Assembly (NCBI GenBank): GCA_026645935.1
Contig: JAPKMP010000016.1
Coordinates: 1-64,000 of the forward strand
Source of the DNA: Candidatus Villigracilaceae bacterium
Lineage (GTDB): Bacteria; Chloroflexota; Anaerolineae; Anaerolineales; Villigracilaceae
Reading direction: 5' to 3'
Length of the DNA stretch: 64,000 nt
The notes under the pieces were generated by a model. That model was given only the letters and a program-made list of their open reading frames with translations, was not told the DNA's origin and did not search any database. This document shows positions 1 to 64,000 of the stretch, in pieces. Every line of letters starts with the position of its first letter. Position 1 is the stretch's first letter. A program made the position numbers and the translations under genes.

Positions 1-258
1 CAACTTCTCCCTGCGCCAATTCGCAAGGATGAAAAACGCCTGCGAGCGTCTCCAGTCATCGAAACAATCACTCAATCTCTTATCGTTGGCTTGGATATGC
101 TTGAACAACTTGAGATAGGCGGCATGGTATCCGCCCTCTTTTACGCGCACGATGATGTCTTCAGACGTTGTCAATATCCGCTGGCATAAGCGGTCGAGCG
201 CGAGCGGCTTTAGTTGGGAGAGAATTTTCCAATCGTTTTCAGGGAAATTATTTTGCAT
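1..258 (-). CDS. Hypothetical protein, C-terminus cut by window edge
   Basis: The minus strand is open from the ATG at 258 to the window edge and gives 86 residues starting MQNNFPENDW. I do not recognise the family. The visible part is charged and helical with many Trp, Arg and Lys residues, and it has no membrane segment or signal peptide. It reads away from the membrane protein gene at 464-829, which lies on the same strand upstream. The start is the first ATG after the intergenic stretch at 259-463; no strong ribosome binding site is visible. The true length cannot be seen. Confidence 0.6.
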   Translation of the reverse strand, partial: MQNNFPENDWKILSQLKPLALDRLCQRILTTSEDIIVRVKEGGYHAAYLKLFKHIQANDKRLSDCFDDWRRSQAFFILANWRREKL

Positions 259-316
259 GGTCACGCACCCATCAACCCGCCTGTTCCAAGTGCGGGCGAT
301 AAGTTCATATTTAGAA

Positions 317-336
317 CGAGGCAAAAGCCCGCCTCG
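317..336. repeat. Short palindrome CGAGGC(N8)GCCTCG
   Basis: A perfect 6-bp stem (317-322 and 331-336) with an 8-nt spacer lies in the otherwise empty 259-463 gap. The same arms with a similar spacer ending in CCC recur inside cofC at 32328-32350, so this may be one member of a dispersed palindrome family. It could also serve as a weak terminator, but no clean T-tract follows. Confidence 0.35.
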
Positions 337-463
337 CAACAATCGTTTTATTGATTATAAGTTAATAATTATCCATCCCATTGCGCAATAAACCATGCAT
401 CGCTGGTCCGCGCCTGCATACACCACCCATAAGCGGATGCAGCGAAAGGCATCATATTCCTTC

Positions 464-829
464 CTACAGGTCCATAACCATCCTGAAAATCAACCGCGAC
501 AACCTGACTATTATCTCCAATACATCCTCGAACATGGACGCCATCAGGATGGCGAGAACCAGATCGAGAGCAAGCCGCCACCAAATGTTCGATGGCCGTT
601 TGCTGAAGACGAATTCGATCCAATTCCAGATTTGCGGCAGGAGCAGCAACATCAGGAAAAAGATCGCTGTCATAATTGGGATGGTCTCATAACCAGCGAC
701 AATACTGTAGAAAAAAACGCCGATTGCAGAAACGGCAATAAGAGCGCTGATCAAACGCCAGAGAGGGTTATTAAGCCGGCTTTTCTGCCGGGCAGGTTTA
801 ATTTCATCAGGTTCTTTTTGTTGAGTCAT
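464..829 (-). CDS. Small multi-pass membrane protein, unknown function
   Basis: This encodes 121 residues. A charged N-terminus of about 20 residues (MTQQKEPDEIKPARQKSR) is followed by about three hydrophobic segments: residues 26-45, 50-68 (with a leucine run) and about 85-105. A good AAGGA ribosome binding site lies 5 nt before the ATG, which supports this as a real gene although the opposite strand is also open here. I do not recognise a family and see no catalytic motif. It lies between a truncated hypothetical and a degenerate glycosyltransferase fragment. Confidence 0.6.
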   Translation of the reverse strand: MTQQKEPDEIKPARQKSRLNNPLWRLISALIAVSAIGVFFYSIVAGYETIPIMTAIFFLMLLLLPQIWNWIEFVFSKRPSNIWWRLALDLVLAILMASMFEDVLEIIVRLSRLIFRMVMDL

Positions 830-1027
830 ATTTTCCTTACCAATTTATAAATTACCAAATACAACGCTGCGGCAGGAAGATCGAATCTCCGATGCAATGA
901 ATTGTACGTCTGCCCTGCAAACGCCATCACTTAAGCATCGCCCGAATAGCCAAGGAAAGAGCCGGTAAGAAACACATTTCGAAACCATGCATGGAATCCG
1001 CTTCGAATTTATATGTACGCATATCCT
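830..1027. other. Gene-free stretch
   Basis: Nothing codes convincingly here. It contains the upstream region of the 464-829 gene, with an AT-rich candidate promoter near 835-860 on the minus strand. Together with the remnant at 1028-1156 it makes up the largest stretch without an intact gene in the window (830-1205). Confidence 0.4.
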
Positions 1028-1156
1028 TCACCTGACTTCCAACCGATACACCCTCACGCCTTCCTCATCGAAAATCAGGCGGAGATCCAGGCAAGAATTG
1101 TAAATATCGATCACATCGGTGGTTGAGATATACCGTATTTGGAAAGCATTCTCCGA
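1028..1156 (-). pseudogene. C-terminal remnant of a GT-C-type membrane protein
   Basis: Read on the minus strand, about 42 codons end at a TGA (1028-1030) and are preceded by an in-frame TGA (1157-1159) with no usable start. The peptide contains FQIRYIS and ends DEEGVRVYRLEVR. This matches the end of the intact protein at 2806-4479 (YRIRYIA and DEDGVMIYRLGIR), with about half of the residues identical over the last 38. It is therefore the tail of a duplicated copy whose body has been lost. The intact copy lies about 1.7 kb away on the same strand. Confidence 0.7.
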
Positions 1157-1205
1157 TCAGATTCGGAAAAAATCGCGCTGCATGGCAATCCTTTCTCGAT
1201 CCAGA

Positions 1206-2648
1206 CTATGGCGCAGATGATCTCATCCGGAAAAACAAGCCCATCATCAAAATCTCAATCCCGAAAAGTGGGAGAAGGCTTCCTGCCCCGGTTAGCGAAA
1301 AAATATCCAAGCCGCGGTTGTTCATCAGTTCGCCGCCCAACACATTGGGCAGGCAAATATCGTAAATAACAGATCCTTTATAAATTGGGATCAACTTCCC
1401 ATCGAAGACCATTTCGAGGTAGGTCACCAGTCCCGTCTCGGCGCTGGCGGCGATCAGCAAGTTTTGTACTAGAGCGACAGCGGCTGATGCGAATAATACT
1501 GGAAACAAGCGAATGGGAAGGAACGCGAGCGGGAGCGCAAACAGCGGAAGAATCGGTATGATATGACGAGGCGTGAAGGAGACACCTCCCCACCACATGT
1601 AATAGCCCGAAATCACCAACAAGTAGACCAGGATCGAACTCAGGCTAAATGCCAGTTCGGGCAGGAACCGTGTCTGCCGTGCCATAAAATAAAAACCTGC
1701 CACACCCAGAAGCAGGATCGGGCTTTGCCAAAAAATGCCGAGCGTTGGATGCAGGGTTTGATAATAGAACACCAGCAGATCCGGCGCGCCAATGCCCATC
1801 AAGTTCGCGGCATGCGCCTCCTTGAAAGTTTCGTCTGCTTCATGGAGATAACCGAGAGCAAGAGGGGTCCCATATATGCTCAGGTTGTAAAGCGCAAGAA
1901 GCGCCACGGGAATCGCAATGCCTGACAGGAGGGATGTGTAGACCTTCATATTCCGATGCTGACCGATGGAATAAAGCGTAAAAATAATGTAAACAATCAG
2001 GGTCAGAACGAGGATAATCGTGGGATATTCGGTAATAACGGCGAAACCCATCAGAAAGCCGGAAAGAAACACCAATGCCGGGCGGACAGTTGCACCTCCC
2101 CGGATGCTGAACCAGATCGCAAAGGCAAGAAAATAAAATACCGCGGCAAGCGTGTGCCCATAGAAGGCTGTTGCGTATTTGAACAGGGGTGTCCCCAAAC
2201 ATATGCCCATAGTGACGAGAAAGGCAACCCACTTTCCACCATTAAGGCGTCTCACCAGTAAATACAATACTGGCGCAAGGTGAGCCGACGGAAAACCGAT
2301 CGCCCAAAACGTGATCCACTCGCGAAAGAGCCGGGGGGTAAGGCGAATGTCCAACTTATAATAAATCCAACGCAAAGGATAATAAACCGCCGTTCCCAAC
2401 ACCGAAGCGCCGATCGCTTTATCGGAATAATAATGACCATCATAGTAAGCCTTATCATTTGTGTATAGTTCTGTGTTGTGGTAGGAATCGATCTCCAGCC
2501 TCCCTTCATCAACAACAGCCTTTACCAACGCCAGCCGCGAATTGATATTGACGTCGCGTTCGCTCGAGATGTACCCATAGGCAACAAGCACGACAAAAAA
2601 AATGATAAACGCTTCCCGTATGTATGTCGAATTACCGATGTATTTCAT
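1206..2648 (-). CDS. Multi-pass membrane protein, GT-C glycosyltransferase-like
   Basis: This encodes 480 residues with an N-terminal membrane anchor, a hydrophilic loop (residues about 30-90, with YTNDKAYYDGHYYSDKA) and about 10 further hydrophobic helices. The architecture resembles the GT-C/PMT-type integral membrane glycosyltransferases that use polyprenyl-linked sugars. The first loop carries acidic residues (SERDVN), as GT-C enzymes do, but I cannot assign a donor or acceptor. It is the last of a series of such proteins on this strand. The start is placed at the ATG at 2648 because a strong promoter ends 7 nt upstream; no ribosome binding site is visible, so the mRNA may be leaderless. 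Confidence 0.75.
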   Translation of the reverse strand: MKYIGNSTYIREAFIIFFVVLVAYGYISSERDVNINSRLALVKAVVDEGRLEIDSYHNTELYTNDKAYYDGHYYSDKAIGASVLGTAVYYPLRWIYYKLDIRLTPRLFREWITFWAIGFPSAHLAPVLYLLVRRLNGGKWVAFLVTMGICLGTPLFKYATAFYGHTLAAVFYFLAFAIWFSIRGGATVRPALVFLSGFLMGFAVITEYPTIILVLTLIVYIIFTLYSIGQHRNMKVYTSLLSGIAIPVALLALYNLSIYGTPLALGYLHEADETFKEAHAANLMGIGAPDLLVFYYQTLHPTLGIFWQSPILLLGVAGFYFMARQTRFLPELAFSLSSILVYLLVISGYYMWWGGVSFTPRHIIPILPLFALPLAFLPIRLFPVLFASAAVALVQNLLIAASAETGLVTYLEMVFDGKLIPIYKGSVIYDICLPNVLGGELMNNRGLDIFSLTGAGSLLPLFGIEILMMGLFFRMRSSAP

Positions 2649-2655
2649 GCGCGGG

Positions 2656-2685
2656 ATTCTACACGTTTGCCTGTTGGAACGTCAA
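2656..2685 (-). promoter_or_regulatory. Sigma-70-type promoter for the 1206-2648 gene, leaderless
   Basis: On the minus strand, TTGACG (2680-2685), an 18-bp spacer and TAGAAT (2656-2661) are followed after only 7 nt by the ATG at 2648. Transcription would begin at or next to the start codon. Confidence 0.6.
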
Positions 2686-2805
2686 TCCTGACATCCGGAG
2701 AAGCATGGTTTCCTCGAACCGTCATGAAACTACCGATCCGTGCCGCTCATGCACACTTCAATACGTATTTTTTTCATTCCAAGCCGAGGATTTAAATCGG
2801 TTTTT

Positions 2806-4479
2806 TCAGCGTATCCCAAGTCTGTAGATCATTACCCCGTCTTCATCATAGATCAGTTGGATATCCATAACAGGATCAAATACCTCGATCCCCTCTTGCG
2901 TGGCTATATACCTGATTCGATATTCCTCCCATAAGATGCGGTAATCACCCGCGCCAATGGCATCCCTGATGTTCTTTTCGCGCTTATACAAGCTGGAAGG
3001 TATCCGCGCGGTGTACCCGAAGACAAGCGGCTTTTCATGCAGGGTCTGGTAAAACAAATGCAAGTATTGAGTTGACGCTGCCCGGTCGAGGACAATTTCG
3101 CCCTCCGGCAATCCGGCTAAGAATTCCACATAGCCCGGCGTTTCGATCGAAGTTGCGGGTAAAGGTGCGGGAAGGGTTTCGAAGATCACCAAAAGAAAGA
3201 TGAGGGCAATCAATACCTTCCGCGATGGTCCAGCGGAGGTCAATTTGCGAATCCCCATCGCAAACAGGACAGACCCTGCCAGGACAGACATGATGATCAT
3301 CCGCACTGGGACACCGGACATTTCAATAAAGGGAACGAATCTCTCCAGGAGGGCATAGGGCATGGGAATCCCTGTAATCATTCCGCCGACATGCAAAACC
3401 GGACCGAGCGCCATGATCAGGAAAAATAACCAGCAAGCGAACCAGATTTTTACCCGCCAGCGAGTCTCGTCATCGAACGACTTAAGAGACACAAACAGGT
3501 AAACAACAAGCACCAGGATCGACCAACCGGGAAAGACGCTGATCTCCGCCGGATCACCCGGAAGGTTTGCCCATAAGAACCGGGTCCACTCGCCGAAACG
3601 CCAACGTTCACCGGGGATTAAGATCGAAAGCAGGTCTAGGGAAAACTCAGCAGGGTCGTGCCCACCAAGGAAAGGACTGCGAACGGCAGCCAGCACCAGA
3701 GGGAAGATCACAGGCGCAAGGAGAATAACGCTTAGCACGCCAAATATCCCAAACGGAATTGCATGGTTATTTCTGAACGGAAAGAAAATATCCTTCATTT
3801 GAATCATCCGTCCAAGGACGATCAACCCACCCAGCAGTAAACAATAGAACAGATAATAAAAATCGCTTAGAAGGACGAGCCATAACGAGACCGCCGCAGC
3901 AGCGCCCACAAAGCCATTGGGTTTATTCGTCAGGACATAAAAACACAAAACAAAAAGCGGAATCCATTCGAGCGTGATCAGGTTCAGGTGTCCATCAAAA
4001 TGCGTAAAGTGGTACGCTGAAAAGGTGAAGAGCCAGCCTGCAAAAAGGCCTCCAAAGACAGATCTTGAGACATAGTACCCCAGCCAGTAGGCTGTCAGTC
4101 CGCTCATGACAAAGGAAAAAATAACGATGAGATTATGCGCTTCGAGCAGGGGCATGAATCGGGTCAGGAGAGAGGCGAGAAGTCCATTGAATGGCGTAAG
4201 TGTATGCCCCAATAAAGTGATCCCAAACGGCTGATGGAGCATATCCGTATGCCAGAAAGTCGAGTACGCAATGGGATGTGTAACAACCCGTTCAACCCAC
4301 CACAAGTTCCAGACACCCATCAATCCATCGCCGTCATCGGTGAAGAAATGCGTCTCAAAACTGCGTATGAGGGGATAAGTAAGAATGATGAATGAAATCG
4401 TAAAAAACAAAACGGGCAGAGCAAAATATTTCCAACCGTTGAGCATAACTTCCCTGACCTTGAAAGATTCAGAAGCCAT
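2806..4479 (-). CDS. GT-C-type membrane glycosyltransferase-like protein
   Basis: This encodes 557 residues from the ATG at 4479 (MASESFKVRE). The frame is open further upstream, but that part overlaps the oxidase gene and reads as an Arg/Cys-rich shadow. The first membrane helix is followed by an acidic luminal loop (FFTDDGDGLMGVWN) and His-containing loops, then about 10 more helices and a soluble C-terminal domain from residue about 440. This is the layout of GT-C glycosyltransferases of the YfhO or PMT type. It begins 7 bp after the oxidase stop, so it is probably cotranscribed with it. A broken copy of its C-terminus lies at 1028-1156. Confidence 0.75.
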   Translation of the reverse strand: MASESFKVREVMLNGWKYFALPVLFFTISFIILTYPLIRSFETHFFTDDGDGLMGVWNLWWVERVVTHPIAYSTFWHTDMLHQPFGITLLGHTLTPFNGLLASLLTRFMPLLEAHNLIVIFSFVMSGLTAYWLGYYVSRSVFGGLFAGWLFTFSAYHFTHFDGHLNLITLEWIPLFVLCFYVLTNKPNGFVGAAAAVSLWLVLLSDFYYLFYCLLLGGLIVLGRMIQMKDIFFPFRNNHAIPFGIFGVLSVILLAPVIFPLVLAAVRSPFLGGHDPAEFSLDLLSILIPGERWRFGEWTRFLWANLPGDPAEISVFPGWSILVLVVYLFVSLKSFDDETRWRVKIWFACWLFFLIMALGPVLHVGGMITGIPMPYALLERFVPFIEMSGVPVRMIIMSVLAGSVLFAMGIRKLTSAGPSRKVLIALIFLLVIFETLPAPLPATSIETPGYVEFLAGLPEGEIVLDRAASTQYLHLFYQTLHEKPLVFGYTARIPSSLYKREKNIRDAIGAGDYRILWEEYRIRYIATQEGIEVFDPVMDIQLIYDEDGVMIYRLGIR

Positions 4480-4486
4480 GCGAAGA

Positions 4487-7459
4487 TTATATCTCCAACC
4501 TCTCACGGACCAACAACAGCGGATGCCGCGCCTCGACTCCCGCCCCATGCTCGATCTGCATCCGGCACGCCGCGCCGTTGGAAACAAATTCACCATTCCC
4601 CATTCCCTTCTCCCTGATCTTCGGCAGCACACCCAACTCCCCCACCTGCATCGAAAGTTCGTAATGCTCTGCATCGAAGCCGAACGTGCCTGCCATGCCG
4701 CAGCAACCCGCATCGATCACGCTTGCGTCATATCCAAATAAGTTCAACATCTCAACGGTGGCAGTAACGCCTGTTGGCAGTCCGTCTTCCGCAGGGGCTT
4801 CTGCACGCTGATGGCAGTGAGGATGAAAAGTGATATGCCTTTTTTTCTCTTCAAATCCAAGTCCATCGATCCCCAATTTCCCTATATTGACTACACGCAG
4901 TATAAATTCGTCGATCAACCACACGCGCCTTGTGAGAGACTTGATCTCCTCGCTGCGATTTGGCAACAATGCCCGATACTCATGTTTAAGACAATACACT
5001 TCGGGAGGTTCGCATCCGACCACGCTCAGACCTACTCCCCCATCCAGCCTGTGGATTTCGCCCAAAACTTTCTCGGCATGACTCCGCGCCGCATCGAGGA
5101 ATCCCTTCGAGAGCAGGGACGCCCCGGCTCCGATGATCGGGAGGACTTTGACTTCATATCCAAGTCTGTTGAGAATCGTGATGGCGGCTTCTTCCACTTC
5201 CGGCTCGATATAATGAGAGAAGACATCGGATAAAAGTATGACGCGTTCGCCCGATACCACGTCACGCTTGAAATGTGATCTGCGGGTGAATTTCGGGAAT
5301 TGCCTTTGGCGGGTAATTCCAAAAGCACTGGCAATGGCTTTGCGAGACCAATGCCTCTGCATGAAAAAATTTGCCAAAGGGGCAATAGGACTGAGAAGTT
5401 GGGCGGCAATGTGGAAATAACCAAAGAGATAATCGCGCAGCGGGCGGCGGTGCGATTTGTAGTACTGGTTCATGAATTCGTATTTCAACTTCGGCATGTC
5501 CACGCCGCTGGGACATTCGGAGGTGCAGCCTTTGCAGGCGAGGCAGAGATCGAGGGCGGAGAAGACTGAATTTTCGAATTCAGATTTACGAGTTTCCATT
5601 TGGGTAACAGGCAAGCCTTCGGCGGTTCCACTCAGGGCAGGCTGGTAATTGGAGATCAAGCCGCGTAAAAGATTCGCCCTCCCACGGGTGGAGTTGGCTT
5701 CCTCTCTTGTTGCCTGGAAGGAAGGGCACATCACGCCAGTCGTTTTTCTACAAACTCCCTGCCCGTTGCAGGATTCGATGGCGCCTTCCAGCCCGCGTTC
5801 ATGAGTGAAATTCAAAACGGGTTCCCATGCCTTCGCCTGGTAACCCGTGCCGTATCGCAGATTCATATCCATTGGCGGTGCGTCGAATAATTTTTTCGGG
5901 TTCAGAATATTAACGGGATCGGCAGCCTGTTTCAACAGGCGCATTGCCTTCGTCACCTCAGGACCGTAGGTGCGCTCTATGAATTCGCCACGGGCGATAC
6001 CGTCTCCGTGCTCGCTGCTCATCGCACCGTCGAGGCTCATCGTAAGCGCAAAGACCTGTTCAGCGATCTCGCGCATGGAGCGTACGCCTTCGCCCTTTTG
6101 CAAATCCAACACCGGGCGGATGTGCAAACAACCTGCGGAGGCGTGGGCGTAGATTCCTCCAAATGTGCCGTGCGCTTCGAGAATCCGCTCCACTTCGCGT
6201 ACGAAACCGCCAAGTCTTTCCACAGGAATTGCGCAATCCTCGATAAAAGCAACCGGCCGGACGGATTTTGGCTGTGAATCTAAAATCCCCAATCCCACTT
6301 TGCGGATATTCCAGATTTGAGCCTGGTCCGCCGTTGTTTCGGCTATCGTCAATATCTCGCCCAATTTCCGCGCTGAATTCTTTAGCACAGACGGGTCATC
6401 TCCGCTAAACTCGACCACGAGAATCGCGGCAGGATCGCCCATCACCCAACCCATTTGACGCGCATAGTGTGGAATGCTCCTTGCATTGCGAAGAATCAAT
6501 TGCGGAATTAATTCGATCGCGCTCGGGCTCATTCCCAATATTCGCGGAACGTCATCGCAAGCTGATGCAATGGTCGAATAAGACACGACTCCGAGAATGG
6601 TATGTTTCGGTCTAGGGACGAGCCTGACCTTGAGTTTTCGGATTACAGCAAGAGTACCTTCACTGCCTGCTAAAAGATGTGCCAGGTTCCAATTCGGAGG
6701 TCTGCCCTGAGCTGCGTCGAGAGGTTCCAGGTTGGCGGGGTATGTATTCCCGTGCCAGCGAGGGGGCGCGGATGGAGACCAGGGAAGCAGGTAATTGAGG
6801 CGGTACCCCGCTGAGTTGCGCCAGGACCTGGGAAAGTTTTTCTTGATGGCTTCGGCATGGTTTTTGCGGATCTCGTTTACGGTTGAAACGATATTGGATA
6901 TTCTTGAATCCGAGTTTCGAATAGCGGGCATCGAATCATCGAACCGCGCCAGACTGCCATCACTTAAAATAACTTCCGCCTCGAGCAGATGATCCGCGCT
7001 CATGCCGTACAAAATGGAATGCGCTCCGGTGGCATTGTTGCCGATCACTCCGCCCATGGTGGCGCGCTCGGCGGAAGCGGGGTCGGGACCAAACATCAAT
7101 CCATGCTTTACGGCGGCACGGTTCAAGTCCGCAAGGATGACGCCGGGTTCGACGACGGCAAATTGTTCTTCATGATCTATTTCAACGATCGAATCGAGAT
7201 GGCGGGAACAATCCAGGATCAACGATTCTCCGATAGCCTGACCGGCAAGTGAGGAGCCCGATCCGCGCGGGAGGATAGGGATCTTGTGTTTCGCCGCAAA
7301 CTCAACCGCGGTATGAAGGTCGTCCTGCGTTTTGGGAATCGCCACCCCAAGCGGCTCGATCTGATACGACGAGGCATCCGTGGAATATAAAAGCCTGGAG
7401 GCGGGATCAAGCCGAAGATCGCCTTTGAAGCGTGGCCTTAATTCCTCGATAATATCCAC
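4487..7459 (-). CDS. FAD-binding and Fe-S oxidoreductase, GlcD/YdiJ type
   Basis: This encodes 990 residues, close to E. coli YdiJ in length and order. The FAD_binding_4 domain is at about 35-180 (PRGSGSSLAGQA, and GGVIGNNATGAHS), the FAD-oxidase C-terminal domain at about 280-510, a ferredoxin-like region with CLACKGCTSECP near 620, and cysteine-rich CCG modules at the end (HPHCHQR, DAGCCGMAGTFG). The family oxidises 2-hydroxy acids such as lactate, glycolate or 2-hydroxyglutarate and passes electrons through Fe-S clusters to a membrane carrier; the substrate here is unknown. Residues about 226-256 form a Pro-rich insertion between conserved blocks, encoded by repeat-like DNA, and a heptamer array encodes part of the C-terminal region. 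It sits 6 bp after the membrane protein at 7466-8815. Confidence 0.85.
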   Translation of the reverse strand: MDIIEELRPRFKGDLRLDPASRLLYSTDASSYQIEPLGVAIPKTQDDLHTAVEFAAKHKIPILPRGSGSSLAGQAIGESLILDCSRHLDSIVEIDHEEQFAVVEPGVILADLNRAAVKHGLMFGPDPASAERATMGGVIGNNATGAHSILYGMSADHLLEAEVILSDGSLARFDDSMPAIRNSDSRISNIVSTVNEIRKNHAEAIKKNFPRSWRNSAGYRLNYLLPWSPSAPPRWHGNTYPANLEPLDAAQGRPPNWNLAHLLAGSEGTLAVIRKLKVRLVPRPKHTILGVVSYSTIASACDDVPRILGMSPSAIELIPQLILRNARSIPHYARQMGWVMGDPAAILVVEFSGDDPSVLKNSARKLGEILTIAETTADQAQIWNIRKVGLGILDSQPKSVRPVAFIEDCAIPVERLGGFVREVERILEAHGTFGGIYAHASAGCLHIRPVLDLQKGEGVRSMREIAEQVFALTMSLDGAMSSEHGDGIARGEFIERTYGPEVTKAMRLLKQAADPVNILNPKKLFDAPPMDMNLRYGTGYQAKAWEPVLNFTHERGLEGAIESCNGQGVCRKTTGVMCPSFQATREEANSTRGRANLLRGLISNYQPALSGTAEGLPVTQMETRKSEFENSVFSALDLCLACKGCTSECPSGVDMPKLKYEFMNQYYKSHRRPLRDYLFGYFHIAAQLLSPIAPLANFFMQRHWSRKAIASAFGITRQRQFPKFTRRSHFKRDVVSGERVILLSDVFSHYIEPEVEEAAITILNRLGYEVKVLPIIGAGASLLSKGFLDAARSHAEKVLGEIHRLDGGVGLSVVGCEPPEVYCLKHEYRALLPNRSEEIKSLTRRVWLIDEFILRVVNIGKLGIDGLGFEEKKRHITFHPHCHQRAEAPAEDGLPTGVTATVEMLNLFGYDASVIDAGCCGMAGTFGFDAEHYELSMQVGELGVLPKIREKGMGNGEFVSNGAACRMQIEHGAGVEARHPLLLVRERLEI
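4587..4614. repeat. Heptamer array, four units, inside the FAD oxidase gene
   Basis: Four 7-nt units read AATTCAC, CATTCCC, CATTCCC and TTCTCCC on the plus strand. On the coding strand they encode the EKGMGNGEF stretch. The 28-nt length matches other heptamer arrays in this window. Confidence 0.5.
6692..6784 (-). repeat. Repeat-like in-frame insertion in the FAD oxidase gene
   Basis: This segment encodes about 30 residues rich in Pro, Trp and Ala between the conserved SAGYRLNYLLP and NLAHLLAGSEGT blocks. Within it, 6704-6724 matches the intergenic palindrome at 10066-10086 at 16 of 21 positions, including GCCCTGAGC and GTCGA. The inference is an intergenic-type repeat inserted in frame into a surface loop. 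Confidence 0.45.
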
Positions 7460-7465
7460 AAAACC

Positions 7466-8815
7466 CTACCTCGTCCCTGAGGGATTTCGGATCGAGACAT
7501 CTTTTTGAGGCAAAAAGGTCTCGAACAGCAAGCCGGTAATAAACACCAGCAAATATAAATGAAGCAGTGTCATGATGCGATATGGAAGTTGATCGAAATA
7601 CAGATTGTAGCCGGTAAGGTAACCGTAAAGAAATACGCCGTAGAAAATTGCGCCGCCGAGCAGGGCAGCCCGATTCAACCCTTCCATTTTTTGAAGGAAC
7701 AGAACAGCAGCTATGGCGAAAGGATAAAAATGATACAAATAGCGTTCGTGTGTGCCCGTTAGGAATAGATTGAAACCAAGGTTGACCAACGCGAGATGAA
7801 CAAGCCAGAAGCAAAGGTGCCTGGAGGTAAATGTGCGATTCCCGGTTTTGTATTCCCCGACATGAAAATAGATCGCCGCAACCGACAAAAGCAGGACGCT
7901 CAGCAGGAACAGGATAATTCCCACTTTGTAAGGAATCAAACTCAGACCAAAAACAGACATCGGCTCCCGAGAGGAGCCAAACGGGTCGTCCGCAAAGATC
8001 GACCAGATATTGAAGCCGAACGAAGAGATCGTGTCGCCATGACTACTACCAGTCGCAAGGACATAATGAAGGTGGGAGAGATACTGGGAGTCGTATTGGA
8101 GAAGGGAATCAACCAGCAGAATCGGTGCCATAAATGAAAGCGCGAGCAAAACAAAGGGAAGAATCGCGCCTGTCCACTTGCGCGAGATAAAAATGATGTT
8201 TGCAACCGCCATCGAACCAAGGGAAATCATGCTGAAATAAACCAGCTGCTTGGTCATCAAAAGACAGGAGAGCAGAAACCCGAGCGTGAGCGCAAGGACA
8301 TAGTTCCGCCAGTGTTTCGAATCAGGGATTTCATTGAGTCTTGCCGACAGAAGAAGGAAGAACAAAATCAGAAGCTGCCCGACGTTATCGATCTGCCCCC
8401 AATAGGATGTGCCGATCCATGACGACGGCAATAAACCGACAACACCCGCCCAAAACGGCGCGTCTTTGACCTTCAGCGTTTTGAGCAGGTAATAAATGAT
8501 CATGACGTTCAACAGGTCGATGAAGGCAAGATAGTAGCGGAATGGACCCATCATCCCGTCAAAGTCGCGGATGCCCAGCGAGTCCACAGCCCCGGCTGAA
8601 AACATCATACCCAGGAACGGATAATTGCAATACATGCAGTTGATGTAAATGCCTCGTGCGCCCTTCGCCCAATCCTGTGACCAGCGGAGAAAGGCATCCA
8701 GGTCGTCAGGCTGGAACCAGGTCGGATAGACGAAGATAACAAAAGCCGGGAAAAACAGCCCGGCTGTGAAGACTATCTGGTTTTTATATTGGATCGCTTT
8801 CTTCGCCCAATTCAT
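7466..8815 (-). CDS. Multi-pass membrane protein, GT-C mannosyltransferase-like
   Basis: This encodes 449 residues with about 10 hydrophobic helices. The N-terminal helix is followed by an acidic loop, PDDLDAFLRWSQDW, the kind of Asp-containing first loop found in dolichyl/polyprenyl-phosphate-sugar-dependent GT-C enzymes. The pattern TGTHERYLYHFYP near residue 360 is common in bacterial mannosyltransferase-like GT-C proteins. The product would transfer a sugar from a lipid carrier on the outer face of the membrane; the acceptor is unknown. It is the first gene of a tight minus-strand series with the FAD oxidase (6 bp) and the next GT-C protein. The start is an ATG at 8815 with an AT-rich -10-like TAAAAT about 15 nt upstream. 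Confidence 0.8.
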   Translation of the reverse strand: MNWAKKAIQYKNQIVFTAGLFFPAFVIFVYPTWFQPDDLDAFLRWSQDWAKGARGIYINCMYCNYPFLGMMFSAGAVDSLGIRDFDGMMGPFRYYLAFIDLLNVMIIYYLLKTLKVKDAPFWAGVVGLLPSSWIGTSYWGQIDNVGQLLILFFLLLSARLNEIPDSKHWRNYVLALTLGFLLSCLLMTKQLVYFSMISLGSMAVANIIFISRKWTGAILPFVLLALSFMAPILLVDSLLQYDSQYLSHLHYVLATGSSHGDTISSFGFNIWSIFADDPFGSSREPMSVFGLSLIPYKVGIILFLLSVLLLSVAAIYFHVGEYKTGNRTFTSRHLCFWLVHLALVNLGFNLFLTGTHERYLYHFYPFAIAAVLFLQKMEGLNRAALLGGAIFYGVFLYGYLTGYNLYFDQLPYRIMTLLHLYLLVFITGLLFETFLPQKDVSIRNPSGTR

Positions 8816-8868
8816 TTTTGGCTCATATCGATTTTACATGCAGACGTAATAGAACGCCCGCTGCGCAG

Positions 8869-10026
8869 CTACCGCTTGTACCAGCCAAATTCCTCGACCG
8901 CATCCACCATGGCAAGGATGTTCTCCGGAGGGACATCTGCCATGACTGTATGGACGGCGGCAACCATATATCCGCCTCCCTCTCCAAGGATGCCGATATT
9001 GCGCTTCACTTCCGCGCGGACATCCTCCGGCGTGCCGAACGGAAGGGTATTCGAGGTGTCGATGGCGCCGCAGAAGACAAGCTGTTTACCGTATTGTTTT
9101 TTAAGCTCTTCGAGATTGGACATCTTCCCGGCGGAGGATTGAATGGGGTTGAGAATGTCGATACCCATTTCGATGAAATCCGGCAGCAGGTCGAAGACGT
9201 CGCCGTCAGTATGGAAGAAGACTTTTGCCTTGGTGCGCGCCTTGATGAAGGATAAATAGTCCGCGTGGATGGGCTTGACCAGTTTTCGGTACATCTTTGG
9301 CGAAAGCATGAGGCTGGTCTTCATGCCGAGGTCGTCGCCGATCTTGATGATGTCGATCACGTCGCCGCATTCGTCGAGGAAATGTCCCATCAGTGTTTTG
9401 CAGAGTTCGGCGGTCTTTTGCAGGAGGGCAACGGTGAAGTCGGGATACCTGCCCATGTTGTAATAGAAATGATCCATTCGCTGCATTTCATAACCGCGTT
9501 CGACGGGAAACGCCAGCCAGGGAGTGCCCATGATGGCGTATTTATTTTCCCCGTGAAGTTTCAGCGCCCGCTCACGGACATGCGCCACGCGGGTGGGGTC
9601 GTCCATATCGGGCCAGGGATATTTCTCGAGGTCTTCGATGGAATGGGTTTCCGCCAGCGGATGATAATGCGGGAACCAGGAATCCTCTGCGGCTTTGACG
9701 ACACCGGAACCCCAGGAGTTGTAATACATCGAACCCGGCTCGCGGTTGGCATTCTTTTCGATGATGTGTTGCGGCTCGCGATCCCACACTCCGCGGATGT
9801 CGGCGTGGAGTCTTTCGAGCACCTCTTCGTCCACGAGCGACGCGCCTAATTCGGGAAAATCGTAAATATATCTATCCGGAGATTCGACGCCGAGGAGTTT
9901 TTTCAACCTACGGTAGGCAACCATGTTGATACCGGTGGCATTGCTCGCGCCGATGACAATCGGCACACGGTCGGGAACTTCGTGGTTGATCGTTGCAATT
10001 ACGCGTTCGCGGGATGTGAGGGACAT
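8869..10026 (-). CDS. Uroporphyrinogen decarboxylase-family methyltransferase-like protein
   Basis: This encodes 385 residues starting MSLTSRERVIATINHEVPDRVPI, the usual opening of URO-D/cobalamin methyltransferase (MtaA/CmuA-like) proteins. Conserved blocks include KVFFHTDGDV near 270, MGIDILNPIQ and FCGAIDT near 320. These correspond to the TIM-barrel segments that carry the zinc and substrate residues in methylcobamide:CoM-type enzymes. The true heme enzyme HemE is shorter and different at the N-terminus. Function is probably methyl transfer to or from a corrinoid or a related decarboxylation. No corrinoid protein is adjacent. A GAGG ribosome binding site lies just upstream of the ATG. Confidence 0.8.
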   Translation of the reverse strand: MSLTSRERVIATINHEVPDRVPIVIGASNATGINMVAYRRLKKLLGVESPDRYIYDFPELGASLVDEEVLERLHADIRGVWDREPQHIIEKNANREPGSMYYNSWGSGVVKAAEDSWFPHYHPLAETHSIEDLEKYPWPDMDDPTRVAHVRERALKLHGENKYAIMGTPWLAFPVERGYEMQRMDHFYYNMGRYPDFTVALLQKTAELCKTLMGHFLDECGDVIDIIKIGDDLGMKTSLMLSPKMYRKLVKPIHADYLSFIKARTKAKVFFHTDGDVFDLLPDFIEMGIDILNPIQSSAGKMSNLEELKKQYGKQLVFCGAIDTSNTLPFGTPEDVRAEVKRNIGILGEGGGYMVAAVHTVMADVPPENILAMVDAVEEFGWYKR

Positions 10027-10035
10027 GTGAACCTC

Positions 10036-10063
10036 GATTTACGATTTGTGATTTACGATTTGC
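10036..10063. repeat. Heptamer array GATTTRY x4
   Basis: Four units (GATTTAC, GATTTGT, GATTTAC, GATTTGC) make exactly 28 nt between the URO-D-like gene and gpmA. Confidence 0.7.
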
Positions 10064-10065
10064 GA

Positions 10066-10086
10066 CCCTTCGACTTCGCTCAGGGC
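10066..10086. repeat. Short imperfect palindrome between genes
   Basis: CCCT and AGGG arms enclose TCGACTTCGCTC. A diverged copy (16 of 21 matches) is inside the FAD oxidase gene at 6704-6724. Sequences of this type are dispersed in many environmental bacterial genomes, as far as I recall. It could also contribute to termination of gpmA on the minus strand. Confidence 0.5.
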
Positions 10087-10105
10087 AAGTTTTGGATTGA
10101 TGGTT

Positions 10106-10126
10106 GGAGAATGGAGATTGGAGATT
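10106..10126. repeat. Heptamer array GGAGAWT x3
   Basis: Three units (GGAGAAT, GGAGATT, GGAGATT) abut the gpmA stop codon; the last two bases of the final unit are part of that TAA. A reverse-complement relative lies at 52303-52323. Confidence 0.6.
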
Positions 10127-10871
10127 ATTTCGCTTTGCCCTGGTTGGCGACGGCGGCCGCTTTTTTGGCGGCCTCGGCAGGGTCGCCGAGGTAGTAATTC
10201 CTGACGGGCTTCAAGTCTTTATCAAGTTCGTAAACCAATGGCAAGCCGGTGGGTATATTCAACTCGGTGATCTCGCTTTCGGAAACATTGTCGAGATATT
10301 TCACCATGGCGCGGATGGAATTTCCGTGCGCAACAACAAGAACGCGCCTGCCAGATTTGATCTCCGGCGCAAGGGTTGAATTCCAGTATGGCAGCACGCG
10401 TTCCAGCGTAATCTTAAGCGACTCGGTGGCCGGCAGCTGCTCGGGAGTCAAAGAGGCGTAACGTCGGTCAAAACGCGGATGACGCTCATCGGTCAACTCC
10501 AATGCGGGCGGAGGAACATCATATGACCGCCTCCAGATCTTCACCTGCGCCTCACCGAATTTTTCCGCCATCTCGGCTTTGTTCAGTCCCTGCAGGGAGC
10601 CGTAATGACGTTCGTTCAACTGCCACGCGCGGACGACGGGCAGCCAATCGAGTTCCATCAGATCCTGGATGATGTTCAAGGTTTTGACAGCGCGCTTCAA
10701 GACCGAGGTGTAGGCGATGTCGAAATCATACTTTCCATCGAGCAGGAGTCTTGCCGCTTCGGCGGCTTCAGCTTTGCCAAGATCGGTCAGGTCGACATCC
10801 GTCCAGCCGGTGAACCGATTTTCGAGATTCCAGGTGCTTTGTCCGTGACGGACCAGAACGAGTTTATACAT
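10125..10871 (-). CDS. gpmA: 2,3-bisphosphoglycerate-dependent phosphoglycerate mutase
   Basis: This encodes 248 residues and interconverts 3- and 2-phosphoglycerate in glycolysis, in the cytosol. The phospho-histidine motif is [10 protein letters not shown] at residues 7-16. [24 protein letters not shown] and the second catalytic histidine in [10 protein letters not shown] near 185 are all present. Length and motif order match bacterial GpmA (about 250 residues). The C-terminus is extended with an Ala/Lys-rich tail, [17 protein letters not shown]. It is divergently transcribed from mutS. A TATAAT box (10901-10906, minus strand) and a GAGGAG ribosome binding site 7 nt before the ATG support the start. 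Confidence 0.95.
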
Positions 10872-10900
10872 CGATTACTCCTCGAAATGTGATCGCGCAA

Positions 10901-10906
10901 ATTATA
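10901..10906 (-). promoter_or_regulatory. -10 box of gpmA
   Basis: A perfect TATAAT on the minus strand lies 29 nt upstream of the gpmA ATG. No good -35 is seen at 17 bp. The mutS -10 box is 21 bp away on the other strand. Confidence 0.5.
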
Positions 10907-10927
10907 GTCCAACTCTTTCGCTCATAG

Positions 10928-10933
10928 TAAAAT
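10928..10933 (+). promoter_or_regulatory. -10 box of mutS, leaderless spacing
   Basis: TAAAAT ends 6 nt before the mutS ATG (10940). No ribosome binding site is present in those 6 nt, so transcription would begin at about the start codon. Confidence 0.45.
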
Positions 10934-10939
10934 CAGGCA

Positions 10940-13510
10940 ATGTCCAACGAAGACATCACCCCCGTCCGAAGGCAATACCTCGAAACGAAGAAACAACATC
11001 CAGATGCGATCGTCTTCTTCCGCCTCGGCGATTTCTACGAGACCTTCGATGAAGACGCCGAGATCACCGCCCGCGAACTTGATATCGTCCTCACCTCGCG
11101 TCCCATCGGCGGCGGCGTGCGCGTCCCGCTGGCAGGCATACCGTATCATGCCGTCGAAAATTATCTCTCACGCCTGATCGAAAAAGGCTATCACGTCGCA
11201 ATCTGCGAACAGATCGGAGAAGTGCCCGCAAAGGGATTGGTCGAACGCAAAGTGGTGCGGGTTGTGACCCCGGGGACAGTAACGGAACCTGGTCTCCTGC
11301 CGGGGGATGCGAATAACTATCTCGCCTCTGTGATCTTGGACTCTGCCGCCTCATCCTCAGGGACAGTTGCTTCTGTTTCCTTTACCGATGTCACGACCGG
11401 AGAGTTCGCCGTGACCGAACTTCCGCTCGAGGCATTGCGCGCCGAGTTGACCCGCCTGCACCCGGCTGAAATCCTCCATCCCGACAATCAAAAATTACCC
11501 GATGGGATTATCGGTCACACCACCCCCGTGCCCGCTTGGAAATTCGAACCGGGAAAATGCCACGAGACGCTTTTGGCTCAATTCAATGCATCCACATTGG
11601 ATGGCTTTGGACTGAAAGCGAACAGCCTCTCCTTGCGCGCGGCGGGGGCGGTCATTCAATACCTTAAAGAAACCCAGCCCGACGCGCTCAATTTACTGAC
11701 TTCGCTCCGCTCGTACAGTCTGAACGAGTTCATGACGCTGGATGCGTCCACGCGGCGCAATCTCGAATTGGATGAAACCCTTCGCGGAGAAAGAAAAGGT
11801 TCCCTGCTCGGCATTCTCGATGCCGCCATCACGCCGATGGGCAAACGGTTGATCCATCAGTGGGTTAGCCAGCCATTACTGAATGTTGAACGGATCAGCA
11901 ACCGTCAAAATGGCGTGGAATATTTCGTCCAAAATGGTATGGTACGGGCGGAACTGCGGGAGGCATTGAAACCCATCGCCGATCTGGAACGGCTGATAAA
12001 CCGGGTCATTGCCGGGCAGGCGCAGCCGAGGGATCTGGTGGCGATGAGGGAGACGCTGGGAGAATTGCCGAAGGTTGTTGAAGTTTTGAAAGAAAGAGGA
12101 AAGAAGAAAGAGGTTGAATTGCCGAAGGTGGATTTAATGGCAGAGCAGTTATCCTTTCTCGAAGCTGCCATTGACGACGACCCGCCCGCGACGCTGCAAA
12201 ACACCGGGGTGATTCGTCCCGGATATTCGGCAGAACTCGACGGGGTGATGGACGCCTCGAAGCATGCCCGTGAGTGGATCGCCAATCTTGAATCTGTCGA
12301 AAGAGAAAAGACAGGCATCAAGACTCTCAAGGTAGGATACAACAAGGTCTTCGGGTATTACATCGAAATTTCGCGCGGCGCGGCGGAGAAAGCGCCCGAA
12401 CATTACATCCGCAAGCAGACGCTGGTAAATGCTGAGCGTTTCATCACGCCGGAGATGAAGGAGTACGAGACGCTGGTGCTGAACGCGGAAGAACGCATCA
12501 AAGAGATCGAAACCCGCTTGTTCAAGGAAGTCTGCGCCGATCTGTCAAAGTCGGCAACTAAGATTCTCGCCACGGCGCGCGCCATCGCCACGCTGGATGT
12601 TCTATCCGCTCTCGGCGAAGTTTCAGCCCTGAACGGCTACGCCAAGCCCGAGGTCCACGAAGGAAGCGAACTGGAGATTCATGAAGGCCGGCATCCGGTC
12701 GTTGAGCAGTTGTTGAAATCTGAACGATACATCCCGAATGATGTCATCTTTGAAAAAGGCGAGATCGTGCGGGTAATAACTGGTCCGAACATGAGTGGCA
12801 AGTCCACGTATTTGCGCCAGACCGCTTTGATCGTGTTGATGGCGCAGATGGGATCGTTCGTCCCGGCAGCCTCGGCAAAGATCGGCCTGGTCGACCGCAT
12901 CTTCACCCGCATCGGCGCGCAGGATGAAATCCATGCCGGGCAGTCCACATTCATGGTCGAGATGGTCGAGGCAGCGAATATTCTGCATCACGCCACACCG
13001 CGCAGCTTGTTGATACTGGACGAAATCGGGCGCGGCACTTCGACGTATGACGGTTTGTCCATTGCGTGGGGTATGATCGAATATATCCACAACCACCCGC
13101 AGCTGCGGGCAAAGACCTTGTTTGCAACTCATTACCACGAGTTGACGCAACTTGCAGAACTTTTGCCTGGTGTGAGAAATTACAATGTGGCTGTCAGCGA
13201 AGCGGATGGCAGGGTTGTTTTCCTGCACAAGATCATCCCCGGCGGCGCGGATCGCTCCTATGGGATTCATGTCGCGCAACTTGCAGGTTTGCCCGCGCCT
13301 GTGATCGGCAGAGCCAACGAGATCATGATGGAATTGGAAAAATCGGCGGCGCGAGGCGTGAAGATCGACCCGAATGCGGCTCAGCAAGCAGCCCTCTTCC
13401 CGGAGACAAATCCCTTGTTGAACGAATTGAAAGATATCGACGTGAACGCCCTGTCCCCCATCGAGGCGTTGAACAAACTATTCGAGTGGCAGAAAAAGTT
13501 CACACAGTAA
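10940..13510 (+). CDS. mutS: DNA mismatch repair protein MutS
   Basis: This encodes 856 residues, almost the length of E. coli MutS. The mismatch-binding domain is at the start, with the Phe-x-Glu motif in GDFYETFDEDA (residues about 31-41). It is followed by the connector, lever and clamp domains and the ABC-type ATPase with Walker A GPNMSGKSTYLRQ near 616, LDEIGRGTST (Walker B) and the ATHYHEL switch. The C-terminal tail after residue about 790 is shorter and less conserved. MutS dimers recognise mismatches and small loops and signal to MutL through ATP binding; no mutL lies in the window. The gene is divergent from gpmA and followed 20 bp later by a glycosyltransferase gene that may be cotranscribed. 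Confidence 0.97.
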   Translation: MSNEDITPVRRQYLETKKQHPDAIVFFRLGDFYETFDEDAEITARELDIVLTSRPIGGGVRVPLAGIPYHAVENYLSRLIEKGYHVAICEQIGEVPAKGLVERKVVRVVTPGTVTEPGLLPGDANNYLASVILDSAASSSGTVASVSFTDVTTGEFAVTELPLEALRAELTRLHPAEILHPDNQKLPDGIIGHTTPVPAWKFEPGKCHETLLAQFNASTLDGFGLKANSLSLRAAGAVIQYLKETQPDALNLLTSLRSYSLNEFMTLDASTRRNLELDETLRGERKGSLLGILDAAITPMGKRLIHQWVSQPLLNVERISNRQNGVEYFVQNGMVRAELREALKPIADLERLINRVIAGQAQPRDLVAMRETLGELPKVVEVLKERGKKKEVELPKVDLMAEQLSFLEAAIDDDPPATLQNTGVIRPGYSAELDGVMDASKHAREWIANLESVEREKTGIKTLKVGYNKVFGYYIEISRGAAEKAPEHYIRKQTLVNAERFITPEMKEYETLVLNAEERIKEIETRLFKEVCADLSKSATKILATARAIATLDVLSALGEVSALNGYAKPEVHEGSELEIHEGRHPVVEQLLKSERYIPNDVIFEKGEIVRVITGPNMSGKSTYLRQTALIVLMAQMGSFVPAASAKIGLVDRIFTRIGAQDEIHAGQSTFMVEMVEAANILHHATPRSLLILDEIGRGTSTYDGLSIAWGMIEYIHNHPQLRAKTLFATHYHELTQLAELLPGVRNYNVAVSEADGRVVFLHKIIPGGADRSYGIHVAQLAGLPAPVIGRANEIMMELEKSAARGVKIDPNAAQQAALFPETNPLLNELKDIDVNALSPIEALNKLFEWQKKFTQ

Positions 13511-13530
13511 TTTTCAAACAGGCAAAATCA

Positions 13531-14688
13531 ATGACTTCCCAACCATTGGAAATCAGTATTGTATTACCGTGCTTGAACGAAGAGCGGACCGTGGGGGCAT
13601 GCGTTGAAAAATCAATCCATTTCCTAAAGACGCAGGGCATTCCCGGCGAAGTGATCGTGGCAGACAACGGCAGCACAGACCGGTCTGTGGAACTTGCGCA
13701 GAGGAGCGGGGCAAGGGTCGTTAACATCGAAAACAAGGGATATGGCAGCGCCCTGCGCGGAGGGTTCGAAGCTTCACGGGGAAAATTCATCCTGATGGCG
13801 GACGCGGATGAAAGTTACGACCTGACGAATCTGATGCCCTTCATCGAGAAATTGCGCGAAGGCTACGATCTCGTCATGGGGAACCGCTTCAAAGGGGGGA
13901 TCAAGAAAGGCGCCATGCCCTGGCATCACCGTTATATCGGGAATCCCATTCTGTCTTTCATTGGGAAATTGTTCTTCAAAAGCCCGGCGAATGATTTTCA
14001 TTGCGGTTTGCGGGGATTCACGAAAGACGCCATTTTGAAAATGAACTTGCAGACCACCGGCATGGAACTAGCAAGCGAAATCGTCATCAAAGCCTCCATC
14101 CTCGGCATGAAAGTTTGCGAAGTGCCCACCACGCTTTCGCCTGATGGAAGGGATCGCCCGCCTCATCTCCGCAGCTTCCAGGATGGGTGGCGGCATTTGA
14201 GGTTTTTATTCTTATACAGCCCCTCGTGGTTGTTCCTGTATCCGGGCTCGCTCCTGGTCACACTTGGAGGGATAATGAGCGTGGCACTCTTCTTTGGTCC
14301 TGTCAATATAGGTTTCCGTTATATAGACTTCCACACCTTCATCGCAGCGGGGGCAATGGTATATCTTGGGCTAAACTCACTCTCTTTCGCCGCAATCACC
14401 CGAATTTTCGCTTTTCAGACGGGCCTGTTGCCACGCACACCACGCTTTTTCTCATTATTCAAATACATAAACCTAGAACGAGGAATTTTCGCAGGCGCGG
14501 TCATCATTCTATTAGGATTAATTCTTATAACACGGGCATTGGCGCTCTCCTCGAACTTTGCCCAGATAGGGTACAACAATAGCATACGGCTCGTTTTTGG
14601 TGGGGTACTCGCATTCACAAGCGGCTTCCAAATACTCTTCACCAGCTTTGTACTTAGTATACTTGGGCTGAAAGTGTACAAGCAATAG
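13531..14688 (+). CDS. Family 2 glycosyltransferase with C-terminal membrane helices
   Basis: This encodes 385 residues from the ATG at 13531. The frame is open upstream within mutS, but that part is shadow. The GT-A domain covers residues 1-230: IVLPCLNEERTVGAC, ADNGSTDRS, ADADESYD (DxD-like), GNRFKGGIKKGAMPWHHRYIGN and a CGLRGFTKDA acceptor block. Four hydrophobic helices follow, typical of DPM1/polyisoprenyl-phosphate glycosyltransferases. The protein probably charges undecaprenyl phosphate with a sugar used by the GT-C enzymes of this region. It is the first gene of a glycan set that continues to 19747, and starts 20 bp after mutS. Confidence 0.88.
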   Translation: MTSQPLEISIVLPCLNEERTVGACVEKSIHFLKTQGIPGEVIVADNGSTDRSVELAQRSGARVVNIENKGYGSALRGGFEASRGKFILMADADESYDLTNLMPFIEKLREGYDLVMGNRFKGGIKKGAMPWHHRYIGNPILSFIGKLFFKSPANDFHCGLRGFTKDAILKMNLQTTGMELASEIVIKASILGMKVCEVPTTLSPDGRDRPPHLRSFQDGWRHLRFLFLYSPSWLFLYPGSLLVTLGGIMSVALFFGPVNIGFRYIDFHTFIAAGAMVYLGLNSLSFAAITRIFAFQTGLLPRTPRFFSLFKYINLERGIFAGAVIILLGLILITRALALSSNFAQIGYNNSIRLVFGGVLAFTSGFQILFTSFVLSILGLKVYKQ

Positions 14689-14812
14689 CTCCATCTTTAA
14701 TGCGATGTCACCTCCAGTACGACCCCGTTACGCATGATAAAGCATAGCAAGCCAATGAATTATTTCATACCTTAACAGAATACTCAAAGGATGAAAGCAA
14801 AAGGGATCCAAA

Positions 14813-15526
14813 ATGAATACCTTTAACTATGAAGACATTTGGAAAGGCGTTTGGGGGGATATGCAGAAATATGGTCCTGTCCACCGTCATCACAGGCGGA
14901 TATTTTCAATAATGTTTGAGAGTTTGCCAAAAGAGGAGATCCAGTCCATTGCAGATATCGGCTGTGGAGAAGGGTCAAATCTGTACTTTTTACGCACGCA
15001 ATTCCCAAAAGCGAAGCTATTCGGCTTTGATCTTTCCAACACCGCGTTGGAGTCTGCAAAAACCAATCTCGGTATCGATTTTTCCGTACTTGATATTCAG
15101 ACGGAAATCCCCGACAAAAATTTCGACCTGGTTTTCTGCTCCGACGTAGTGGAGCACCTTGAAAATGATAATGCCGCATTGGAGAACATGAAGCTCTGCA
15201 CGAAGAAATACGCATTGATCGCCACCGTTCAAGGACGTATGAGACGGAACGAAAAATCGATCGGACATGTTAGGAATTATGCATATGGCGAGTTAAGGCA
15301 AAAGATCGAGTCTGCCGGGTTCGAGGTCCTGCAAGTGGTCGAATGGGGCTACCCTCTCTACTCCCCGCTGTTCCGCGACATTATCAGCCTCTTCCCGAGT
15401 TCTGAAAAATACACCTACGGCAAATACAACGTGGTCAAGAAGGCGATCTCACATTTTCTGTACTTCGTATTCATGCTCAATCGAAGCGACAAAGGGGATG
15501 TCATCTTCATCCTTGCAAAGGTATAA
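14813..15526 (+). CDS. Class I SAM-dependent methyltransferase
   Basis: This encodes 237 residues with a Rossmann fold of the Methyltransf_11/25 type: motif I is IADIGCGEGSN (residues 44-54), an acidic loop FGFDLSN follows, and motif IV is FDLVFCSDVVEHLEND near 105-120. It is a UbiE/Coq5-like small-molecule or glycan methyltransferase. Its place between two glycosyltransferases suggests methylation of a surface sugar or lipid-linked intermediate. An AAAAGGGA sequence just upstream of the ATG can act as ribosome binding site. A 124-bp gap separates it from the GT2 gene, so it may have its own promoter. Confidence 0.85.
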   Translation: MNTFNYEDIWKGVWGDMQKYGPVHRHHRRIFSIMFESLPKEEIQSIADIGCGEGSNLYFLRTQFPKAKLFGFDLSNTALESAKTNLGIDFSVLDIQTEIPDKNFDLVFCSDVVEHLENDNAALENMKLCTKKYALIATVQGRMRRNEKSIGHVRNYAYGELRQKIESAGFEVLQVVEWGYPLYSPLFRDIISLFPSSEKYTYGKYNVVKKAISHFLYFVFMLNRSDKGDVIFILAKV

Positions 15527-15544
15527 ACGACTTAATATCCATCG

Positions 15545-16669
15545 ATGAAGATCCTAACAATTAGCAACTTTTTTCCGAGCCATCCCGGTGGCATTGAGAT
15601 CGTCGCAAAGAATCTGGTCGCGCTTTGGAGAAAAAATAATGAAGTCCATTGGGTCGCCTGCAATCCTGCGCCGGATGAAAATGAACCTGAGGTTGATAAC
15701 ATCCCTCTGGAATCCAATAACTTTACCGAAAAATTCCTGGGTTTTCCATACCCCATCCCATCGTTAAGCTCATATCGAATGATCATCGACCAGGTCAATT
15801 GGTCTGAAATCGTTCATATCCACGACTGTCTTTATCTTGCAAATATTATCGCCTACATTGCAGCATGGTATCTTTCCAAGCCCGTTATCATCACCCAGCA
15901 TGTAGGCCCGGTCCGCTACAAGGAGGCATACAAGAATCTATTGCAGCAAATCGCCTACCAGACAATTGGAAGGCTGGTCCTCCGAAATGCGGACAGGGTT
16001 ACATTCATAAACGAAAAGGTCGAACTCTGGTTCAAAGAAAGGGTAAAAGTCGAGAGAAGGGTCCTCATACAAAACGGAGTGGATCACACAATATTCTATC
16101 CGCCCACCACCAATGAGGTTCAGACTACCAGGGCCAAATTGGGAATTTTCCCAAACGAAAGGGTGCTCCTGTTTATTGGGCGGTTCACCCATAAAAAAGG
16201 ACTACACATCATACGGGATATCGCAAAAGCACGTCCGAACTACAGATGGATGATATTGGGCAGCGGCGAGATCAATGTCGCAAATTGGGGGTTGAAAAAC
16301 GTGTATATCTTTTCACATCAACCACAAGAACTGCTCCGCGAATTTTATATCGCGGCAGATCTATTTGTTCTGCCCTCTCATGGAGAGGGTTTCCCGCTGA
16401 CGGTACAAGAATCGATGTCCTGCGGCGTTCCAGCCGTGGTGTCTGAAGAAACAGCCGCCTCCCTCCCGGATGCCCCGCTCATCTGCCTGAATATTTCTTC
16501 TTTGGCCGAATCTCTGAAAACCCTGGACGAGCTTGTCGATAATCCACATCGTTTGAAACAATTCAGCATCCGGTCCATCGAATATGCAAAACAATGGGAC
16601 TGGGATAATATCGCAGGGCTTTACGAGAAACAGTTTTCGGACGTCATTCAACAAGGCATCCAATGGTAA
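15545..16669 (+). CDS. Family 4 glycosyltransferase
   Basis: This encodes 374 residues with the GT-B fold. The N-terminal Rossmann half begins MKILTISNFFPSHPGGIEIVAKNL, with the Gly-rich loop of GT4 enzymes. The C-terminal half has LFIGRFTHKKGLHI near 205 and the EX7E region LPSHGEGFPLTVQESMSCGVPAV near 278-300. These enzymes use nucleotide sugars and retain the anomeric configuration. It lies 18 bp after the methyltransferase and 3 bp before the membrane protein, so the three are probably one operon for a surface polysaccharide or glycolipid. The sugar specificity cannot be read from the sequence. Confidence 0.9.
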   Translation: MKILTISNFFPSHPGGIEIVAKNLVALWRKNNEVHWVACNPAPDENEPEVDNIPLESNNFTEKFLGFPYPIPSLSSYRMIIDQVNWSEIVHIHDCLYLANIIAYIAAWYLSKPVIITQHVGPVRYKEAYKNLLQQIAYQTIGRLVLRNADRVTFINEKVELWFKERVKVERRVLIQNGVDHTIFYPPTTNEVQTTRAKLGIFPNERVLLFIGRFTHKKGLHIIRDIAKARPNYRWMILGSGEINVANWGLKNVYIFSHQPQELLREFYIAADLFVLPSHGEGFPLTVQESMSCGVPAVVSEETAASLPDAPLICLNISSLAESLKTLDELVDNPHRLKQFSIRSIEYAKQWDWDNIAGLYEKQFSDVIQQGIQW

Positions 16670-16672
16670 TTT

Positions 16673-18805
16673 ATGGAGAAGACGCATAAGCCCATGAAGG
16701 TAAAACGAAGCCGAGTGATCCTGATAAATTTTTTGGTTTGCTGGCTTGTCGCGGCTGTTCTTATTTTCATGGACGCAAACCGTACGAGTTATTTACATCA
16801 GCTTTCCTTAACCAATTGGGAAGCCTTCGTAAGCAAATCGCCGTATATTCCGCTCGCGAGTTTCATTTTTGACATCCTCTTTTCGTTCGCAGGGGTGACA
16901 ATATTCTCCCTGCTTTGCATGGGCATTGGCTTGGTTTTATTAAGGTATGCCGAAATCCCTGAAACATCAAGCCTTGCGAAAGGAGTAACCGCGTTCGTAG
17001 CAGGCGAGATCTTATTTTCGGTACTCTTTCTCTCGATCATCAGTGTTACCGCATTGAGCCCGACCTTGACAGGTGTCATATTTGTGCTCAGCGGAATAAT
17101 CTGTACCAAGCCGTTGTATCGGTTTTTTGCAGATCGAACTCGCAGGTTAACCGACAACGATTGGACGCCTGGGCAGAAAGGCGTACTTGGAGCAATCACT
17201 CTCATAATGGCGCTAAGCCTTTTGCTTACATCAGCAAGATTGGGATACGATGCGGTTTCAGATTATTTTTCCCAGGCGAAACTTATGGCATCCGTATGGG
17301 AGGCTTCATCGTTCTTTCCAGATAACCATATGATCGTCAGCTCGCTTCATCTTGATATCCTCTTTACGATACTGATCCAAATGTTTGGAGATCAAGCAGC
17401 AAGAATGCTATCCTGGGCCAATGGATTGGCGATCTTAATAACAGGCTGGGAAATTGCGGCGAGAAACGGATTCTCGACCAATGCGAGGCTCAACTTCCTA
17501 ATCCTGATGCTTACCACGACTGCCTTTACAGACCTTCTTGGCGACGGCAAGGTGGAATTAATCAGTACTGCGCCAATCTTGGTCGCTATTTACTGGCTGC
17601 CGATCAGCATGAAATCACCATCGAGAAATCTGTTTCTACTTATCGGAGTACTGGCAGGCTTTTCGATCATCTCGAGGTTGTACAACATTTTCATAGTCAG
17701 TGTATTTGTGGCTGCCTATTACCTGATCGCTCTTGCAAAATCACTTTATCTGGCAAAAACAGTGCAGACACGCCTGGTACTGGAAGAGCTGAAAACATTT
17801 GCAGCAAAGTTCATATGGTTGTTCCCGACACTTTTTGGCATCGGCTTTTTCCACATTTGGCAAAACTGGGTCTGGCTAGGATCCCCTCTTGCCCCCCTCG
17901 AATTTGCGGATAATCTCCGATCAAGCAACTGGGAGTGGAAATTCGACCCTGGCTTGCTGAATATGCTACGAGCATTCTATCCACTGACGGTAACATTTCT
18001 AAACTCGGCGCAAAGTTTGGGAAACGTTACTCCGCTTTTCATCGGCTTCCTTCCATTTGTGATGTTTAAAGAAGCTCGTGCCAGGCTGCATATTAATGAT
18101 GAATTCCTTCAATTATTGCTGACATCGATTATTACCCTGGCAACATGGATCGTATTCTTCTACACAATCGTGGAGATTCGTTATGTGCTATTCATTTGGG
18201 CTTTGTTATTTTTACCCCTTGGACAGCTCATGGACCATATCTTTGAAACTCAACCAAAGCTCTTTTTGTCGATCTCAAAGATCATGATCGGATTCCTTAT
18301 GAGCTTTATTGCCCTGCGGATAGTTTACATCTCCATTGCGGCTTATTCGCCCATCGACTCGAATGGACAGGCACATTGCTCGGGTATTGCATTCTGCGAT
18401 TTCTTCGATCCGATCAATGATCAAGCAGCGCCCGGAGATAGGGTCTTTGCCCTGAACGCATATCGATATTATTTCCGCAACGATCTTTTTGACTGTTCGA
18501 CCCGGGCATACGAATATATTGAATTGAGAAACCTGGCTAGTCAAAACTCTGCCGAGTTTTGGGTGGAGTTATATCGAAGAGGATATCGCTATGTCGCCTT
18601 CGAAGGGAATTTTTCGCTTAATCACTCGCGCTTTGGGGCAATCGCAGATCCCGAAGTCGCGCCTTCCTGGCTTAATATTGTTACGATCTCTTCTGATCAA
18701 GTGAATGCATCCTATCGCCTGGACGCGAAATCACCGCCATTCCAACCGGAAATTTCCTGCCAGAAAAACGATAATGGGATTTGGATATTGACCCCAACTC
18801 AATAG
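16673..18805 (+). CDS. Large multi-pass membrane protein, GT-C-like, unknown substrate
   Basis: This encodes 710 residues with 13 or more hydrophobic helices between residues about 12 and 565, and a C-terminal extracytoplasmic part (about 565-710) containing several Cys residues (AHCSGIAFCDFFD, DLFDCSTRAY). The first large loop, SARLGYDAVSDYFSQAK, resembles the acidic loop of GT-C transferases. No specific family is recognised. It follows the GT4 gene by 3 bp. An alternative start is the ATG at 16694 (MKVKRSRV), which gives a shorter basic N-terminus; neither start has a strong ribosome binding site. Probably a glycan-building or glycan-transfer membrane enzyme. Confidence 0.75.
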   Translation: MEKTHKPMKVKRSRVILINFLVCWLVAAVLIFMDANRTSYLHQLSLTNWEAFVSKSPYIPLASFIFDILFSFAGVTIFSLLCMGIGLVLLRYAEIPETSSLAKGVTAFVAGEILFSVLFLSIISVTALSPTLTGVIFVLSGIICTKPLYRFFADRTRRLTDNDWTPGQKGVLGAITLIMALSLLLTSARLGYDAVSDYFSQAKLMASVWEASSFFPDNHMIVSSLHLDILFTILIQMFGDQAARMLSWANGLAILITGWEIAARNGFSTNARLNFLILMLTTTAFTDLLGDGKVELISTAPILVAIYWLPISMKSPSRNLFLLIGVLAGFSIISRLYNIFIVSVFVAAYYLIALAKSLYLAKTVQTRLVLEELKTFAAKFIWLFPTLFGIGFFHIWQNWVWLGSPLAPLEFADNLRSSNWEWKFDPGLLNMLRAFYPLTVTFLNSAQSLGNVTPLFIGFLPFVMFKEARARLHINDEFLQLLLTSIITLATWIVFFYTIVEIRYVLFIWALLFLPLGQLMDHIFETQPKLFLSISKIMIGFLMSFIALRIVYISIAAYSPIDSNGQAHCSGIAFCDFFDPINDQAAPGDRVFALNAYRYYFRNDLFDCSTRAYEYIELRNLASQNSAEFWVELYRRGYRYVAFEGNFSLNHSRFGAIADPEVAPSWLNIVTISSDQVNASYRLDAKSPPFQPEISCQKNDNGIWILTPTQ

Positions 18806-18826
18806 CAGTTTTATAAAGGATTGACC

Positions 18827-19747
18827 ATGGGACTTGACCTTAACGGAATACGTTTTCTGCTTTTCGCCCAGAACGCCGGGGCTGACTTCGAGAACACTGC
18901 TATGATCGGAAGGCAGCGCCTGGATCTCTCGCACGCAGAGTTGAAAAAACTTCTGAGATCCTACGGATATTCAGTGGGTGCCAGGGTGTCAAAATCCATT
19001 TTCGCTGAAACCGAAGGGTACGCCGAGGCTTTTCTAAAACATATTGGCGCAAAGAATATACACTCCTTCGATGTATCTTCTTATGAAGGCGCGACTCATT
19101 TGCACGATATGAACGAGGAGATCCTTCCAGAACTTAAGGGGCGTTATTCCCTAGTGCTTGATGGGGGCTCGCTCGAACATGTTTTCAACTTCCCGACGGC
19201 GATCAGGAATTGCATGGAAATGCTTCAAGTTGGCGGGCATTATTTGGGAATCACACCTGCCAATAATTTCATGGGACATGGTTTCTATCAATTCAGTCCC
19301 GAACTGTATTTCAATATATTCACGCCAAAAAACGGCTTCGAAATGATCAATCTGATCGCCTTTGAAGATAAACCTGGGACTACATGGTATGCGGTCAAAA
19401 ACCCCAAAGATGTCAATAGTCGGGTTTCATTGGTCAATTCACAGCCTGTCTACCTGCTTGTACTCGCAAAAAAAATATCAGCAGCGAAAATTTTCAAGTC
19501 CACACCACAACAAAGTGATTATGTTGCTATGTGGAGCAACGGAAGGGAAATTGGGGAGCAGACCGGCGCGACAACCCAACAAGCAATGAGCAAGATGAGT
19601 ATGGCGATATGGATTAAAAACTATCTCCCATTCGCAGCGATCCACTTAATAAAAAGCATCTTGTCAGGACATGGGTTTTCGTCGCGTTTTTTCACCCCAA
19701 TGGAAACCAACCCGGCCAGAAAGTTATCAAAAAAGCGAATAATTTGA
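18827..19747 (+). CDS. Methyltransferase-like protein of the glycan cluster
   Basis: This encodes 306 residues from the ATG at 18827, which has an AAAGGA ribosome binding site 6 nt upstream (an in-frame TTG at 18821 is less likely). The middle part has a SAM-methyltransferase shape: an acidic strand (SFDVSSYEGATHLHDMNE), a YSLVLDGGSLEHVFNFP block like motif IV, and GGHYLGITPANNFMGHGFYQFSPE. The first glycine-rich motif is weak, so enzyme activity is not certain. Proteins of this kind often accompany surface polysaccharide genes. It is the last plus-strand gene of the set and converges on the gene at 19822. Confidence 0.7.
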   Translation: MGLDLNGIRFLLFAQNAGADFENTAMIGRQRLDLSHAELKKLLRSYGYSVGARVSKSIFAETEGYAEAFLKHIGAKNIHSFDVSSYEGATHLHDMNEEILPELKGRYSLVLDGGSLEHVFNFPTAIRNCMEMLQVGGHYLGITPANNFMGHGFYQFSPELYFNIFTPKNGFEMINLIAFEDKPGTTWYAVKNPKDVNSRVSLVNSQPVYLLVLAKKISAAKIFKSTPQQSDYVAMWSNGREIGEQTGATTQQAMSKMSMAIWIKNYLPFAAIHLIKSILSGHGFSSRFFTPMETNPARKLSKKRII

Positions 19748-19821
19748 CATATTCCTTTCATGGAGGGACTGAGACTCGCTATCACATATGGTCGCGAGCC
19801 ATCTACGTTCCAGACGCGCCC

Positions 19822-21195
19822 TTACCGGCGTTCCAAAAGGTACAAATATCTCTCTGATCCTTTAATTGCCACCTTTTCACGGATAAAAAACCTTTTTTCA
19901 AAACAGCGTTCAAATTCAACGAGAACATATTGATCAAAAATATCAAGACGCGAGGCAAGCAGTTTTTGCGTCTGCGAATCAGACTTCGGAACGAACTCGA
20001 TTACCAGCCATTTGCCCAGGTCGTGAAAGAACTTAGCAAGTTCAGGCAGGGGTACGTTGTTTGATATCGCAAGGTGATGAATGATCGCCAAGGCAAACAC
20101 CATGTCCGCCGGGCCGCGCGCTGCCAGGGAATCGCGCTCATGGTTGTTCCAGCCCAGGGACGGGCTTGGGTTGGTCAGATCCATGACGAGCGGGAGGATT
20201 TTCTTTTCCTTCTCCGCCTTGACCCGCCTGTAATTCTTCTCGACCGCGGCGGGGTCAATATCGAAAGAAATGGAAGGAATCCCTTTTTCTGAGGCAATGC
20301 GGGTGAAGAGGCCTGTGTTTGCTCCCAGATCCCAAACCGAGGAAGGCTGGATGCGGTCCACCCACCCATTTATAATTCGTCTCTTCTCCTCGAATGCTGA
20401 TTCGGTGTAATTGGTAAAGGTGTAATAATCCGCCCAATCGGTGCCGACCGGTTTCCAGTCCAGGGCTTGAACCGTATTCTTCAAATTATCCAACAAACCA
20501 ATTAACGCCTGCCTGTTCATTCCTGCTTTGGATGATGCGATTTTCCTGCCTGCATACCGCGCCTGCGCCCCGGCATGCAGGTGGATGTGGGTCAACAGTC
20601 CAAAATTTAATCGGGTGCGGAGCGGAAGCAGGCGGCTGGCTAGATCGAGAGGAATACCATCGATATGATTTCGAAATAGCTGTGAGAGGCGGACATCCAC
20701 ATTCGCCATCAGCGCAAGCGGGGCAAGGAAATGCTGGCAAAACTGCCTGTACGCAACCCAGGGTTCGCCTTCTTTGTACGCTTCGAAAGAAAGGGTATCG
20801 ATCAATATCGCCTTTCCTTCGTGAAACTGAATGTTAAACGCGCTGGCATCTTTAAGGGACAAGCCGTGTTTCATCACCCGGCGTTGTACAGCCAGGGTCG
20901 CAAGCGCGGCATCTTTCAGTTGAGAGAAGGACCATTCATATGGATAGGATATAAAACCCACCTTTTGCGGCCGGATCACTTTAAAGCAATTGGCTGGTTC
21001 TTCAGGACCCTCATCGACTTCTTCATGCGGAACAAGAAGACCGCTTTTTACAAGGCTTTCATAAAGCCCCGATCCCATGAACAGGGAATAATCCTGTGCG
21101 TAACTCTTGTTTATCTGGCGGTATAAGACTCCGTTGCGGGTAAACAGGAATCCGCTTGGGTCCCGGAACGAGGCGGCGATCCGGTCAGCGCCCAC
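19822..21195 (-). CDS. Class I SAM-dependent methyltransferase, two-domain
   Basis: This encodes 457 residues from a GTG at 21195. Residues 1-250 form a conserved N-terminal domain beginning GADRIAASFRDPSGFLF, which resembles a kinase-like/nodulation-methyltransferase extension. The methyltransferase core is near 300-440: VWDLGANTGLFTRIA (motif I), SFDIDPAAVEKN, and DMVFALAIIHHLAIS (motif IV). The GTG is chosen because the small membrane protein gene ends at 21185, giving an 11-bp overlap. The frame is open to an ATG at 21309, but that extension reads as an Arg-rich shadow of the small gene. The substrate is unknown. Confidence 0.75.
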   Translation of the reverse strand: MGADRIAASFRDPSGFLFTRNGVLYRQINKSYAQDYSLFMGSGLYESLVKSGLLVPHEEVDEGPEEPANCFKVIRPQKVGFISYPYEWSFSQLKDAALATLAVQRRVMKHGLSLKDASAFNIQFHEGKAILIDTLSFEAYKEGEPWVAYRQFCQHFLAPLALMANVDVRLSQLFRNHIDGIPLDLASRLLPLRTRLNFGLLTHIHLHAGAQARYAGRKIASSKAGMNRQALIGLLDNLKNTVQALDWKPVGTDWADYYTFTNYTESAFEEKRRIINGWVDRIQPSSVWDLGANTGLFTRIASEKGIPSISFDIDPAAVEKNYRRVKAEKEKKILPLVMDLTNPSPSLGWNNHERDSLAARGPADMVFALAIIHHLAISNNVPLPELAKFFHDLGKWLVIEFVPKSDSQTQKLLASRLDIFDQYVLVEFERCFEKRFFIREKVAIKGSERYLYLLERR

Positions 21196-21388
21196 CGTCG
21201 CCCTCGCCGTCCTCCGCTTCGTCTTCGTCGGCGGGCTTGCCGCCAAACCAGCGTTTGATCCGCGCCCATTGCGAGCGGATAAGAACGCCAGCGCCCAAAA
21301 TGGCTGCAATGATCATCTGCAGGACGATACTGCCGGAACCGGGATCGAGATATAGATTGGGGGAAAGGGGAAAGGAGGAGAAAATCAT
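21185..21388 (-). CDS. 67-residue membrane protein paired with the methyltransferase
   Basis: MIFSSFPLSPNLYLDPGSGS is followed by one hydrophobic helix (VLQMIIAAILGAGVLI), a basic patch (RSQWARIKRWFGGK) and an acidic Asp/Glu-rich tail. The YLDPGSGS plus helix plus basic patch layout is, as I recall, a recurrent small protein next to class I methyltransferases in related bacteria. Its 3' end overlaps the methyltransferase start by 11 bp, so translation is probably coupled. It may anchor or recruit the methyltransferase at the membrane; that is inference. Confidence 0.7.
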   Translation of the reverse strand: MIFSSFPLSPNLYLDPGSGSIVLQMIIAAILGAGVLIRSQWARIKRWFGGKPADEDEAEDGEGDGGR

Positions 21389-21527
21389 ATAAGCTTCTTT
21401 CTGTTAATTGGGATTCAAAATGGAGACCGCAATTGTATTGCAGTGAGAGGATGCAGTCAATAATCACCCCCAAGAATCGGGCTTTACAAAGTTTTAATTA
21501 ACCGACGGTTTATGCCGGTAGGGTCAT

Positions 21528-22493
21528 CTACCCCTTAAAAAAATTGGAGATGAAGAACCAAATGTTTGCCGGTCGTTCGGCTAGGCGACGCATGAAATAC
21601 GGATACCAATGAGTTCCAAACGGCACATATACACGGACAGGGTAGCCATCCCGGGCAAGGGAGTCTTGCAGGTCGCGCCGAATTCCGTAGAGCATCTGAA
21701 ATTCCATTCCCGTCTTTGGCAAACCGATCTTAGCAGCATAATTCTTCGCAAAGAGAATCCGCTTCTCATCATGAGTGGCGATGGCAGGGATCGGGGGGAT
21801 GCGCCCATCCTCGCTCACCGTGGAACGAGCTGCGAGGGACGCATCGAGTAAGATCTTGGTTATCAGATCGAAATTCGCGTCGACATCCGCTTTCTTGGGA
21901 AAAGCCTTGTCAGGCGGTTCGTTGTAGGCGCCCTTGACGTTCCGGATGCGAACGCCATCCTGCAGCAGCCGACGAGTGTCCGCTTCAGAACGAAACAAAT
22001 ATGCCTGGATCACCATTCCGTGATTTTCATACCCCTTTTCGCGCATCCCATAGTGAAGGTTGATCGTTTTATCGGTGTAGGGCGTATCTTCCATGTCCAC
22101 GCGGATGAACGTTTTTGCAGCTTTTGCGCGGGCAAGCGTGCGTTCCAAATTTTCTGCACATATGCTCTCGTCCAACCCCATGCCGATCTGCGTCAACTTG
22201 ATCGATACATTGCTGCGCAACCCAGGCTCCGCACCGATGGCATCCAGCGTGGCGAAGATATCCTCCGCGGCTTGCTGGGCTTCTTCGGGTGTGCTTGTAT
22301 GTTCGCCAAGATGATCAAGGGTCGCATTGATACCTTTTGCATTCAATTCACGCACGACGCGCAAAGCGTCTGCAAGATTTGTCCCCGCCACAAACCGGGA
22401 TGCGGTCCGCCATGCGAAGCTCCAGCCGGTGATCAATCTCTGCGCCCAAGCCGCCTTGGAAAGATAGATGAAAAATGAACGGAGCATATCCAT
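21528..22493 (-). CDS. Proline dehydrogenase
   Basis: This encodes 321 residues, typical of monofunctional PRODH. The beta/alpha barrel motifs are visible: NATLDHLGEHT, VSIKLTQIGMGLD, FIRVDMEDT, RLLQDGVRIRNVKGAYNEP, PAIATHDEKRI, GMEFQMLYGIRRDLQ and VRVYVPFGTHWYPYFMRRLAERP, the last carrying the conserved C-terminal Arg pair that binds the proline carboxylate. It oxidises proline to pyrroline-5-carboxylate with FAD and passes electrons to a quinone. The second pathway enzyme (P5C dehydrogenase) is not in the window. A CCGAGG sequence precedes the ATG, and a TAGAAT -10 box lies at 22522-22527 on the minus strand. Confidence 0.92.
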   Translation of the reverse strand: MDMLRSFFIYLSKAAWAQRLITGWSFAWRTASRFVAGTNLADALRVVRELNAKGINATLDHLGEHTSTPEEAQQAAEDIFATLDAIGAEPGLRSNVSIKLTQIGMGLDESICAENLERTLARAKAAKTFIRVDMEDTPYTDKTINLHYGMREKGYENHGMVIQAYLFRSEADTRRLLQDGVRIRNVKGAYNEPPDKAFPKKADVDANFDLITKILLDASLAARSTVSEDGRIPPIPAIATHDEKRILFAKNYAAKIGLPKTGMEFQMLYGIRRDLQDSLARDGYPVRVYVPFGTHWYPYFMRRLAERPANIWFFISNFFKG

Positions 22494-22521
22494 CCTCGGA
22501 TTTCGATTTGCCTGCTTGCAT

Positions 22522-22527
22522 ATTCTA
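22522..22527 (-). promoter_or_regulatory. -10 box of the proline dehydrogenase gene
   Basis: TAGAAT on the minus strand, 28 nt upstream of the ATG; no clear -35. Confidence 0.4.
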
Positions 22528-22549
22528 GCACAGCACCCCTGTTTCGGTA

Positions 22550-22558
22550 TGTTATACT
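22550..22558 (+). promoter_or_regulatory. Extended -10 promoter for the serine hydrolase gene
   Basis: TGT followed by TATACT (22553-22558), an extended -10 (TGn) arrangement, 50 nt before the GTG start at 22609. Confidence 0.45.
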
Positions 22559-22608
22559 TTTTCCGTGATATTTGTCATGAGTCATAGCCTTAAAGGCAGG
22601 ATCCAAGA

Positions 22609-24099
22609 GTGAGAAACCGCAATACCAACACAATCCTGCGAGGATTGTCCATACTTTTCCTGATAGGGGCATTCGTTCTCACAGTCGTGTCCCTGATCGC
22701 CTACAGCCGGCAAAGAACAGGCTACCCCAACGGGATGACGATTGCAGGCGTTCCAGTCGGAGGTCTCTCGCCAGCTGAAACCTCCCAAAGGCTACTGGAA
22801 GTATATACATCCCCCATTGAAGTCAGATACGACGAAGCTGTTTTCCACATCGATCCCGGGGCAGTCGGCTTCAGCATAGATATCGATACCATGCTCGCCG
22901 CAGCCGACCTTACCCGCACAGGAGGTTCCTTCTGGGGCGGTTTTTGGGATTACCTTTGGAATCGCGAGACACTTCCAACTCAAATTCCGCTGAGCGCTTC
23001 AGTCTCGGAGGAACGCCTGCGCGAATTTCTGCAGAACGAGATCGCCTCGCGATACGACAAACCACCCTCCCCCGCCCAGCCAATTCCAGGCGGGACCTCG
23101 TTCCTTCCCGGCGCTCCCGGGCAGACTCTCGACCTTGACCGGGCTGTCCTCATCATCACAAATGCTTTGCGGTCCCCGGCAAACCGTTCCGTCGCCCTCA
23201 CCTACAATCAAACGACCTCGACGCGACCCACCTTCGACAACCTCGAAATCCTGCTAAAACAGATCGTAACCACATCCGAATTCGACGGGTTGATCGGTTT
23301 TTACTTGATGGACCTGCAAACCGGGCAGGAGATTCATTTTGCAATCAATAACAAACAGGAAATTTCCATCGTACCGGATATTGCCTTCACTGCCTCAAGC
23401 ACCATAAAACTCCCCATCCTGACCTCGTATCTGATCAATCGCGGTACCGAACTTGACGCGCAAACCATCGACGTCATCACACGCGTCTTTCAAATTTCCG
23501 ACAATTCCGCAACTGACTTGATCCTCGAGCGCATCGACCCGAACAATGGTCCCGTCATCGTGACCCAGAATATGGAAGCCATTGGGCTGACCAGCACATA
23601 CATCAGCGGCATGTTCTTTCTGGGGGCGCCAAATCTCCTGCCCGGGCGGGTAACCCCAGGCAACTCCCGTACGGATGTCTTTACCGACCCCGATCCCTAC
23701 TCTCAAACCACGCCATCTGAAATGGGCATCCTGGTCGCGGATATATACCAGTGCGTTCAAACGGGAGGCGGCGCGCTTATTGCGGCATTTCCTAATCGAA
23801 TCACGCCGTCCACCTGTCAAGCCATCATCGATTTCCTCGCTCTCGATAAATTTGGCGCATTGATTCAAGGCGGCGTGCCCGATGGGACCCTGATCCCTCA
23901 CAAGCATGGCTTCGTGCTTTCGAGGGATGGCGTCATGCACGACATCAGCGATGTCGGCATTGTCTATTCCCCCGGTGGAAATTTCGTACTCTCCATTTAT
24001 ACCTATCATCCCGTTCAAAACATCTGGGACATCACCAATCCCCTTGTGGTTAATCTGACGCAGGCCGTCTATAATTATTTCAATAGTGCAAGCCCATGA
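22609..24099 (+). CDS. Exported beta-lactamase-fold serine hydrolase
   Basis: This encodes 496 residues from a GTG at 22609. A basic N-terminus and one membrane helix (residues about 10-31) are followed by a YoaR-like peptidoglycan-associated domain (about 40-190; NGMTIAGVPVGGLSPAETS) and a class A beta-lactamase-like domain (about 225-495). The active-site SxxK is STIK in FTASSTIKLPIL, the SDN motif is in QISDNSATDL, a Glu is in TPSEMG, and KHG replaces KTG. It is most likely a cell-envelope hydrolase or penicillin-binding-like protein; resistance activity is not implied. A strong terminator follows directly. Confidence 0.82.
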   Translation: MRNRNTNTILRGLSILFLIGAFVLTVVSLIAYSRQRTGYPNGMTIAGVPVGGLSPAETSQRLLEVYTSPIEVRYDEAVFHIDPGAVGFSIDIDTMLAAADLTRTGGSFWGGFWDYLWNRETLPTQIPLSASVSEERLREFLQNEIASRYDKPPSPAQPIPGGTSFLPGAPGQTLDLDRAVLIITNALRSPANRSVALTYNQTTSTRPTFDNLEILLKQIVTTSEFDGLIGFYLMDLQTGQEIHFAINNKQEISIVPDIAFTASSTIKLPILTSYLINRGTELDAQTIDVITRVFQISDNSATDLILERIDPNNGPVIVTQNMEAIGLTSTYISGMFFLGAPNLLPGRVTPGNSRTDVFTDPDPYSQTTPSEMGILVADIYQCVQTGGGALIAAFPNRITPSTCQAIIDFLALDKFGALIQGGVPDGTLIPHKHGFVLSRDGVMHDISDVGIVYSPGGNFVLSIYTYHPVQNIWDITNPLVVNLTQAVYNYFNSASP

Positions 24100-24101
24100 C
24101 C

Positions 24102-24138
24102 AACCCGCCCGTTTTCAAGTGAAAACGGGCGGGTTTTT
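24102..24138 (+). terminator. Rho-independent terminator after the serine hydrolase gene
   Basis: Perfect 15-bp stem (24102-24116 with 24121-24135), loop AAGT, followed by a T run. Confidence 0.92.
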
Positions 24139-24149
24139 CCCACTTCGTA

Positions 24150-24155
24150 TATAAT
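24150..24155 (+). promoter_or_regulatory. -10 box of the zinc-ribbon gene, leaderless spacing
   Basis: TATAAT ends 6 nt before the ATG at 24162. It comes only 12 nt after the preceding terminator, and there is no room for a ribosome binding site. Confidence 0.55.
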
Positions 24156-24161
24156 TCAACC

Positions 24162-24863
24162 ATGAGCGCCGCACTGGGACTTTACCGACTTGGAGAGGTG
24201 GATAAGCATATCGATCGCGTCCGCACGCGGCTCGATAAAATTCAAAAGACTCTCGACGACGATGCGGAGATGAAATCAGCCCGGCAATTTTACGAAAGTG
24301 CCAACGGCGATTATCTGCAAGCCCAGCATGGGCTCAAAAATGCCGAACTCGATGTAGATAACTTGAGGATAAAGATCGAACAGGCCGAGGCAAGTCTTTA
24401 CAGCGGCTCCATCAAAAACCCCAAGGAACTTCAGGACCTTCAAAAGGATGTTGCCTCTCTAAAAAAACATCTGACGACCCTGGAAGAACGACAATTGGAA
24501 TCGATGCTTTTATCCGAAACGGCAACCACGAATTTGGAAAAGGCGAAGAATGACCTTGATCTTGTCCAGGCAAGGCTGGGGAACGATCACAAAAAGCTGA
24601 TCGAGGAGCAGACCGACCTGATAAGGAAGATGGAAAGCCTTGGGCAGGAGCGCGAGGCAGCGCTCGCCCCGATCGAAAGTCCGCTTCTGGCCGTGTACGA
24701 AGACCTCCGCAAACAAAAACGCGGTGTGGCTGTGGCTGAAGTGGATGATGGAGCCTGCGCCGCCTGCGGTACGACCATCAATGCTGCGCTTCAGCAGAGT
24801 GCGCGTTCGCAAAAGCAACTGGCGCACTGTCCGTCCTGCGGCCGCATTCTGTTCGCAAGATAA
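24162..24863 (+). CDS. Coiled-coil protein with C-terminal C4 zinc ribbon
   Basis: This encodes 233 residues. Residues 1-170 are almost entirely charged alpha-helical heptads, suggesting a long antiparallel coiled coil. The C-terminus has two knuckles, CAACGT and CPSCGR, forming a C4 zinc ribbon (zf-RING_7/CT398-type). Members of this family are found in Chlamydia, Actinobacteria and Chloroflexi and are thought to act as nucleic-acid or protein scaffolds; the biochemical role is not established. The next gene begins 9 bp downstream and is probably cotranscribed. Confidence 0.85.
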   Translation: MSAALGLYRLGEVDKHIDRVRTRLDKIQKTLDDDAEMKSARQFYESANGDYLQAQHGLKNAELDVDNLRIKIEQAEASLYSGSIKNPKELQDLQKDVASLKKHLTTLEERQLESMLLSETATTNLEKAKNDLDLVQARLGNDHKKLIEEQTDLIRKMESLGQEREAALAPIESPLLAVYEDLRKQKRGVAVAEVDDGACAACGTTINAALQQSARSQKQLAHCPSCGRILFAR

Positions 24864-24872
24864 ACCAGAGAA

Positions 24873-27407
24873 ATGATTTTCAATATCATCGACCCCATCT
24901 CCTTCCTGACCGGTTTCCTGACCGCAACCGTCCTCTGGTTTGTCATCAGCCGGTCGCGACCGCTGATCCTCGAACTGCGGCAAAACCTGAAGGAACAACG
25001 TGAAATTGCAAAATCACGCAAGACGAGCTCAGTCGAGGAAAATCACCGCAGGGTCACCCTGCGGCGCGCGCAGGGATTGCACCTCGCCGCCCAACTCTTC
25101 CCGTTGGACGAAATTCTCCAGGAGCCCACTGTCCTTACGCCACCGGCGCCTGTTGAACCCGGTCGAACCTCCCGCTTCGAAGATGTCATAACGCAAACCC
25201 TCCCCTATCTGCCGGCCTGGCCTGAAATTGCCGCTGCCTATCAACCTCATACACTGACACTCCCGCAAGCGCTGGCAGGTGGCGCAAACATTGCGATCAT
25301 CGGCCAACCCGGAATGGGAAAGACCGTCGCCCTGGCATACCTGGCAAGCCTCGCCGCAAATCGAAGCGAGAAATTGGGGCATCTGCAGGACATGGTCCCC
25401 TTCCACTTTCACGTTGCAGACTTGAGTCTCCCGCCGAAGGATCCCAAAAAAATTCTCGAACCGATCATCGAAGCGGTCTCTGAAAATGTCCCGGTGTTCG
25501 ATGCGGGGAAAATTCCCGCCTTCGTCCAAAACACGTTCAAAAACGGAAATGCCCTTCTTCTTGTCGACGGATTCGACGAAATCACTTCAGACGAACAGAA
25601 TCTCGTATCCGAATTCTTCAAGGCTCTCCTCAAGGAAATCCCGGACCTTCGCATCGTCACAACGGGCGCTCCCGAACATTTAGACGGCCTGATCATGCTC
25701 GAATTCGTGCCGCTGGCCTTGTGCGCCTGGAACGAGAAATCGAAGCAAAATTTCATCGCCCAGTGGGGGGAGTTGTGGATGCGGACCGTCGCGCTCGAAG
25801 CCTGGGCGCAAACGGGACCGGAACAAGTGGATCCGCTTCTCGTCAACTCCTGGCTGGGTTCTGAATCCATCAACCTTTCCCCCCTCGAATTGACCTTGAA
25901 GGTCTGGGGCGCTTATGCCGGTGACAGTCTTGGACCGCATGTGCTTGAAGCCATCGCCACGCATATTCGCCGCATCGCTCCCGCGAATACGCCGATAGCC
26001 GCTCTGGAGACTCTCGCAATGCAATCGATCCTTAGCGCGAATCCGGTGTTCGATTCGCGCAAGGCGCGGGTATGGGTGAAGTCATTCGAAGTGGTGGAAG
26101 AGGTTCCTGAAAGCGCACCAGCCCAAAGTCCGGAAGATGAGGCGCAAGAGGTGAATCCAAATACCGTATCGCGCACGAAGGTCGAAAGAATAACGACACC
26201 GACATCCGGGCTGTTGTCAAGAATGTCCGGCAGCGGCTTACTGGTATCCCACCCAAACAATCGAATGAGATTCATTCACCTGGTTTTTGCAGGATATCTT
26301 GCCGGACATGCCCTGACCACTTATGCCGCAGATGATACCTTGATCAACCAGAAGGATTGGCCGGGAAAATTCATCGCCATGAGATATCTCGCGGCGCACG
26401 GCGACGCCAGCCGGTTTGTGCAATACCTGTTGGGATTCTCCCGCCTGCCCATGCACCGGCCGCTGTTCGAAGCCGCGCGCTGGTTGAGGGATGCGCCCCG
26501 CAACGCACCCTGGCGTGGAAAGATGTTTGGAATGCTTGCCTCAATCCTGCAAACCGATGGAATCCCTCTTGGGTTGCGAGGACAGGCCATGGCTGCGTTC
26601 GTCTACAGCAACGACCCCAGTGCCGCAGCATTGTTCAGGCAATTCGCAACATCCACTTCATTCGAACTCGTGCACCTTGCCGTTCTTGGGCTCGGCGCAG
26701 TTCGGGATGGTAAAGCCGTAAAAATTTTACAAGGCGCATTGCAGGCTCCGAGTGTGTCAGTAAAACGCGCGGCATGCATGGCGCTCGTCGCCCTTGGAAC
26801 CAACGAGGCTCTGGAGATCGTGGCGCAAGCCCTTCTCAATGGAGAAGAAGACGTGCGCCGTGCGGCGGGTGAAGCGCTCGCCAACGAGCCGTCGGAAGGC
26901 CACGAGATGTTAAAAGACGGCGTCACTCTCAACGATATTCTTCTGCGGCGCGCAGTAGTGTACGGCCTCGGCCGTGTCAAGGAAGACTGGGCCACCGAGC
27001 TATTAAAGAAGGTCCAAATCGATGACGACCAATGGGTGGTCCGCAATGCCGCCACCGAAGTCCTCGATATGCGGTTGAAAGGCGATTTCTATTCGCCTGT
27101 AAAACTCAAGCCGCCTTCCGACACACCGTGGCTGGTGGAGTTTGCAGCGAAAAAAGGGGTCGGCGTTTCACCCGGTGTTCCTGCCACGGAAATCCTTTTG
27201 GTGGCATTGAAGGATGAAGACCCGGATGTGCGTCTCGCATCGTTGCAATTCCTCAAGTTCACGCCCCAGGATACCGTCTTGAAGCGGCTCTATGAAGCCA
27301 TGTACACTGACGACCCCGAGTTGAGGGAATACACATTCAAAGTCCTCTGGGAGTTGGGGTCTGCGGGGATTAAACTCCCAATTCCCTCCGATTATGGATT
27401 AGGTTGA
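24873..27407 (+). CDS. Membrane-anchored NACHT-like NTPase with HEAT repeats
   Basis: This encodes 844 residues. One N-terminal membrane helix (about 10-26) and a basic linker are followed by a STAND/NACHT-type ATPase with Walker A GQPGMGKT (144-151) and Walker B ALLLVDGFDEI (about 226-236, with the extra acidic residue typical of NACHT). A helical region follows, and HEAT/PBS-lyase-like repeats occupy about 590-840 (VKRAACMALVALG, VRRAAGEALA, VVRNAATEVL). STAND proteins are usually ligand-triggered switches, some of them in phage defence. Here there is no nuclease or other effector domain, and the membrane anchor suggests an envelope-facing or housekeeping role. It ends 1 bp before the aminohydrolase start, so the two are cotranscribed. 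Confidence 0.8.
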   Translation: MIFNIIDPISFLTGFLTATVLWFVISRSRPLILELRQNLKEQREIAKSRKTSSVEENHRRVTLRRAQGLHLAAQLFPLDEILQEPTVLTPPAPVEPGRTSRFEDVITQTLPYLPAWPEIAAAYQPHTLTLPQALAGGANIAIIGQPGMGKTVALAYLASLAANRSEKLGHLQDMVPFHFHVADLSLPPKDPKKILEPIIEAVSENVPVFDAGKIPAFVQNTFKNGNALLLVDGFDEITSDEQNLVSEFFKALLKEIPDLRIVTTGAPEHLDGLIMLEFVPLALCAWNEKSKQNFIAQWGELWMRTVALEAWAQTGPEQVDPLLVNSWLGSESINLSPLELTLKVWGAYAGDSLGPHVLEAIATHIRRIAPANTPIAALETLAMQSILSANPVFDSRKARVWVKSFEVVEEVPESAPAQSPEDEAQEVNPNTVSRTKVERITTPTSGLLSRMSGSGLLVSHPNNRMRFIHLVFAGYLAGHALTTYAADDTLINQKDWPGKFIAMRYLAAHGDASRFVQYLLGFSRLPMHRPLFEAARWLRDAPRNAPWRGKMFGMLASILQTDGIPLGLRGQAMAAFVYSNDPSAAALFRQFATSTSFELVHLAVLGLGAVRDGKAVKILQGALQAPSVSVKRAACMALVALGTNEALEIVAQALLNGEEDVRRAAGEALANEPSEGHEMLKDGVTLNDILLRRAVVYGLGRVKEDWATELLKKVQIDDDQWVVRNAATEVLDMRLKGDFYSPVKLKPPSDTPWLVEFAAKKGVGVSPGVPATEILLVALKDEDPDVRLASLQFLKFTPQDTVLKRLYEAMYTDDPELREYTFKVLWELGSAGIKLPIPSDYGLG

Positions 27408-27408
27408 T

Positions 27409-28761
27409 ATGTTGATCACAAATGCGAATCTCATCACCTGGGAATCTCCCAACCGTGTGTTTGCCAACCATGCCGTATTGATCGAAAACGGGCGGATCAA
27501 AGAGGTCGGCACTACACGCTCGCTCGCGACCAAACACCCCAAGGCAAAGCAATTCGACGCGAAGGGTCAGTACGTGATGCCCGGGGGCATTTGCGCCCAT
27601 ACACATTACTACGGCGCATTCGCCCGCGGCTTGGCGATCCCCGGTCCCGCGCCAAGGGACTTTCCTGATATCCTGAGAAAATTATGGTGGCCGCTCGACC
27701 GTTCCCTCGATGCAGAGGGAGTCCGGTATTCTGCCCTGGTCTGCCTGGTGGACGCGATCAAGCACGGGTCGACGACACTGATCGACCATCACGCCTCCCC
27801 CAATTTCATCGATGGTTCGCTGGATGTCATCGCAGACGCCGTGGATAAAAGCGGCTTACGCAGCGTGCTTTGTTATGAAGTGACAGACCGCGACGGGAAT
27901 GAAAAAGCAAATGCCGGGATCGAAGAGAATGTGCGATTCATAAAGCGCCTCGCCTCGAACCCGCACCCGAGGCTGTCTGCCGCTTTCGGGCTGCATGCCA
28001 GTCTGACGCTTTCTGGTACGACCTTGCAAGCCTGCGCCTCCTCCATACCGGAAGGAACCGGTTTTCACATCCACACCGCCGAGCACGAATCGGACGAGTA
28101 CGACAGCCTGCAAAAATCAGGCATGCGAGTGATCGACCGCCTGCAAAAACACGGCATCCTTGGCCCGAACACCATCGCCGCTCACGGCGTTCATTTCGAT
28201 GCGCGTGAAATGGAGATTATGAAAGAAACCGGGACCTGGCTTTCCCACCAACCGCGATCGAACATGAACAACGGCGTGGGAACAGCACAGATCGAATCCA
28301 TGCTCAGGCTTGGAATTAAGGTATGCCTCGGGAACGACGGTTTCTCGAACTCGATGTGGGACGACTGGAAAGCGGCGTACCTTCTCCATAAAATCGAACA
28401 CCGCGACCCGCGCCGCATGGGCGGATACGACGTCCAGCAGATGGCAGTGTATAACAACGCAGCTCTCGCTCAAGTCTTCTTTCCAGATGCGCCGATCGGG
28501 CAGATCAAACCCGGCGCTGCCGCCGACCTTATCTTCGTGGACTATCACCCATTTACACCGCTCACCGACGGAAACCTCCCCTGGCATATCATCTTCGGTT
28601 TCCAGCAAAGCATGGTGACATCCACCATGGTCGATGGAAAGTTCCTGATGAAAAACCGCGAACTCATCACCCTTGATGAGGCAGAGATCGCCGCTCGCGC
28701 AAGGGAGATCGCCCCGCGCATTTGGAAGAAATACGAAGAAGAAGTAGCAAGAGTATCCTGA
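27409..28761 (+). CDS. ssnA: SsnA-like aminohydrolase (amidohydrolase superfamily)
   Basis: This encodes 450 residues. The metal-binding HxH is in GGICAHTHYYGAFARG (residues about 58-73). DHHASP, the GFHIHTAEHE region (third metal ligand), AAHGVHFD and the CLGNDGFSN Asp complete the amidohydrolase core. The length and the HTHYYGAFARG signature match SsnA, a putative chlorohydrolase/aminohydrolase encoded with YgfK, YgfM and XdhD in E. coli and associated with selenium-dependent molybdenum hydroxylases. Relatives of YgfM, XdhD and YqeB occur further along this window, which supports the assignment. The actual substrate is unknown, probably a purine-like amine. It is tightly coupled (1 bp) to the upstream NACHT gene. 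Confidence 0.85.
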   Translation: MLITNANLITWESPNRVFANHAVLIENGRIKEVGTTRSLATKHPKAKQFDAKGQYVMPGGICAHTHYYGAFARGLAIPGPAPRDFPDILRKLWWPLDRSLDAEGVRYSALVCLVDAIKHGSTTLIDHHASPNFIDGSLDVIADAVDKSGLRSVLCYEVTDRDGNEKANAGIEENVRFIKRLASNPHPRLSAAFGLHASLTLSGTTLQACASSIPEGTGFHIHTAEHESDEYDSLQKSGMRVIDRLQKHGILGPNTIAAHGVHFDAREMEIMKETGTWLSHQPRSNMNNGVGTAQIESMLRLGIKVCLGNDGFSNSMWDDWKAAYLLHKIEHRDPRRMGGYDVQQMAVYNNAALAQVFFPDAPIGQIKPGAAADLIFVDYHPFTPLTDGNLPWHIIFGFQQSMVTSTMVDGKFLMKNRELITLDEAEIAARAREIAPRIWKKYEEEVARVS

Positions 28762-28776
28762 CAATCGGAGATCGTT

Positions 28777-29472
28777 ATGGAAGAAACCCAGTTGCTATTA
28801 AAAATTGCCATCCTCGGCGGAACCGGAAAGGAAGGTTCAGGGTTGGCGTTGCGTTGGGCGCGCGCCGGTTATTTCGTTATCATCGGTTCCCGATCCACCG
28901 AGCGCGCCGACCAGTCTGCTCATGAGATCAATCAACAATTAGGGATGCCGAACACCCAGGGAATGGATAATGAATCCGCCTGCCGCGCGGCAGATATTGT
29001 CGTACTTACCGTCCCGCCAGAGGCGCAAATCCACACACTTGAAAAAGTGAAAGACGTGCTCGCGGGAAAAATCCTCGTGGATGCCACAGCCCGGGTGGAC
29101 GCAAAAGACCCCAAACCGCCCGCGGGGCGTTCGGCTGCGCGTGAGGCGCAAGATCTGCTCGGTCCCGAAGTGCGCGTGGTGGCTGCTTTCCAAAATGTAC
29201 CCGCCCATGCGCTGAAAAAACTGGATTCAGAACTGGCGAGCGACGTCATGGTCTGCGGCGATGACCCTGATGCGCGCGCGCAAGTGGTGAAACTTGCCGA
29301 GGAGGCGGGGATGCAGGCGTACGAAGCGGGAGGGCTGGATAACGGCATTGTTGTCGAAGGGCTCACTGCGCTCATCATCGCCATGAACAAACGCTATAAA
29401 TCCAAGGTTGGCGGGATTCGCGTCAGCGGAATAACCAAAGAGAGCGAATCATCCGAACAGAATAAAAAATAA
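28777..29472 (+). CDS. npdG: NADPH-dependent F420 reductase
   Basis: This encodes 231 residues. It begins with an NADP-binding Rossmann motif, IAILGGTGKEGSGLALRWARAG, followed by the basic IGSRS motif that selects the NADPH phosphate. VVLTVPPEAQ, VVAAFQNVPAHAL and the C-terminal GGLDNGIVVEGLTALIIAMNKRY are family marks. The enzyme moves hydride between NADPH and coenzyme F420. It opens the F420 block: cofE begins 1 bp after its stop. A CGGAG ribosome binding site precedes the ATG. Confidence 0.92.
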   Translation: MEETQLLLKIAILGGTGKEGSGLALRWARAGYFVIIGSRSTERADQSAHEINQQLGMPNTQGMDNESACRAADIVVLTVPPEAQIHTLEKVKDVLAGKILVDATARVDAKDPKPPAGRSAAREAQDLLGPEVRVVAAFQNVPAHALKKLDSELASDVMVCGDDPDARAQVVKLAEEAGMQAYEAGGLDNGIVVEGLTALIIAMNKRYKSKVGGIRVSGITKESESSEQNKK

Positions 29473-29473
29473 C

Positions 29474-30244
29474 GTGTCGCAACTCGTTCTCACCCCCTTG
29501 AAGAATATCCCGCTCATCCGCCAAGGCGACAACCTGGCGGATATTCTTGTTAATGCCCTGCCAGAAACGGATCTGGAATTAAGAAATAATGATATTTTTG
29601 TCGTTGCCCAGAAGATCGTCAGCAAATCCGAGGGGCGGATGGTCAGCCTTGCGGACATCACCCCTTCTTCCCGCGCAATGGAACTCGTGCCGCAGGTTGA
29701 AAAGGATCCGCGCCTCATCGAATTGATCCTGAGGGAAAGCAACGAAGTGATGCGGGTGCGCAAGGATGTCATCGTGGTCGAACATCGCCTTGGGTTTGTG
29801 TGCGCAAACGCGGGCATCGACCATTCCAATGTAAAAGGCGAAGGGAATGACGATGCGGAAGACGTCCTGCTCCTGCCGCAGGACCCGGATGCATCCGCAC
29901 AGAAATTACGGTACGAGATCAAACAATTAACGAATAAGGATGTCGGCGTAATGATCATCGACTCGCACGGGCGCGCATGGCGCAACGGGACAGTCGGGAT
30001 TTGCATCGGTTTGAGCGGAATCCCCGCCCTTGTGGACGAACGAGGCTGGAAGGACCTTTTTGGGTACACCCTCAAAGCCACCGTCGTCGGGGTGGCGGAT
30101 GAACTCGCCGCCGCCGCTTCCCTCGTGATGGGTCAAGCCGCCGAAGGCACACCAGTCATTCACGCGCGGGGTTTTCCCTATCCTCTTAATGACGGCTCTC
30201 TCAAGGAACTCATCCGTCCTAAAAAAATGGATATGTTCCGATGA
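29474..30244 (+). CDS. cofE: Coenzyme F420:L-glutamate ligase
   Basis: This encodes 256 residues from a GTG at 29474. CofE adds gamma-linked glutamates to F420-0 in a GTP- and metal-dependent reaction. The family marks are LKNIPLIRQGDNLADIL at the start, IFVVAQKIVSKSEGR, GFVCANAGIDHSNV, LLLPQDPDASAQKLR, IDSHGRAWRNGTVG and the C-terminal DELAAAASLVMGQA. It is a stand-alone CofE domain; the nitroreductase domain fused to it in mycobacterial FbiB is encoded separately 0.5 kb downstream. It sits 1 bp after npdG. Confidence 0.95.
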   Translation: MSQLVLTPLKNIPLIRQGDNLADILVNALPETDLELRNNDIFVVAQKIVSKSEGRMVSLADITPSSRAMELVPQVEKDPRLIELILRESNEVMRVRKDVIVVEHRLGFVCANAGIDHSNVKGEGNDDAEDVLLLPQDPDASAQKLRYEIKQLTNKDVGVMIIDSHGRAWRNGTVGICIGLSGIPALVDERGWKDLFGYTLKATVVGVADELAAAASLVMGQAAEGTPVIHARGFPYPLNDGSLKELIRPKKMDMFR

Positions 30245-30365
30245 AGAACGCAAGACGGGCTGCTGGCACATCCCCGCGATCATAGGCAAATCGTATGGTA
30301 TTGCTAACGCAAATCTAATTCGGGATTGATATAAGAACAAAGCATCAACGCATCAGCGGAGTCGC

Positions 30366-30758
30366 ATGCCTTTCCCCGAAAAATTCCTCGATCTGTTCGA
30401 CCCAAATATCAAAGCCATATTATTTCTCGCCACTGTCAATGCGCAAGGCATCCCGCAAGTCACCCCGGTCTGGTTCGACCACGATGGCGAACACATCCTT
30501 ATCAACACAAATGAAGGGCGCGTAAAAGACCGCAACATGAAAAACCAGCCCGATGTCGCCATGGCGATCCAGGACCCGAACGACCCCTATCGGTACCTTG
30601 GGATTCGCGGCATGGTCGTATCCTTCACACGCGAAGGCGCCGACGAACACATCCACATGCTTTCGATGCGTTACCACAACAAGCCCTGGAAATACCGCGA
30701 TGGACAGAAGCGGATCATCTTCAAGATCGAACCGGTTTCCTTTGACGAACACGATTGA
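30366..30758 (+). CDS. PPOX-class F420-dependent oxidoreductase
   Basis: This encodes 130 residues with the split-barrel flavin/deazaflavin-binding fold. The start LFDPNIKAILFLATVNAQGIPQVTPVWFDHDGEHI is typical of Rv1155-type F420-binding proteins, as is NTNEGRVKDRNMKNQPDVAM, with basic residues for the F420 tail. It probably reduces an unsaturated metabolite with F420H2, or acts in F420 metabolism itself, given its place between cofE and cofD. GGAG lies 6 nt before the ATG. A 121-bp gap separates it from cofE, so it may have its own promoter. Its end overlaps the nitroreductase start. Confidence 0.85.
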   Translation: MPFPEKFLDLFDPNIKAILFLATVNAQGIPQVTPVWFDHDGEHILINTNEGRVKDRNMKNQPDVAMAIQDPNDPYRYLGIRGMVVSFTREGADEHIHMLSMRYHNKPWKYRDGQKRIIFKIEPVSFDEHD

Positions 30759-31377
30759 CCTGCTCACTTTTTTACGGACCCGCCGCTCCGTCCGCCGCTT
30801 CAAACCGGACCCGGTACCCGATTCGGTCATCCGCGAGATTCTCCACGCTGCAACCTTCGCTCCCTCCGCCCACAACCGCCAACCCTGGCGCTTCGTCGTT
30901 TTGACCGATCAGAGGATGAAAACCAGCCTTGCCCGCGCCATGGAAGCGGAATTCGCACGCGACCTCGAAAAAGACGGTCTTTCCGGTGAAACAATAAAAA
31001 AACGAATCGATCGTTCCCGTGAAAGGATGACAAACACCCCAGTTGTCATCCTGCTTTGCGTGGACATGACCGAAATGGATGTCTACCCCGATTCCAAACG
31101 CAGGAAAGCCGAATACATCATCGCAACGCAATCTTCGGCGAATGCGGGCATGCAACTGCTCCTTGCGGCTCATGCAGAAGGGCTTGGCGGGGTCTGGGTG
31201 TGCAGTCCAATGTTTGCGCAGAAAACAGTTCAAGAGGTTTTGAATATTTCCATGGCATGGGAACCTCAAGCGATGTTCCTGCTGGGCTATCCGCTTGAAG
31301 CCCCGGCAGCGCGAGACAGAAAACAATTGGATGAAATTACCAAATTCATAACCGACATCGAAGCGAAAATATCATGA
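30742..31377 (+). CDS. Nitroreductase-family protein, candidate dehydro-F420 reductase
   Basis: This encodes 211 residues from a TTG at 30742, overlapping the previous gene by 17 bp. The frame is open further upstream, but that part is shadow of the PPOX gene, and no ATG lies near the domain start. Marks of the FMN nitroreductase fold are LRTRRSVRRFKPDPVPDSV, ATFAPSAHNRQPWRFVVL and ATQSSANAGMQLLLAAHAEGLGGVWV. It ends with a 4-bp overlap into cofD. In mycobacterial FbiB this domain is fused to CofE and reduces dehydro-F420-0. Its position between F420 genes suggests the same job here (inference). Confidence 0.85.
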   Translation: MTNTIDLLTFLRTRRSVRRFKPDPVPDSVIREILHAATFAPSAHNRQPWRFVVLTDQRMKTSLARAMEAEFARDLEKDGLSGETIKKRIDRSRERMTNTPVVILLCVDMTEMDVYPDSKRRKAEYIIATQSSANAGMQLLLAAHAEGLGGVWVCSPMFAQKTVQEVLNISMAWEPQAMFLLGYPLEAPAARDRKQLDEITKFITDIEAKIS

Positions 31378-32288
31378 ATATCGTTGCACTTGCAGGCGGA
31401 GTCGGCGGCGCGAAACTCGCGCACGGGCTGGCGCAATCCCTGGAACCGGAGGAATTAACCATAATCGTCAACACCGGCGACGATTTCGAACACATGGGCT
31501 TGTATATCTGTCCCGATCTCGACACGGTTTGTTATACGCTGGCAGGGCTGGCAAACCCGGAAACAGGCTGGGGGCGTGCCGGTGAAACCTGGAATTTCAT
31601 GGAGAATCTCGAAAAACTAGGCGGAGCATCCTGGTTTCGCCTGGGCGATAAGGACATGGCGACCCACCTCGAGCGCACGCGCAGACTAAAAGAGGGAGAA
31701 TCCCTTTCGCAAATCACGGAAGATTTTTGCGCCGCATGGGGTATAAAACACAAAGTTCTACCGATGTCAGACCTACCAGTGCGGACGATGGTTAATACCG
31801 ATGAGGGCGAATTGGCTTTTCAGGAGTACTTTGTCCACAGACGATGCGAACCCAGGGTCAAAGGTTTCAGGTTTGACGGAGTCTACGCTGCGGGTCCTGC
31901 TTCGGGCGCGAAAGAAGCGCTCGATTTGGCGGACGCGGTCATTATCTGCCCGTCGAATCCCTGGGTGAGCATCGATCCGATCCTGAGGGTCGTCAAGGAA
32001 ATAAATAAACCAGTCGTCGCCATCTCCCCCATCATCGGCGGGACCGCGGTGAAAGGACCCGCCGCCAAAATGTACGCTGAAATGGGAATCGAACCTTCGG
32101 CGCTGGCTGTCGCCAGCCATTATCGCAACATCGCTTCGGGCTTTGTGTTAGATAATATGGACCGGGAATTGGATGCCGGGATCAAAAATATAATAATGAA
32201 AACACTCGTCACAGATACGCTCATGAAAACCGCGGAAGACCGTGTGCGGCTGGCGAAGGATGTGCTACACTTTATCGGGAGTCTATAA
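31374..32288 (+). CDS. cofD: 2-phospho-L-lactate transferase (CofD/FbiA)
   Basis: This encodes 304 residues and transfers the phospholactyl (or phosphoenolpyruvyl) group from the guanylated donor to Fo, making F420-0 or its dehydro form. The start ALAGGVGGAKLAHGL is the family signature. NTGDDFEHMGLYICPDLDTV, GDKDMATHLERT, YAAGPASGAKEAL and IICPSNPWVSIDPIL follow. The length (about 300) is normal. It overlaps the nitroreductase gene by 4 bp (ATGA) and lies 2 bp before cofC, so the three are one operon. Confidence 0.96.
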   Translation: MNIVALAGGVGGAKLAHGLAQSLEPEELTIIVNTGDDFEHMGLYICPDLDTVCYTLAGLANPETGWGRAGETWNFMENLEKLGGASWFRLGDKDMATHLERTRRLKEGESLSQITEDFCAAWGIKHKVLPMSDLPVRTMVNTDEGELAFQEYFVHRRCEPRVKGFRFDGVYAAGPASGAKEALDLADAVIICPSNPWVSIDPILRVVKEINKPVVAISPIIGGTAVKGPAAKMYAEMGIEPSALAVASHYRNIASGFVLDNMDRELDAGIKNIIMKTLVTDTLMKTAEDRVRLAKDVLHFIGSL

Positions 32289-32290
32289 CC

Positions 32291-32899
32291 ATGTCACTTT
32301 GGGCGATCCTGCCTGTTAAACCACTTAGGCGAGGCAAGTCCCGCCTCGCCGGAGCCCTGACGGAAGAGGAACGCGCGGCGTTGAACCAGGAACTGCTGGA
32401 GCGCACTCTTCGCATTCTTTCGGAATTAAAAGAATTGGATGAAGTCCTCGTGGTCAGCCGCGATACTCATGCGCTGACCATCGCCCGCAATCACGGCGCG
32501 AAGACCGTGCAGGAGGACGGACAGCCGCATTTGAATACCGCGCTTACACGCGCCTCCGTCGTGGCGCAAGTCCATGCAACGCAGGGAGTTTTGGTACTGC
32601 CGGTCGACCTGCCCCTGCTTAACGCAGATGATGTTCTGGCTTTGATCGACCGCGCGGCAAAACCGCCTGTTGTGGTCATAGCACCGGACAGGCATCACCG
32701 CGGGACGAATGCATTGTTGATGGTGCCCGCCGGGCAGATCGAATACGAATTCGGAGAAGGCTCTTTCCAGCGGCACTGCGAACGCGCGATCCAATCGGGA
32801 GCAAGGCTGGAGGTAGTCGAATTGCCTTCGCTTGGACTCGACCTCGATGACCCGGAGGATTTGGAACTTATCAGAAAATTGGAAGCGCAAAAAGTATAG
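32291..32899 (+). CDS. cofC: 2-phospho-L-lactate guanylyltransferase (CofC/FbiD)
   Basis: This encodes 202 residues of MobA/CofC-type nucleotidyltransferase. ILPVKPLRRGKSRLAGAL is the GTP-binding opening, and VLPVDLPLLNADDV the acidic metal site; APDRHHRGTNALLM and LDLDDPEDLELI are also family marks. It guanylates 2-phospholactate or phosphoenolpyruvate to give the CofD substrate. Its start codons contain a perfect 8-bp palindrome (32328-32350), the codons for RRGKSRLAG. The Fo synthase (FbiC/CofGH) is not in the window. Confidence 0.93.
   Translation: MSLWAILPVKPLRRGKSRLAGALTEEERAALNQELLERTLRILSELKELDEVLVVSRDTHALTIARNHGAKTVQEDGQPHLNTALTRASVVAQVHATQGVLVLPVDLPLLNADDVLALIDRAAKPPVVVIAPDRHHRGTNALLMVPAGQIEYEFGEGSFQRHCERAIQSGARLEVVELPSLGLDLDDPEDLELIRKLEAQKV
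32328..32350. repeat. Palindrome inside cofC
   Basis: GGCGAGGC (32328-32335) pairs perfectly with GCCTCGCC (32343-32350) around a 7-nt loop. The inner arms and the CCC-ending spacer are shared with 317-336. Confidence 0.4.
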
Positions 32900-33019
32900 A
32901 CATTCATCCGCCACAGACTTTCCCAAACCTATGAAGTTTGCGAAACCTGTGGCAAAATTTTTATATTCAAACGGTGCGCACGATTCGAAACCATCTTGCG
33001 CCATAATAAGGAGAATGCG

Positions 33020-34021
33020 ATGACGAATGAGCGTGTTGCCCTGTACCTGCAAGATTCACACGACCTGCGCGACGGATTGGAATACGCAAAGTATGCCGAG
33101 GAAAAGGGATTCGAAGCCGTCTGGCAGGCGGAAAGCCGTCTCGTCCGGGACGCAATCGTGCCAATGGCAGGTTACGCCGCGGTAACAAACAAGATCAAGG
33201 TCGGCTCGGGCGTGATCAACAACTGGACGCGCAATATCGGCCTGCTCGCAGCCACCTTCCTGACGCTCGACGATCTCGCCCCCAACCGGGTCATCTGCGG
33301 ATTAGGCGCATGGTGGGATCCGCTAGCCGCCAATGTCGGTATCGACCGTAAAAAGCCGTTGACCGCCATGAAAGAAACGGTCATTGTGATGCGGAAACTG
33401 CTCAACCTGGAACGCGTGACATACGATGGCGAGTTCATCCACGTCAAAGACATCGAATTGGATGTGGTTTACGGACGCCGCGAACCGCGCAATGTGCCGA
33501 TCATGATCGGGGCGACCGGCGACAAGATGATGGAATTGACCGGTGAAGTGGCGGACGGAGCCGTGCTCAATTATTGCGTAGCCCCCGAATACAACGACAA
33601 TGCCATGGAACTGCTGCACACCGGCTTGAAGAAATCCGGTCGCAAAATGGAGGATTTCGACCGCCCGCAGCTGATCGTCTGTTCAGTGGATGAAGACCAC
33701 AACAAAGCCATCGACTACAGCAAGATGCTCCTGTGTCAGTATATCGCCCAGCAGCCGCACATCGCAAAGGCTTCGAACGTCTCGAACGAAGTCGTACAGA
33801 AGATCCAATCCATTTTGGGCTGGCCCGCCTCCAAGGAACAGGTGATGAAAGCGAAGGACCTTGTGCCGGATGAACTCGTACTGAAGATCACAGCCTCGGG
33901 CACACCCACCGAAGCGAAAGCCAAGGTGGAGGAATACAAGAAACGCGGATGCACCTGCCCGATCCTCTACCCCGTGGGCGGGAATTTCAAGTTATTGATC
34001 GATACATTCGCCCAGAATTAG
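33020..34021 (+). CDS. LLM-class F420-dependent oxidoreductase
   Basis: This encodes 333 residues from the ATG at 33020, with AAGGAG (33008-33013) 6 nt upstream; the frame is open a little further to a TTG at 32996. Luciferase-like TIM barrel: [80 protein letters not shown]. These match the methylene-tetrahydromethanopterin reductase (Mer)-like group that uses F420, and the position after the F420 synthesis genes fits. The substrate is unknown. Confidence 0.88.
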
Positions 34022-34042
34022 CCAACAAAAACGCACATCATT

Positions 34043-34075
34043 CCCGCAGGTTCTCACGAACCGGCGGGATTTTTT
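34043..34075 (+). terminator. Terminator after the LLM oxidoreductase gene
   Basis: An 11-bp stem with one internal mismatch (34043-34053 with 34058-34068), loop TCAC, followed by six T residues. The T run overlaps the stop codon of the convergent permease gene. Confidence 0.85.
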
Positions 34076-36481
34076 ATTCGTACGCCAGCACCTCACGGAC
34101 GGTAAGCCGGGACGCGTTGCGCGCGGGGATAAAGCTTGCGAGCATACTCAGGAATATTACGATTCCCAACCACATCCAAAATCCCGGCAACGAATAGGTA
34201 TACGTCAAAGAGGTTCCCATCACGGCTTGCCCGAGCGCCTGATTCAATCCCTGCGTCATCGGGATGGCAAAAATCGCGCCCATCGCCCAACTCATCAAAC
34301 CGATGACGATACCTTCGCGGATGAAGACCAGTGCCACGCTCCGGTTCGATGCGCCGATCGCCCTGAGGACTCCGATCTCGCGCGTCCTCTCCAGGACATT
34401 GATGCTCATTGTTCCCATCAAACCCAACCCGCCGACCAGCGCCAGCAAAACCGCCATGGTCAGAAGAAGAGAGACAATGGCATCGAAGGATGCCTCTGCA
34501 TCGCGCCGTTCCGTATTGATGGTGGTCGCAAGCCCGATCTTGACGCCCACAAATTCCAGTCGTTCTTCGACAAGGCGCGTCACGGAGTCGACATAGGCAG
34601 GGTCATGCCTTTCCAAGGCAATCATCAGCGCGTCTGTTTCACCGATGCGGTTTGTGATCTTCGTCATGTATTCGTAATTGACGTACATGATGGGAAGAAA
34701 CGCCATTCCCTTGAACGTCCCGACAATCTTGAATGTATGCTCCTCGCCGTCGACCTTCAGGAGGATATCCCCACCAAGTTTCATCTCAGGTTCATCCAGG
34801 AGCATGGCAGAGGGAACGACCACTGCATTCTCATCACCCGGGGCAAGCCATCTTCCTTCGGCAAGGACGGGGAAACGATCAAACTATCGGGATGAACCGT
34901 CGGAGCGAACATGTAAATCAAGCCGCTTTCGCTCCCATCGTCCCGGATCAAACGCGCCGGAAGCTGAATCCACACATCGGTCCCGACCACGCCCGGAATG
35001 GATTCCGCCTCGCTTTGAATCCGATCCGCGCGGTAGGAACGGTCGAGGGCGAGCATCGAATCGCAGTTGAACCATTTGATCATATCCTCGACAGTGCTCG
35101 AAAGGGATGCGCGGACATTGAACACGCTGATGAAAGTCGCGGACCCGAGCGTGAGCGTGATCAACGTCAGAATCAGCCGGCCCTTATTCCTAAACGTATT
35201 CCGGATGGACAACAAGACCGACCGGATCGAAAAACCGCGCGCAAACCATAAATTCGCGCCAGAAAGCAGCCTGTCGATCACATTCCCGCCGAACCGACCA
35301 CGGCCCATCGAGTAATTGCTCATCGCTTCTGCGGCGCTGATGCGCAAACTGGTAACGAACGGAACGAGCGAAGCCAGAACCGGCAGGATCAGGCCGATCG
35401 CAATTTGAACGGCAAAGGTCTCCGGCGGCGATTCCATCGAGTAAAGGTCGAAATTGAAAAATCCAGCCAGCGCAGCGCTCAATGCCTGCGCACCATAAAC
35501 GCCAAGCGGAAGCGCGATCAACAAAGCCAGTGCGCCATAAGCCAGGACCATGACGAGATACATGCCCAAGATCTGAGCCGAGCTCCCGCCCACCGCTTTC
35601 ATCACACCGATCTGACGTTTTTGCTGCGTAAGAATGGCGGACACTGTGTTGACCACGAGAAAAACGCTGAGGAACAAGGACAACACACCAAGCAGTCCCA
35701 TCAATAAAAGGATGCCGTTCAGCACATCGTTCATGGGGAGTTGCCCCGGTTCGGCGATCATACTCAACGGAATTGTGTAGCCGGATTTTTCGACCTTGTC
35801 TTTCACGCGGTTGACGACTCGTTGAGCCCAGGCTTTATCCTGCGCATTGACGGCAATCACATGCAGTTCATTGAAACCATACGGCTCGCCAAACCATTCC
35901 AACGTATCGAAGGTAACGTATCCGTACGGCGTCCCGTCGATCTGAGCGGGCAACTGGGCGGGATCATACGCCGCCCCGGTAATGCGGACCCTGCGCTCAA
36001 CGTCGTTCGGAAATTTGATCAAGACCACATCGCCTATCTCCGCCTCGATTACGGGCATTGCCGCCCGCTCGATCAATATCTCGCGCTCGGGCGGAGGCCA
36101 GGCTCCGCTCTGCGGAGTTACCTTATTCACGCGAATATCGTCGTAATCGGCAATGACAAACACCGTAAGGTTCTTCCACTCGCCAGATTTTGTCAGAAGA
36201 CGGGCGGAGATATTCCTGCGCGCATCTGCCTCCTGCACATCCTTCATTTTGCGAATGGACTCAAGAAAATCCTCGTCAAACAATTGGATCGTCCGCACCG
36301 TGCCGCTGGAGGGATGAATGGCGGCAAAACTTTCCGCAAGTCCATCGGCGAGGATCGTCCGTGCGCTCAAGATGATCCCCACCGCGAACAAGCCGACGGA
36401 CATCGAAAGCACGATCAACAAAGTGCGGGTCTTGTTGCCGAAGAGGTCGTTGATAACCTTGAACCAGCGCGCTTTAAGCAT
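34074..36481 (-). pseudogene. FtsX/MacB-type ABC permease, broken by a one-base frameshift
   Basis: Two reading frames together make one permease of about 802 residues: 34781-36481 (N-terminal part, start [18 protein letters not shown]) and the frame ending at 34074 (C-terminal part). FtsX permeases of this kind have one N-terminal helix, an extracytoplasmic MacB-like domain, three helices, a duplicate extracytoplasmic domain and three terminal helices, all found here. The break is at the C4 tract 34869-34872. With one more C the frame reads through as ...SPVLAEGRWLAPGDENAVVVP, the normal conserved block of this family. It may be an assembly error or a recent mutation. The gene overlaps the first ATPase gene by 8 bp. 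Confidence 0.85.
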
Positions 36482-37184
36482 GGACCGATTCCTTCATACC
36501 AATGATCTTTCCGTCGGATAACGTGATGATTCGCGAGCCGCGTCTGGCGATATCTTCGTCATGAGTGACCATGAAGACAGTATGCCTCTCCTGTACGAGG
36601 CGTTCAAATATATCCATGATCACCGCTGCGGTGGCTGAATCGAGACTGCCTGTGGGTTCATCTGCGACGAGAATGGCGGGATCGTTCGCCATGGCGCGCG
36701 CAATGGCAAGCCTTTGCTGCTGGCCGCCCGAAAGCGCGGTTGGAAGTTTTTTCGCATGATCGGCAATATCCACCTCTTCGAGCAGGGACATGGCGCGCCT
36801 GCGCTGCTCCCAGATCGGGTATCGTTTCGCAAAATCCATGGGCAGCATGACGTTTTGGAGAACGGTGAGGGTAGGAAGCAATTCGAAAGATTGAAAAACG
36901 ACGCCCATCGTCCTGCCTCGAACCTTCGCGGCTCGTTCGGGACCGTACTTGTGAATCGGTTCGCCATTCACCCGTATCTCGCCTGAAGTGGCGCGGTCCA
37001 GGCCGGTCATGATATTAACCAGCGTGGTCTTGCCGCTGCCGGATTTTCCCGTGACGATCAAGAATTCCCCGGGGCGAACTGCCAGATCGATGCGATCGAG
37101 CGCGGTAACGGAACCGGCAAGGCTTTCGTAGACCTTGACCGCCGAACGCAGTTCGATTAATGGGCTATCTGTTGACGAATTCAT
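36474..37184 (-). CDS. ABC transporter ATP-binding protein (LolD/MacB type)
   Basis: This encodes 236 residues from the ATG at 37184 ([14 protein letters not shown]); the frame is open 14 codons further up into the next gene. Walker A is GKSGSGKTT, the Q-loop [18 protein letters not shown], the signature [15 protein letters not shown], Walker [12 protein letters not shown], and the H-loop [11 protein letters not shown]. This is the ATPase class that works with FtsX-like permeases to export or extrude lipoproteins, peptides or drugs. It is coupled to the permease by an 8-bp overlap and to the upstream ATPase by a 20-bp overlap. Confidence 0.92.
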
Positions 37185-37899
37185 CCTGAATCCTTCCATC
37201 CACCAGGCGTATCGTTCGCCGGGCACGCCGGGCGAGATCGCTGTCGTGTGTGACCATCAAGATCGTCTTCCCCGACTCGACGAGGGTTTCGAACAAACGG
37301 AAGATCATCTCGGTGGATTTGGAATCAAGGTTGCCGGTGGGCTCGTCCGCTGTGAGCAGGACGGGGTCGTTTGCCAGCGCCCGGGCGATTGCCACACATT
37401 GTTGCCCGCCGCCGGATAACGCGCTCGGCAGATGATGGGCATGATCCGCCATGCCAACAAGTTCGAGCAGGCGCAAGGCCTGATCGGCACGATCAGCGCG
37501 GGGATATCGCGAACCGTAATCCATCGCCAGCAAAATATTTTCGACGGCGGTGAGGGTTGGGAGGAGCTGAAAGAACTGGAATATCACGCCAATGGAGCGC
37601 CCGCGCCAGAGCGCGATCTCCTCTTCACTGAATTGGTGAATGGGATGGTTATCCACAAAGACCTCGCCGGAGGTAGGTTTGTCGATCCCTGTAATGACGT
37701 TGATCAGTGTGGATTTTCCGCTGCCGGATTTCCCGATAATGGAAACGAACGCCCCCGGCTCGACCTTCAGATCGATCCCCTTCAAGGCTGTGAATGTGCC
37801 TGCCGAACTACGGTACGTTTTCACCACGTTGCGCAGGTCAACCAATTCCCTGTTGTCCTCGATACCTGAACCGATCGCCGATGGATTGAGACGAATCAT
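37165..37899 (-). CDS. ABC transporter ATP-binding protein with altered signature motif
   Basis: This encodes 244 residues from the ATG at 37899 (MIRLNPSAIG). It is closely related to the neighbouring ATPase. Walker A GKSGSGKST, Q-loop VIFQFFQLLPTLTAVENI, Walker B LTADEPTGNLD and H-loop MVTHDSDLARR are intact. The signature motif reads LSGGGQQCVAIARAL instead of [15 protein letters not shown]: Gln to Gly at the last position of LSGGQ, and Arg to Cys three residues on. It may form an asymmetric ATPase pair with the 36474-37184 protein. The start is set by a TATACT box ending 6 nt upstream; no ribosome binding site is present. Confidence 0.9.
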   Translation of the reverse strand: MIRLNPSAIGSGIEDNRELVDLRNVVKTYRSSAGTFTALKGIDLKVEPGAFVSIIGKSGSGKSTLINVITGIDKPTSGEVFVDNHPIHQFSEEEIALWRGRSIGVIFQFFQLLPTLTAVENILLAMDYGSRYPRADRADQALRLLELVGMADHAHHLPSALSGGGQQCVAIARALANDPVLLTADEPTGNLDSKSTEMIFRLFETLVESGKTILMVTHDSDLARRARRTIRLVDGRIQDEFVNR

Positions 37900-37913
37900 A
37901 CCCAGAGTATAAT
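37886..37913 (+). promoter_or_regulatory. Promoter of the thioesterase gene, leaderless
   Basis: TTGAGA (37886-37891), a 16-bp spacer and TATAAT (37908-37913), with the ATG 7 nt later at 37921. Confidence 0.65.
37906..37911 (-). promoter_or_regulatory. Minus-strand -10 box overlapping the plus-strand one
   Basis: TATACT on the minus strand shares four bases with the plus-strand TATAAT and ends 6 nt before the ATG of the ABC ATPase at 37899. No good -35 is seen for this direction. Confidence 0.5.
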
Positions 37914-37920
37914 CCGGCTC

Positions 37921-38397
37921 ATGCCAAAAATAAAACAAGCCAATTCACGGCATTGCTTCGTCTGCGGGCTGGAAAACCCGGTGGGATTGCATCTGCATTT
38001 CTATGAAACCGGACCCGGCGAGGTGGAAACCCAATACGTTGCGCCAAGCCATTTTCAAGGTTATCCCGGCGTCTTACACGGCGGGATCGTTGCCGCCATC
38101 ATCGATGAGGTCACCGGGCGGGCCTACATGGGGAGCAACCCGCAAAATCCGCGCTTCATGTTCACGGGAAAGCTCGAAGTGAAGTACCGCAAAAACGTTC
38201 CCGTGGAAAAGTTATTGAAGATCATTGGAAAGATCGGGAAAGACAAGGGCAGGGTCGCCGAAGCGTGGGCGGGAATCTACGATGCCGAAACAGAGGAATT
38301 GCTTGCAGAAGGCACTGGGATGCACATCAATGTGCCAAAAGACCAACTCGATATGAACAAGCTGGAAGAACTGGGCTGGAGAGTTTATCCCGAGTAA
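37921..38397 (+). CDS. PaaI-family hotdog thioesterase
   Basis: This encodes 158 residues. The hotdog core has HCFVCGLENPVGLHLHF at the start (the C-x-x-C-G-x-x-N-P-x-G opening typical of this subgroup), then YPGVLHGGIVAAIIDEVTGRA, with the conserved HGG and acidic residue of acyl-CoA thioesterases. KLEVKYRKNVPVEK and AEGTGMHINVP follow. It probably hydrolyses acyl- or aryl-CoA thioesters; the substrate is unknown. It is divergent from the ABC transporter, with only 21 bp between the start codons. Confidence 0.87.
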   Translation: MPKIKQANSRHCFVCGLENPVGLHLHFYETGPGEVETQYVAPSHFQGYPGVLHGGIVAAIIDEVTGRAYMGSNPQNPRFMFTGKLEVKYRKNVPVEKLLKIIGKIGKDKGRVAEAWAGIYDAETEELLAEGTGMHINVPKDQLDMNKLEELGWRVYPE

Positions 38398-38452
38398 ATA
38401 GCGCAAGTCACGCTTGAAGTGTGACCTGCGCTATTCTGCCTGTTACTTTTTT
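38397..38452 (+). terminator. Hairpin with downstream T run, probable terminator
   Basis: A 15-bp stem with one mismatch (38397-38411 with 38421-38435), 9-nt loop, and TTTTTT at 38447-38452. The T run is 11 nt after the stem, further than usual, so termination efficiency is uncertain. It lies between the thioesterase and sigma factor genes. Confidence 0.55.
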
Positions 38453-38498
38453 CGACCTCCTGCAACATAAAGATGTGCACACACATTACAGGAGGTAT

Positions 38499-39071
38499 AT
38501 GACCACCCTAATGAACATGGAAATCAAGGACCGCGATGAAGACGACCTGGCGCGCAAAGCGATCACGGATGTGGACGCTTTCGCGGAGCTGTATCGCCAG
38601 CACGTGACCAGGGTCTATCGTTATCACATGGCGCACATCGGCAACATCAAGGACGCCGAAGACCTGACCTCACAAACCTTTATGGCGGCAATGGAGGGAA
38701 TACGCTCGTTTCGGGGCGAAGGCTCGTTCGCGGCATGGATCATGGGAATCGCCTCAAAGAAGCGATCGATGTTCTTTCGCGGAAACAGGCGCGAGGTCCC
38801 GTTGGAGGCGGCGGAGCAATATCCAAGCCCAAACCTGCCGACGGACAAAGCCGCCATGGCGCGCATCCGGCTCGAAGCCATCGCCCAGGCGCTCCGCCAG
38901 ATCACGCATGAACGGGCTGAAGCCATAACACTGATCTATTTCGGAGGATTGAATTACACGGAAGCTTCGCGCGTGATGAACAAGAATGAAGCAGCCGTCA
39001 AAATGCTTGTCTCTCGCGGATTGCAGGACCTGCGCGAGAGAACCTCCCTCAGAATGGAGGTGGAAGAATGA
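38499..39071 (+). CDS. ECF-type RNA polymerase sigma factor
   Basis: This encodes 190 residues from the ATG at 38499, with AGGAGG (38490-38495) only 3 nt upstream; the ATG at 38511 (MNMEIKD) is an alternative. Region 2 is FAELYRQHVTRVYRYHM through DAEDLTSQTFMAAMEGIRSF and GSFAAWIMGIASKKRSMFFR. Region 4 is ALRQITHERAEAITLIYFGGLNYTEASRVMNKNEAAVKMLVSRG. It lacks extra domains, as ECF sigma factors do. It overlaps the next gene by 4 bp, and that membrane protein probably controls its activity. Confidence 0.88.
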   Translation: MTTLMNMEIKDRDEDDLARKAITDVDAFAELYRQHVTRVYRYHMAHIGNIKDAEDLTSQTFMAAMEGIRSFRGEGSFAAWIMGIASKKRSMFFRGNRREVPLEAAEQYPSPNLPTDKAAMARIRLEAIAQALRQITHERAEAITLIYFGGLNYTEASRVMNKNEAAVKMLVSRGLQDLRERTSLRMEVEE

Positions 39072-41971
39072 ACGAATTCGACAAGAATAACGAGATCGAA
39101 AAATACCTCGAGGAAAGCGCGGATCAGATACGACCAAACCTCGTCTTCAAAGCGGAGCTGGAGGAAAAACTCCGCGCGGCGCACAGACCGAAGAAAAATC
39201 TTCAGTCGTTTTTCAGGGGGATTCAAGCCCAGGGAATGGGAAGAACGACGGCAAACCTATTTTCGGCTCTGAGTGGAATCGCCGCCCTTGCCGCGGTGAT
39301 CGTGTTCATGGTGTGGATCTTCCAGGAACTGCGCCCTCATGAAAATTTCAGCAGCGGCGATGACTATATCTGCCCGGTCACACCCCCAAATGGAAGTCTG
39401 CCCCCCGGCGAGACGGTCGAGTCGCAATATTATCTCGGCAACGGCGAATTATGGACGACGCTCTGGCCCGATGGAAAGATCATCATGCAGTCACACAACG
39501 TGGAGCCAGACGGCTCGCTTGCGATGAAGTGGAGTTTCGTGCGCGGAGACGACGTTTCGGGCGCGTTGACCATCGAAGGGCGGCGGCTCGACGCCGAAGC
39601 CGAACCTTTACGCGCCTTCATCACGGACGGCTACGGCGACACCGGGCTGCAAATCCTTGCCTTGATCTTCCCCACCACAGGCTGTTGGGAAGTGACCGGT
39701 CGTGTCGGCGAAGCTTCGCTGACCTTTGTGACCGAGGTGGTCTTTCAAACCGATGCGACCCCGGTTGCAGAAGCGACACCGGGCGTGATCATCGACCCGA
39801 ATGCCACACCCAGCAACACCTCAGAAGGCGGTTACGACTTCCGCGGCGGGAAGTTGTTCCTCGCACAGCCACTTCCCGAGTTACCTGATAGCGCGAATGT
39901 ATACGCCTACATCGCAGACTCGCCAGCCACCACCGAACAGGCGCGGGCACTGGCAGACCGGTTCGGGCTGCAAGGCGATCTTTATACAAACCCCTTCCCC
40001 CAGTTCCCGGATAGGACCGGGTATGTCATCTCGGATGGCAAGCGCCTGCTGACGATCTATACCGTGAATTATTTTACCTACTCCGCAGACATTCAAACCA
40101 CGAGCCGCGGCTTTTATGGCGCGTCCAATGCAAACGCTGAATCCATCATCAGAGACTTCCTGACAAAACACGGCTTCGACTTTGCCTATCGAGTCACTGA
40201 GGACTCAAACGGAATGTACTCCGTTCATCAACTTTCGCCGGATGGCATGCCGATGATGTTCGACACATTCACCATGTGGGTCTCACGCATCACGCTCGGC
40301 AAGGACGGCGAAGTCGCCTATGCGGAATTCAACCTGATGAACTACGACCCGACCCCGATCGGAAGCTACGGCATCATCAGCGCCCAGGACGCCCTCGACG
40401 CGGTGCTTTCGGGAGACACACAGGCAGGCACATTGGAGACGGGCTACGGACCGAGCACCGAGCCGCCGCTGGTTTGGCACAGGGAATATCCCGATAACGA
40501 GAACGTCACCATTTCAGCCAGCCTGACAAAATATGACTCCACCCAGAATAACGGACGCCCCCTGCTGTTCCTGGATGGCATCCAAGCCATTGGCGAGACA
40601 GCCGCGTTGGAATCCCTGAACAATTACATGTTTGTCGTGGTCACGGGCCGGTTCGTGTTCGAAAATGGTGTCCACAAATTCAGCGTGGAAGTATTGAAGA
40701 CCGGCATACCGCAATCGAATATCGCAGGTTCCCTTCGCAATGAGGGCGGTGAGATCATCATCCGGAGCGATGGCGGTGACGAATACATCGTTCTCGACCC
40801 GCCCGCAGACCTGCCGCTGAACACAGACACTGAAAAATCCTACCTCAACATCAGCGGTATCCTCACGGATGGAAAATTGGATTGGTCGTCGATCCAATTC
40901 TTTGCCGACATCAACAGCATGGGCGGAGGCGGAGGCGGGGGCGGTTACGGCTTCTATCCGCTCAACTTAAGCGGAACCCCGATCCCCTTCCCCACGCTTG
41001 CCGCAACTGAAGAGAGGTACACTCCCGATGAGCTGGCCGCCTTTTTGCAATACACGGTCAAAGAAGGCGATACATTGGAAAGCATTGCCACCGAGTTCAA
41101 CATCCCCGTCGACGACATCATGAGCGCCAACTACTTGACCGAGCCTGAAATCGGCGCGGGATGGTTGCTTGTGCTGCCGGGCGTTCCAGCTCCCACTAGG
41201 TTCGAGGGCGTGGAAGGCGTGGTCGAACATACAGTTTTTGTAAAACCGGACGGACGCGAACGAACAGAGTACACCTTCATACTCAAAGAAAACGGGCAGT
41301 ATTATCATCTCGAAGGCGAAAACCTTGAAGGTTTGTTGGAAGCTGAAAACCTGCCCATCGCGGTATGGGGAAGCATCCGCTACGATACCGCCGGATTCCC
41401 GCGCTTAAGCCTCGAAAAGTTCGAGGAGCTTTACCCCGGTTTAGAGTTCCAAGCCCTGAGAGGCAGCCAGGAGTTGAAAGACCATAACGGCACCCAGCTC
41501 GTCCTCTTCAATCACGAAGGCGAGACTTATGTTCAACTCGTTCCGAGCGGCGCTTCAGCGGACTCGAATTATTATCCGGACGGCGAAATCCTCATCCAGG
41601 CATTGATCGTGCCAGGTGAAACCTTTGCAGGATACCCCGCTGTGCGCGTTTTCTATTCCTCTCCTGCGATTGACCCAAGCTCGGGACAGCCACTCGAACT
41701 GCCTTCGATGGCTGACATGGACCGCCCCCTGCCGGACCCGTTCGGGAATAACGATAGTTACGTCCCGCCCGATCTCGTTATCGAGACTGTGGAGTTGGTG
41801 TATTACACCATGGATCCGTTGATGCAATACGATTCGCCGGGACCATCGAGCAGCCCGCAATACGTTCAACCCGCGTGGCACCTGCACGGTCGTTACACCA
41901 ACGGCGGCGAGGCAGACATCCTTGTGCAGGCGTTGAAGCGGGAATTCCTCTCGCCCTTTGCATCGCCATAA
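39068..41971 (+). CDS. Membrane protein with LysM domain, probable anti-sigma partner
   Basis: This encodes 967 residues. A cytoplasmic N-terminus of about 60 residues starts MNEFDKNNEIEKYLEE, a single membrane helix follows (about 66-84, AALAAVIVFMVWIF), and the rest is extracytoplasmic. A LysM domain at about 660-705 (YTVKEGDTLESIATEFNIPVDDIMSAN) binds peptidoglycan-type sugars. A Gly-rich run (GGGGGGGGYGF) and further unassigned domains flank it. The short cytoplasmic segment, single helix and ATGA overlap with the ECF sigma gene fit an anti-sigma factor or surface sensor, but no classical zinc anti-sigma motif is visible, so that role is inferred. It is far larger than usual anti-sigma factors. 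Confidence 0.7.
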   Translation: MNEFDKNNEIEKYLEESADQIRPNLVFKAELEEKLRAAHRPKKNLQSFFRGIQAQGMGRTTANLFSALSGIAALAAVIVFMVWIFQELRPHENFSSGDDYICPVTPPNGSLPPGETVESQYYLGNGELWTTLWPDGKIIMQSHNVEPDGSLAMKWSFVRGDDVSGALTIEGRRLDAEAEPLRAFITDGYGDTGLQILALIFPTTGCWEVTGRVGEASLTFVTEVVFQTDATPVAEATPGVIIDPNATPSNTSEGGYDFRGGKLFLAQPLPELPDSANVYAYIADSPATTEQARALADRFGLQGDLYTNPFPQFPDRTGYVISDGKRLLTIYTVNYFTYSADIQTTSRGFYGASNANAESIIRDFLTKHGFDFAYRVTEDSNGMYSVHQLSPDGMPMMFDTFTMWVSRITLGKDGEVAYAEFNLMNYDPTPIGSYGIISAQDALDAVLSGDTQAGTLETGYGPSTEPPLVWHREYPDNENVTISASLTKYDSTQNNGRPLLFLDGIQAIGETAALESLNNYMFVVVTGRFVFENGVHKFSVEVLKTGIPQSNIAGSLRNEGGEIIIRSDGGDEYIVLDPPADLPLNTDTEKSYLNISGILTDGKLDWSSIQFFADINSMGGGGGGGGYGFYPLNLSGTPIPFPTLAATEERYTPDELAAFLQYTVKEGDTLESIATEFNIPVDDIMSANYLTEPEIGAGWLLVLPGVPAPTRFEGVEGVVEHTVFVKPDGRERTEYTFILKENGQYYHLEGENLEGLLEAENLPIAVWGSIRYDTAGFPRLSLEKFEELYPGLEFQALRGSQELKDHNGTQLVLFNHEGETYVQLVPSGASADSNYYPDGEILIQALIVPGETFAGYPAVRVFYSSPAIDPSSGQPLELPSMADMDRPLPDPFGNNDSYVPPDLVIETVELVYYTMDPLMQYDSPGPSSSPQYVQPAWHLHGRYTNGGEADILVQALKREFLSPFASP

Positions 41972-41991
41972 CGATCCGGACGTTAAGATAC

Positions 41992-42026
41992 TTACCGCCA
42001 TCTTTCCGATGGCGGTAAAATTTTTA
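41992..42026 (+). terminator. Terminator after the LysM protein gene
   Basis: An 11-bp perfect stem (41992-42002 with 42008-42018) with loop TTTCC, followed by AATTTTT. Its 3' arm overlaps the -10 box of the next gene. Confidence 0.8.
42016..42021 (+). promoter_or_regulatory. -10 box of the TRIC-like gene, leaderless spacing
   Basis: TAAAAT ends 6 nt before the ATG at 42028 and overlaps the terminator stem of the preceding gene. No ribosome binding site. Confidence 0.4.
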
Positions 42027-42027
42027 A

Positions 42028-42630
42028 ATGGACCAGATCCTTTTCATCCTGACCTATATTGCCGTCACAGCCTCATCCGTATCAGGCGCGCTTGAAGCCC
42101 GCAAACACCAGATGGACATTGTCGGCGCGACGACCATCGCTTATGTAAACGCCTTCGGCGGTGGAACCCTGCGCGATATGATGCTCGGCCGCACCCCGGT
42201 CTTCTGGATCAACGACCCCTGGCTGACGGTCACCACCTTTGTCTTTGCGATCATTACGTTCTACCGTCTCGATACCTTCTCGACACGACTGCTCATTACG
42301 GCAGACGCCATCGGTCTCAGTATTTTCAGCATCCTCGGCGCGACCTACGCCCTGCAATTGAATATCTCCCCCATCGTGGCGATCCTAATGGGCGTGGTCA
42401 CGGGCATCTTCGGCGGGGTACTGCGCGATGTTCTCAGCAACCGCATCCCCAACGTGTTTCGCCAAAGCACCGAACTTTATGCAACCTGTTCGTTCATCGG
42501 GACCAGCCTTTTCATCGTTCTTGACGCATTTGAGATAAATGCCTTATTTGCATCGCTCACCGGCGCGGCAATGGTATTCATCCTGCGGCTCTTCGCCGTC
42601 GGTTTCAAGGTGACTCTCCCGCCTCCATAA
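42028..42630 (+). CDS. UPF0126 / TRIC-type cation channel family protein
   Basis: This encodes 200 residues with seven predicted helices in two repeated halves. Each half carries the family motif: GATTIAYVNAFGGGTLRDMML (residues 33-53) and GVVTGIFGGVLRDVLSNRIP (about 121-140). Prokaryotic members form trimeric channels, K+-selective in characterised TRIC homologues; some relatives have been linked to glycine transport. The start is the ATG at 42028. The gene stands alone between two terminator/promoter signals. Confidence 0.9.
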   Translation: MDQILFILTYIAVTASSVSGALEARKHQMDIVGATTIAYVNAFGGGTLRDMMLGRTPVFWINDPWLTVTTFVFAIITFYRLDTFSTRLLITADAIGLSIFSILGATYALQLNISPIVAILMGVVTGIFGGVLRDVLSNRIPNVFRQSTELYATCSFIGTSLFIVLDAFEINALFASLTGAAMVFILRLFAVGFKVTLPPP

Positions 42631-42656
42631 GGAACGCATTTTATGACCGCGCTGGG

Positions 42657-42662
42657 TATAAT
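42657..42662 (+). promoter_or_regulatory. -10 box of the FAD-subunit gene
   Basis: TATAAT 22 nt before the ATG at 42685, with GGAG (42671-42674) between them, giving a short normal leader. Confidence 0.45.
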
Positions 42663-42684
42663 CAAAGCCTGGAGACACAATACC

Positions 42685-43443
42685 ATGATCACCACCTATC
42701 ACAGACCCCAGACACTCGATGAAGCCCTCGCGCTTCTGAATCAACCGAACACCATGCCCCTCGGCGGCGGGACGCTTCTCTCCCGTTCCGCAGTGGATTC
42801 TGTTTCCGTCGTCGACCTCCAACACCTTGGGCTGGATTCGCTCCGCGCCAACGGCAGTGAATTCGTCATCGGCGCTACATGCACGCTTCAATCTCTGTAC
42901 GAAGACAGCAACTGTCCCAACCCGCTGAAAAACGCGCTCAAACTCGAAGCGCCGCTCAACATCCGGAATGCCGCCACCGTTGCAGGAGCCATCGTTGCAA
43001 GCGACGGCCGCTCCCCGTTCGTTACCATGCTCCTCGCGATGGATGCAAAAGTGGACTATAGTCCATTGACCGCGGGCAATCCAAAATCCACCGTCCTCGG
43101 TCTGGGCGAATATCTCCTCACCCGCCCGCGTGGACTTGTCACATCCATCACCATCCCACTCAACACCAAGAATGCCTTCCAATTCGTATCGAAAACCCCC
43201 GCCGATAAGCCTGTCGTCTGCGCAGCGTTGGCGCAATGGAACTCGGGCCGCACGCGGCTGACCCTGGGCGGATATGGCAAAACTCCCCTGCTTGCCATGG
43301 ACGGCACCGAAGCGAACGGTCTCGAAGAAGCGGCGATGAATGCCTACCACGAAGCGAACGATGAATGGGCATCCGCCGAGTACCGCATGGACTCCGCCGC
43401 GGTGCTGGCAAAGCGTTGTTTGGAATCCATTTCTCGCGCGTAG
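42685..43443 (+). CDS. FAD-binding subunit of a molybdenum hydroxylase (YgfM/CoxM-like)
   Basis: This encodes 252 residues from the ATG at 42685 (MITTYHRPQ), with GGAG 10 nt upstream; the frame is open 14 codons further. FAD_binding_5 marks are TMPLGGGTLLS (31-41), FVIGATCTLQSL, LNIRNAATVAGAIVASDGRSPFVTMLLAMDA and a CO_deh_flav_C end. This subunit takes electrons from the 2Fe-2S clusters of xanthine dehydrogenase-type enzymes and passes them to NAD+ or a carrier. In E. coli the matching ygfM is next to xdhD; here the only hydroxylase subunit in view is 13 kb downstream at 56175, its likely partner. Confidence 0.85.
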   Translation: MITTYHRPQTLDEALALLNQPNTMPLGGGTLLSRSAVDSVSVVDLQHLGLDSLRANGSEFVIGATCTLQSLYEDSNCPNPLKNALKLEAPLNIRNAATVAGAIVASDGRSPFVTMLLAMDAKVDYSPLTAGNPKSTVLGLGEYLLTRPRGLVTSITIPLNTKNAFQFVSKTPADKPVVCAALAQWNSGRTRLTLGGYGKTPLLAMDGTEANGLEEAAMNAYHEANDEWASAEYRMDSAAVLAKRCLESISRA

Positions 43444-43463
43444 GGCGCGGTCTCTACCGCGCC
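43444..43463. repeat. Palindrome with CTCT loop
   Basis: Perfect 8-bp stem GGCGCGGT/ACCGCGCC around a 4-nt CTCT loop, immediately after the FAD-subunit stop codon. May double as a terminator hairpin, but no T run follows. Confidence 0.55.
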
Positions 43464-43489
43464 TGCGGCAAATGGTATAACGGAATTTC

Positions 43490-43505
43490 GGCGTTAGAGA
43501 ACGCC
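43490..43505. repeat. Palindrome with AGAG loop, inverted relative of 43444-43463
   Basis: Perfect 6-bp stem GGCGTT/AACGCC around AGAG, the complement of CTCT. On the minus strand it reads GTAGG-palindrome-like, the same design as its neighbour, in opposite orientation. Confidence 0.5.
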
Positions 43506-43511
43506 TACTAT
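43506..43511 (+). promoter_or_regulatory. -10 box of the 92-residue protein gene, leaderless spacing
   Basis: TACTAT ends 6 nt before the ATG at 43518; no ribosome binding site. Confidence 0.35.
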
Positions 43512-43517
43512 ACAACC

Positions 43518-43796
43518 ATGACCCCCACAAACAAGATCAAAGCCTTCGAAGAGATCGCGCGACTCTTCGCCATCTCGAACGAAAGCGCGAAGTATTTCCT
43601 CAACCACGTGCAGAAAAGTTTCAAGATCGAACGTCCGCCCCATAAACTGATCCTCGAGTTCGTGCAGGGACAGCATTACGGCCTCAAGCCCACGCCCTAC
43701 GACGTCGCCTCGGCGATGAAGGAGAGCGGCGTATGGAATTTCGACCTCGGCTCGCCTCCGCCCGTGGTGGAGGATGAGGAGGATATCTACCGATGA
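43518..43796 (+). CDS. Small conserved-looking protein of 92 residues, unknown
   Basis: The product starts MTPTNKIKAFEEIARLFAIS. The first 50 residues are amphipathic helix, then KLILEFVQGQHYGLKPTPYDVASAMKESGVW, and a short acidic tail (VVEDEEDIYR). There is no membrane segment or Cys motif. The frame is open upstream to 43365, but that part is shadow of the FAD subunit. It overlaps the MDR dehydrogenase gene by 4 bp (ATGA), so the two are translationally coupled. Function unknown. Confidence 0.7.
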   Translation: MTPTNKIKAFEEIARLFAISNESAKYFLNHVQKSFKIERPPHKLILEFVQGQHYGLKPTPYDVASAMKESGVWNFDLGSPPPVVEDEEDIYR

Positions 43797-44824
43797 AAGC
43801 CGCTGTCTTTTACGAATGCGGCGATGCTTCGAAGATCCGGATCGCCGAAGTCCCGATGCCTGAGATCAAGCCGGGACAGGTCTTGATTCAAATCCATGCC
43901 AGCGCGTTCAATCACCTTGAGTTATGGTCGCTGCACGGACCCGCCGACGAAACCTATCATTTCCCCATGTGGACGGGATCGGACATCTCTGGCGTGATCT
44001 CAAAGGTCGCGCCGGATGTGAAGGATTGGAAAGCGGGCGATGCGGTCGTGGTCAACCCGTCGCTTTCATGTGGAAAATGCGAACAGTGCCAGAGAGGAGA
44101 CGTCACTTTATGTGACGATTACGATATTCTCGGCTCGAACGGAGGCGGCGGCAATGCCGAATACATCGCAGCGAATGCGGACAAACTGATGAAACTCCCG
44201 CCGGGATTCGATTTCGTCACAGCTGCGGCGGCTCCCCTTGCGTACCAGACCGCCTGGCGAGCGATCGTTACGCGCGGAAGAATGAACAGCGGAGAGACCG
44301 TTCTGGTCCTGGGAGCAAGCGGCGGCGTGGCGGTAGCCGCGATCCAGATCTGTCACATGCTCGGGGCGAGAGTCATCGCGATCACCAGTTCATCCGAAAA
44401 GATGGAGAAGGCCAAACTTGCAGGCGCGGACTTTGCCGTGAACCGCAGTGAGGGCAAGCCCTTCGAGGAAGCGCTCAACTTCACCGGGGGGCGCGGCGTG
44501 GACGCGGTGATCGAGAACGTCGGCGCACTGACCTGGGACGACAGCCAGAAAATCCTCCGCAAAGGCGGGCGCATCATCACGTACGGGCGCACGACAGGGC
44601 GCGAAGCCACGACCAATCTTTCGCTGTTGTTCTGGAACGAGCAAACCCACATCGGCACGACGATGGGTAGTTTACAGGACTTCAAGGAGATGATGGAACA
44701 CGTCTTCGGCGGCAAGTTGACGCCCATCGTTGATTCGGTTTATCCGTTGGAGAAGGCAAGGGAGGCGTATGAACGGTATGAAAAGGGAGAGCAGTTTGGG
44801 AAGGTTGTGTTGAAAGTGAAATAA
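43793..44824 (+). CDS. MDR-family dehydrogenase lacking the catalytic zinc ligands
   Basis: This encodes 343 residues. The GroES-like N-terminal domain keeps the structural zinc site (CGKCEQCQRGDVTLC, about 95-109). The usual catalytic zinc ligands are absent: the GxCGTD-type block reads FNHLELWS, and the GHE block reads TGSDISG. The Rossmann domain has VLGASGGVAVAAIQICHMLGARV near 165-187 and ends YERYEKGEQFGKVVLKV. It therefore looks more like a quinone-oxidoreductase-type or other zinc-independent NAD(P)H reductase than an alcohol dehydrogenase. The nucleotide preference and substrate are not known. Confidence 0.85.
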   Translation: MKAAVFYECGDASKIRIAEVPMPEIKPGQVLIQIHASAFNHLELWSLHGPADETYHFPMWTGSDISGVISKVAPDVKDWKAGDAVVVNPSLSCGKCEQCQRGDVTLCDDYDILGSNGGGGNAEYIAANADKLMKLPPGFDFVTAAAAPLAYQTAWRAIVTRGRMNSGETVLVLGASGGVAVAAIQICHMLGARVIAITSSSEKMEKAKLAGADFAVNRSEGKPFEEALNFTGGRGVDAVIENVGALTWDDSQKILRKGGRIITYGRTTGREATTNLSLLFWNEQTHIGTTMGSLQDFKEMMEHVFGGKLTPIVDSVYPLEKAREAYERYEKGEQFGKVVLKVK

Positions 44825-44883
44825 ATCTTCCACTACATTTGCGCTTATTTTCCCAAACTCAAATATTCTCAATATCATCCACA

Positions 44884-44912
44884 TTGACTTAATCCCCCCC
44901 AGCCAATAAAAT
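44884..44912 (+). promoter_or_regulatory. Consensus-like promoter of the FHA redox operon
   Basis: TTGACT (44884-44889), a 17-bp spacer and TAAAAT (44907-44912), 10 nt before the ATG at 44923. The leader would be only about 3 nt. Confidence 0.65.
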
Positions 44913-44922
44913 CCCAATCCTG

Positions 44923-47898
44923 ATGAAATATATCATCATCGGCGATGGCGCGACCGGGACGACCGCGGCTTATTACATCCGCGCGGCGGAGAAGGACGCG
45001 TCCATCACCATCGTGTCCGACGACCCGAATCCCGCCTATTACCGCGCCGCGCTCACGAATTATTTACTGGGGGAGTTGCAAGAGTCTCAACTATTCGCCG
45101 TCCCTCCCGATTTTTACATAACAAACGAAATCGACCGCATCCTCGCGCGAGTCAACGCAGTGGATGTAAAGAGCAACAGGGTCACTCTCGCCGACGGGCG
45201 CGAGATCGAATATGACCGCCTATTGATCGCCAGCGGCTCCCGCCCTAACACGCCGACCTTTCCCGGCGCGGAACTTTCCGGCGTGATGACGATGCGCACT
45301 CTTCAGGACGTGCGTACTGTGCTGGATGGAATCCGATCGGGCAGGGTCAAACGCGCCGTGGTGGTGGGTGGTGGCCCGCTCGGGATCGAGTGGGTGCAGG
45401 GCTTGATGCGTTACAAAGTCCACGTGACATATCTTCTGCGCGGGGATATGTTCTTCGACCGCGCTTTGGATAAAACCGGCTCAGACCTTGTCATCAGCCG
45501 GTTGCGCGCCGAAGGGGTGGATGTGCGCCTGAACGAAGAGATCGCCAATGCCGTCGGCGATTGGAACGGGAAATTGAAAGCCATCCGGCTCAAGAACGCC
45601 AACCAGACCATCGACTGTCAACTCGCAGGAACCGCCATCGGCATCCGCCCGAACCTCGAATTCCTGCAAGACTCGGGCATCGAGATCGCCAAAGACGAAA
45701 AGCGCGGAATGCTCCTCGGTGTGACCGTGGATAAACACATGCGCACGAACGTCCCGAACGTCTATGCGGGCGGCGATGTAATCCACCGCACGCTCGGTTT
45801 GTGGGAACCGGCGCGTTTGCAGGGGCGCATCGCCGGGCGCAACATGACAGGCGCATCGGAGACCTATGAACCCGGCGAACATTATTTCGCCACCCGCCTG
45901 TACGACCTCGATTTTGCCAGCGTGGGCAGCATCAACGAGAAGCCGGGCGACCAGGTGCTTGTGGATTTCCCGCGCGGGAGCGGGCGCATTGCGTATCGGA
46001 AAGTGGTGATCCGCGATGGGAAACTTGCCGGCGCGCTCATGCTCGGTCAACGCAAGGAGAATGTGCGCAGGAACGGCTTTTTCTTCAAGAAACTGATAGA
46101 GAGGAAGACCGACGTCTCATCCGTGGCGGAACGGATGCTCGACCCGGAGTTCGACCTGCCCGGCTGGATCGACTCGCTCAATATGAGCAGCCAGGTGATC
46201 GCCGTCCGCAGCATGATCGCAACGTCGGCACTGCCCTCGCCCGCCAGCCTGCGCAAGAGCGAAATGACCAGCACGGGCAATACCTTTGCCGTCAAACCGC
46301 TAAAGGCTCCGCAAGCCGTTCTGAAAATGAACGGCTCGACCCATTCCATCGACGACGTTCTCACCATCGGGCGGAACGCGGAGAACAACGTCGTGATCAA
46401 GGAACCGCTCGTCTCGAGCCGCCATGCGCGCATCGAAAAACGCGGAGTGGCCTACTTCATTGTCGATAATAAAAGCACGAACGGCACATTCGTCAACGAG
46501 AACCGGATCGGGGAACCTCTCGCGCTCAAGGACGGCGACGTGATCGAGATCGGTCATACCACACTGAAATTTGCAGTCGAAGCCGAAGCGCACAAGACCA
46601 GCGTCCTGCCGGAGGAGATTCCGCTCGAAGCGCCGCCGCAGGAACACATCACACCGGGCGCGATCGAATACAACGGCAAGCGCATAGAACTGCAACACGA
46701 CACGATCACATTGGGACGCGATCCCGAAGCGACCATCCGCATCGACGACCCGACCGTCTCCTTCATGCATGCGCAGATCGCGCACCATGGCGAGCATCAT
46801 TACCTGCGCGACCTCGGAAGCCGCAACGGGACATTCGTCAACGACACACTCGTGGTCACGCCTTGCGTCTTGAATGACGGCGACGTCATCCGCATCGGCG
46901 CAGTGCGATTGAACTTCCACTCCGGAGCCGTTAATCCTGCTCCCGCGCCAAAACATGCAAAGACCGAATTCCTGCAAAGCGTAAAGGTCGAAAAATCGTG
47001 GGGGCAGTTGATCGCCTACTCCGGCTCGACCATCGGTTTGAGCTTTGCTCTCAAACCGCCTTCCGTGACGCTTGGACGCGACCCCGAATCGAACACGATC
47101 ACATTGCAGCACCAGACCATCAGCCGTGAGCATGCCCGCTTCGACTGGCGCGAAGACAAATGGTTCGTCACCGACCTGCAGAGCGCGAACGGAACGCGCA
47201 TCAACGGGACGCAGCTCGTGCCGAACAAGGAAAGCCCGATCGCGCCCGCCGACGAACTGCAATTCGGCGATGTCAAACTGGTCTTCGTCCCTTCCGCCGC
47301 ATCCGCCGGTTCGACGTCCGGTTTGCCGATGACCTTCGTGATCGAACCGGAGGAGGAAGCGGCTCCCGAACCTCCGCCCGCAAAGGTGGAGGAAAAGAAA
47401 GAAGCGCGAATCGAATCCGCGCAAGTCATCGAGAAGCCGAAACCGCCAGTTCAGAAATCCGCGCCGGAGGTTCCGGTGGATTCGAAGCCCGTCGTTCAGG
47501 ATTCTGCGGTGAAAGATTCAGCGAAGCCCCAGGCACCGGTTCAGGATTCCGCCCCGGGCGGAGTCGGAGGCGACGCGACGAACTTCATCCAGACCGCCTT
47601 CCCCACCCGCCTCACGGTTCTCGCCGGACCGGCAGTCGGCCGGGTCATCCTGCTGGTCAAACTTCCGCTGACGGTGGGACGCGCATCCACAGACGATGTG
47701 CAGGGACTCGACGATCCGCTTGTTTCGCGCCGGCACCTGAACATTGTGTTGAACCCGGATGGGACGATCGGGGCCAGCGACATCGGCAGTGTGAACGGCA
47801 CGTTCCATAACGGTATAAAACTTGAAGTCAATCAGGCCGTCGTATTGAACAAAGGCGACGAACTGCGTTTGGGCAGCACTGTTTTAAAGGCAGAGTGA
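44923..47898 (+). CDS. FAD/NAD(P)-dependent oxidoreductase fused to four FHA domains
   Basis: This encodes 991 residues. Residues 1-420 form a pyridine nucleotide-disulfide-type reductase with FAD motif IIGDGATGTTAA (5-16), LIASGSRPNTP, NAD(P) motif VVVGGGPLGIEW (147-158) and the FAD-binding VYAGGDVI block. It has no CxxxxC redox disulfide, so it resembles NirB/rubredoxin reductase. Four FHA domains follow at about 465-555, 577-666, 690-793 and 896-990. Each keeps the GR, SxxH and NGT residues that bind phospho-threonine (SSRH, SFMH, SREH, SRRH). A Pro/Ala/Val-rich linker precedes the fourth. The protein should feed NAD(P)H electrons to the Fe-S protein encoded 1 bp downstream and dock phosphorylated partners; no Ser/Thr kinase gene is in the window. 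Confidence 0.88.
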   Translation: MKYIIIGDGATGTTAAYYIRAAEKDASITIVSDDPNPAYYRAALTNYLLGELQESQLFAVPPDFYITNEIDRILARVNAVDVKSNRVTLADGREIEYDRLLIASGSRPNTPTFPGAELSGVMTMRTLQDVRTVLDGIRSGRVKRAVVVGGGPLGIEWVQGLMRYKVHVTYLLRGDMFFDRALDKTGSDLVISRLRAEGVDVRLNEEIANAVGDWNGKLKAIRLKNANQTIDCQLAGTAIGIRPNLEFLQDSGIEIAKDEKRGMLLGVTVDKHMRTNVPNVYAGGDVIHRTLGLWEPARLQGRIAGRNMTGASETYEPGEHYFATRLYDLDFASVGSINEKPGDQVLVDFPRGSGRIAYRKVVIRDGKLAGALMLGQRKENVRRNGFFFKKLIERKTDVSSVAERMLDPEFDLPGWIDSLNMSSQVIAVRSMIATSALPSPASLRKSEMTSTGNTFAVKPLKAPQAVLKMNGSTHSIDDVLTIGRNAENNVVIKEPLVSSRHARIEKRGVAYFIVDNKSTNGTFVNENRIGEPLALKDGDVIEIGHTTLKFAVEAEAHKTSVLPEEIPLEAPPQEHITPGAIEYNGKRIELQHDTITLGRDPEATIRIDDPTVSFMHAQIAHHGEHHYLRDLGSRNGTFVNDTLVVTPCVLNDGDVIRIGAVRLNFHSGAVNPAPAPKHAKTEFLQSVKVEKSWGQLIAYSGSTIGLSFALKPPSVTLGRDPESNTITLQHQTISREHARFDWREDKWFVTDLQSANGTRINGTQLVPNKESPIAPADELQFGDVKLVFVPSAASAGSTSGLPMTFVIEPEEEAAPEPPPAKVEEKKEARIESAQVIEKPKPPVQKSAPEVPVDSKPVVQDSAVKDSAKPQAPVQDSAPGGVGGDATNFIQTAFPTRLTVLAGPAVGRVILLVKLPLTVGRASTDDVQGLDDPLVSRRHLNIVLNPDGTIGASDIGSVNGTFHNGIKLEVNQAVVLNKGDELRLGSTVLKAE

Positions 47899-47899
47899 C

Positions 47900-49693
47900 A
47901 TGACTTTGGATTACATCGAGGAACTGCGGATCGGAGTCGAACGCGAGGTGATGGCGTGCATCGGATGCAACGACTGCATGCTCGCCTGCCCGCTGCCTGA
48001 AAAGGCGCGCGTGACAATCGCGGAATTGAACGCGGGCGTGCTGGCAGACCGCATCACTTCGGTGACTGTGATCAATTTCGTGACTGCCTGCACGCAATGC
48101 CAGCAGTGCATCCCGGTCTGCCCCGCGAACCTGCACCGCGCCGACATGGTCTTGTGGAACAAGATGAAGGTGGAGCATGTGGCGCCGGACCGCCCGATGC
48201 CTTTGCAGGTGGGTTCGCAGGTCGTGCAATCCAACTGGACCATCGACAGCCTCGCGCGTCAATTGGTCAACTATCAATTGTTCAACGGCGTGCCGGTGGA
48301 ACACCTGCGGCGGATGTTGTTGAGCTGCACCCTGAGACAGCTTGCCGAAGGCGAGACCCTCTGCCGCGAAGGCGAATTCCACGAACGGCTGTACATCGTA
48401 TTGGAAGGCGAGATCGAACAATCGGTCTCGACCGCGACCGGCAGCAATATGCGCATCCTGGTGCTGACCGCCGGCACCTTCCACGGCGAGATGGGCGTGC
48501 TGAGCAACCTCGCCGAGGGCTACAACCTGGTGGCGATGCAAAAATCCATCGCGCTGGAGATGCCCAAAGCCACCGTCCACCGCATGATGAAGGAACTCAC
48601 GGCGTTCAAGGCGACGATGGACGAACTCTACCGCCGCCGCGCCTTATGGACATACGCCATCCGTTCGCCGCTGTTCAAGTCCGTGCCGGAGTCGGCTGTC
48701 GAAGGATTGTTGAACGATGCCAACCTGCGAATCTTCCGCGCGGGCGAGGTCATCTACCGCGAAGGGGAATCAGGCGGCGACCTGTGCCTCGTCCAGGCGG
48801 GGTATCTGCGCGTATCGCGCAAACACTTCGACTCGGAACTTGTCGTCCAGTACTACCGCGAAGGGGATATCTTCGGCGCGTCTTCGATCTTATTCAAGCA
48901 GCCGCAGTCCACAACAGTGACAGCCAACACCCGCGCCGACGTGGTCTTCATCCCCGCCGCAAGCGTGCTTGCCCTGCTGGAGAAATACCCCGACCTGCGC
49001 TCGCGCCTTGTGGAAGAGGCTTATAAGAGCGATCAACTGCTCAGGCTTGCCCAACCCCAACAAAAGGAAACCTCCACAACGGGCATGGCGGGCATCCAGA
49101 CCATCCAGGAGAACATCTCGCTCAGGGCATTGATGGACCAGGGCGTGATGCAGGCGCACGAGATCCTCGTGATCGACACCGCCACATGCACGAACTGCAA
49201 CAACTGCGTGGACGCCTGCGGGCGGCGTCACGGCAATTCGCGCCTCGAACGGCGCGGCTTGCAGATGGGCAACCTGCTCTTCCCGACCGCCTGCCGCCAC
49301 TGCGAAGACCCGGTCTGCCTGTTGTGCTCGGTCAACGGCATCGTCCGCAAACCGGACGGCGAGATCAGCATCGTGACGGAGAACTGCATCGGCTGCGGCG
49401 CATGTTCGGAGCGCTGTCCGTACGGGAATATCCAAATGCATGACCGACACAAGGAAAGCGGGTTCCTGCTGCCGATGCTGCAATCACTGGGGTTGAAGAA
49501 AGCGGAAAACCACCTGCGTGACCGCGTGGCGGTGAAGTGCAACCTGTGCGAAGGCTACGACGATTATGCCTGCGTGCGCGCCTGCCCGGTCGGCGCGGCG
49601 ATGCGCATCGACCCGGTGGAGCAGTTCAAGCGCGAAGACCTGAACGTCGGTCTGGAAATGAAGAAACAGGGCGGACGACAGGCGGCGGGATGA
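47900..49693 (+). CDS. Ferredoxin-like protein with two cyclic-nucleotide-binding folds
   Basis: This encodes 597 residues. Two [4Fe-4S] motifs come first: CIGCNDCMLACP (about 20) and CTQCQQCIPVCP (about 64). Two CAP/cNMP-binding folds follow at about 125-235 and 250-365. A four-cluster DMSO-reductase-beta-type ferredoxin domain ends the protein: CTNCNNCVDAC (about 430), CRHCEDPVCLLC, CIGCGACSERCP and CNLCEGYDDYACVRACP. By eye, the phosphate-binding cassette of the first fold keeps Glu (GEMGVLS) but lacks the Arg; the second (FGASSIL) lacks both, so cAMP binding is doubtful. There is no DNA-binding HTH. It probably wires the FAD protein to the membrane cytochrome, under ligand control. It overlaps the cytochrome gene by 4 bp. 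Confidence 0.88.
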   Translation: MTLDYIEELRIGVEREVMACIGCNDCMLACPLPEKARVTIAELNAGVLADRITSVTVINFVTACTQCQQCIPVCPANLHRADMVLWNKMKVEHVAPDRPMPLQVGSQVVQSNWTIDSLARQLVNYQLFNGVPVEHLRRMLLSCTLRQLAEGETLCREGEFHERLYIVLEGEIEQSVSTATGSNMRILVLTAGTFHGEMGVLSNLAEGYNLVAMQKSIALEMPKATVHRMMKELTAFKATMDELYRRRALWTYAIRSPLFKSVPESAVEGLLNDANLRIFRAGEVIYREGESGGDLCLVQAGYLRVSRKHFDSELVVQYYREGDIFGASSILFKQPQSTTVTANTRADVVFIPAASVLALLEKYPDLRSRLVEEAYKSDQLLRLAQPQQKETSTTGMAGIQTIQENISLRALMDQGVMQAHEILVIDTATCTNCNNCVDACGRRHGNSRLERRGLQMGNLLFPTACRHCEDPVCLLCSVNGIVRKPDGEISIVTENCIGCGACSERCPYGNIQMHDRHKESGFLLPMLQSLGLKKAENHLRDRVAVKCNLCEGYDDYACVRACPVGAAMRIDPVEQFKREDLNVGLEMKKQGGRQAAG

Positions 49694-52170
49694 AAAAACG
49701 AATCCAACTGAAACGACGATACGGCTTGTTGGAGCGGGCTCTTCCCTGGATCGGAATCAGCCTGGTCCTGCTCTGCATCTGCTCCCTCGGCATGTTCCTC
49801 TCGATGAATTTCATCCGGTACATGCTGGAGACGACACGCGTTTCGATGCTGATGTTGGTTTCGGCGCTGGGCGCCCTGGTCGTTTTGCTTTCCGTGATCG
49901 TGGGATTTTACAGCGCGCGCAAACGAATGCTTCAGGAAAAGCTGCCCGGCACGATGATGTCCTGGCTCAAGTCGCACATCTATCTCGGTTTGCTCGCGTT
50001 CGGCCTGGCGCTCGTGCATGCGTTCATCGCCATCGTCAAAGCGGAGCCCTCGGGAGGCAGTATTTCGCTGGCGGTCTTCCTCATCTTAGTCATCAGCGGC
50101 ATCCTGTGGCGACTGGTCTATCTCGCCTTCCCACCCGTGGTCGCGGATTCGGTCGGGAACCTGGCGGTTAAAGATACCAACGCCAAGGCGCATCTTGTAC
50201 AAGTGGAGATGGATAAACTTGTGGCGGGGAAATCGTCCGAATTCCGGCGCGGAGCGATGGAGGGGGCGAAATCCGGCAAATGGAAGCGGATCGAATCCAG
50301 CCTGCGCCTGCCGCCCGAGGAAACCGGCGACTGGGAAAACTGGAAGCGCCACGCCGACCGGCTGATCCGTTACGCCCGCCGCGAGCGCGCGCAAAAAATC
50401 TACGCCGCCTTCATGCAGGGATGGAAATGGCTGCACATCCCGCTTGCCATTATTTTCTTATTCATCGTCTCGTTCCACGTCCTCGAAGTCTTCACCAATG
50501 TCAGCACGCCGGCTCACGGGGCGTTGACCGGCTTGCCGCCCGCGACGGAATGCAAGCGCTGTCACGCCGATATCTATGAAGAATGGAGCGTGAGTATGCA
50601 CTCGGGGGCTCAAAACGGACCGGTCGTCGTCGCGCAGACCATCATGGCGCTGGAAAAACATCCCGAGTTCGGGCGCGCCTGCAACAACTGTCATGCGCCC
50701 ATCGGCACTGCCATCACGCAAGAGGTCATCCTGCCGTTGGATGCGGAGAACGTCTTCCGCTCGGAGCCGAACGGTGGAGTGATGGACGAGGGAGTCACGT
50801 GCATCGTCTGTCACACGCTGCCAACCGCCCCGGAGGAAAGGCGCGGGATGGCGGACCAGTTCCCGGTCGCGGTCGGAGGCGCAAAATCCTTCGCGGATAT
50901 GTTCGGTCCCTCGCTGGGGGAGACTCCGGCACTGCCGAACGTCTGGCACGAATCCAAGACCGGATTCATGACCGATAACGTTTCCTCGTCGCGTTTGTGC
51001 GGCTCGTGTCATAACGTCAAAGTGGACATCGACGGCGACGGCGAGGTTACCGCCTTCCCCGGCAGCGACGGGAGTTTCAGCGACCTGGATGAAGACAACC
51101 AGCTCGACGAGAACGAACTGGAGTTCGATGAAGAGGGACGGCTGGAAGACCTCGTGCTGCAAACGACGTTCGATGAATGGGAGGACTACGTTGCGCTGCA
51201 AGAATCGCGCGGACAGCCCGCGCTCGGCTGTGTGGACTGTCACATGCCGCAACTGCCAAATGGACCCGTCGTCTCGCCGGAGTCCGGCTACCCATTCCCC
51301 ATCGCCCAGGAACGCGAGCGCCAGTCGCATACGTTCGTCGGCGTGGATTACGACCTCGCGCCGGACCGATATACGCCCGAACAATTCGAGCACGTCCAGG
51401 AGGAGCGCGAGGCTTTATTGAAGTCCGCCGCCAGCCTGACCGTTGACCTGGCGCACAACCCCGAGGACGGGACCATCACCGCCACAGTCACGATGCGCAG
51501 CAATCTTGTCGGTCACAGCCTGCCGACCGGCTTTGCATTTGCGCGGCAGATGTGGTTGGAGGTCTCGGCTGTGACTGCGGACGGCGAACCGGTCTGCCTG
51601 ACCGACATCGATACGGAATTTGGCACGATCGGCGCACAATGCGCCTCGGGCGTGATCGAAACCCCGCAGGACGACCTGCTGACATGCAATCCGCTGTCGG
51701 TTCCGAGATTCGGAATCAAGCCAAGCAAAAATGACGAACTGATCGTGCTGAACAAAGATGCCGTGGCACCGATCGAGGATTGCGACCCCTGGCTGGCGAA
51801 CTTCCAAAAAGTGCTGACTGAACCGATCGGGAGCGTTTTCTTCGAGAAGCCGTACCAGACCCCCGCCGCGGACATCGTCAAAACCCGCGTGCGCGTCAGC
51901 GACGGGCAGGCGATGGATGCGATCAATCCGACCATCCTCGTGAACGGACAGGTGCGCGATTCGGCGTCGTTTGATTATGTATTCGATGCGGCAGAACTCT
52001 CCAGCGAACAGATCGTCGTGAATGTGGTCTTCCACTTCCGCCACCTGCCGCCCTACTTCGTGCGCGGACTGGAAGATTATTATCCCGAAGGCATCACGCC
52101 GGATATTTTGTTGCAAAACATGACGGTGATCGATATGGCAGAAGCGTCCGAGGATATTCGGTTGCCGTAG
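49690..52170 (+). CDS. Membrane cytochrome with five c-type heme sites
   Basis: This encodes 826 residues from the ATG at 49690, overlapping the previous stop; an upstream in-frame extension is shadow. Five hydrophobic helices lie in residues 1-270, two of them with His residues suitable for b-heme (SHIYLGLLAFGLALVHAF and WLHIPLAIIFLFIVSFH), as in ferric-reductase or cytochrome b domains. The extracytoplasmic part has CxxCH motifs CKRCH (about 288), CNNCH (330), CIVCH (370), CGSCH (436) and CVDCH (513), and resembles cytochrome c554-type proteins. The remaining 300 residues are beta-rich. It likely passes electrons from the cytoplasmic Fe-S protein across the membrane to an outside acceptor, which is not identified. 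Confidence 0.87.
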   Translation: MKKRIQLKRRYGLLERALPWIGISLVLLCICSLGMFLSMNFIRYMLETTRVSMLMLVSALGALVVLLSVIVGFYSARKRMLQEKLPGTMMSWLKSHIYLGLLAFGLALVHAFIAIVKAEPSGGSISLAVFLILVISGILWRLVYLAFPPVVADSVGNLAVKDTNAKAHLVQVEMDKLVAGKSSEFRRGAMEGAKSGKWKRIESSLRLPPEETGDWENWKRHADRLIRYARRERAQKIYAAFMQGWKWLHIPLAIIFLFIVSFHVLEVFTNVSTPAHGALTGLPPATECKRCHADIYEEWSVSMHSGAQNGPVVVAQTIMALEKHPEFGRACNNCHAPIGTAITQEVILPLDAENVFRSEPNGGVMDEGVTCIVCHTLPTAPEERRGMADQFPVAVGGAKSFADMFGPSLGETPALPNVWHESKTGFMTDNVSSSRLCGSCHNVKVDIDGDGEVTAFPGSDGSFSDLDEDNQLDENELEFDEEGRLEDLVLQTTFDEWEDYVALQESRGQPALGCVDCHMPQLPNGPVVSPESGYPFPIAQERERQSHTFVGVDYDLAPDRYTPEQFEHVQEEREALLKSAASLTVDLAHNPEDGTITATVTMRSNLVGHSLPTGFAFARQMWLEVSAVTADGEPVCLTDIDTEFGTIGAQCASGVIETPQDDLLTCNPLSVPRFGIKPSKNDELIVLNKDAVAPIEDCDPWLANFQKVLTEPIGSVFFEKPYQTPAADIVKTRVRVSDGQAMDAINPTILVNGQVRDSASFDYVFDAAELSSEQIVVNVVFHFRHLPPYFVRGLEDYYPEGITPDILLQNMTVIDMAEASEDIRLP

Positions 52171-52248
52171 AGACCTCCTTCATAAAACGGGGTACACTTA
52201 AGCAGCAGAAATAAGCAAGCATCGAGAGACGAGTAACAAATTACGCTT

Positions 52249-52276
52249 GCGTTATGCATTTCGCGTTTCTCGTTTT
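52249..52276. repeat. Heptamer array GCGTTTC-like x4
   Basis: Units GCGTTAT, GCATTTC, GCGTTTC and TCGTTTT, 28 nt in total. Confidence 0.55.
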
Positions 52277-52302
52277 ACACACTCCGCAAAACTCCAAAAC
52301 AC

Positions 52303-52323
52303 TCTCCAACTACCAATCACCTA
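52303..52323. repeat. Heptamer array TCTCCAA-like x3
   Basis: Units TCTCCAA, CTACCAA and TCACCTA. TCTCCAA is a rotation of the reverse complement of GGAGATT, the unit found at 10106-10126. Confidence 0.45.
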
Positions 52324-52338
52324 CCCCAAAGGACCCCC

Positions 52339-55242
52339 ATGCCCAAATCATTCACCCTGATCAAAGAACAGCAAATCCCCGAGATCAACTCCCATGTACA
52401 ACTGTACGAACACAAGCGCACCGGGGCGAGGCTGCTCTCGGTCATCAACGACGACGAGAACAAGGTCTTCAGCATCAACTTCCGCACGCCGCCGAAGGAT
52501 TCGAGCGGCGTGGCGCACATCCTCGAACATTCGGTGCTGGGCGGCTCGGAGAAGTACCCGGTCAAGGAACCGTTCGTGGAACTGGTGAAAGGCTCGCTGG
52601 CGACCTTCATCAACGCCTTTACCTATCCCGACAAGACCTGTTACCCCGTGGCAAGCCAGAACGAAAAGGATTTCTACAACCTGATCGACGTGTATATGGA
52701 CGCGGTCCTGCATCCGCGCATCGACGAGCAGACCCTGATGCAGGAGGGCTGGCATTATGAAGTGGAAGACGATGCGCTGACCTACAAGGGCGTTGTCTTC
52801 AATGAAATGAAGGGTGCGTATTCCTCGCCGGAGAATTTACTGGCGCGCACCATCCAGCAATCGCTCTTCCCGAAACACCTGTACGGAGTGGATTCGGGCG
52901 GCGACCCGGCGAACATCCCCGACCTGACTTACGAAAATTTCCGCGGGTTCTGGGAGTCGTATTATCACCCGTCCAATTCGTTCATCTTCTTCTACGGCAA
53001 TGACGACCCTGAGAAACGCTTGAAATTGATGGAAGGTTATTTCAAGCCGTATAAAAAGAAGAAGGTCAAGTCCGCGGTGCCGATGAGCAAGCCGTTCAAG
53101 AAACCGAAGAAGGTCGAGACCTCCTACATCGCCAGCGAAGGCGAGGAGATCGAGAACAAACATTACCTGACCGTCAATTGGAAGTTGACCGACACCTTCG
53201 ACCCCGTCCTCACGCTCAGCTTCCAGATCCTTTCGCACACGCTGATCGGCACGCCCGCCTCCCCGCTCCGCAAGGCGCTGCTGGATTCGGGTCTCGGCGA
53301 AGACCTTGCCGGGGGCGGACTCGAAACCGAACTGCGCGAGATGTACTTCTCCACCGGGTTGAAAGGCACGCGCGCCCGCAGCGCGAAGAAGGTCGAAACG
53401 CTGATCTTCGATACCCTGCAATCCCTCGTCACAGACGGCATCGACCCTGACATGACCGCGGCTTCGATCAACACCATCGAGTTCGCCCTGCGTGAGAACA
53501 ACACCGGCTCCTTCCCGCGCGGAATCGGGCTGATGCTGCGCGCGCTGACCACATGGTTGCACGACGACGACCCCTTCAAAGTGCTTGCCTTCGAAGCGCC
53601 ATTGGCTGATATCAAGAGTCGACTCACCAACGACTCGCGCTACTTCGAGAAGTTGATCCAGACGTATTTGCTGGAGAATAATCACCGGACGACCCTGCGC
53701 TTCAAACCGGACCCGGAATTGGGTCAGCGCCTCGAGGCGGAGGAGAAGTCCCGGCTGGAATCTGCCAGGTCCGCGATGAGCGCGGATGAGATCCGCAAAC
53801 ACGCCAATAATGCGGAAGAACTAAAAGCGAGACAGGAGACTCCCGACTCTGCGGACGCATTGGCGACCATCCCGACCCTCGAACTGAAAGACCTCGACAA
53901 ACAAGCCCGCACGATCCCCATCGAAGAGATCCAGGTGCAGGATGCGAAAGTCCTTTATCACGACATCTTCACCAACGGCATCCTCTATCTCGACATCGCC
54001 TTCGACCTGCGCGCCATGCCGAAGGAACTGCTCCCGCTGACGGAGGTCTTCGCGCGCGCGTTGTTCGAGATGGGCACCGAGACCGAAGATTACGTCAAAC
54101 TCTCGCAGCGAATCGGCAAAAGCACCGGCGGAATCCACGGCACATCGGTCAGCCTGACAAACCTCCCCACGAAAGAGGCGCAGGCGCATTTGATGATCCG
54201 GGGCAAGTCCACGGTGAGTCAAAGCCAGGAGATGCTGTCCATCCTGAGGGACGTCCTCCTGACCGTGAAGCTCGACAACAAGGAACGCCTCAGGCAGATC
54301 GTCCTCGAAGAAAAATCCGGCGTGGAGTCGGCGCTGGCGCCCGCCGGGCATCGCTTTGCGAACATGCGCCTGCGCTCGCAGTTCGGCGGCACAGGCTGGA
54401 TCAACGACCAGACGCGCGGCGTGGGTTATCTTTTTGCATTGCGCGAACTTGCGAACGACATCGACAAGAACTGGAAGAGGGTGCTCGAAAAAATGGAAGC
54501 GATGCGCGAGTCGCTCATCAATTGCAAGACGATGATCGCGAACGTCACGCTCGATGAGGCGAATTGGAAGACGGTCCGCCCGCATGTTGAGAATTTCATC
54601 TTCGCCATGCCGGTCAGGGATGCAACGCGTTGGAATGTGGAAGCAAAAACCTCCATGCAAAAAGAAGGGCTGGCGATCCCGGCGCAGGTCAACTACGTGG
54701 GGAAAGGCGCGAACCTTTTCGACCTTGGCTATGAATATGACGGTTCGGCGCAGGTCGTCATCGGCTATCTCGGCATGACGCATCTTTGGGAGAAGGTCCG
54801 CGTGCAGGGCGGCGCGTACGGCGTCTTCGCCCAACTCGACGACACGACCGGCGTGTTTACCTACCTCTCGTACCGCGACCCAAACGTGGATGACACCATC
54901 AAGAGTTATGATGCCGCGCCGGCCTTCCTGAAAGGGCTCGAGTCCTCCCGGCTGTCGGATAACGAGTTGAAGAAAGCCGTCATCTCGACCATCGGCGAAC
55001 TGGACGCCTATCAACTGCCCGACGCGAAAGGCTACACGTCCATGATGCGCCACCTCACCGGCCGCACCGACGACATGCGGCAGAGAATCCGCGACCAGGT
55101 CCTCTCCACGAACGGAGAAGATTTCCTCGCGTTCGGCGAGGCACTGGAGAAGGCGATCAGGTCTGATGCCGTGGTCGTGGTCGGCACTCAATCCGCGCTG
55201 GAAGGTTCGAAGGAAAAATTGAAGATCACGAAGGTTGCATAG
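52339..55242 (+). CDS. M16C-family zinc metalloprotease (PreP/insulinase-like)
   Basis: This encodes 967 residues with the length and order of presequence-peptidase-type M16C proteases. The inverted zinc motif HxxEH is HILEH in SSGVAHILEHSVLGG (about residue 59), and the distal Glu lies in YKGVVFNEMKGAYSS. PVKEPFVELVKGSLATFINAFTYPDKTCYPVAS follows. The central M16C-associated domain (about 470-700) and the inactive second M16 half (RVQGGAYGVFA near 823) complete the chamber. It degrades short unstructured peptides, probably in the cytosol as no signal peptide is seen. An AAAGGA ribosome binding site lies 5 nt before the ATG. Confidence 0.95.
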   Translation: MPKSFTLIKEQQIPEINSHVQLYEHKRTGARLLSVINDDENKVFSINFRTPPKDSSGVAHILEHSVLGGSEKYPVKEPFVELVKGSLATFINAFTYPDKTCYPVASQNEKDFYNLIDVYMDAVLHPRIDEQTLMQEGWHYEVEDDALTYKGVVFNEMKGAYSSPENLLARTIQQSLFPKHLYGVDSGGDPANIPDLTYENFRGFWESYYHPSNSFIFFYGNDDPEKRLKLMEGYFKPYKKKKVKSAVPMSKPFKKPKKVETSYIASEGEEIENKHYLTVNWKLTDTFDPVLTLSFQILSHTLIGTPASPLRKALLDSGLGEDLAGGGLETELREMYFSTGLKGTRARSAKKVETLIFDTLQSLVTDGIDPDMTAASINTIEFALRENNTGSFPRGIGLMLRALTTWLHDDDPFKVLAFEAPLADIKSRLTNDSRYFEKLIQTYLLENNHRTTLRFKPDPELGQRLEAEEKSRLESARSAMSADEIRKHANNAEELKARQETPDSADALATIPTLELKDLDKQARTIPIEEIQVQDAKVLYHDIFTNGILYLDIAFDLRAMPKELLPLTEVFARALFEMGTETEDYVKLSQRIGKSTGGIHGTSVSLTNLPTKEAQAHLMIRGKSTVSQSQEMLSILRDVLLTVKLDNKERLRQIVLEEKSGVESALAPAGHRFANMRLRSQFGGTGWINDQTRGVGYLFALRELANDIDKNWKRVLEKMEAMRESLINCKTMIANVTLDEANWKTVRPHVENFIFAMPVRDATRWNVEAKTSMQKEGLAIPAQVNYVGKGANLFDLGYEYDGSAQVVIGYLGMTHLWEKVRVQGGAYGVFAQLDDTTGVFTYLSYRDPNVDDTIKSYDAAPAFLKGLESSRLSDNELKKAVISTIGELDAYQLPDAKGYTSMMRHLTGRTDDMRQRIRDQVLSTNGEDFLAFGEALEKAIRSDAVVVVGTQSALEGSKEKLKITKVA

Positions 55243-55280
55243 ACAAAGACAAAAATTAGGCCGCGTTTTAGGTAAAATAA

Positions 55281-55313
55281 GAGGGCAGGTTAAATCTCTG
55301 CCCTCATTTGATT
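55281..55313 (+). terminator. Hairpin between the protease and the next gene
   Basis: A perfect 8-bp stem (55281-55288 with 55298-55305) with a 9-nt loop, followed by ATTTGATTT and then directly by the ATG at 55315. It may terminate the protease transcript or fold in the 5' leader of the next gene, where a TAAAAT box lies at 55273-55278. Confidence 0.45.
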
Positions 55314-55314
55314 T

Positions 55315-55818
55315 ATGGCTACAAACACCGCATCATCCGTAACGAATGATCAACTCGTCTCAGAACTCTGGGCGCAGGATGTTCGTTTTATCCTCGGAAA
55401 AAAACCCGATCATCCGCCGACAATGAAGCCTGAAGATTTGATCATTTCCCTGGCAGAAAACCGGGAAGCGCGGCTACAATTAAGCCTTATTCCACTTTTT
55501 CTTTGTCACCCCGAGTTCTCAAAATATGTTAGTGCAACTGTTCATGAGTTAGATCCAACTCATCGATTGCTCCTTGAGTGTTTTTACACTGCCGCTGTTT
55601 GGATCGAAAGAAAGTACCTATCACGGAACCAACTGCCTGATCTCTACTCGAGCGAGTTGGGCATTACCCCAGGGGAAGACCCCGAAAAGAACCTGATTTC
55701 GCTATCGATCCGGCAAAAGGTATTGAGTGGGCAATCAATTAATTGGCTCGCCACCTATCAACATGCAGCCGATGTCTGGTACAAGGACTTGGAACTTCAC
55801 AAGGTTTATCGTGGATAA
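55315..55818 (+). CDS. Unknown protein of a two-gene module
   Basis: This encodes 167 residues starting MATNTASSVTNDQLVSELWA. The sequence is mostly helical and soluble, with PEDLIISLAENREARLQLSLIPLFL and a C-terminal TYQHAADVWYKDLELHKVY. No HEPN RxxxxH motif or HTH is evident. Its stop overlaps the start of the nucleotidyltransferase-like gene by 8 bp, so the pair is cotranslated. Base composition is more AT-rich than the flanking genes, a possible sign of acquisition. I do not recognise the family; an antitoxin-like or adaptor role for the next protein is only a guess. Confidence 0.7.
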   Translation: MATNTASSVTNDQLVSELWAQDVRFILGKKPDHPPTMKPEDLIISLAENREARLQLSLIPLFLCHPEFSKYVSATVHELDPTHRLLLECFYTAAVWIERKYLSRNQLPDLYSSELGITPGEDPEKNLISLSIRQKVLSGQSINWLATYQHAADVWYKDLELHKVYRG

Positions 55819-56149
55819 AGAAATCCTCCAATCCATGTTGACGAAATTGGGAACACATCTCCCGGCAGGTTCCCAACTTTTCCTGCTGGGCGGCAGCGCC
55901 CTTACCCTTCTTGGCAGCCCACGCCACTCCCAAGATATCGATTTCGTGGGCGACGATGTGTATCCTAGCGAACTCCATCGTACAATCGTAAAAAGGGCAG
56001 AAGAAGTTAAGGTTCAAATCGACAAGGGATTTATCGAATTCAATGAACTCGAACGTATCGTTCTAAAGTCAAAGTCGGAAGCGGGCAAGTTTGATCTGCA
56101 CCCCGATATTCTCGACCACCTTCTAGAATTGAAATCCAGAATTAAGTAA
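55811..56149 (+). CDS. Short nucleotidyltransferase-like protein (DUF6036/AbiEii type)
   Basis: This encodes 112 residues from a GTG at 55811 (MDKEILQSML), with an ATG three triplets before LTKLGTHL as alternative. The Pol-beta-like motif is LLGGSALTLLGSPRHSQDIDFVG, i.e. GGS followed by DxD. The third catalytic Asp and the usual C-terminal half (the family is commonly 150-220 residues) are not visible, so the enzyme is short or degenerate. Proteins of this class occur in toxin-antitoxin and abortive infection modules. The XdhD-like gene follows after 25 bp. Confidence 0.65.
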   Translation: MDKEILQSMLTKLGTHLPAGSQLFLLGGSALTLLGSPRHSQDIDFVGDDVYPSELHRTIVKRAEEVKVQIDKGFIEFNELERIVLKSKSEAGKFDLHPDILDHLLELKSRIK

Positions 56150-56174
56150 CTCTCCATCCTCCACAGGAGTCACC

Positions 56175-59100
56175 ATGAACATCACCCTCAAAGTTAATGG
56201 AATTGAGCACGCGATCGAAACCCCAGCATCCACCACCCTGCTCGCCGCATTGCGCGGGCTTGGCTTTCACGGCGTAAAGTTTGGCGACGAGCAGGGACTC
56301 TCCGGAGCGGATACAGTTTTATTGGATGGCAAACCCGTCAACGCCGGGTCGATGCTGGCGGCGCAGGCGGAAGGTCATGCCGTGGCGACGATCGAAGCTT
56401 TGGGTGAACATCCCGAGCAGGGCTGGCGAAAGACCGACGGTCTTCATCCGCTTCAAAAGGCGTTCGTTGAATCCGGCGCGATCCAATGCGGATACTGCAC
56501 ACCGGCGCAGATCCTTGCGGCGAAGAGCCTGCTCGATAAAAATCCGAATCCGGGGGAGGCGGACGTGCGCGAGGCTTTATCGGGAGTGTTGTGCCGGTGT
56601 ACGGGTTATCTCAAACCAATCCAGGCAGTGATGAAAGCCGCGGCTGTGATGCGCGGGGATGAGCCCATCGATGTGACATCCATCCATTGGGATTTTGGCA
56701 CATCCGGACCTGTACCTCCCACTGGAGCTTCCACCTCACCCTCCGCCGCCGTGTTGACCCGCCCCAAGGTTGTCGTCACGCCGGAAACAGAGAAATGGCA
56801 GACCGTCGGGAAGCCGGAAAAGAAAGTGGACGCGATCAAACTCGTGCAGGGCAAGCCCGCCTTCGCCGCAGACATGGATATGCGCGGAATGCTGCACGCG
56901 AAAGTATTACGATCCCCGCACGCGCATGCAAAGATCAAACGCATCGACGCGACCAAGGCGCTGGCATTACAAGGCGTCGTCGCCGTCTTGACATGGCGGG
57001 ATATTCCACGTGTCGTGTATTCCACAGCCGGTCAATCAGACCCGATCCCCGGTCCGCTGGATTCGTTTTCGCTCGACAACAAGGTCCGCTTTGTCGGCGA
57101 CCGGGTGGCGTTCATCGCGGCAGAAACGGCGGAGATCGCCGAGAAAGCCCTTTCCCTGATCGAAGTGGATTACGAAATCCTGCCAGCCATCATCGACTCG
57201 CGCGATGCGATGAAGCCGGATGCGATAAGAATCCACGACGAGCCGGAATATGTCAACTTTGCAGATTCAAACCCTGAGAAAAATCTTGCGGCGCATATCC
57301 GCATAGACATCGGCGACGTGAACAAAGGTTTTGCCGAGGCAGATGAAATTTTCGAAGCCGAATACGAAGTGCCCAAAGTCCAGCAGGCGCATATCGAGCC
57401 GCATGTCTGTGTGACCTACTGGGACGAAGACGACCGGCTGGTAATTCGCACATCCACGCAGGTTCCATTCCACGTGCGGAGAATGCTCGCTCCGGTGCTG
57501 GGCCTGCCCGTCAAAAGAATCCGCGTCATCAAGCCGCGCATCGGCGGCGGCTTCGGCGGCAAGCAGGAAGTTCTGATGGAAGACGTGGCGGCTCATTTGA
57601 CGATAGCCACGAAGCGTCCCGTCATCTACGAATACAGCCGGGAAGAGGAATTCATTGCAGCGCGTTCGCGTCACCCAATGAGGGTGAAGATGAAGACCGG
57701 CGTGAAAAAGGACGGCACCATCACCGCAAACGCCATGTACGCATTATCCGATACAGGCGCGTATGGCTGTCATGCCCTGACCGTGACCGGGAATACAGGT
57801 CACAAATCGATGGCGCTGTACGTGGGCGACGGCGAATATCGCAAATCCCCCAATATCCAATTCCATGCAGACGTGGTGTATACCAACACGCCGCCCGCCG
57901 GCGCCTTCCGCGGATACGGCGTGCCGCAAGGCTACTGGCCCCTTGACCGCCACCTGGAAAAGATCGCCCGCGCGATGGGTTTCGACCCCATCGACTTCCG
58001 ATTGAAAAATGCGATTCGCCCCGGCGAGTATCATCCATTTTCGACGGCATGGAACGAGGGCCGTGAACCGCGCCCTGAGATCATCCACACCGTTGGGCTC
58101 GAACAATGTGTTGCGCAAGGGAAAGCAGCGATCGGCTGGGATCAGAAGTTTGGGAATGAGGAATGGCGTAATGCGGTTCCAGGTTCCAGGTTTCAGGTTT
58201 CAGACAAAAACCTGACACCTGACACTTCGCACCTGAAACGTGGAATTGGCGTGGCGATGGTCATGCAGGGGACGGCAATTCCCTACCTCGACATGGGCGG
58301 CGCATCGATCAAGATGAACGATGACGGTTCATTCAACCTGCTCGTTGGCGCGACAGACCTCGGGACCGGCTCCGATACCGTCCTCGCGCAGATGGCAGCG
58401 GAAGTGTTGGGCGTGCCCGTCGAAGATATGATCACGTATTCATCCGATACGGATTTCACTCCCTTCGATAAAGGCGCATACGCTTCGTCAACGACTTACA
58501 TTTCTGGAACCGCTGCAACCAAGGCTGCTCAGATCGTCGCTGAAAGAATCAAAATCCGCGCGGCAAAGATGCTGGGAATGGCAGATTCCGAATACCAGAA
58601 TATTCGATTGTCAGACAGCAAAGCCATCGCCCCCGACGGACGATCCGTGACGCTTGCGGAGATCGCGCTCGATACATTGCACAAGAACAACCAGGAACAG
58701 ATCATGGGCGTGGCAAGTTACGTCTCGCCTGTGTCCCCTCCCCCATTCGCGGCGCAATTCGCCGAAGTGACCGTGGACACGGAAACGGGCCAGGTTACCG
58801 TGGATAAGCTTGTGATGGCGGTGGATTCGGGCGTGATCGTCAATCCGCTCACGGCTTCGGGGCAGATCGAAGGCGGCATGACGCAGGCTCTCGGTTACGC
58901 CGTCTGCGAAGAGATGCGTTACGACGAAAAAGGTTCGGCGTACGAACGCGACCTGGACCGCTATCACATCTTCCGCTCGGACGAAATGCCCGATCTCGAA
59001 ACCATCTTCGTGGAAACCTTCGAGCCGAGTCATCCTTTCGGGGTCAAAGCTGTCGCGGAAATCCCGATGGACGGCGTTGCTCCGGCAGTTGGGAACGCAA

Positions 59101-59180
59101 TCCTCAACGCGATTGGTGCCAATGTCGACGAGATCCCTGCCACGCCGGAAAGGGTTTGGAAGGCGATCAAGAATCTATAA
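56175..59180 (+). CDS. XdhD-like molybdenum hydroxylase, fused Fe-S and Mo subunits
   Basis: This encodes 1001 residues with AGGAG upstream. Residues 1-80 have the ferredoxin fold, but the first 2Fe-2S cysteines are replaced: the block normally GCGxGxCGAC reads GDEQGLSGAD. The second cluster is intact (CGYCTPA near 111, CRCTGY near 143). The molybdopterin domains follow from about 215: KVLRSPHAHA, RIGGGFGGKQE, PPAGAFRGYGVPQG, TDLGTGSDTVLAQM and the terminal PFGVKAVAEIPMDGVAPAVGNAI with the catalytic-type Glu. It would hydroxylate a purine-like substrate. Residues about 660-690 are an in-frame repeat insertion. E. coli XdhD also lacks the first-cluster cysteines, as far as I recall. Its FAD subunit is probably at 42685. 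Confidence 0.85.
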   Translation: MNITLKVNGIEHAIETPASTTLLAALRGLGFHGVKFGDEQGLSGADTVLLDGKPVNAGSMLAAQAEGHAVATIEALGEHPEQGWRKTDGLHPLQKAFVESGAIQCGYCTPAQILAAKSLLDKNPNPGEADVREALSGVLCRCTGYLKPIQAVMKAAAVMRGDEPIDVTSIHWDFGTSGPVPPTGASTSPSAAVLTRPKVVVTPETEKWQTVGKPEKKVDAIKLVQGKPAFAADMDMRGMLHAKVLRSPHAHAKIKRIDATKALALQGVVAVLTWRDIPRVVYSTAGQSDPIPGPLDSFSLDNKVRFVGDRVAFIAAETAEIAEKALSLIEVDYEILPAIIDSRDAMKPDAIRIHDEPEYVNFADSNPEKNLAAHIRIDIGDVNKGFAEADEIFEAEYEVPKVQQAHIEPHVCVTYWDEDDRLVIRTSTQVPFHVRRMLAPVLGLPVKRIRVIKPRIGGGFGGKQEVLMEDVAAHLTIATKRPVIYEYSREEEFIAARSRHPMRVKMKTGVKKDGTITANAMYALSDTGAYGCHALTVTGNTGHKSMALYVGDGEYRKSPNIQFHADVVYTNTPPAGAFRGYGVPQGYWPLDRHLEKIARAMGFDPIDFRLKNAIRPGEYHPFSTAWNEGREPRPEIIHTVGLEQCVAQGKAAIGWDQKFGNEEWRNAVPGSRFQVSDKNLTPDTSHLKRGIGVAMVMQGTAIPYLDMGGASIKMNDDGSFNLLVGATDLGTGSDTVLAQMAAEVLGVPVEDMITYSSDTDFTPFDKGAYASSTTYISGTAATKAAQIVAERIKIRAAKMLGMADSEYQNIRLSDSKAIAPDGRSVTLAEIALDTLHKNNQEQIMGVASYVSPVSPPPFAAQFAEVTVDTETGQVTVDKLVMAVDSGVIVNPLTASGQIEGGMTQALGYAVCEEMRYDEKGSAYERDLDRYHIFRSDEMPDLETIFVETFEPSHPFGVKAVAEIPMDGVAPAVGNAILNAIGANVDEIPATPERVWKAIKNL
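58152..58243. repeat. Heptamer-repeat insertion inside the XdhD-like gene
   Basis: Four consecutive heptamers at 58175-58202 (GGTTCCA twice, then GGTTTCA twice), preceded by GGGAATG and AGGAATG (58152-58165). CCTGACA, CCTGACA, CTTCGCA and CCTGAAA follow at 58211-58238. Arms 58186-58198 and 58231-58243 are inverted repeats matching at 12 of 13 positions. The frame is kept throughout. Confidence 0.75.
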
Positions 59181-59378
59181 ACGAGCCCGACATGCGGAAA
59201 AAAAAGGACTCGCCCGGGATTTAGATGCCGTTGGCGGGTTCTTTTTGTCAACCTGGGCGGGAGGGAATGGAATTTTAATTTCATACCGGAGGATCCACAT
59301 GGGAGAGGCATGTTCGGATTAATTCGAGCCAATGCAAGATATAATTATAGATTGGACATCGCAAGGAAATAATAACCA
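59181..59378. other. Intergenic stretch before the pyrophosphatase gene
   Basis: No gene seen. A TATAAT box lies at 59340-59345, and AAGGA precedes the ATG of the pyrophosphatase gene. A weak hairpin with GCGGGTTCTTTTTG (about 59233-59250) may terminate the XdhD-like transcript. Confidence 0.35.
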
Positions 59379-60722
59379 ATGCCAGATCAAATCTATATCG
59401 TAGGCCATATCAATCCGGATACCGACTCGATCGCGTCCGCCATGGGGTATGCCTGGCTTCTGCGCGAGAGAGACAGAGTCAACGCGATCCCCGCGCGAGC
59501 CGGGGCGTTGAATCCGCAAACGTCATGGGCGCTTAAAACCATCGGGCTCGAATCTCCGATCCTGCTCACAGATGCGTCGCCCAGGTTTGAGTCTGTGATG
59601 CACAGGTTGGACAGCATCCGCCCCGATGCGCAGCTTGGCGCGGCGTGGACCCTCGCCAGCCGCACCGGCGGACTCGCTCCCATCGTAAACGAGGACGGAA
59701 CGCCATTCGGAATCATCAACGGCTTGAGCCTCTTCAATTATTTCACCAACATTCTTGGTCCCCGCCCCGGCGACACGACCGTGCGCGAGATGATGTCTGC
59801 CCAGTGCAAGGACGCAGCAGATACGAATGTGCCAAAGTTCAAGGCAAACGCCCACATCCGCGATTCCCTTAATCGAATCCTTCGCGATGAGATCGATGAT
59901 TACTGGGTGGTGGATGATAACGGACTTTATCTCGGCATTGCCCGCCAACGGAACATACTTAATCCGCCGCGCCTCAAGATCATCCTTGTGGATCATAATG
60001 AGCCACGCCAGTCCATCGCCGCGCTCGAGGAAGCCGAATTGCTTGAAATTTTGGATCATCACCGCCTTGGCAACCCCTACACTCACCAACCGATTCGCTT
60101 CACAGTGGATGTGGTCGGCTCGACATCGACCCTTGTCACGGAACAGATAGCCGAGGCGGGACTCTCCGCCCCGCCAAAGATCGCTGGCGCGCTTCTTGCC
60201 GGACTGTTATCGGATACGCTTATCCTGACCTCTCCCACCACGACAAATCGTGACCGCACCGCTGCAGAACGACTCGCGCGTTGGACGTTCGTCGGAGGAA
60301 GCCCGTTGCAGGGCGAAACCATCGAATCATTCGGCAAATCCATTCTCAGCGCTGGCGCGGGACTCTCGAACCGAAAACCGGAAGAAGTCGTCAGCACAGA
60401 CATCAAATCCTTCGAAGGCGGCGGATTCAAATTTGCGGTGGCGCAGGTGGAAGTAACCGACCTGATGCAGCTGACCGAGCATCTAAATCCGCTTACCAAT
60501 GCGCTCGATAACCTGCGCGATAAACGCGGACTCGACTTTGCCATGCTGCTCGTCACTGACATCGTACGCGGGACGAGCCGGTTATTGGTCTCTTCATCCG
60601 CGCCGCCCGTGTTGAACGATCTCCCCTACCCGCCCCTGCCCGATGGTTCCCGCGACGCGTCCGGAGTCGTTTCGAGGAAAAAACAATTACTTCCTGTGGT
60701 ATTGGGATTGTTGGATAGATAG
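59379..60722 (+). CDS. Manganese-dependent inorganic pyrophosphatase with CBS-type insert
   Basis: This encodes 447 residues of the DHH family. The metal site is built from IVGHINPDTDSIASAMGYA (HxxPDxD, residues 7-25), VDHNEP and ILDHHRLGN (the DHH motif, near 229). DHHA2 has the basic substrate site RKPEEV / SRKKQ. The central part (about 60-200; GLAPIVNEDGTPFGIINGLSL and DYWVVDDNGLYLGIARQRN) looks like a pair of CBS domains that may bind adenine nucleotides and regulate activity, as in clostridial enzymes. It hydrolyses pyrophosphate to phosphate in the cytosol. Confidence 0.92.
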   Translation: MPDQIYIVGHINPDTDSIASAMGYAWLLRERDRVNAIPARAGALNPQTSWALKTIGLESPILLTDASPRFESVMHRLDSIRPDAQLGAAWTLASRTGGLAPIVNEDGTPFGIINGLSLFNYFTNILGPRPGDTTVREMMSAQCKDAADTNVPKFKANAHIRDSLNRILRDEIDDYWVVDDNGLYLGIARQRNILNPPRLKIILVDHNEPRQSIAALEEAELLEILDHHRLGNPYTHQPIRFTVDVVGSTSTLVTEQIAEAGLSAPPKIAGALLAGLLSDTLILTSPTTTNRDRTAAERLARWTFVGGSPLQGETIESFGKSILSAGAGLSNRKPEEVVSTDIKSFEGGGFKFAVAQVEVTDLMQLTEHLNPLTNALDNLRDKRGLDFAMLLVTDIVRGTSRLLVSSSAPPVLNDLPYPPLPDGSRDASGVVSRKKQLLPVVLGLLDR

Positions 60723-60745
60723 AATTCTTCGATTACTCCAGGTCA

Positions 60746-61624
60746 ATGATCAATTTTCCATACCTTGATGAAACGATTCCCTTGAACGAAGAAACCCGCA
60801 AAGGCTTACCGGGTTCGTTCATTACGCTCCCAAGCGGAGTCACGCACTACGAAGAAGGCGGAGATAAAAACGGAAAAGCCGTAGTCCTTGTGCATGGTTT
60901 CTCGGTCCCATATTTTATCTACGACCCCACCTTCGAGTTCCTCAGCAAACAGGGATTTCGCGTCCTGCGCTACGACCTGCTCGGGCGCGGTTTTTCCGAC
61001 AGACCCAACTCCCGCTATGATATATCCCTGTTCGTCCGGCAGCTCAAGGAATTGCTCGAGGCGTTGGACTGCAAGAATATCAGCCTCGTCGGACTCTCCA
61101 TGGGAGGGCCGATCACAGCCGCATTCATTGACGCATATCCAGATGATGTTGCCAAACACATCCTGATCGACCCGTGCGGCGCAAAGCCGATATCGCTCTC
61201 GCCCCTCCTCGAAGCGGTGAAAATTCCCATCCTTGGCGAAATACTCATCGGTTTGTTTGGCACGGGAAGCATGGTTAAAAGTGTCGCTGCCGACATGTTC
61301 TCGCCGAGACTGGTGGAGCAATTCCAGGAGAGATATCGAAACCAGATGAGATACCGGGGATTCAAACGCGCCATCCTTTCCACCCTGCGATGCGAGATGC
61401 TTGGCTCCTTTATCGAGATCTTTGAACGGGTCGGTAAACTGAAAAAGCCTGCTTTGATTTTATGGGGTAAGCAGGATACCACGGTCCCCTTCGAGCAAAG
61501 CGCGGATATTCGAAACGCCATCCCCCATGCTGAATTTCACGCCTTCGACAATTGCGGCCACATCCCCCATTACGAGCGCGCAAGCGAAGTAAATGAATTT
61601 CTGTTAGAATTTTTGAAGAGATAA
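60746..61624 (+). CDS. Alpha/beta hydrolase
   Basis: This encodes 292 residues. The oxyanion hole is VLVHGFSVPYFIYD (near 48), the nucleophile elbow GLSMGGP (Ser near 119), the acidic residue is in WGKQDTTVPFE, and the His in FDNCGHIPHYERA. The sequence is close to the hydrolase group that includes esterases and C-C bond hydrolases; the natural substrate cannot be told. No signal peptide. It follows the pyrophosphatase gene by 23 bp and probably shares its transcript. Confidence 0.88.
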   Translation: MINFPYLDETIPLNEETRKGLPGSFITLPSGVTHYEEGGDKNGKAVVLVHGFSVPYFIYDPTFEFLSKQGFRVLRYDLLGRGFSDRPNSRYDISLFVRQLKELLEALDCKNISLVGLSMGGPITAAFIDAYPDDVAKHILIDPCGAKPISLSPLLEAVKIPILGEILIGLFGTGSMVKSVAADMFSPRLVEQFQERYRNQMRYRGFKRAILSTLRCEMLGSFIEIFERVGKLKKPALILWGKQDTTVPFEQSADIRNAIPHAEFHAFDNCGHIPHYERASEVNEFLLEFLKR

Positions 61625-61684
61625 CCAATCCCTCTTATCAGCAATAATCACTTGTATAGGGGATGAAATCATGGAGAAAGAAAC

Positions 61685-62179
61685 GTGAACAGCGAATACA
61701 TCCAAAAGCTTTACAAGTACAACCAATGGGCGAATGCGCGCATCCTCGACACGGTTGCGAAAATATCGTTGGAGCAATTCCTTGAACCGGGAGAATATCC
61801 GCACGGATCATTGCGCGGCATCTTCGTCCACACTCTCTTCGCCGAATGGATCTGGCGCAAACGCTGGGAGGGCGAATCGCCAAAGATACGCTTCCAACCT
61901 GAAGATTTCCCTACATTTGATTCTCTTCGCGACCGCTGGCAATCGGAAGAGGAGGAATTAATGACATTCACCGCAAAAATTACCGGTGAACGATTGAACG
62001 GCCCCTTTCGGTATACCAGCACGGAAGGGGTTGCATACGAGAACATCCTTTGGGAATCGATGGCGCACGTGGTCAACCACGGCACGCAGCATCGTAGTGA
62101 AGCGGCATTCACCCTCACCAAACTCGGTCATTCGCCGGGTGATCTCGACATGATCCTGTATTTCAGAAAGAAACCATGA
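61685..62179 (+). CDS. DinB-family protein
   Basis: This encodes 164 residues from a GTG at 61685 (GGAG 8 nt upstream). Four-helix bundle pattern of DinB/YfiT-like metalloproteins: YNQWANARILDTV at the start, GIFVHTLFAEWIWR (first metal His) and HVVNHGTQHRSEA (second and third His) near 122-134. Related proteins include thiol-dependent transferases, such as bacillithiol S-transferases. It overlaps the DUF1361 gene by 4 bp. Confidence 0.88.
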   Translation: MNSEYIQKLYKYNQWANARILDTVAKISLEQFLEPGEYPHGSLRGIFVHTLFAEWIWRKRWEGESPKIRFQPEDFPTFDSLRDRWQSEEEELMTFTAKITGERLNGPFRYTSTEGVAYENILWESMAHVVNHGTQHRSEAAFTLTKLGHSPGDLDMILYFRKKP

Positions 62180-62931
62180 ACTTCAACCGAATCAAGAACT
62201 TAACGTTTCGCAATCGCCACAACATCGCGGTCTTTTTGCTTCTGAACCTCGCCTGCGGAGCTTGCATTGCGCTTGTCGGCGCCCGGGTGGTGTTCACAGA
62301 CTCGACCCGCCATTCGGGATTGATCTGGAATCTCTTCCTGGCGTGGATCCCCTTCATCCTCGCCTACCTTGCCCATGCGCTATCGTGGAACAAGCTCTGG
62401 GTATATCTCGCCATCCCGTTCGTCGCAGTCCTTTGGTTATTATTTTTCCCCAACGCGCCCTACATGCTTACCGACCTGCAGGACCTGGCCCGCGGAGCCG
62501 GAAAAGAAGCGCCGCTTTGGTACGATGTCATCATCGTGGTCTGGTGCTCATGGACGGGAACCCTGCTGGGCGTGATCTCCCTTTACCTCATGCAGGATAT
62601 CATCATCCGCACCTTCAGCCGATGGCTGGGGTGGATGTTCGTCTTCGTCATCTCAGGCTTGAGCAGTTTTGGAATCTACATCGGGCGCTTCGTCCGTTTG
62701 AACTCATGGGATATCCTGCAAAGCCCGGCTGAGACCGCCATGGAAATCCTCGGAATCGTCATCGATCCGAGCAGGCGGCTGGCTGCTTTTACGATAGCAT
62801 ATACTTTCTTCTTCCTTTTTATTTTCCTCCTGCTCTACTCATTCAGTCATATGCTCCAGGAACAAAAGGCGCGCGCAAACGGTTTGCCTGAACAGATGGA
62901 CTCCACCCAGCCGTCACAGCCGATACGATAA
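62176..62931 (+). CDS. DUF1361 membrane protein (first copy)
   Basis: This encodes 251 residues with about six to seven hydrophobic helices. The signature region is LLFFPNAPYMLTDLQDLARG (near 90-110), GTLLGVISLYLMQDI and SSFGIYIGRFVRLNSWDI. DUF1361 has no known activity. It overlaps the DinB gene by 4 bp and is followed by a second DUF1361 gene, with similar residues at matching positions (FFPNAPYxLTDL, GIYIGRFxRxNSWD). Confidence 0.85.
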   Translation: MNFNRIKNLTFRNRHNIAVFLLLNLACGACIALVGARVVFTDSTRHSGLIWNLFLAWIPFILAYLAHALSWNKLWVYLAIPFVAVLWLLFFPNAPYMLTDLQDLARGAGKEAPLWYDVIIVVWCSWTGTLLGVISLYLMQDIIIRTFSRWLGWMFVFVISGLSSFGIYIGRFVRLNSWDILQSPAETAMEILGIVIDPSRRLAAFTIAYTFFFLFIFLLLYSFSHMLQEQKARANGLPEQMDSTQPSQPIR

Positions 62932-62996
62932 GGAGAGAATTTGAAAGCGATTGAAAGCAGGTGCGCGTAGAATGGGCAGGTGGTTCGGAGGCAATC

Positions 62997-63695
62997 ATGA
63001 TTCGCAAAATATATGAAAAACTGAAACCTTTCCGCTTCAGGCTTGCCATCTTCACAATCCTCTCCGGGGCAAGTCTCCTGTCCGTTATTTTGATCCGACT
63101 CCGCATCGAGATGAGCGGAACAGCAGATTACGCCGTTCTGGTATGGAACCTCTTCCTCGCCTGGCTCCCGCTCCTGATCTCCTACGCCGCATCGGGCTTC
63201 GCTTCGCGCAGGCGCTTCACTGCGATCATCGTCCTGCCAGCCGCGGCGCTATGGCTTTTGTTTTTCCCGAATGCACCTTATATTCTTACAGACCTCATCC
63301 ATCTGCGCCACCCGCGCGAACACGTCCCGGTCTGGTTCGATACCCTGCTGATCAACTGGTTCGCATGGACAGGCATGCTGTTGGGCGTCTACTCCCTTTT
63401 CCTAATGCAGACCCTCGTGCGCAGGGCTTTCGGTCGCATTGCAGGATGGATATTCGTCCTCATCGTTGGTACACTTTGCGGAGTCGGAATCTACATCGGG
63501 CGCTTCCTGCGCTGGAACTCCTGGGATGTGGTCTTCGACCCGGTCGCCAGTCTCGGCGAATTACTGTCCTACGCCATGAATCCGAGTCTGCAATCCATCA
63601 TGTTCATTTCAATATTCTCCTCCCTTTTTATTTTCATCTACGTCGCCACCTATTCTTTCGGACTTTTACTTCATGAACAACAGGAACCAAAATGA
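62997..63695 (+). CDS. DUF1361 membrane protein (second copy)
   Basis: This encodes 232 residues from the ATG at 62997, with GGAG 6 nt upstream (a GTG at 62961 is less likely). It is a diverged tandem paralogue of the previous gene, with FFPNAPYILTDLIHLRHP and GVGIYIGRFLRWNSWDVVFDP. The charged FPNAPYxLTDL loop and the GRFxRxNSWD loop are the conserved parts and may form an active or binding site. Its stop overlaps the yqeB start by 4 bp. Confidence 0.85.
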   Translation: MIRKIYEKLKPFRFRLAIFTILSGASLLSVILIRLRIEMSGTADYAVLVWNLFLAWLPLLISYAASGFASRRRFTAIIVLPAAALWLLFFPNAPYILTDLIHLRHPREHVPVWFDTLLINWFAWTGMLLGVYSLFLMQTLVRRAFGRIAGWIFVLIVGTLCGVGIYIGRFLRWNSWDVVFDPVASLGELLSYAMNPSLQSIMFISIFSSLFIFIYVATYSFGLLLHEQQEPK

Positions 63696-64000
63696 ATCCA
63701 TTGATCATCATCCGCGGCGGAGGGGACCTCGCAAGCGGGGTCGCCCTGCGCCTGTATCGCGTCGGGTTTCAATTAGCCATCATCGAACTCGATAAACCGC
63801 TCGCAGTCCGCCGGACCGTTTCCTTTTCCGAAGCTGTTTATGAGGGGATGCAAACCGTCGAGGGCGTAACTGCAAGGCTGGTTTCGGGTGATCAGTTCCA
63901 GGTCACATTGGAGGCGGGGGAGATCCCGGTCCTGATCGATCCGAATGCCAATATTCTCAACAACCAGTTTCTGACGAGTCCCAAATCCACCTTCGTTGTG
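63692..64000 (+). CDS. yqeB: YqeB-like selenium-dependent molybdenum hydroxylase accessory protein (5' part)
   Basis: The first 103 residues are seen, the rest lies beyond the window. The start LIIIRGGGDLASGVALRLYRVGFQLAIIELDKPLAVRRTVSFSEAVYEG is the signature of the EF2563/YqeB family, which has an NAD(P)-type Rossmann-like opening. The family is found only with selenium-dependent molybdenum hydroxylases, where it is thought to take part in cofactor maturation. It fits the ssnA-, ygfM- and xdhD-like genes in this window. The ATGA overlap ties it to the DUF1361 pair. Confidence 0.9.
   Translation, partial: MNPLIIIRGGGDLASGVALRLYRVGFQLAIIELDKPLAVRRTVSFSEAVYEGMQTVEGVTARLVSGDQFQVTLEAGEIPVLIDPNANILNNQFLTSPKSTFVV

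Follow-up and report, generated by a model that had tools for sequence, protein, structure and literature searches.

A three-gene locus of Anaerolineales encoding a putative phospho-gated transmembrane electron-export complex

The window, i.e., the whole stretch of 64,000 nucleotides analysed here, contains three genes (P1, P2 and P3) transcribed in the same direction. P1 and P2 are separated by a 1-bp gap (47899), while the P2 stop codon and the P3 start codon overlap within a 4-bp ATGA. The locus includes the following features:

44884..44912, + strand: putative sigma-70-like promoter TTGACT-17-TAAAAT, 10 bp upstream of the P1 ATG
44923..47898, + strand: P1, predicted FAD/NAD(P)H reductase with four FHA domains, 991 aa
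44923..45825, + strand: Pyr_redox_2 domain of P1 (FAD GxGxxG at aa 7-12, NAD(P) GxGxxG at aa 149-154)
46363..46554, + strand: FHA1 of P1 (E 7.3e-22)
46705..46899, + strand: FHA2 of P1 (E 2.9e-20)
47065..47268, + strand: FHA3 of P1 (E 3.3e-18), preceded by a T-x-F-L site (T681)
47671..47874, + strand: FHA4 of P1 (E 1.4e-13), preceded by a T-x-F-I site (T886)
47900..49693, + strand: P2, predicted [4Fe-4S] protein with tandem CNB domains, 597 aa
47957..48121, + strand: N-terminal dicluster of P2 (C20-C30, C64-C74)
48275..48637, + strand: CNB-A of P2, Gly-Glu kept, Glu206 at the phosphate-Arg position
48656..49021, + strand: CNB-B of P2, lacking both Glu and Arg
49187..49585, + strand: HydN/DmsB-like four-cluster C-terminal domain of P2 (C430-C562)
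49690..52170, + strand: P3, predicted diheme-b membrane domain fused to a pentaheme c domain, 826 aa
49750..50493, + strand: five-helix membrane domain of P3 with HX13H pairs H96/H110 and H249/H263
50551..51243, + strand: five CxxCH heme c sites of P3, downstream of the last helix
51418..52167, + strand: beta-rich C-terminal domain of P3 with an invariant GH-x-LPTG (H609), as in T. tepidum c552 (low-confidence model)

A nearly fused trio with these junctions had been described in an earlier note on this DNA, and the coordinates of our ORF analysis agree with it, with the P3 start codon corrected. The listed GTG at 49537 is too early; with the ATG at 49690, P3 has 826 aa, which equals the length of the L025 and L097 homologues. 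The consensus promoter claimed in the same note was also recovered: 10 of the 12 positions of the box match; L097 and L025 share it, and L026 has the form TTGACT-17-TAGAAT. Sigma-70-like sites number 5 in the region versus 2.2 (sd 1.4) in shuffled sequence. Pfam recognised Pyr_redox_2 (E 3.4e-51), four FHA (E 3.8e-75) and two cNMP_binding domains (E 7e-33) along with several Fer4 matches in the window proteins.

NADH oxidases and ferredoxin reductases are among the matches of the P1 redox domain, as is the flavoprotein of an aldehyde oxidoreductase (8c0z). Leu172-Arg173 of P1 is located where NADH oxidases have Glu-Met; these two residues are Leu/Ile/Val-Arg in 11 out of 11 aligned proteins and Glu-Met in NADH oxidase 6pfz and in 8c0z. 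A role as a pyridine-nucleotide disulfide reductase (CoA-disulfide reductase etc.) was rejected, since P1 lacks the active-site cysteine pair. C232 and C648 are its only cysteines, and C232 appears to lie outside the usual active-site region of disulfide reductases.

The residues expected to read phosphothreonine (GR...S..H...NG) are intact in all four FHA domains of the window. Across an alignment of 11 P1 proteins that includes the window, 28 of the 29 domains have them; only the second FHA domain of L028 deviates. Pfam and the residue check therefore agree with the initial description of P1 as a protein with FAD and NAD(P) motifs and four intact FHA domains. FhaB and TagH matches of P1 scored above the cut-offs, yet their best stretches cover the FHA repeats only, and both were discarded.

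P2 carries six cluster motifs, four of them full (CX2CX2CX3C) and two split (C465/468/473/476 and C547/550/558/562). All 24 motif cysteines are invariant in 10 out of 10 aligned rows, in agreement, as are the Pfam results, with the six [4Fe-4S]-type motifs around two cNMP-binding folds reported before. The C-terminus of P2 matches HydN, DsrO and HycB-type proteins. The presence of the CNB fold follows from both Pfam and structural matches; the AlphaFold2 model of P2 is weak (mean pLDDT 56.6), and the structural search returned only tandem CNB. A Family-2B encapsulin match was rejected, its best stretch being the CNB part only (73 bits against a cut-off of 400).

The phosphate-binding residues are incomplete in both CNB domains of the window, L026, L027 and L028: in CNB-A, Glu occupies the position of the phosphate-binding Arg of CRP, and CNB-B lacks both key residues (Glu and Arg). 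Gly-Glu and Arg are kept, in CNB-A only, in six rows of a second, more distant family described below. Since the phosphate-binding Arg is replaced by Glu or absent, cyclic nucleotide control of the window P2 seems unlikely. Control by a small ligand, as suggested earlier, is weakened where a cyclic nucleotide is meant. The tandem CNB pair of this lineage may have lost the cyclic nucleotide signature and may read a nucleoside or another phosphate-less ligand.

Hydrophobic helices of P3 are located at about 21-39, 53-71, 97-115, 125-143 and 250-268, and the CxxCH sites at 288, 331, 371, 437 and 514. The five helices and five CxxCH sites were noticed from the start, while the two HX13H pairs in the helices (H96/H110 and H249/H263) had been overlooked. 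These histidines are invariant in all 12 aligned proteins and constitute a diheme-b signature, i.e., the predicted ligands of two b hemes. With this signature in place, the proposed chain would run without a gap from NAD(P)H via FAD, the Fe-S clusters and heme b to heme c. No convincing structural match to the membrane domain was obtained by Foldseek with the weak AlphaFold2 model of P3 (mean pLDDT 46.7), and for the model as a whole no Foldseek match reached E 0.001 or better. The top one, and the only sensible one, was T. tepidum c552 (5ze8; E 4.9e-3, TM-score 0.13/0.25, with a poor model).

By sequence, 5ze8 is also the best PDB match of the outer domain of P3 (E 1.7e-6), and the ExtKL profile gives E 5.6e-9, below its cut-off (35 bits against 250); the domain appears to resemble ExtKL/c552 pentaheme cytochromes. 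Two proteins of the cytochrome c assembly type are encoded in the genome to which the window belongs. For five hemes, the outer part of P3 has only four invariant histidines outside the CxxCH motifs, and one c heme may therefore be catalytic instead of serving as a relay. This shortage of distal-type histidines, together with weak NrfA matches (E about 4e-4), is compatible with a self-contained respiratory reductase, in which the outer domain, similar to pentaheme c552/NrfA or PHC, would act on a soluble substrate as the terminal reductase. The active-site motif of NrfA is CxxCK, whereas all five P3 sites are CxxCH and CxxCK was not seen; the scanned neighbouring genes point to no substrate either, and we regard a terminal reductase as rather unlikely. 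In its favour, sPHC and lPHC are listed among potentially catalytic cytochromes with a pentacoordinated heme in PMC11976967.

Relatives of the module were drawn from two sampled phyla. The P1-P2-P3 order was observed at all seven Anaerolineales places (G643:C6 lies inside L025, and P1 and P3 of L068 are cut by contig ends) and is rare, with 6 positive genomes out of 400. dN/dS is 0.055-0.167 for P1, P2 and P3 in comparison with two relatives. Low dN/dS, conserved order and conserved composition make the three-gene module more than a chance arrangement.

In the second family, presumably Ktedonobacteraceae, P2 was found in 18 of 29 genomes. Thirteen of its 23 places were examined with their flanks, and in all 13 P1 is either directly upstream of P2 or fused to it (L032, L033 and L034). 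In 11 of these loci the contig extends further, and in each of them P1-P2 is followed by a diheme-b gene without c hemes. The deltaproteobacterial genome G676 has P1 and P2 side by side, and a P3 homologue, likewise with five CxxCH, lies on this contig too, at a distance of about 18 kb. The phylum of this genome, which we take to be Myxococcota, has similar modules in a reshuffled arrangement; the eleventh match, in G737, was left out of the comparison. Diheme-b profile matches in these reshuffled loci are weak (E 9e-6 to 1.2e-3 in six out of nine) or absent (three out of nine), so the homology rests mostly on the HX13H pattern there. The recurring core thus consists of P1, P2 and the diheme-b protein; a pentaheme end-piece was observed in the Anaerolineales version and, outside it, in a single deltaproteobacterial genome. 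Linkage across genomes had been set beforehand as the point to check, genes that are never linked counting against the module; they turned out to be repeatedly linked or fused.

The membrane subunit of the second family, which stops after the diheme-b domain, would suit an NADPH oxidase-like device as well. There the b hemes would reduce O2 (to superoxide or peroxide) or another small outside acceptor, the c hemes being optional; the HX13H pattern resembles that of ferric reductases and NOX. The pentaheme c domain of the window version and of the deltaproteobacterial genome speaks against such a device. Moreover, no NOX or ferric reductase family match to the module was present in Pfam, NCBIfam or PDB among the matches listed, DUF4405 remaining sub-threshold (E 0.0055 and 0.0077). 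We assign a low probability to this possibility.

Sister genomes differ in what lies between the ADH gene and the M16 peptidase gene: L109-L113 carry other ORFs there (in L114 the ORF filter did not recover the ADH gene). This supports the module being an accessory cassette at a variable site. As to a mobile insert, no insertion ends were seen in the comparison of this interval.

The genome encodes 13 kinases, none of them on the contig of the window. In L027 and L069, which belong to different genera, Ser/Thr kinases and another FHA gene are located directly beside the module. The name "VWA-FHA" for the latter gene was dropped because Pfam found no VWA domain in it at E 1e-5. Of the seven Anaerolineales places, two thus have kinases next to the module. 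The window, L097, L096/L026 and the short contigs L025 and L068 yielded no kinase motif, and none of the 12 second-family loci scanned has a kinase beside the module. The search for linked kinases proposed in the earlier note was therefore successful in two relatives only, and its idea of control by Ser/Thr phosphorylation is supported indirectly, by the intact FHA domains, the 13 kinases and the neighbours in L027 and L069, but not by a kinase next to the window module.

The kinases and the additional FHA protein adjoining the module in two relatives, as well as the large size of the cytoplasmic signalling domains, could also be expected of a redox sensor, with the redox state of the chain read via FHA and CNB domains to kinase signalling rather than electrons being exported. 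Fourteen predicted redox centres (FAD, six clusters, two b and five c hemes) would be expensive for a sensor, however, and relatives dispense with the c hemes but keep the reductase and the clusters. A sensor of this kind appears highly improbable.

Domain content, conserved ligands, gene linkage and gene fusion can be read directly from the sequences, and on this basis we consider it probable, though far from certain, that P1, P2 and P3 make a phospho-gated electron-export complex. The three proteins would form a single transmembrane redox complex moving electrons out of the cytoplasm, with the N-terminus of P3 inside and the c hemes outside. The flavin of P1 would accept hydride from NAD(P)H, probably NADPH; six [4Fe-4S] clusters of P2 would relay electrons to two bis-His b hemes in the membrane domain of P3, and five c hemes on the outer face would hand them to an outside acceptor. 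FHA domains of P1 may recruit or lock the complex once a Ser/Thr kinase phosphorylates P1 or a partner, and the tandem CNB pair of P2 may serve as a second allosteric joint. An electron-export chain had been proposed already, and the proposal is strengthened, because the invariant diheme-b histidines would bridge the Fe-S clusters to the c hemes and the P1-P2-b core recurs.

The sequence itself is compatible with either direction of flow. In a reverse mode, minerals, partner cells or sulfur/nitrogen compounds would donate electrons to the outer c hemes, and NAD(P)+ would be reduced by the chain; the T. tepidum relative is low-potential according to the title of a 2019 paper. The module has no ion-pumping subunit to drive uphill transfer, and none of the scanned neighbours (glycine transporter-like, FAD_binding_5, zinc dehydrogenase, M16 peptidase) is an obvious oxidase of an outside donor, which makes reverse flow quite improbable in our opinion.

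Going beyond the preferred export complex, we tentatively suggest, as a possibility that is more doubtful than the complex itself, a hitherto undescribed, cross-phylum class of signal-gated transmembrane electron valves. Its members would have an Fe-S/heme wire from NADPH to the exterior, opened via FHA domains by Ser/Thr phosphorylation and tuned by the tandem CNB pair, with different module fusions in Chloroflexota and Myxococcota-like genomes.

A literature search of open-access papers found no published description of this combination, consistent with the earlier statement that no named system with it is known; the papers that came up were off topic by title or dealt with cytochromes or electron transfer in general. 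Known extracellular electron transfer is mostly described as starting at the quinone pool, with control at the level of gene expression. If the export complex is real, NAD(P)H would be drained straight across the membrane under kinase control, which would be a new switch for redox balance or extracellular respiration, a prokaryotic counterpart, made from other parts, of the regulated NADPH oxidases, and a concrete bioenergetic target for the bacterial Ser/Thr kinase-FHA system. The module also offers a simple test of whether CNB domains gate Fe-S electron flow.

Several known systems share parts with the module. The aldehyde oxidoreductase 8c0z, a tungsten-dependent enzyme with an Fe-S wire subunit, has an NAD(P)H flavoprotein of the same type as P1 (chain E, E 3.8e-27). 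Two components of phenylglyoxylate dehydrogenase give matches below the cut-offs, the PadH profile to P1 (E 7.8e-45) and its HydN-like partner PadI to P2 (E 8.7e-10). The trio lacks the catalytic tungsten or ketoacid subunit of these complexes, which for their part are not known to contain FHA or CNB domains, b hemes in the membrane or c hemes.

PKA regulatory subunits are the best structural matches of the tandem CNB of P2, found with its weak model, but in P2 the CNB pair is embedded in a cluster protein. Trypanosomatid PKA-R is nucleoside-binding and has Glu at the cAMP phosphate site, according to PMC10959531. P2 would likewise place Glu at this site, although its Glu occupies the sequence position of the Arg itself and not the kinetoplastid position.

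PHC family cytochromes (ExtKL, Gsu2801, T. tepidum c552) resemble P3 in having five CxxCH, a beta-rich C-terminus and an H-x-x-PTG motif; unlike them, P3 has its c domain fused to a diheme-b membrane domain and would be coupled to a cytoplasmic NAD(P)H reductase. NOX and ferric reductases combine cytoplasmic NAD(P)H and FAD with two transmembrane b hemes (His pairs about 13 apart) and outward electron transfer, and eukaryotic NOX is regulated by phosphorylation. P3 similarly has two bis-His pairs in transmembrane helices, whereas the module differs from NOX and ferric reductases in using another flavoprotein type (Pyr_redox_2), a predicted Fe-S wire between flavin and b hemes, outer c hemes, and FHA and CNB domains.

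The module is a tightly packed, collinear run of three genes with a promoter-like box upstream, as the earlier note had read it:

44884-44912, plus strand, promoter-like box TTGACT-17-TAAAAT, conserved in three related loci, L097, L025 and L026 (TAGAAT in the last)
44923-47898, plus strand, ORF of P1, the FAD/NAD(P)H reductase with four FHA domains
47900-49693, plus strand, ORF of P2, the [4Fe-4S] protein with tandem domains CNB-A and CNB-B, after a 1-bp gap from P1
49690-52170, plus strand, ORF of P3, with a diheme-b membrane domain and a pentaheme c domain, from the ATG at 49690 in a 4-bp ATGA overlap with P2

The GTG listed as the P3 start lies inside P2, whereas a P3 read from the 49690 ATG has 826 aa, matching L025 and L097. 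Since the promoter box ends 10 bp before the P1 ATG, its position suggests a transcript with almost no leader. All three genes are under purifying selection (dN/dS of P1, P2 and P3: 0.101, 0.055 and 0.078 against L097; 0.167, 0.064 and 0.15 against L026). The interval from the zinc-dehydrogenase gene to the M16 peptidase gene (44824-52339) is variable in sister genomes; the same ADH-type/M16 interval holds the module in L097 and other ORFs in L109-L113. The FAD_binding_5 protein at 42643-43443 is of the molybdenum-hydroxylase medium-subunit type, and no partner subunit was found among the neighbours scanned with Pfam.

Pfam confirmed the FAD/NAD(P) reductase and four FHA domains of P1 and the two CNB and Fe-S domains of P2, while the heme motifs and hydrophobic helices of P3 were read from the sequence. 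The five-helix part of P3 also contains two HX13H pairs, H96/H110 and H249/H263, overlooked in the earlier note; all four histidines are invariant in 12/12 aligned proteins. Two such pairs in helices are typical of membrane proteins that bind two b hemes. Two hydrophobic H-x(11-14)-H matches occurred in two of the window's 156 stop-to-stop frames (120 codons or longer), and in the frame besides P3 a single short segment was counted twice. The only match of the membrane domain, DUF4405, is below threshold.

The HX13H pairs close a predicted path from NAD(P)H through FAD, six [4Fe-4S] clusters and two b hemes to five c hemes. By its profile and PDB matches, P1 is related to NADH oxidases, to ferredoxin reductases and to flavoproteins like PadH, and it lacks the cysteine pair; this kinship and the missing pair imply that its flavin should pass the electrons of NAD(P)H to P2. 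The N-terminal dicluster and the C-terminal four-cluster domain of P2 would then serve as the wire, and the c domain of P3 as the exit. From the charges, we infer that the P3 N-terminus and the 144-243 loop are inside and the c hemes outside. The c domain appears to resemble the pentaheme cytochrome family PHC. Passages of PMC11976967 group ExtKL, Gsu2801 and the pentahemes of cable bacteria together, and describe this group as similar to T. tepidum c552 and the archaeal nanowire protein AvECN. Four non-CxxCH histidines of the outer part of P3 (H304, H420, H547, H609) are invariant in 6/6 sequences; as there are five c hemes, one of them may be open.

The NAD(P) strand of P1 ends in Leu172-Arg173, versus Glu-Met in the NADH enzymes 6pfz and 8c0z, and this pair is Leu/Ile/Val followed by Arg in 11/11 P1 homologues. 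Such a strand end is the NADPH-type pattern, as in glutathione reductase. It also occurs in chain 5l1n, a CoA-disulfide reductase presumably from P. horikoshii. NADPH is probably the coenzyme of P1, but only as a modest inference.

Searching 400 genomes of the order, including the window's own, located P2 in six genomes at seven places: the window, L097, L096 (which contains L026), L070 (which contains L027), L069, L068 and one inside L025. The linkage that the earlier note proposed to look for was present at 7/7 places, with P1 before and P3 after P2; in L068 both are cut by contig ends. Among the genomes listed, three of the same genus besides the window's own have the module and at least twenty lack it. 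L067 (G679:C62) and L068 (G643:C62) are identical DNA on a short contig; their module is a second, diverged copy in one genome, and the domains of its P2 share 54-70% identity with those of the window.

In a phylum sample of 301 genomes (own included; E 1e-40), 15 had a P2 match, four of them (L020-L023) from other families. The L020-L022 products are CNB and HydN-type Fe-S proteins of 479-501 aa without the N-terminal dicluster, and no module neighbours were seen in the flanks of L020-L022 (L023 left out). One TAG lies within the match region of L021. A second Chloroflexota family has P2 in 18/29 genomes at 23 places, 13 of which (12 genomes) were examined. P1 is directly upstream of or fused to P2 in all 13, and in all 11 places whose contig continues the next gene after P2 encodes a diheme-b protein of 286-329 aa that has no CxxCH. 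The single P1-P2 ORFs (1384 aa in L032, 1397 aa in L033, at least 1169 aa in L034) support a putative physical complex of P1 and P2. The copy in genome G164 is interrupted by stop codons.

The deltaproteobacterial locus L028 encodes a P1 with two FHA hits and a P2 52% identical overall to the window's; a P3 homologue with five CxxCH is located about 18 kb away on the same contig of this genome (G676). In its phylum, 11/282 genomes match at E 1e-50, and G676 and nine others (L087-L095) were examined, G737 being left out. All nine loci combine tandem CNB with the HydN-type domain and include a frame that carries two HX13H pairs, six match the diheme-b profile weakly, and eight have an FHA match (L090 is the exception). 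A downstream multiheme stretch with at least six CxxCH was counted in seven (exceptions L090 and L091), though raw counts may be spurious in these GC-rich loci; Pfam backs the cytochrome domains of L089, L092 and L093. In L091 and L093, FHA, FAD/NAD(P) reductase, two CNB and clusters are in one protein, and L088 has two genes, CNB-CNB-clusters-b and FHA-c hemes-Fer4-FAD reductase. Thus, similar parts recur in different orders in this phylum. FHA, tandem CNB, clusters, HX13H and multiheme stretches are reordered in L088 8533-14156, L087 8356-14472 and L093 6175-12093, where a single chain of one type seems to combine FHA and c hemes with a Fer4-FAD reductase.

Control by Ser/Thr phosphorylation, as claimed earlier, receives indirect support. 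The FHA binding residues are intact in 28/29 domains, and kinases adjoin the module in two genera: they flank it on both sides in L027, with another FHA gene upstream of P1, and in L069 an FHA gene precedes it and two kinases follow. Pfam confirmed the kinase domain in both L069 kinases and in two L027 kinases, and the FHA domain in each of the two FHA genes. However, the window, L097, L096, L026, L025, L068 and the 12 second-family loci scanned (including L030 and L032) showed no kinase motif, and none of the 13 kinases of the window's genome is on its contig. FHA domains prefer pT-x-x-I/L, and T-x-F-[IL] sites stand just before FHA3 (T681) and FHA4 (T886), also in L097 and L026; P1 of L027 and L069 lacks them. 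We speculate that T681 and T886 are the first candidates for an intramolecular switch. The FHA protein encoded just ahead of P1 (L027 3601-5571, L069 1688-3673; about 660 aa) may be a membrane sensor belonging to this system; by eye, the N-terminus of the L027 protein looks like a signal sequence, and a hydrophobic helix precedes its FHA domain. No further named domain exceeded the Pfam cut-off in these proteins.

The proposed control by a small ligand fared less well with regard to cyclic nucleotides. The P2 proteins of the window, L026, L027 and L028 retain Gly-Glu in CNB-A, where Glu stands in place of the phosphate-Arg, and their CNB-B has neither the Glu nor the Arg; CNB-A of six second-family sequences has Gly-Glu and Arg. 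In the trypanosomatid PKA regulatory subunits, as excerpts of PMC10959531 describe, Glu spatially replaces the phosphate-Arg and nucleosides replace cAMP, although the Glu of the window's CNB-A is at a different sequence position. By this analogy, which is only a lead, the CNB domains of the window's P2 may bind a ligand that lacks this phosphate, or may bind nothing.

Among the matches listed (25 of 59 for P1, 25 of 65 for P2, 2 of 2 for P3), the NCBIfam models above cut-off were FhaB and TagH, for FHA repeats, on P1 alone; the standalone diheme-b proteins of L030 and L093 had no NCBIfam match at 1e-5. In agreement with the earlier statement that no named system has this combination, our searches of an open-access library gave no description of it. 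The single parts are known, while their combination in one module, with its distribution and its fusions, seems not to have been described before; the module as a whole would fall within the known theme of transmembrane NAD(P)H-driven electron export.
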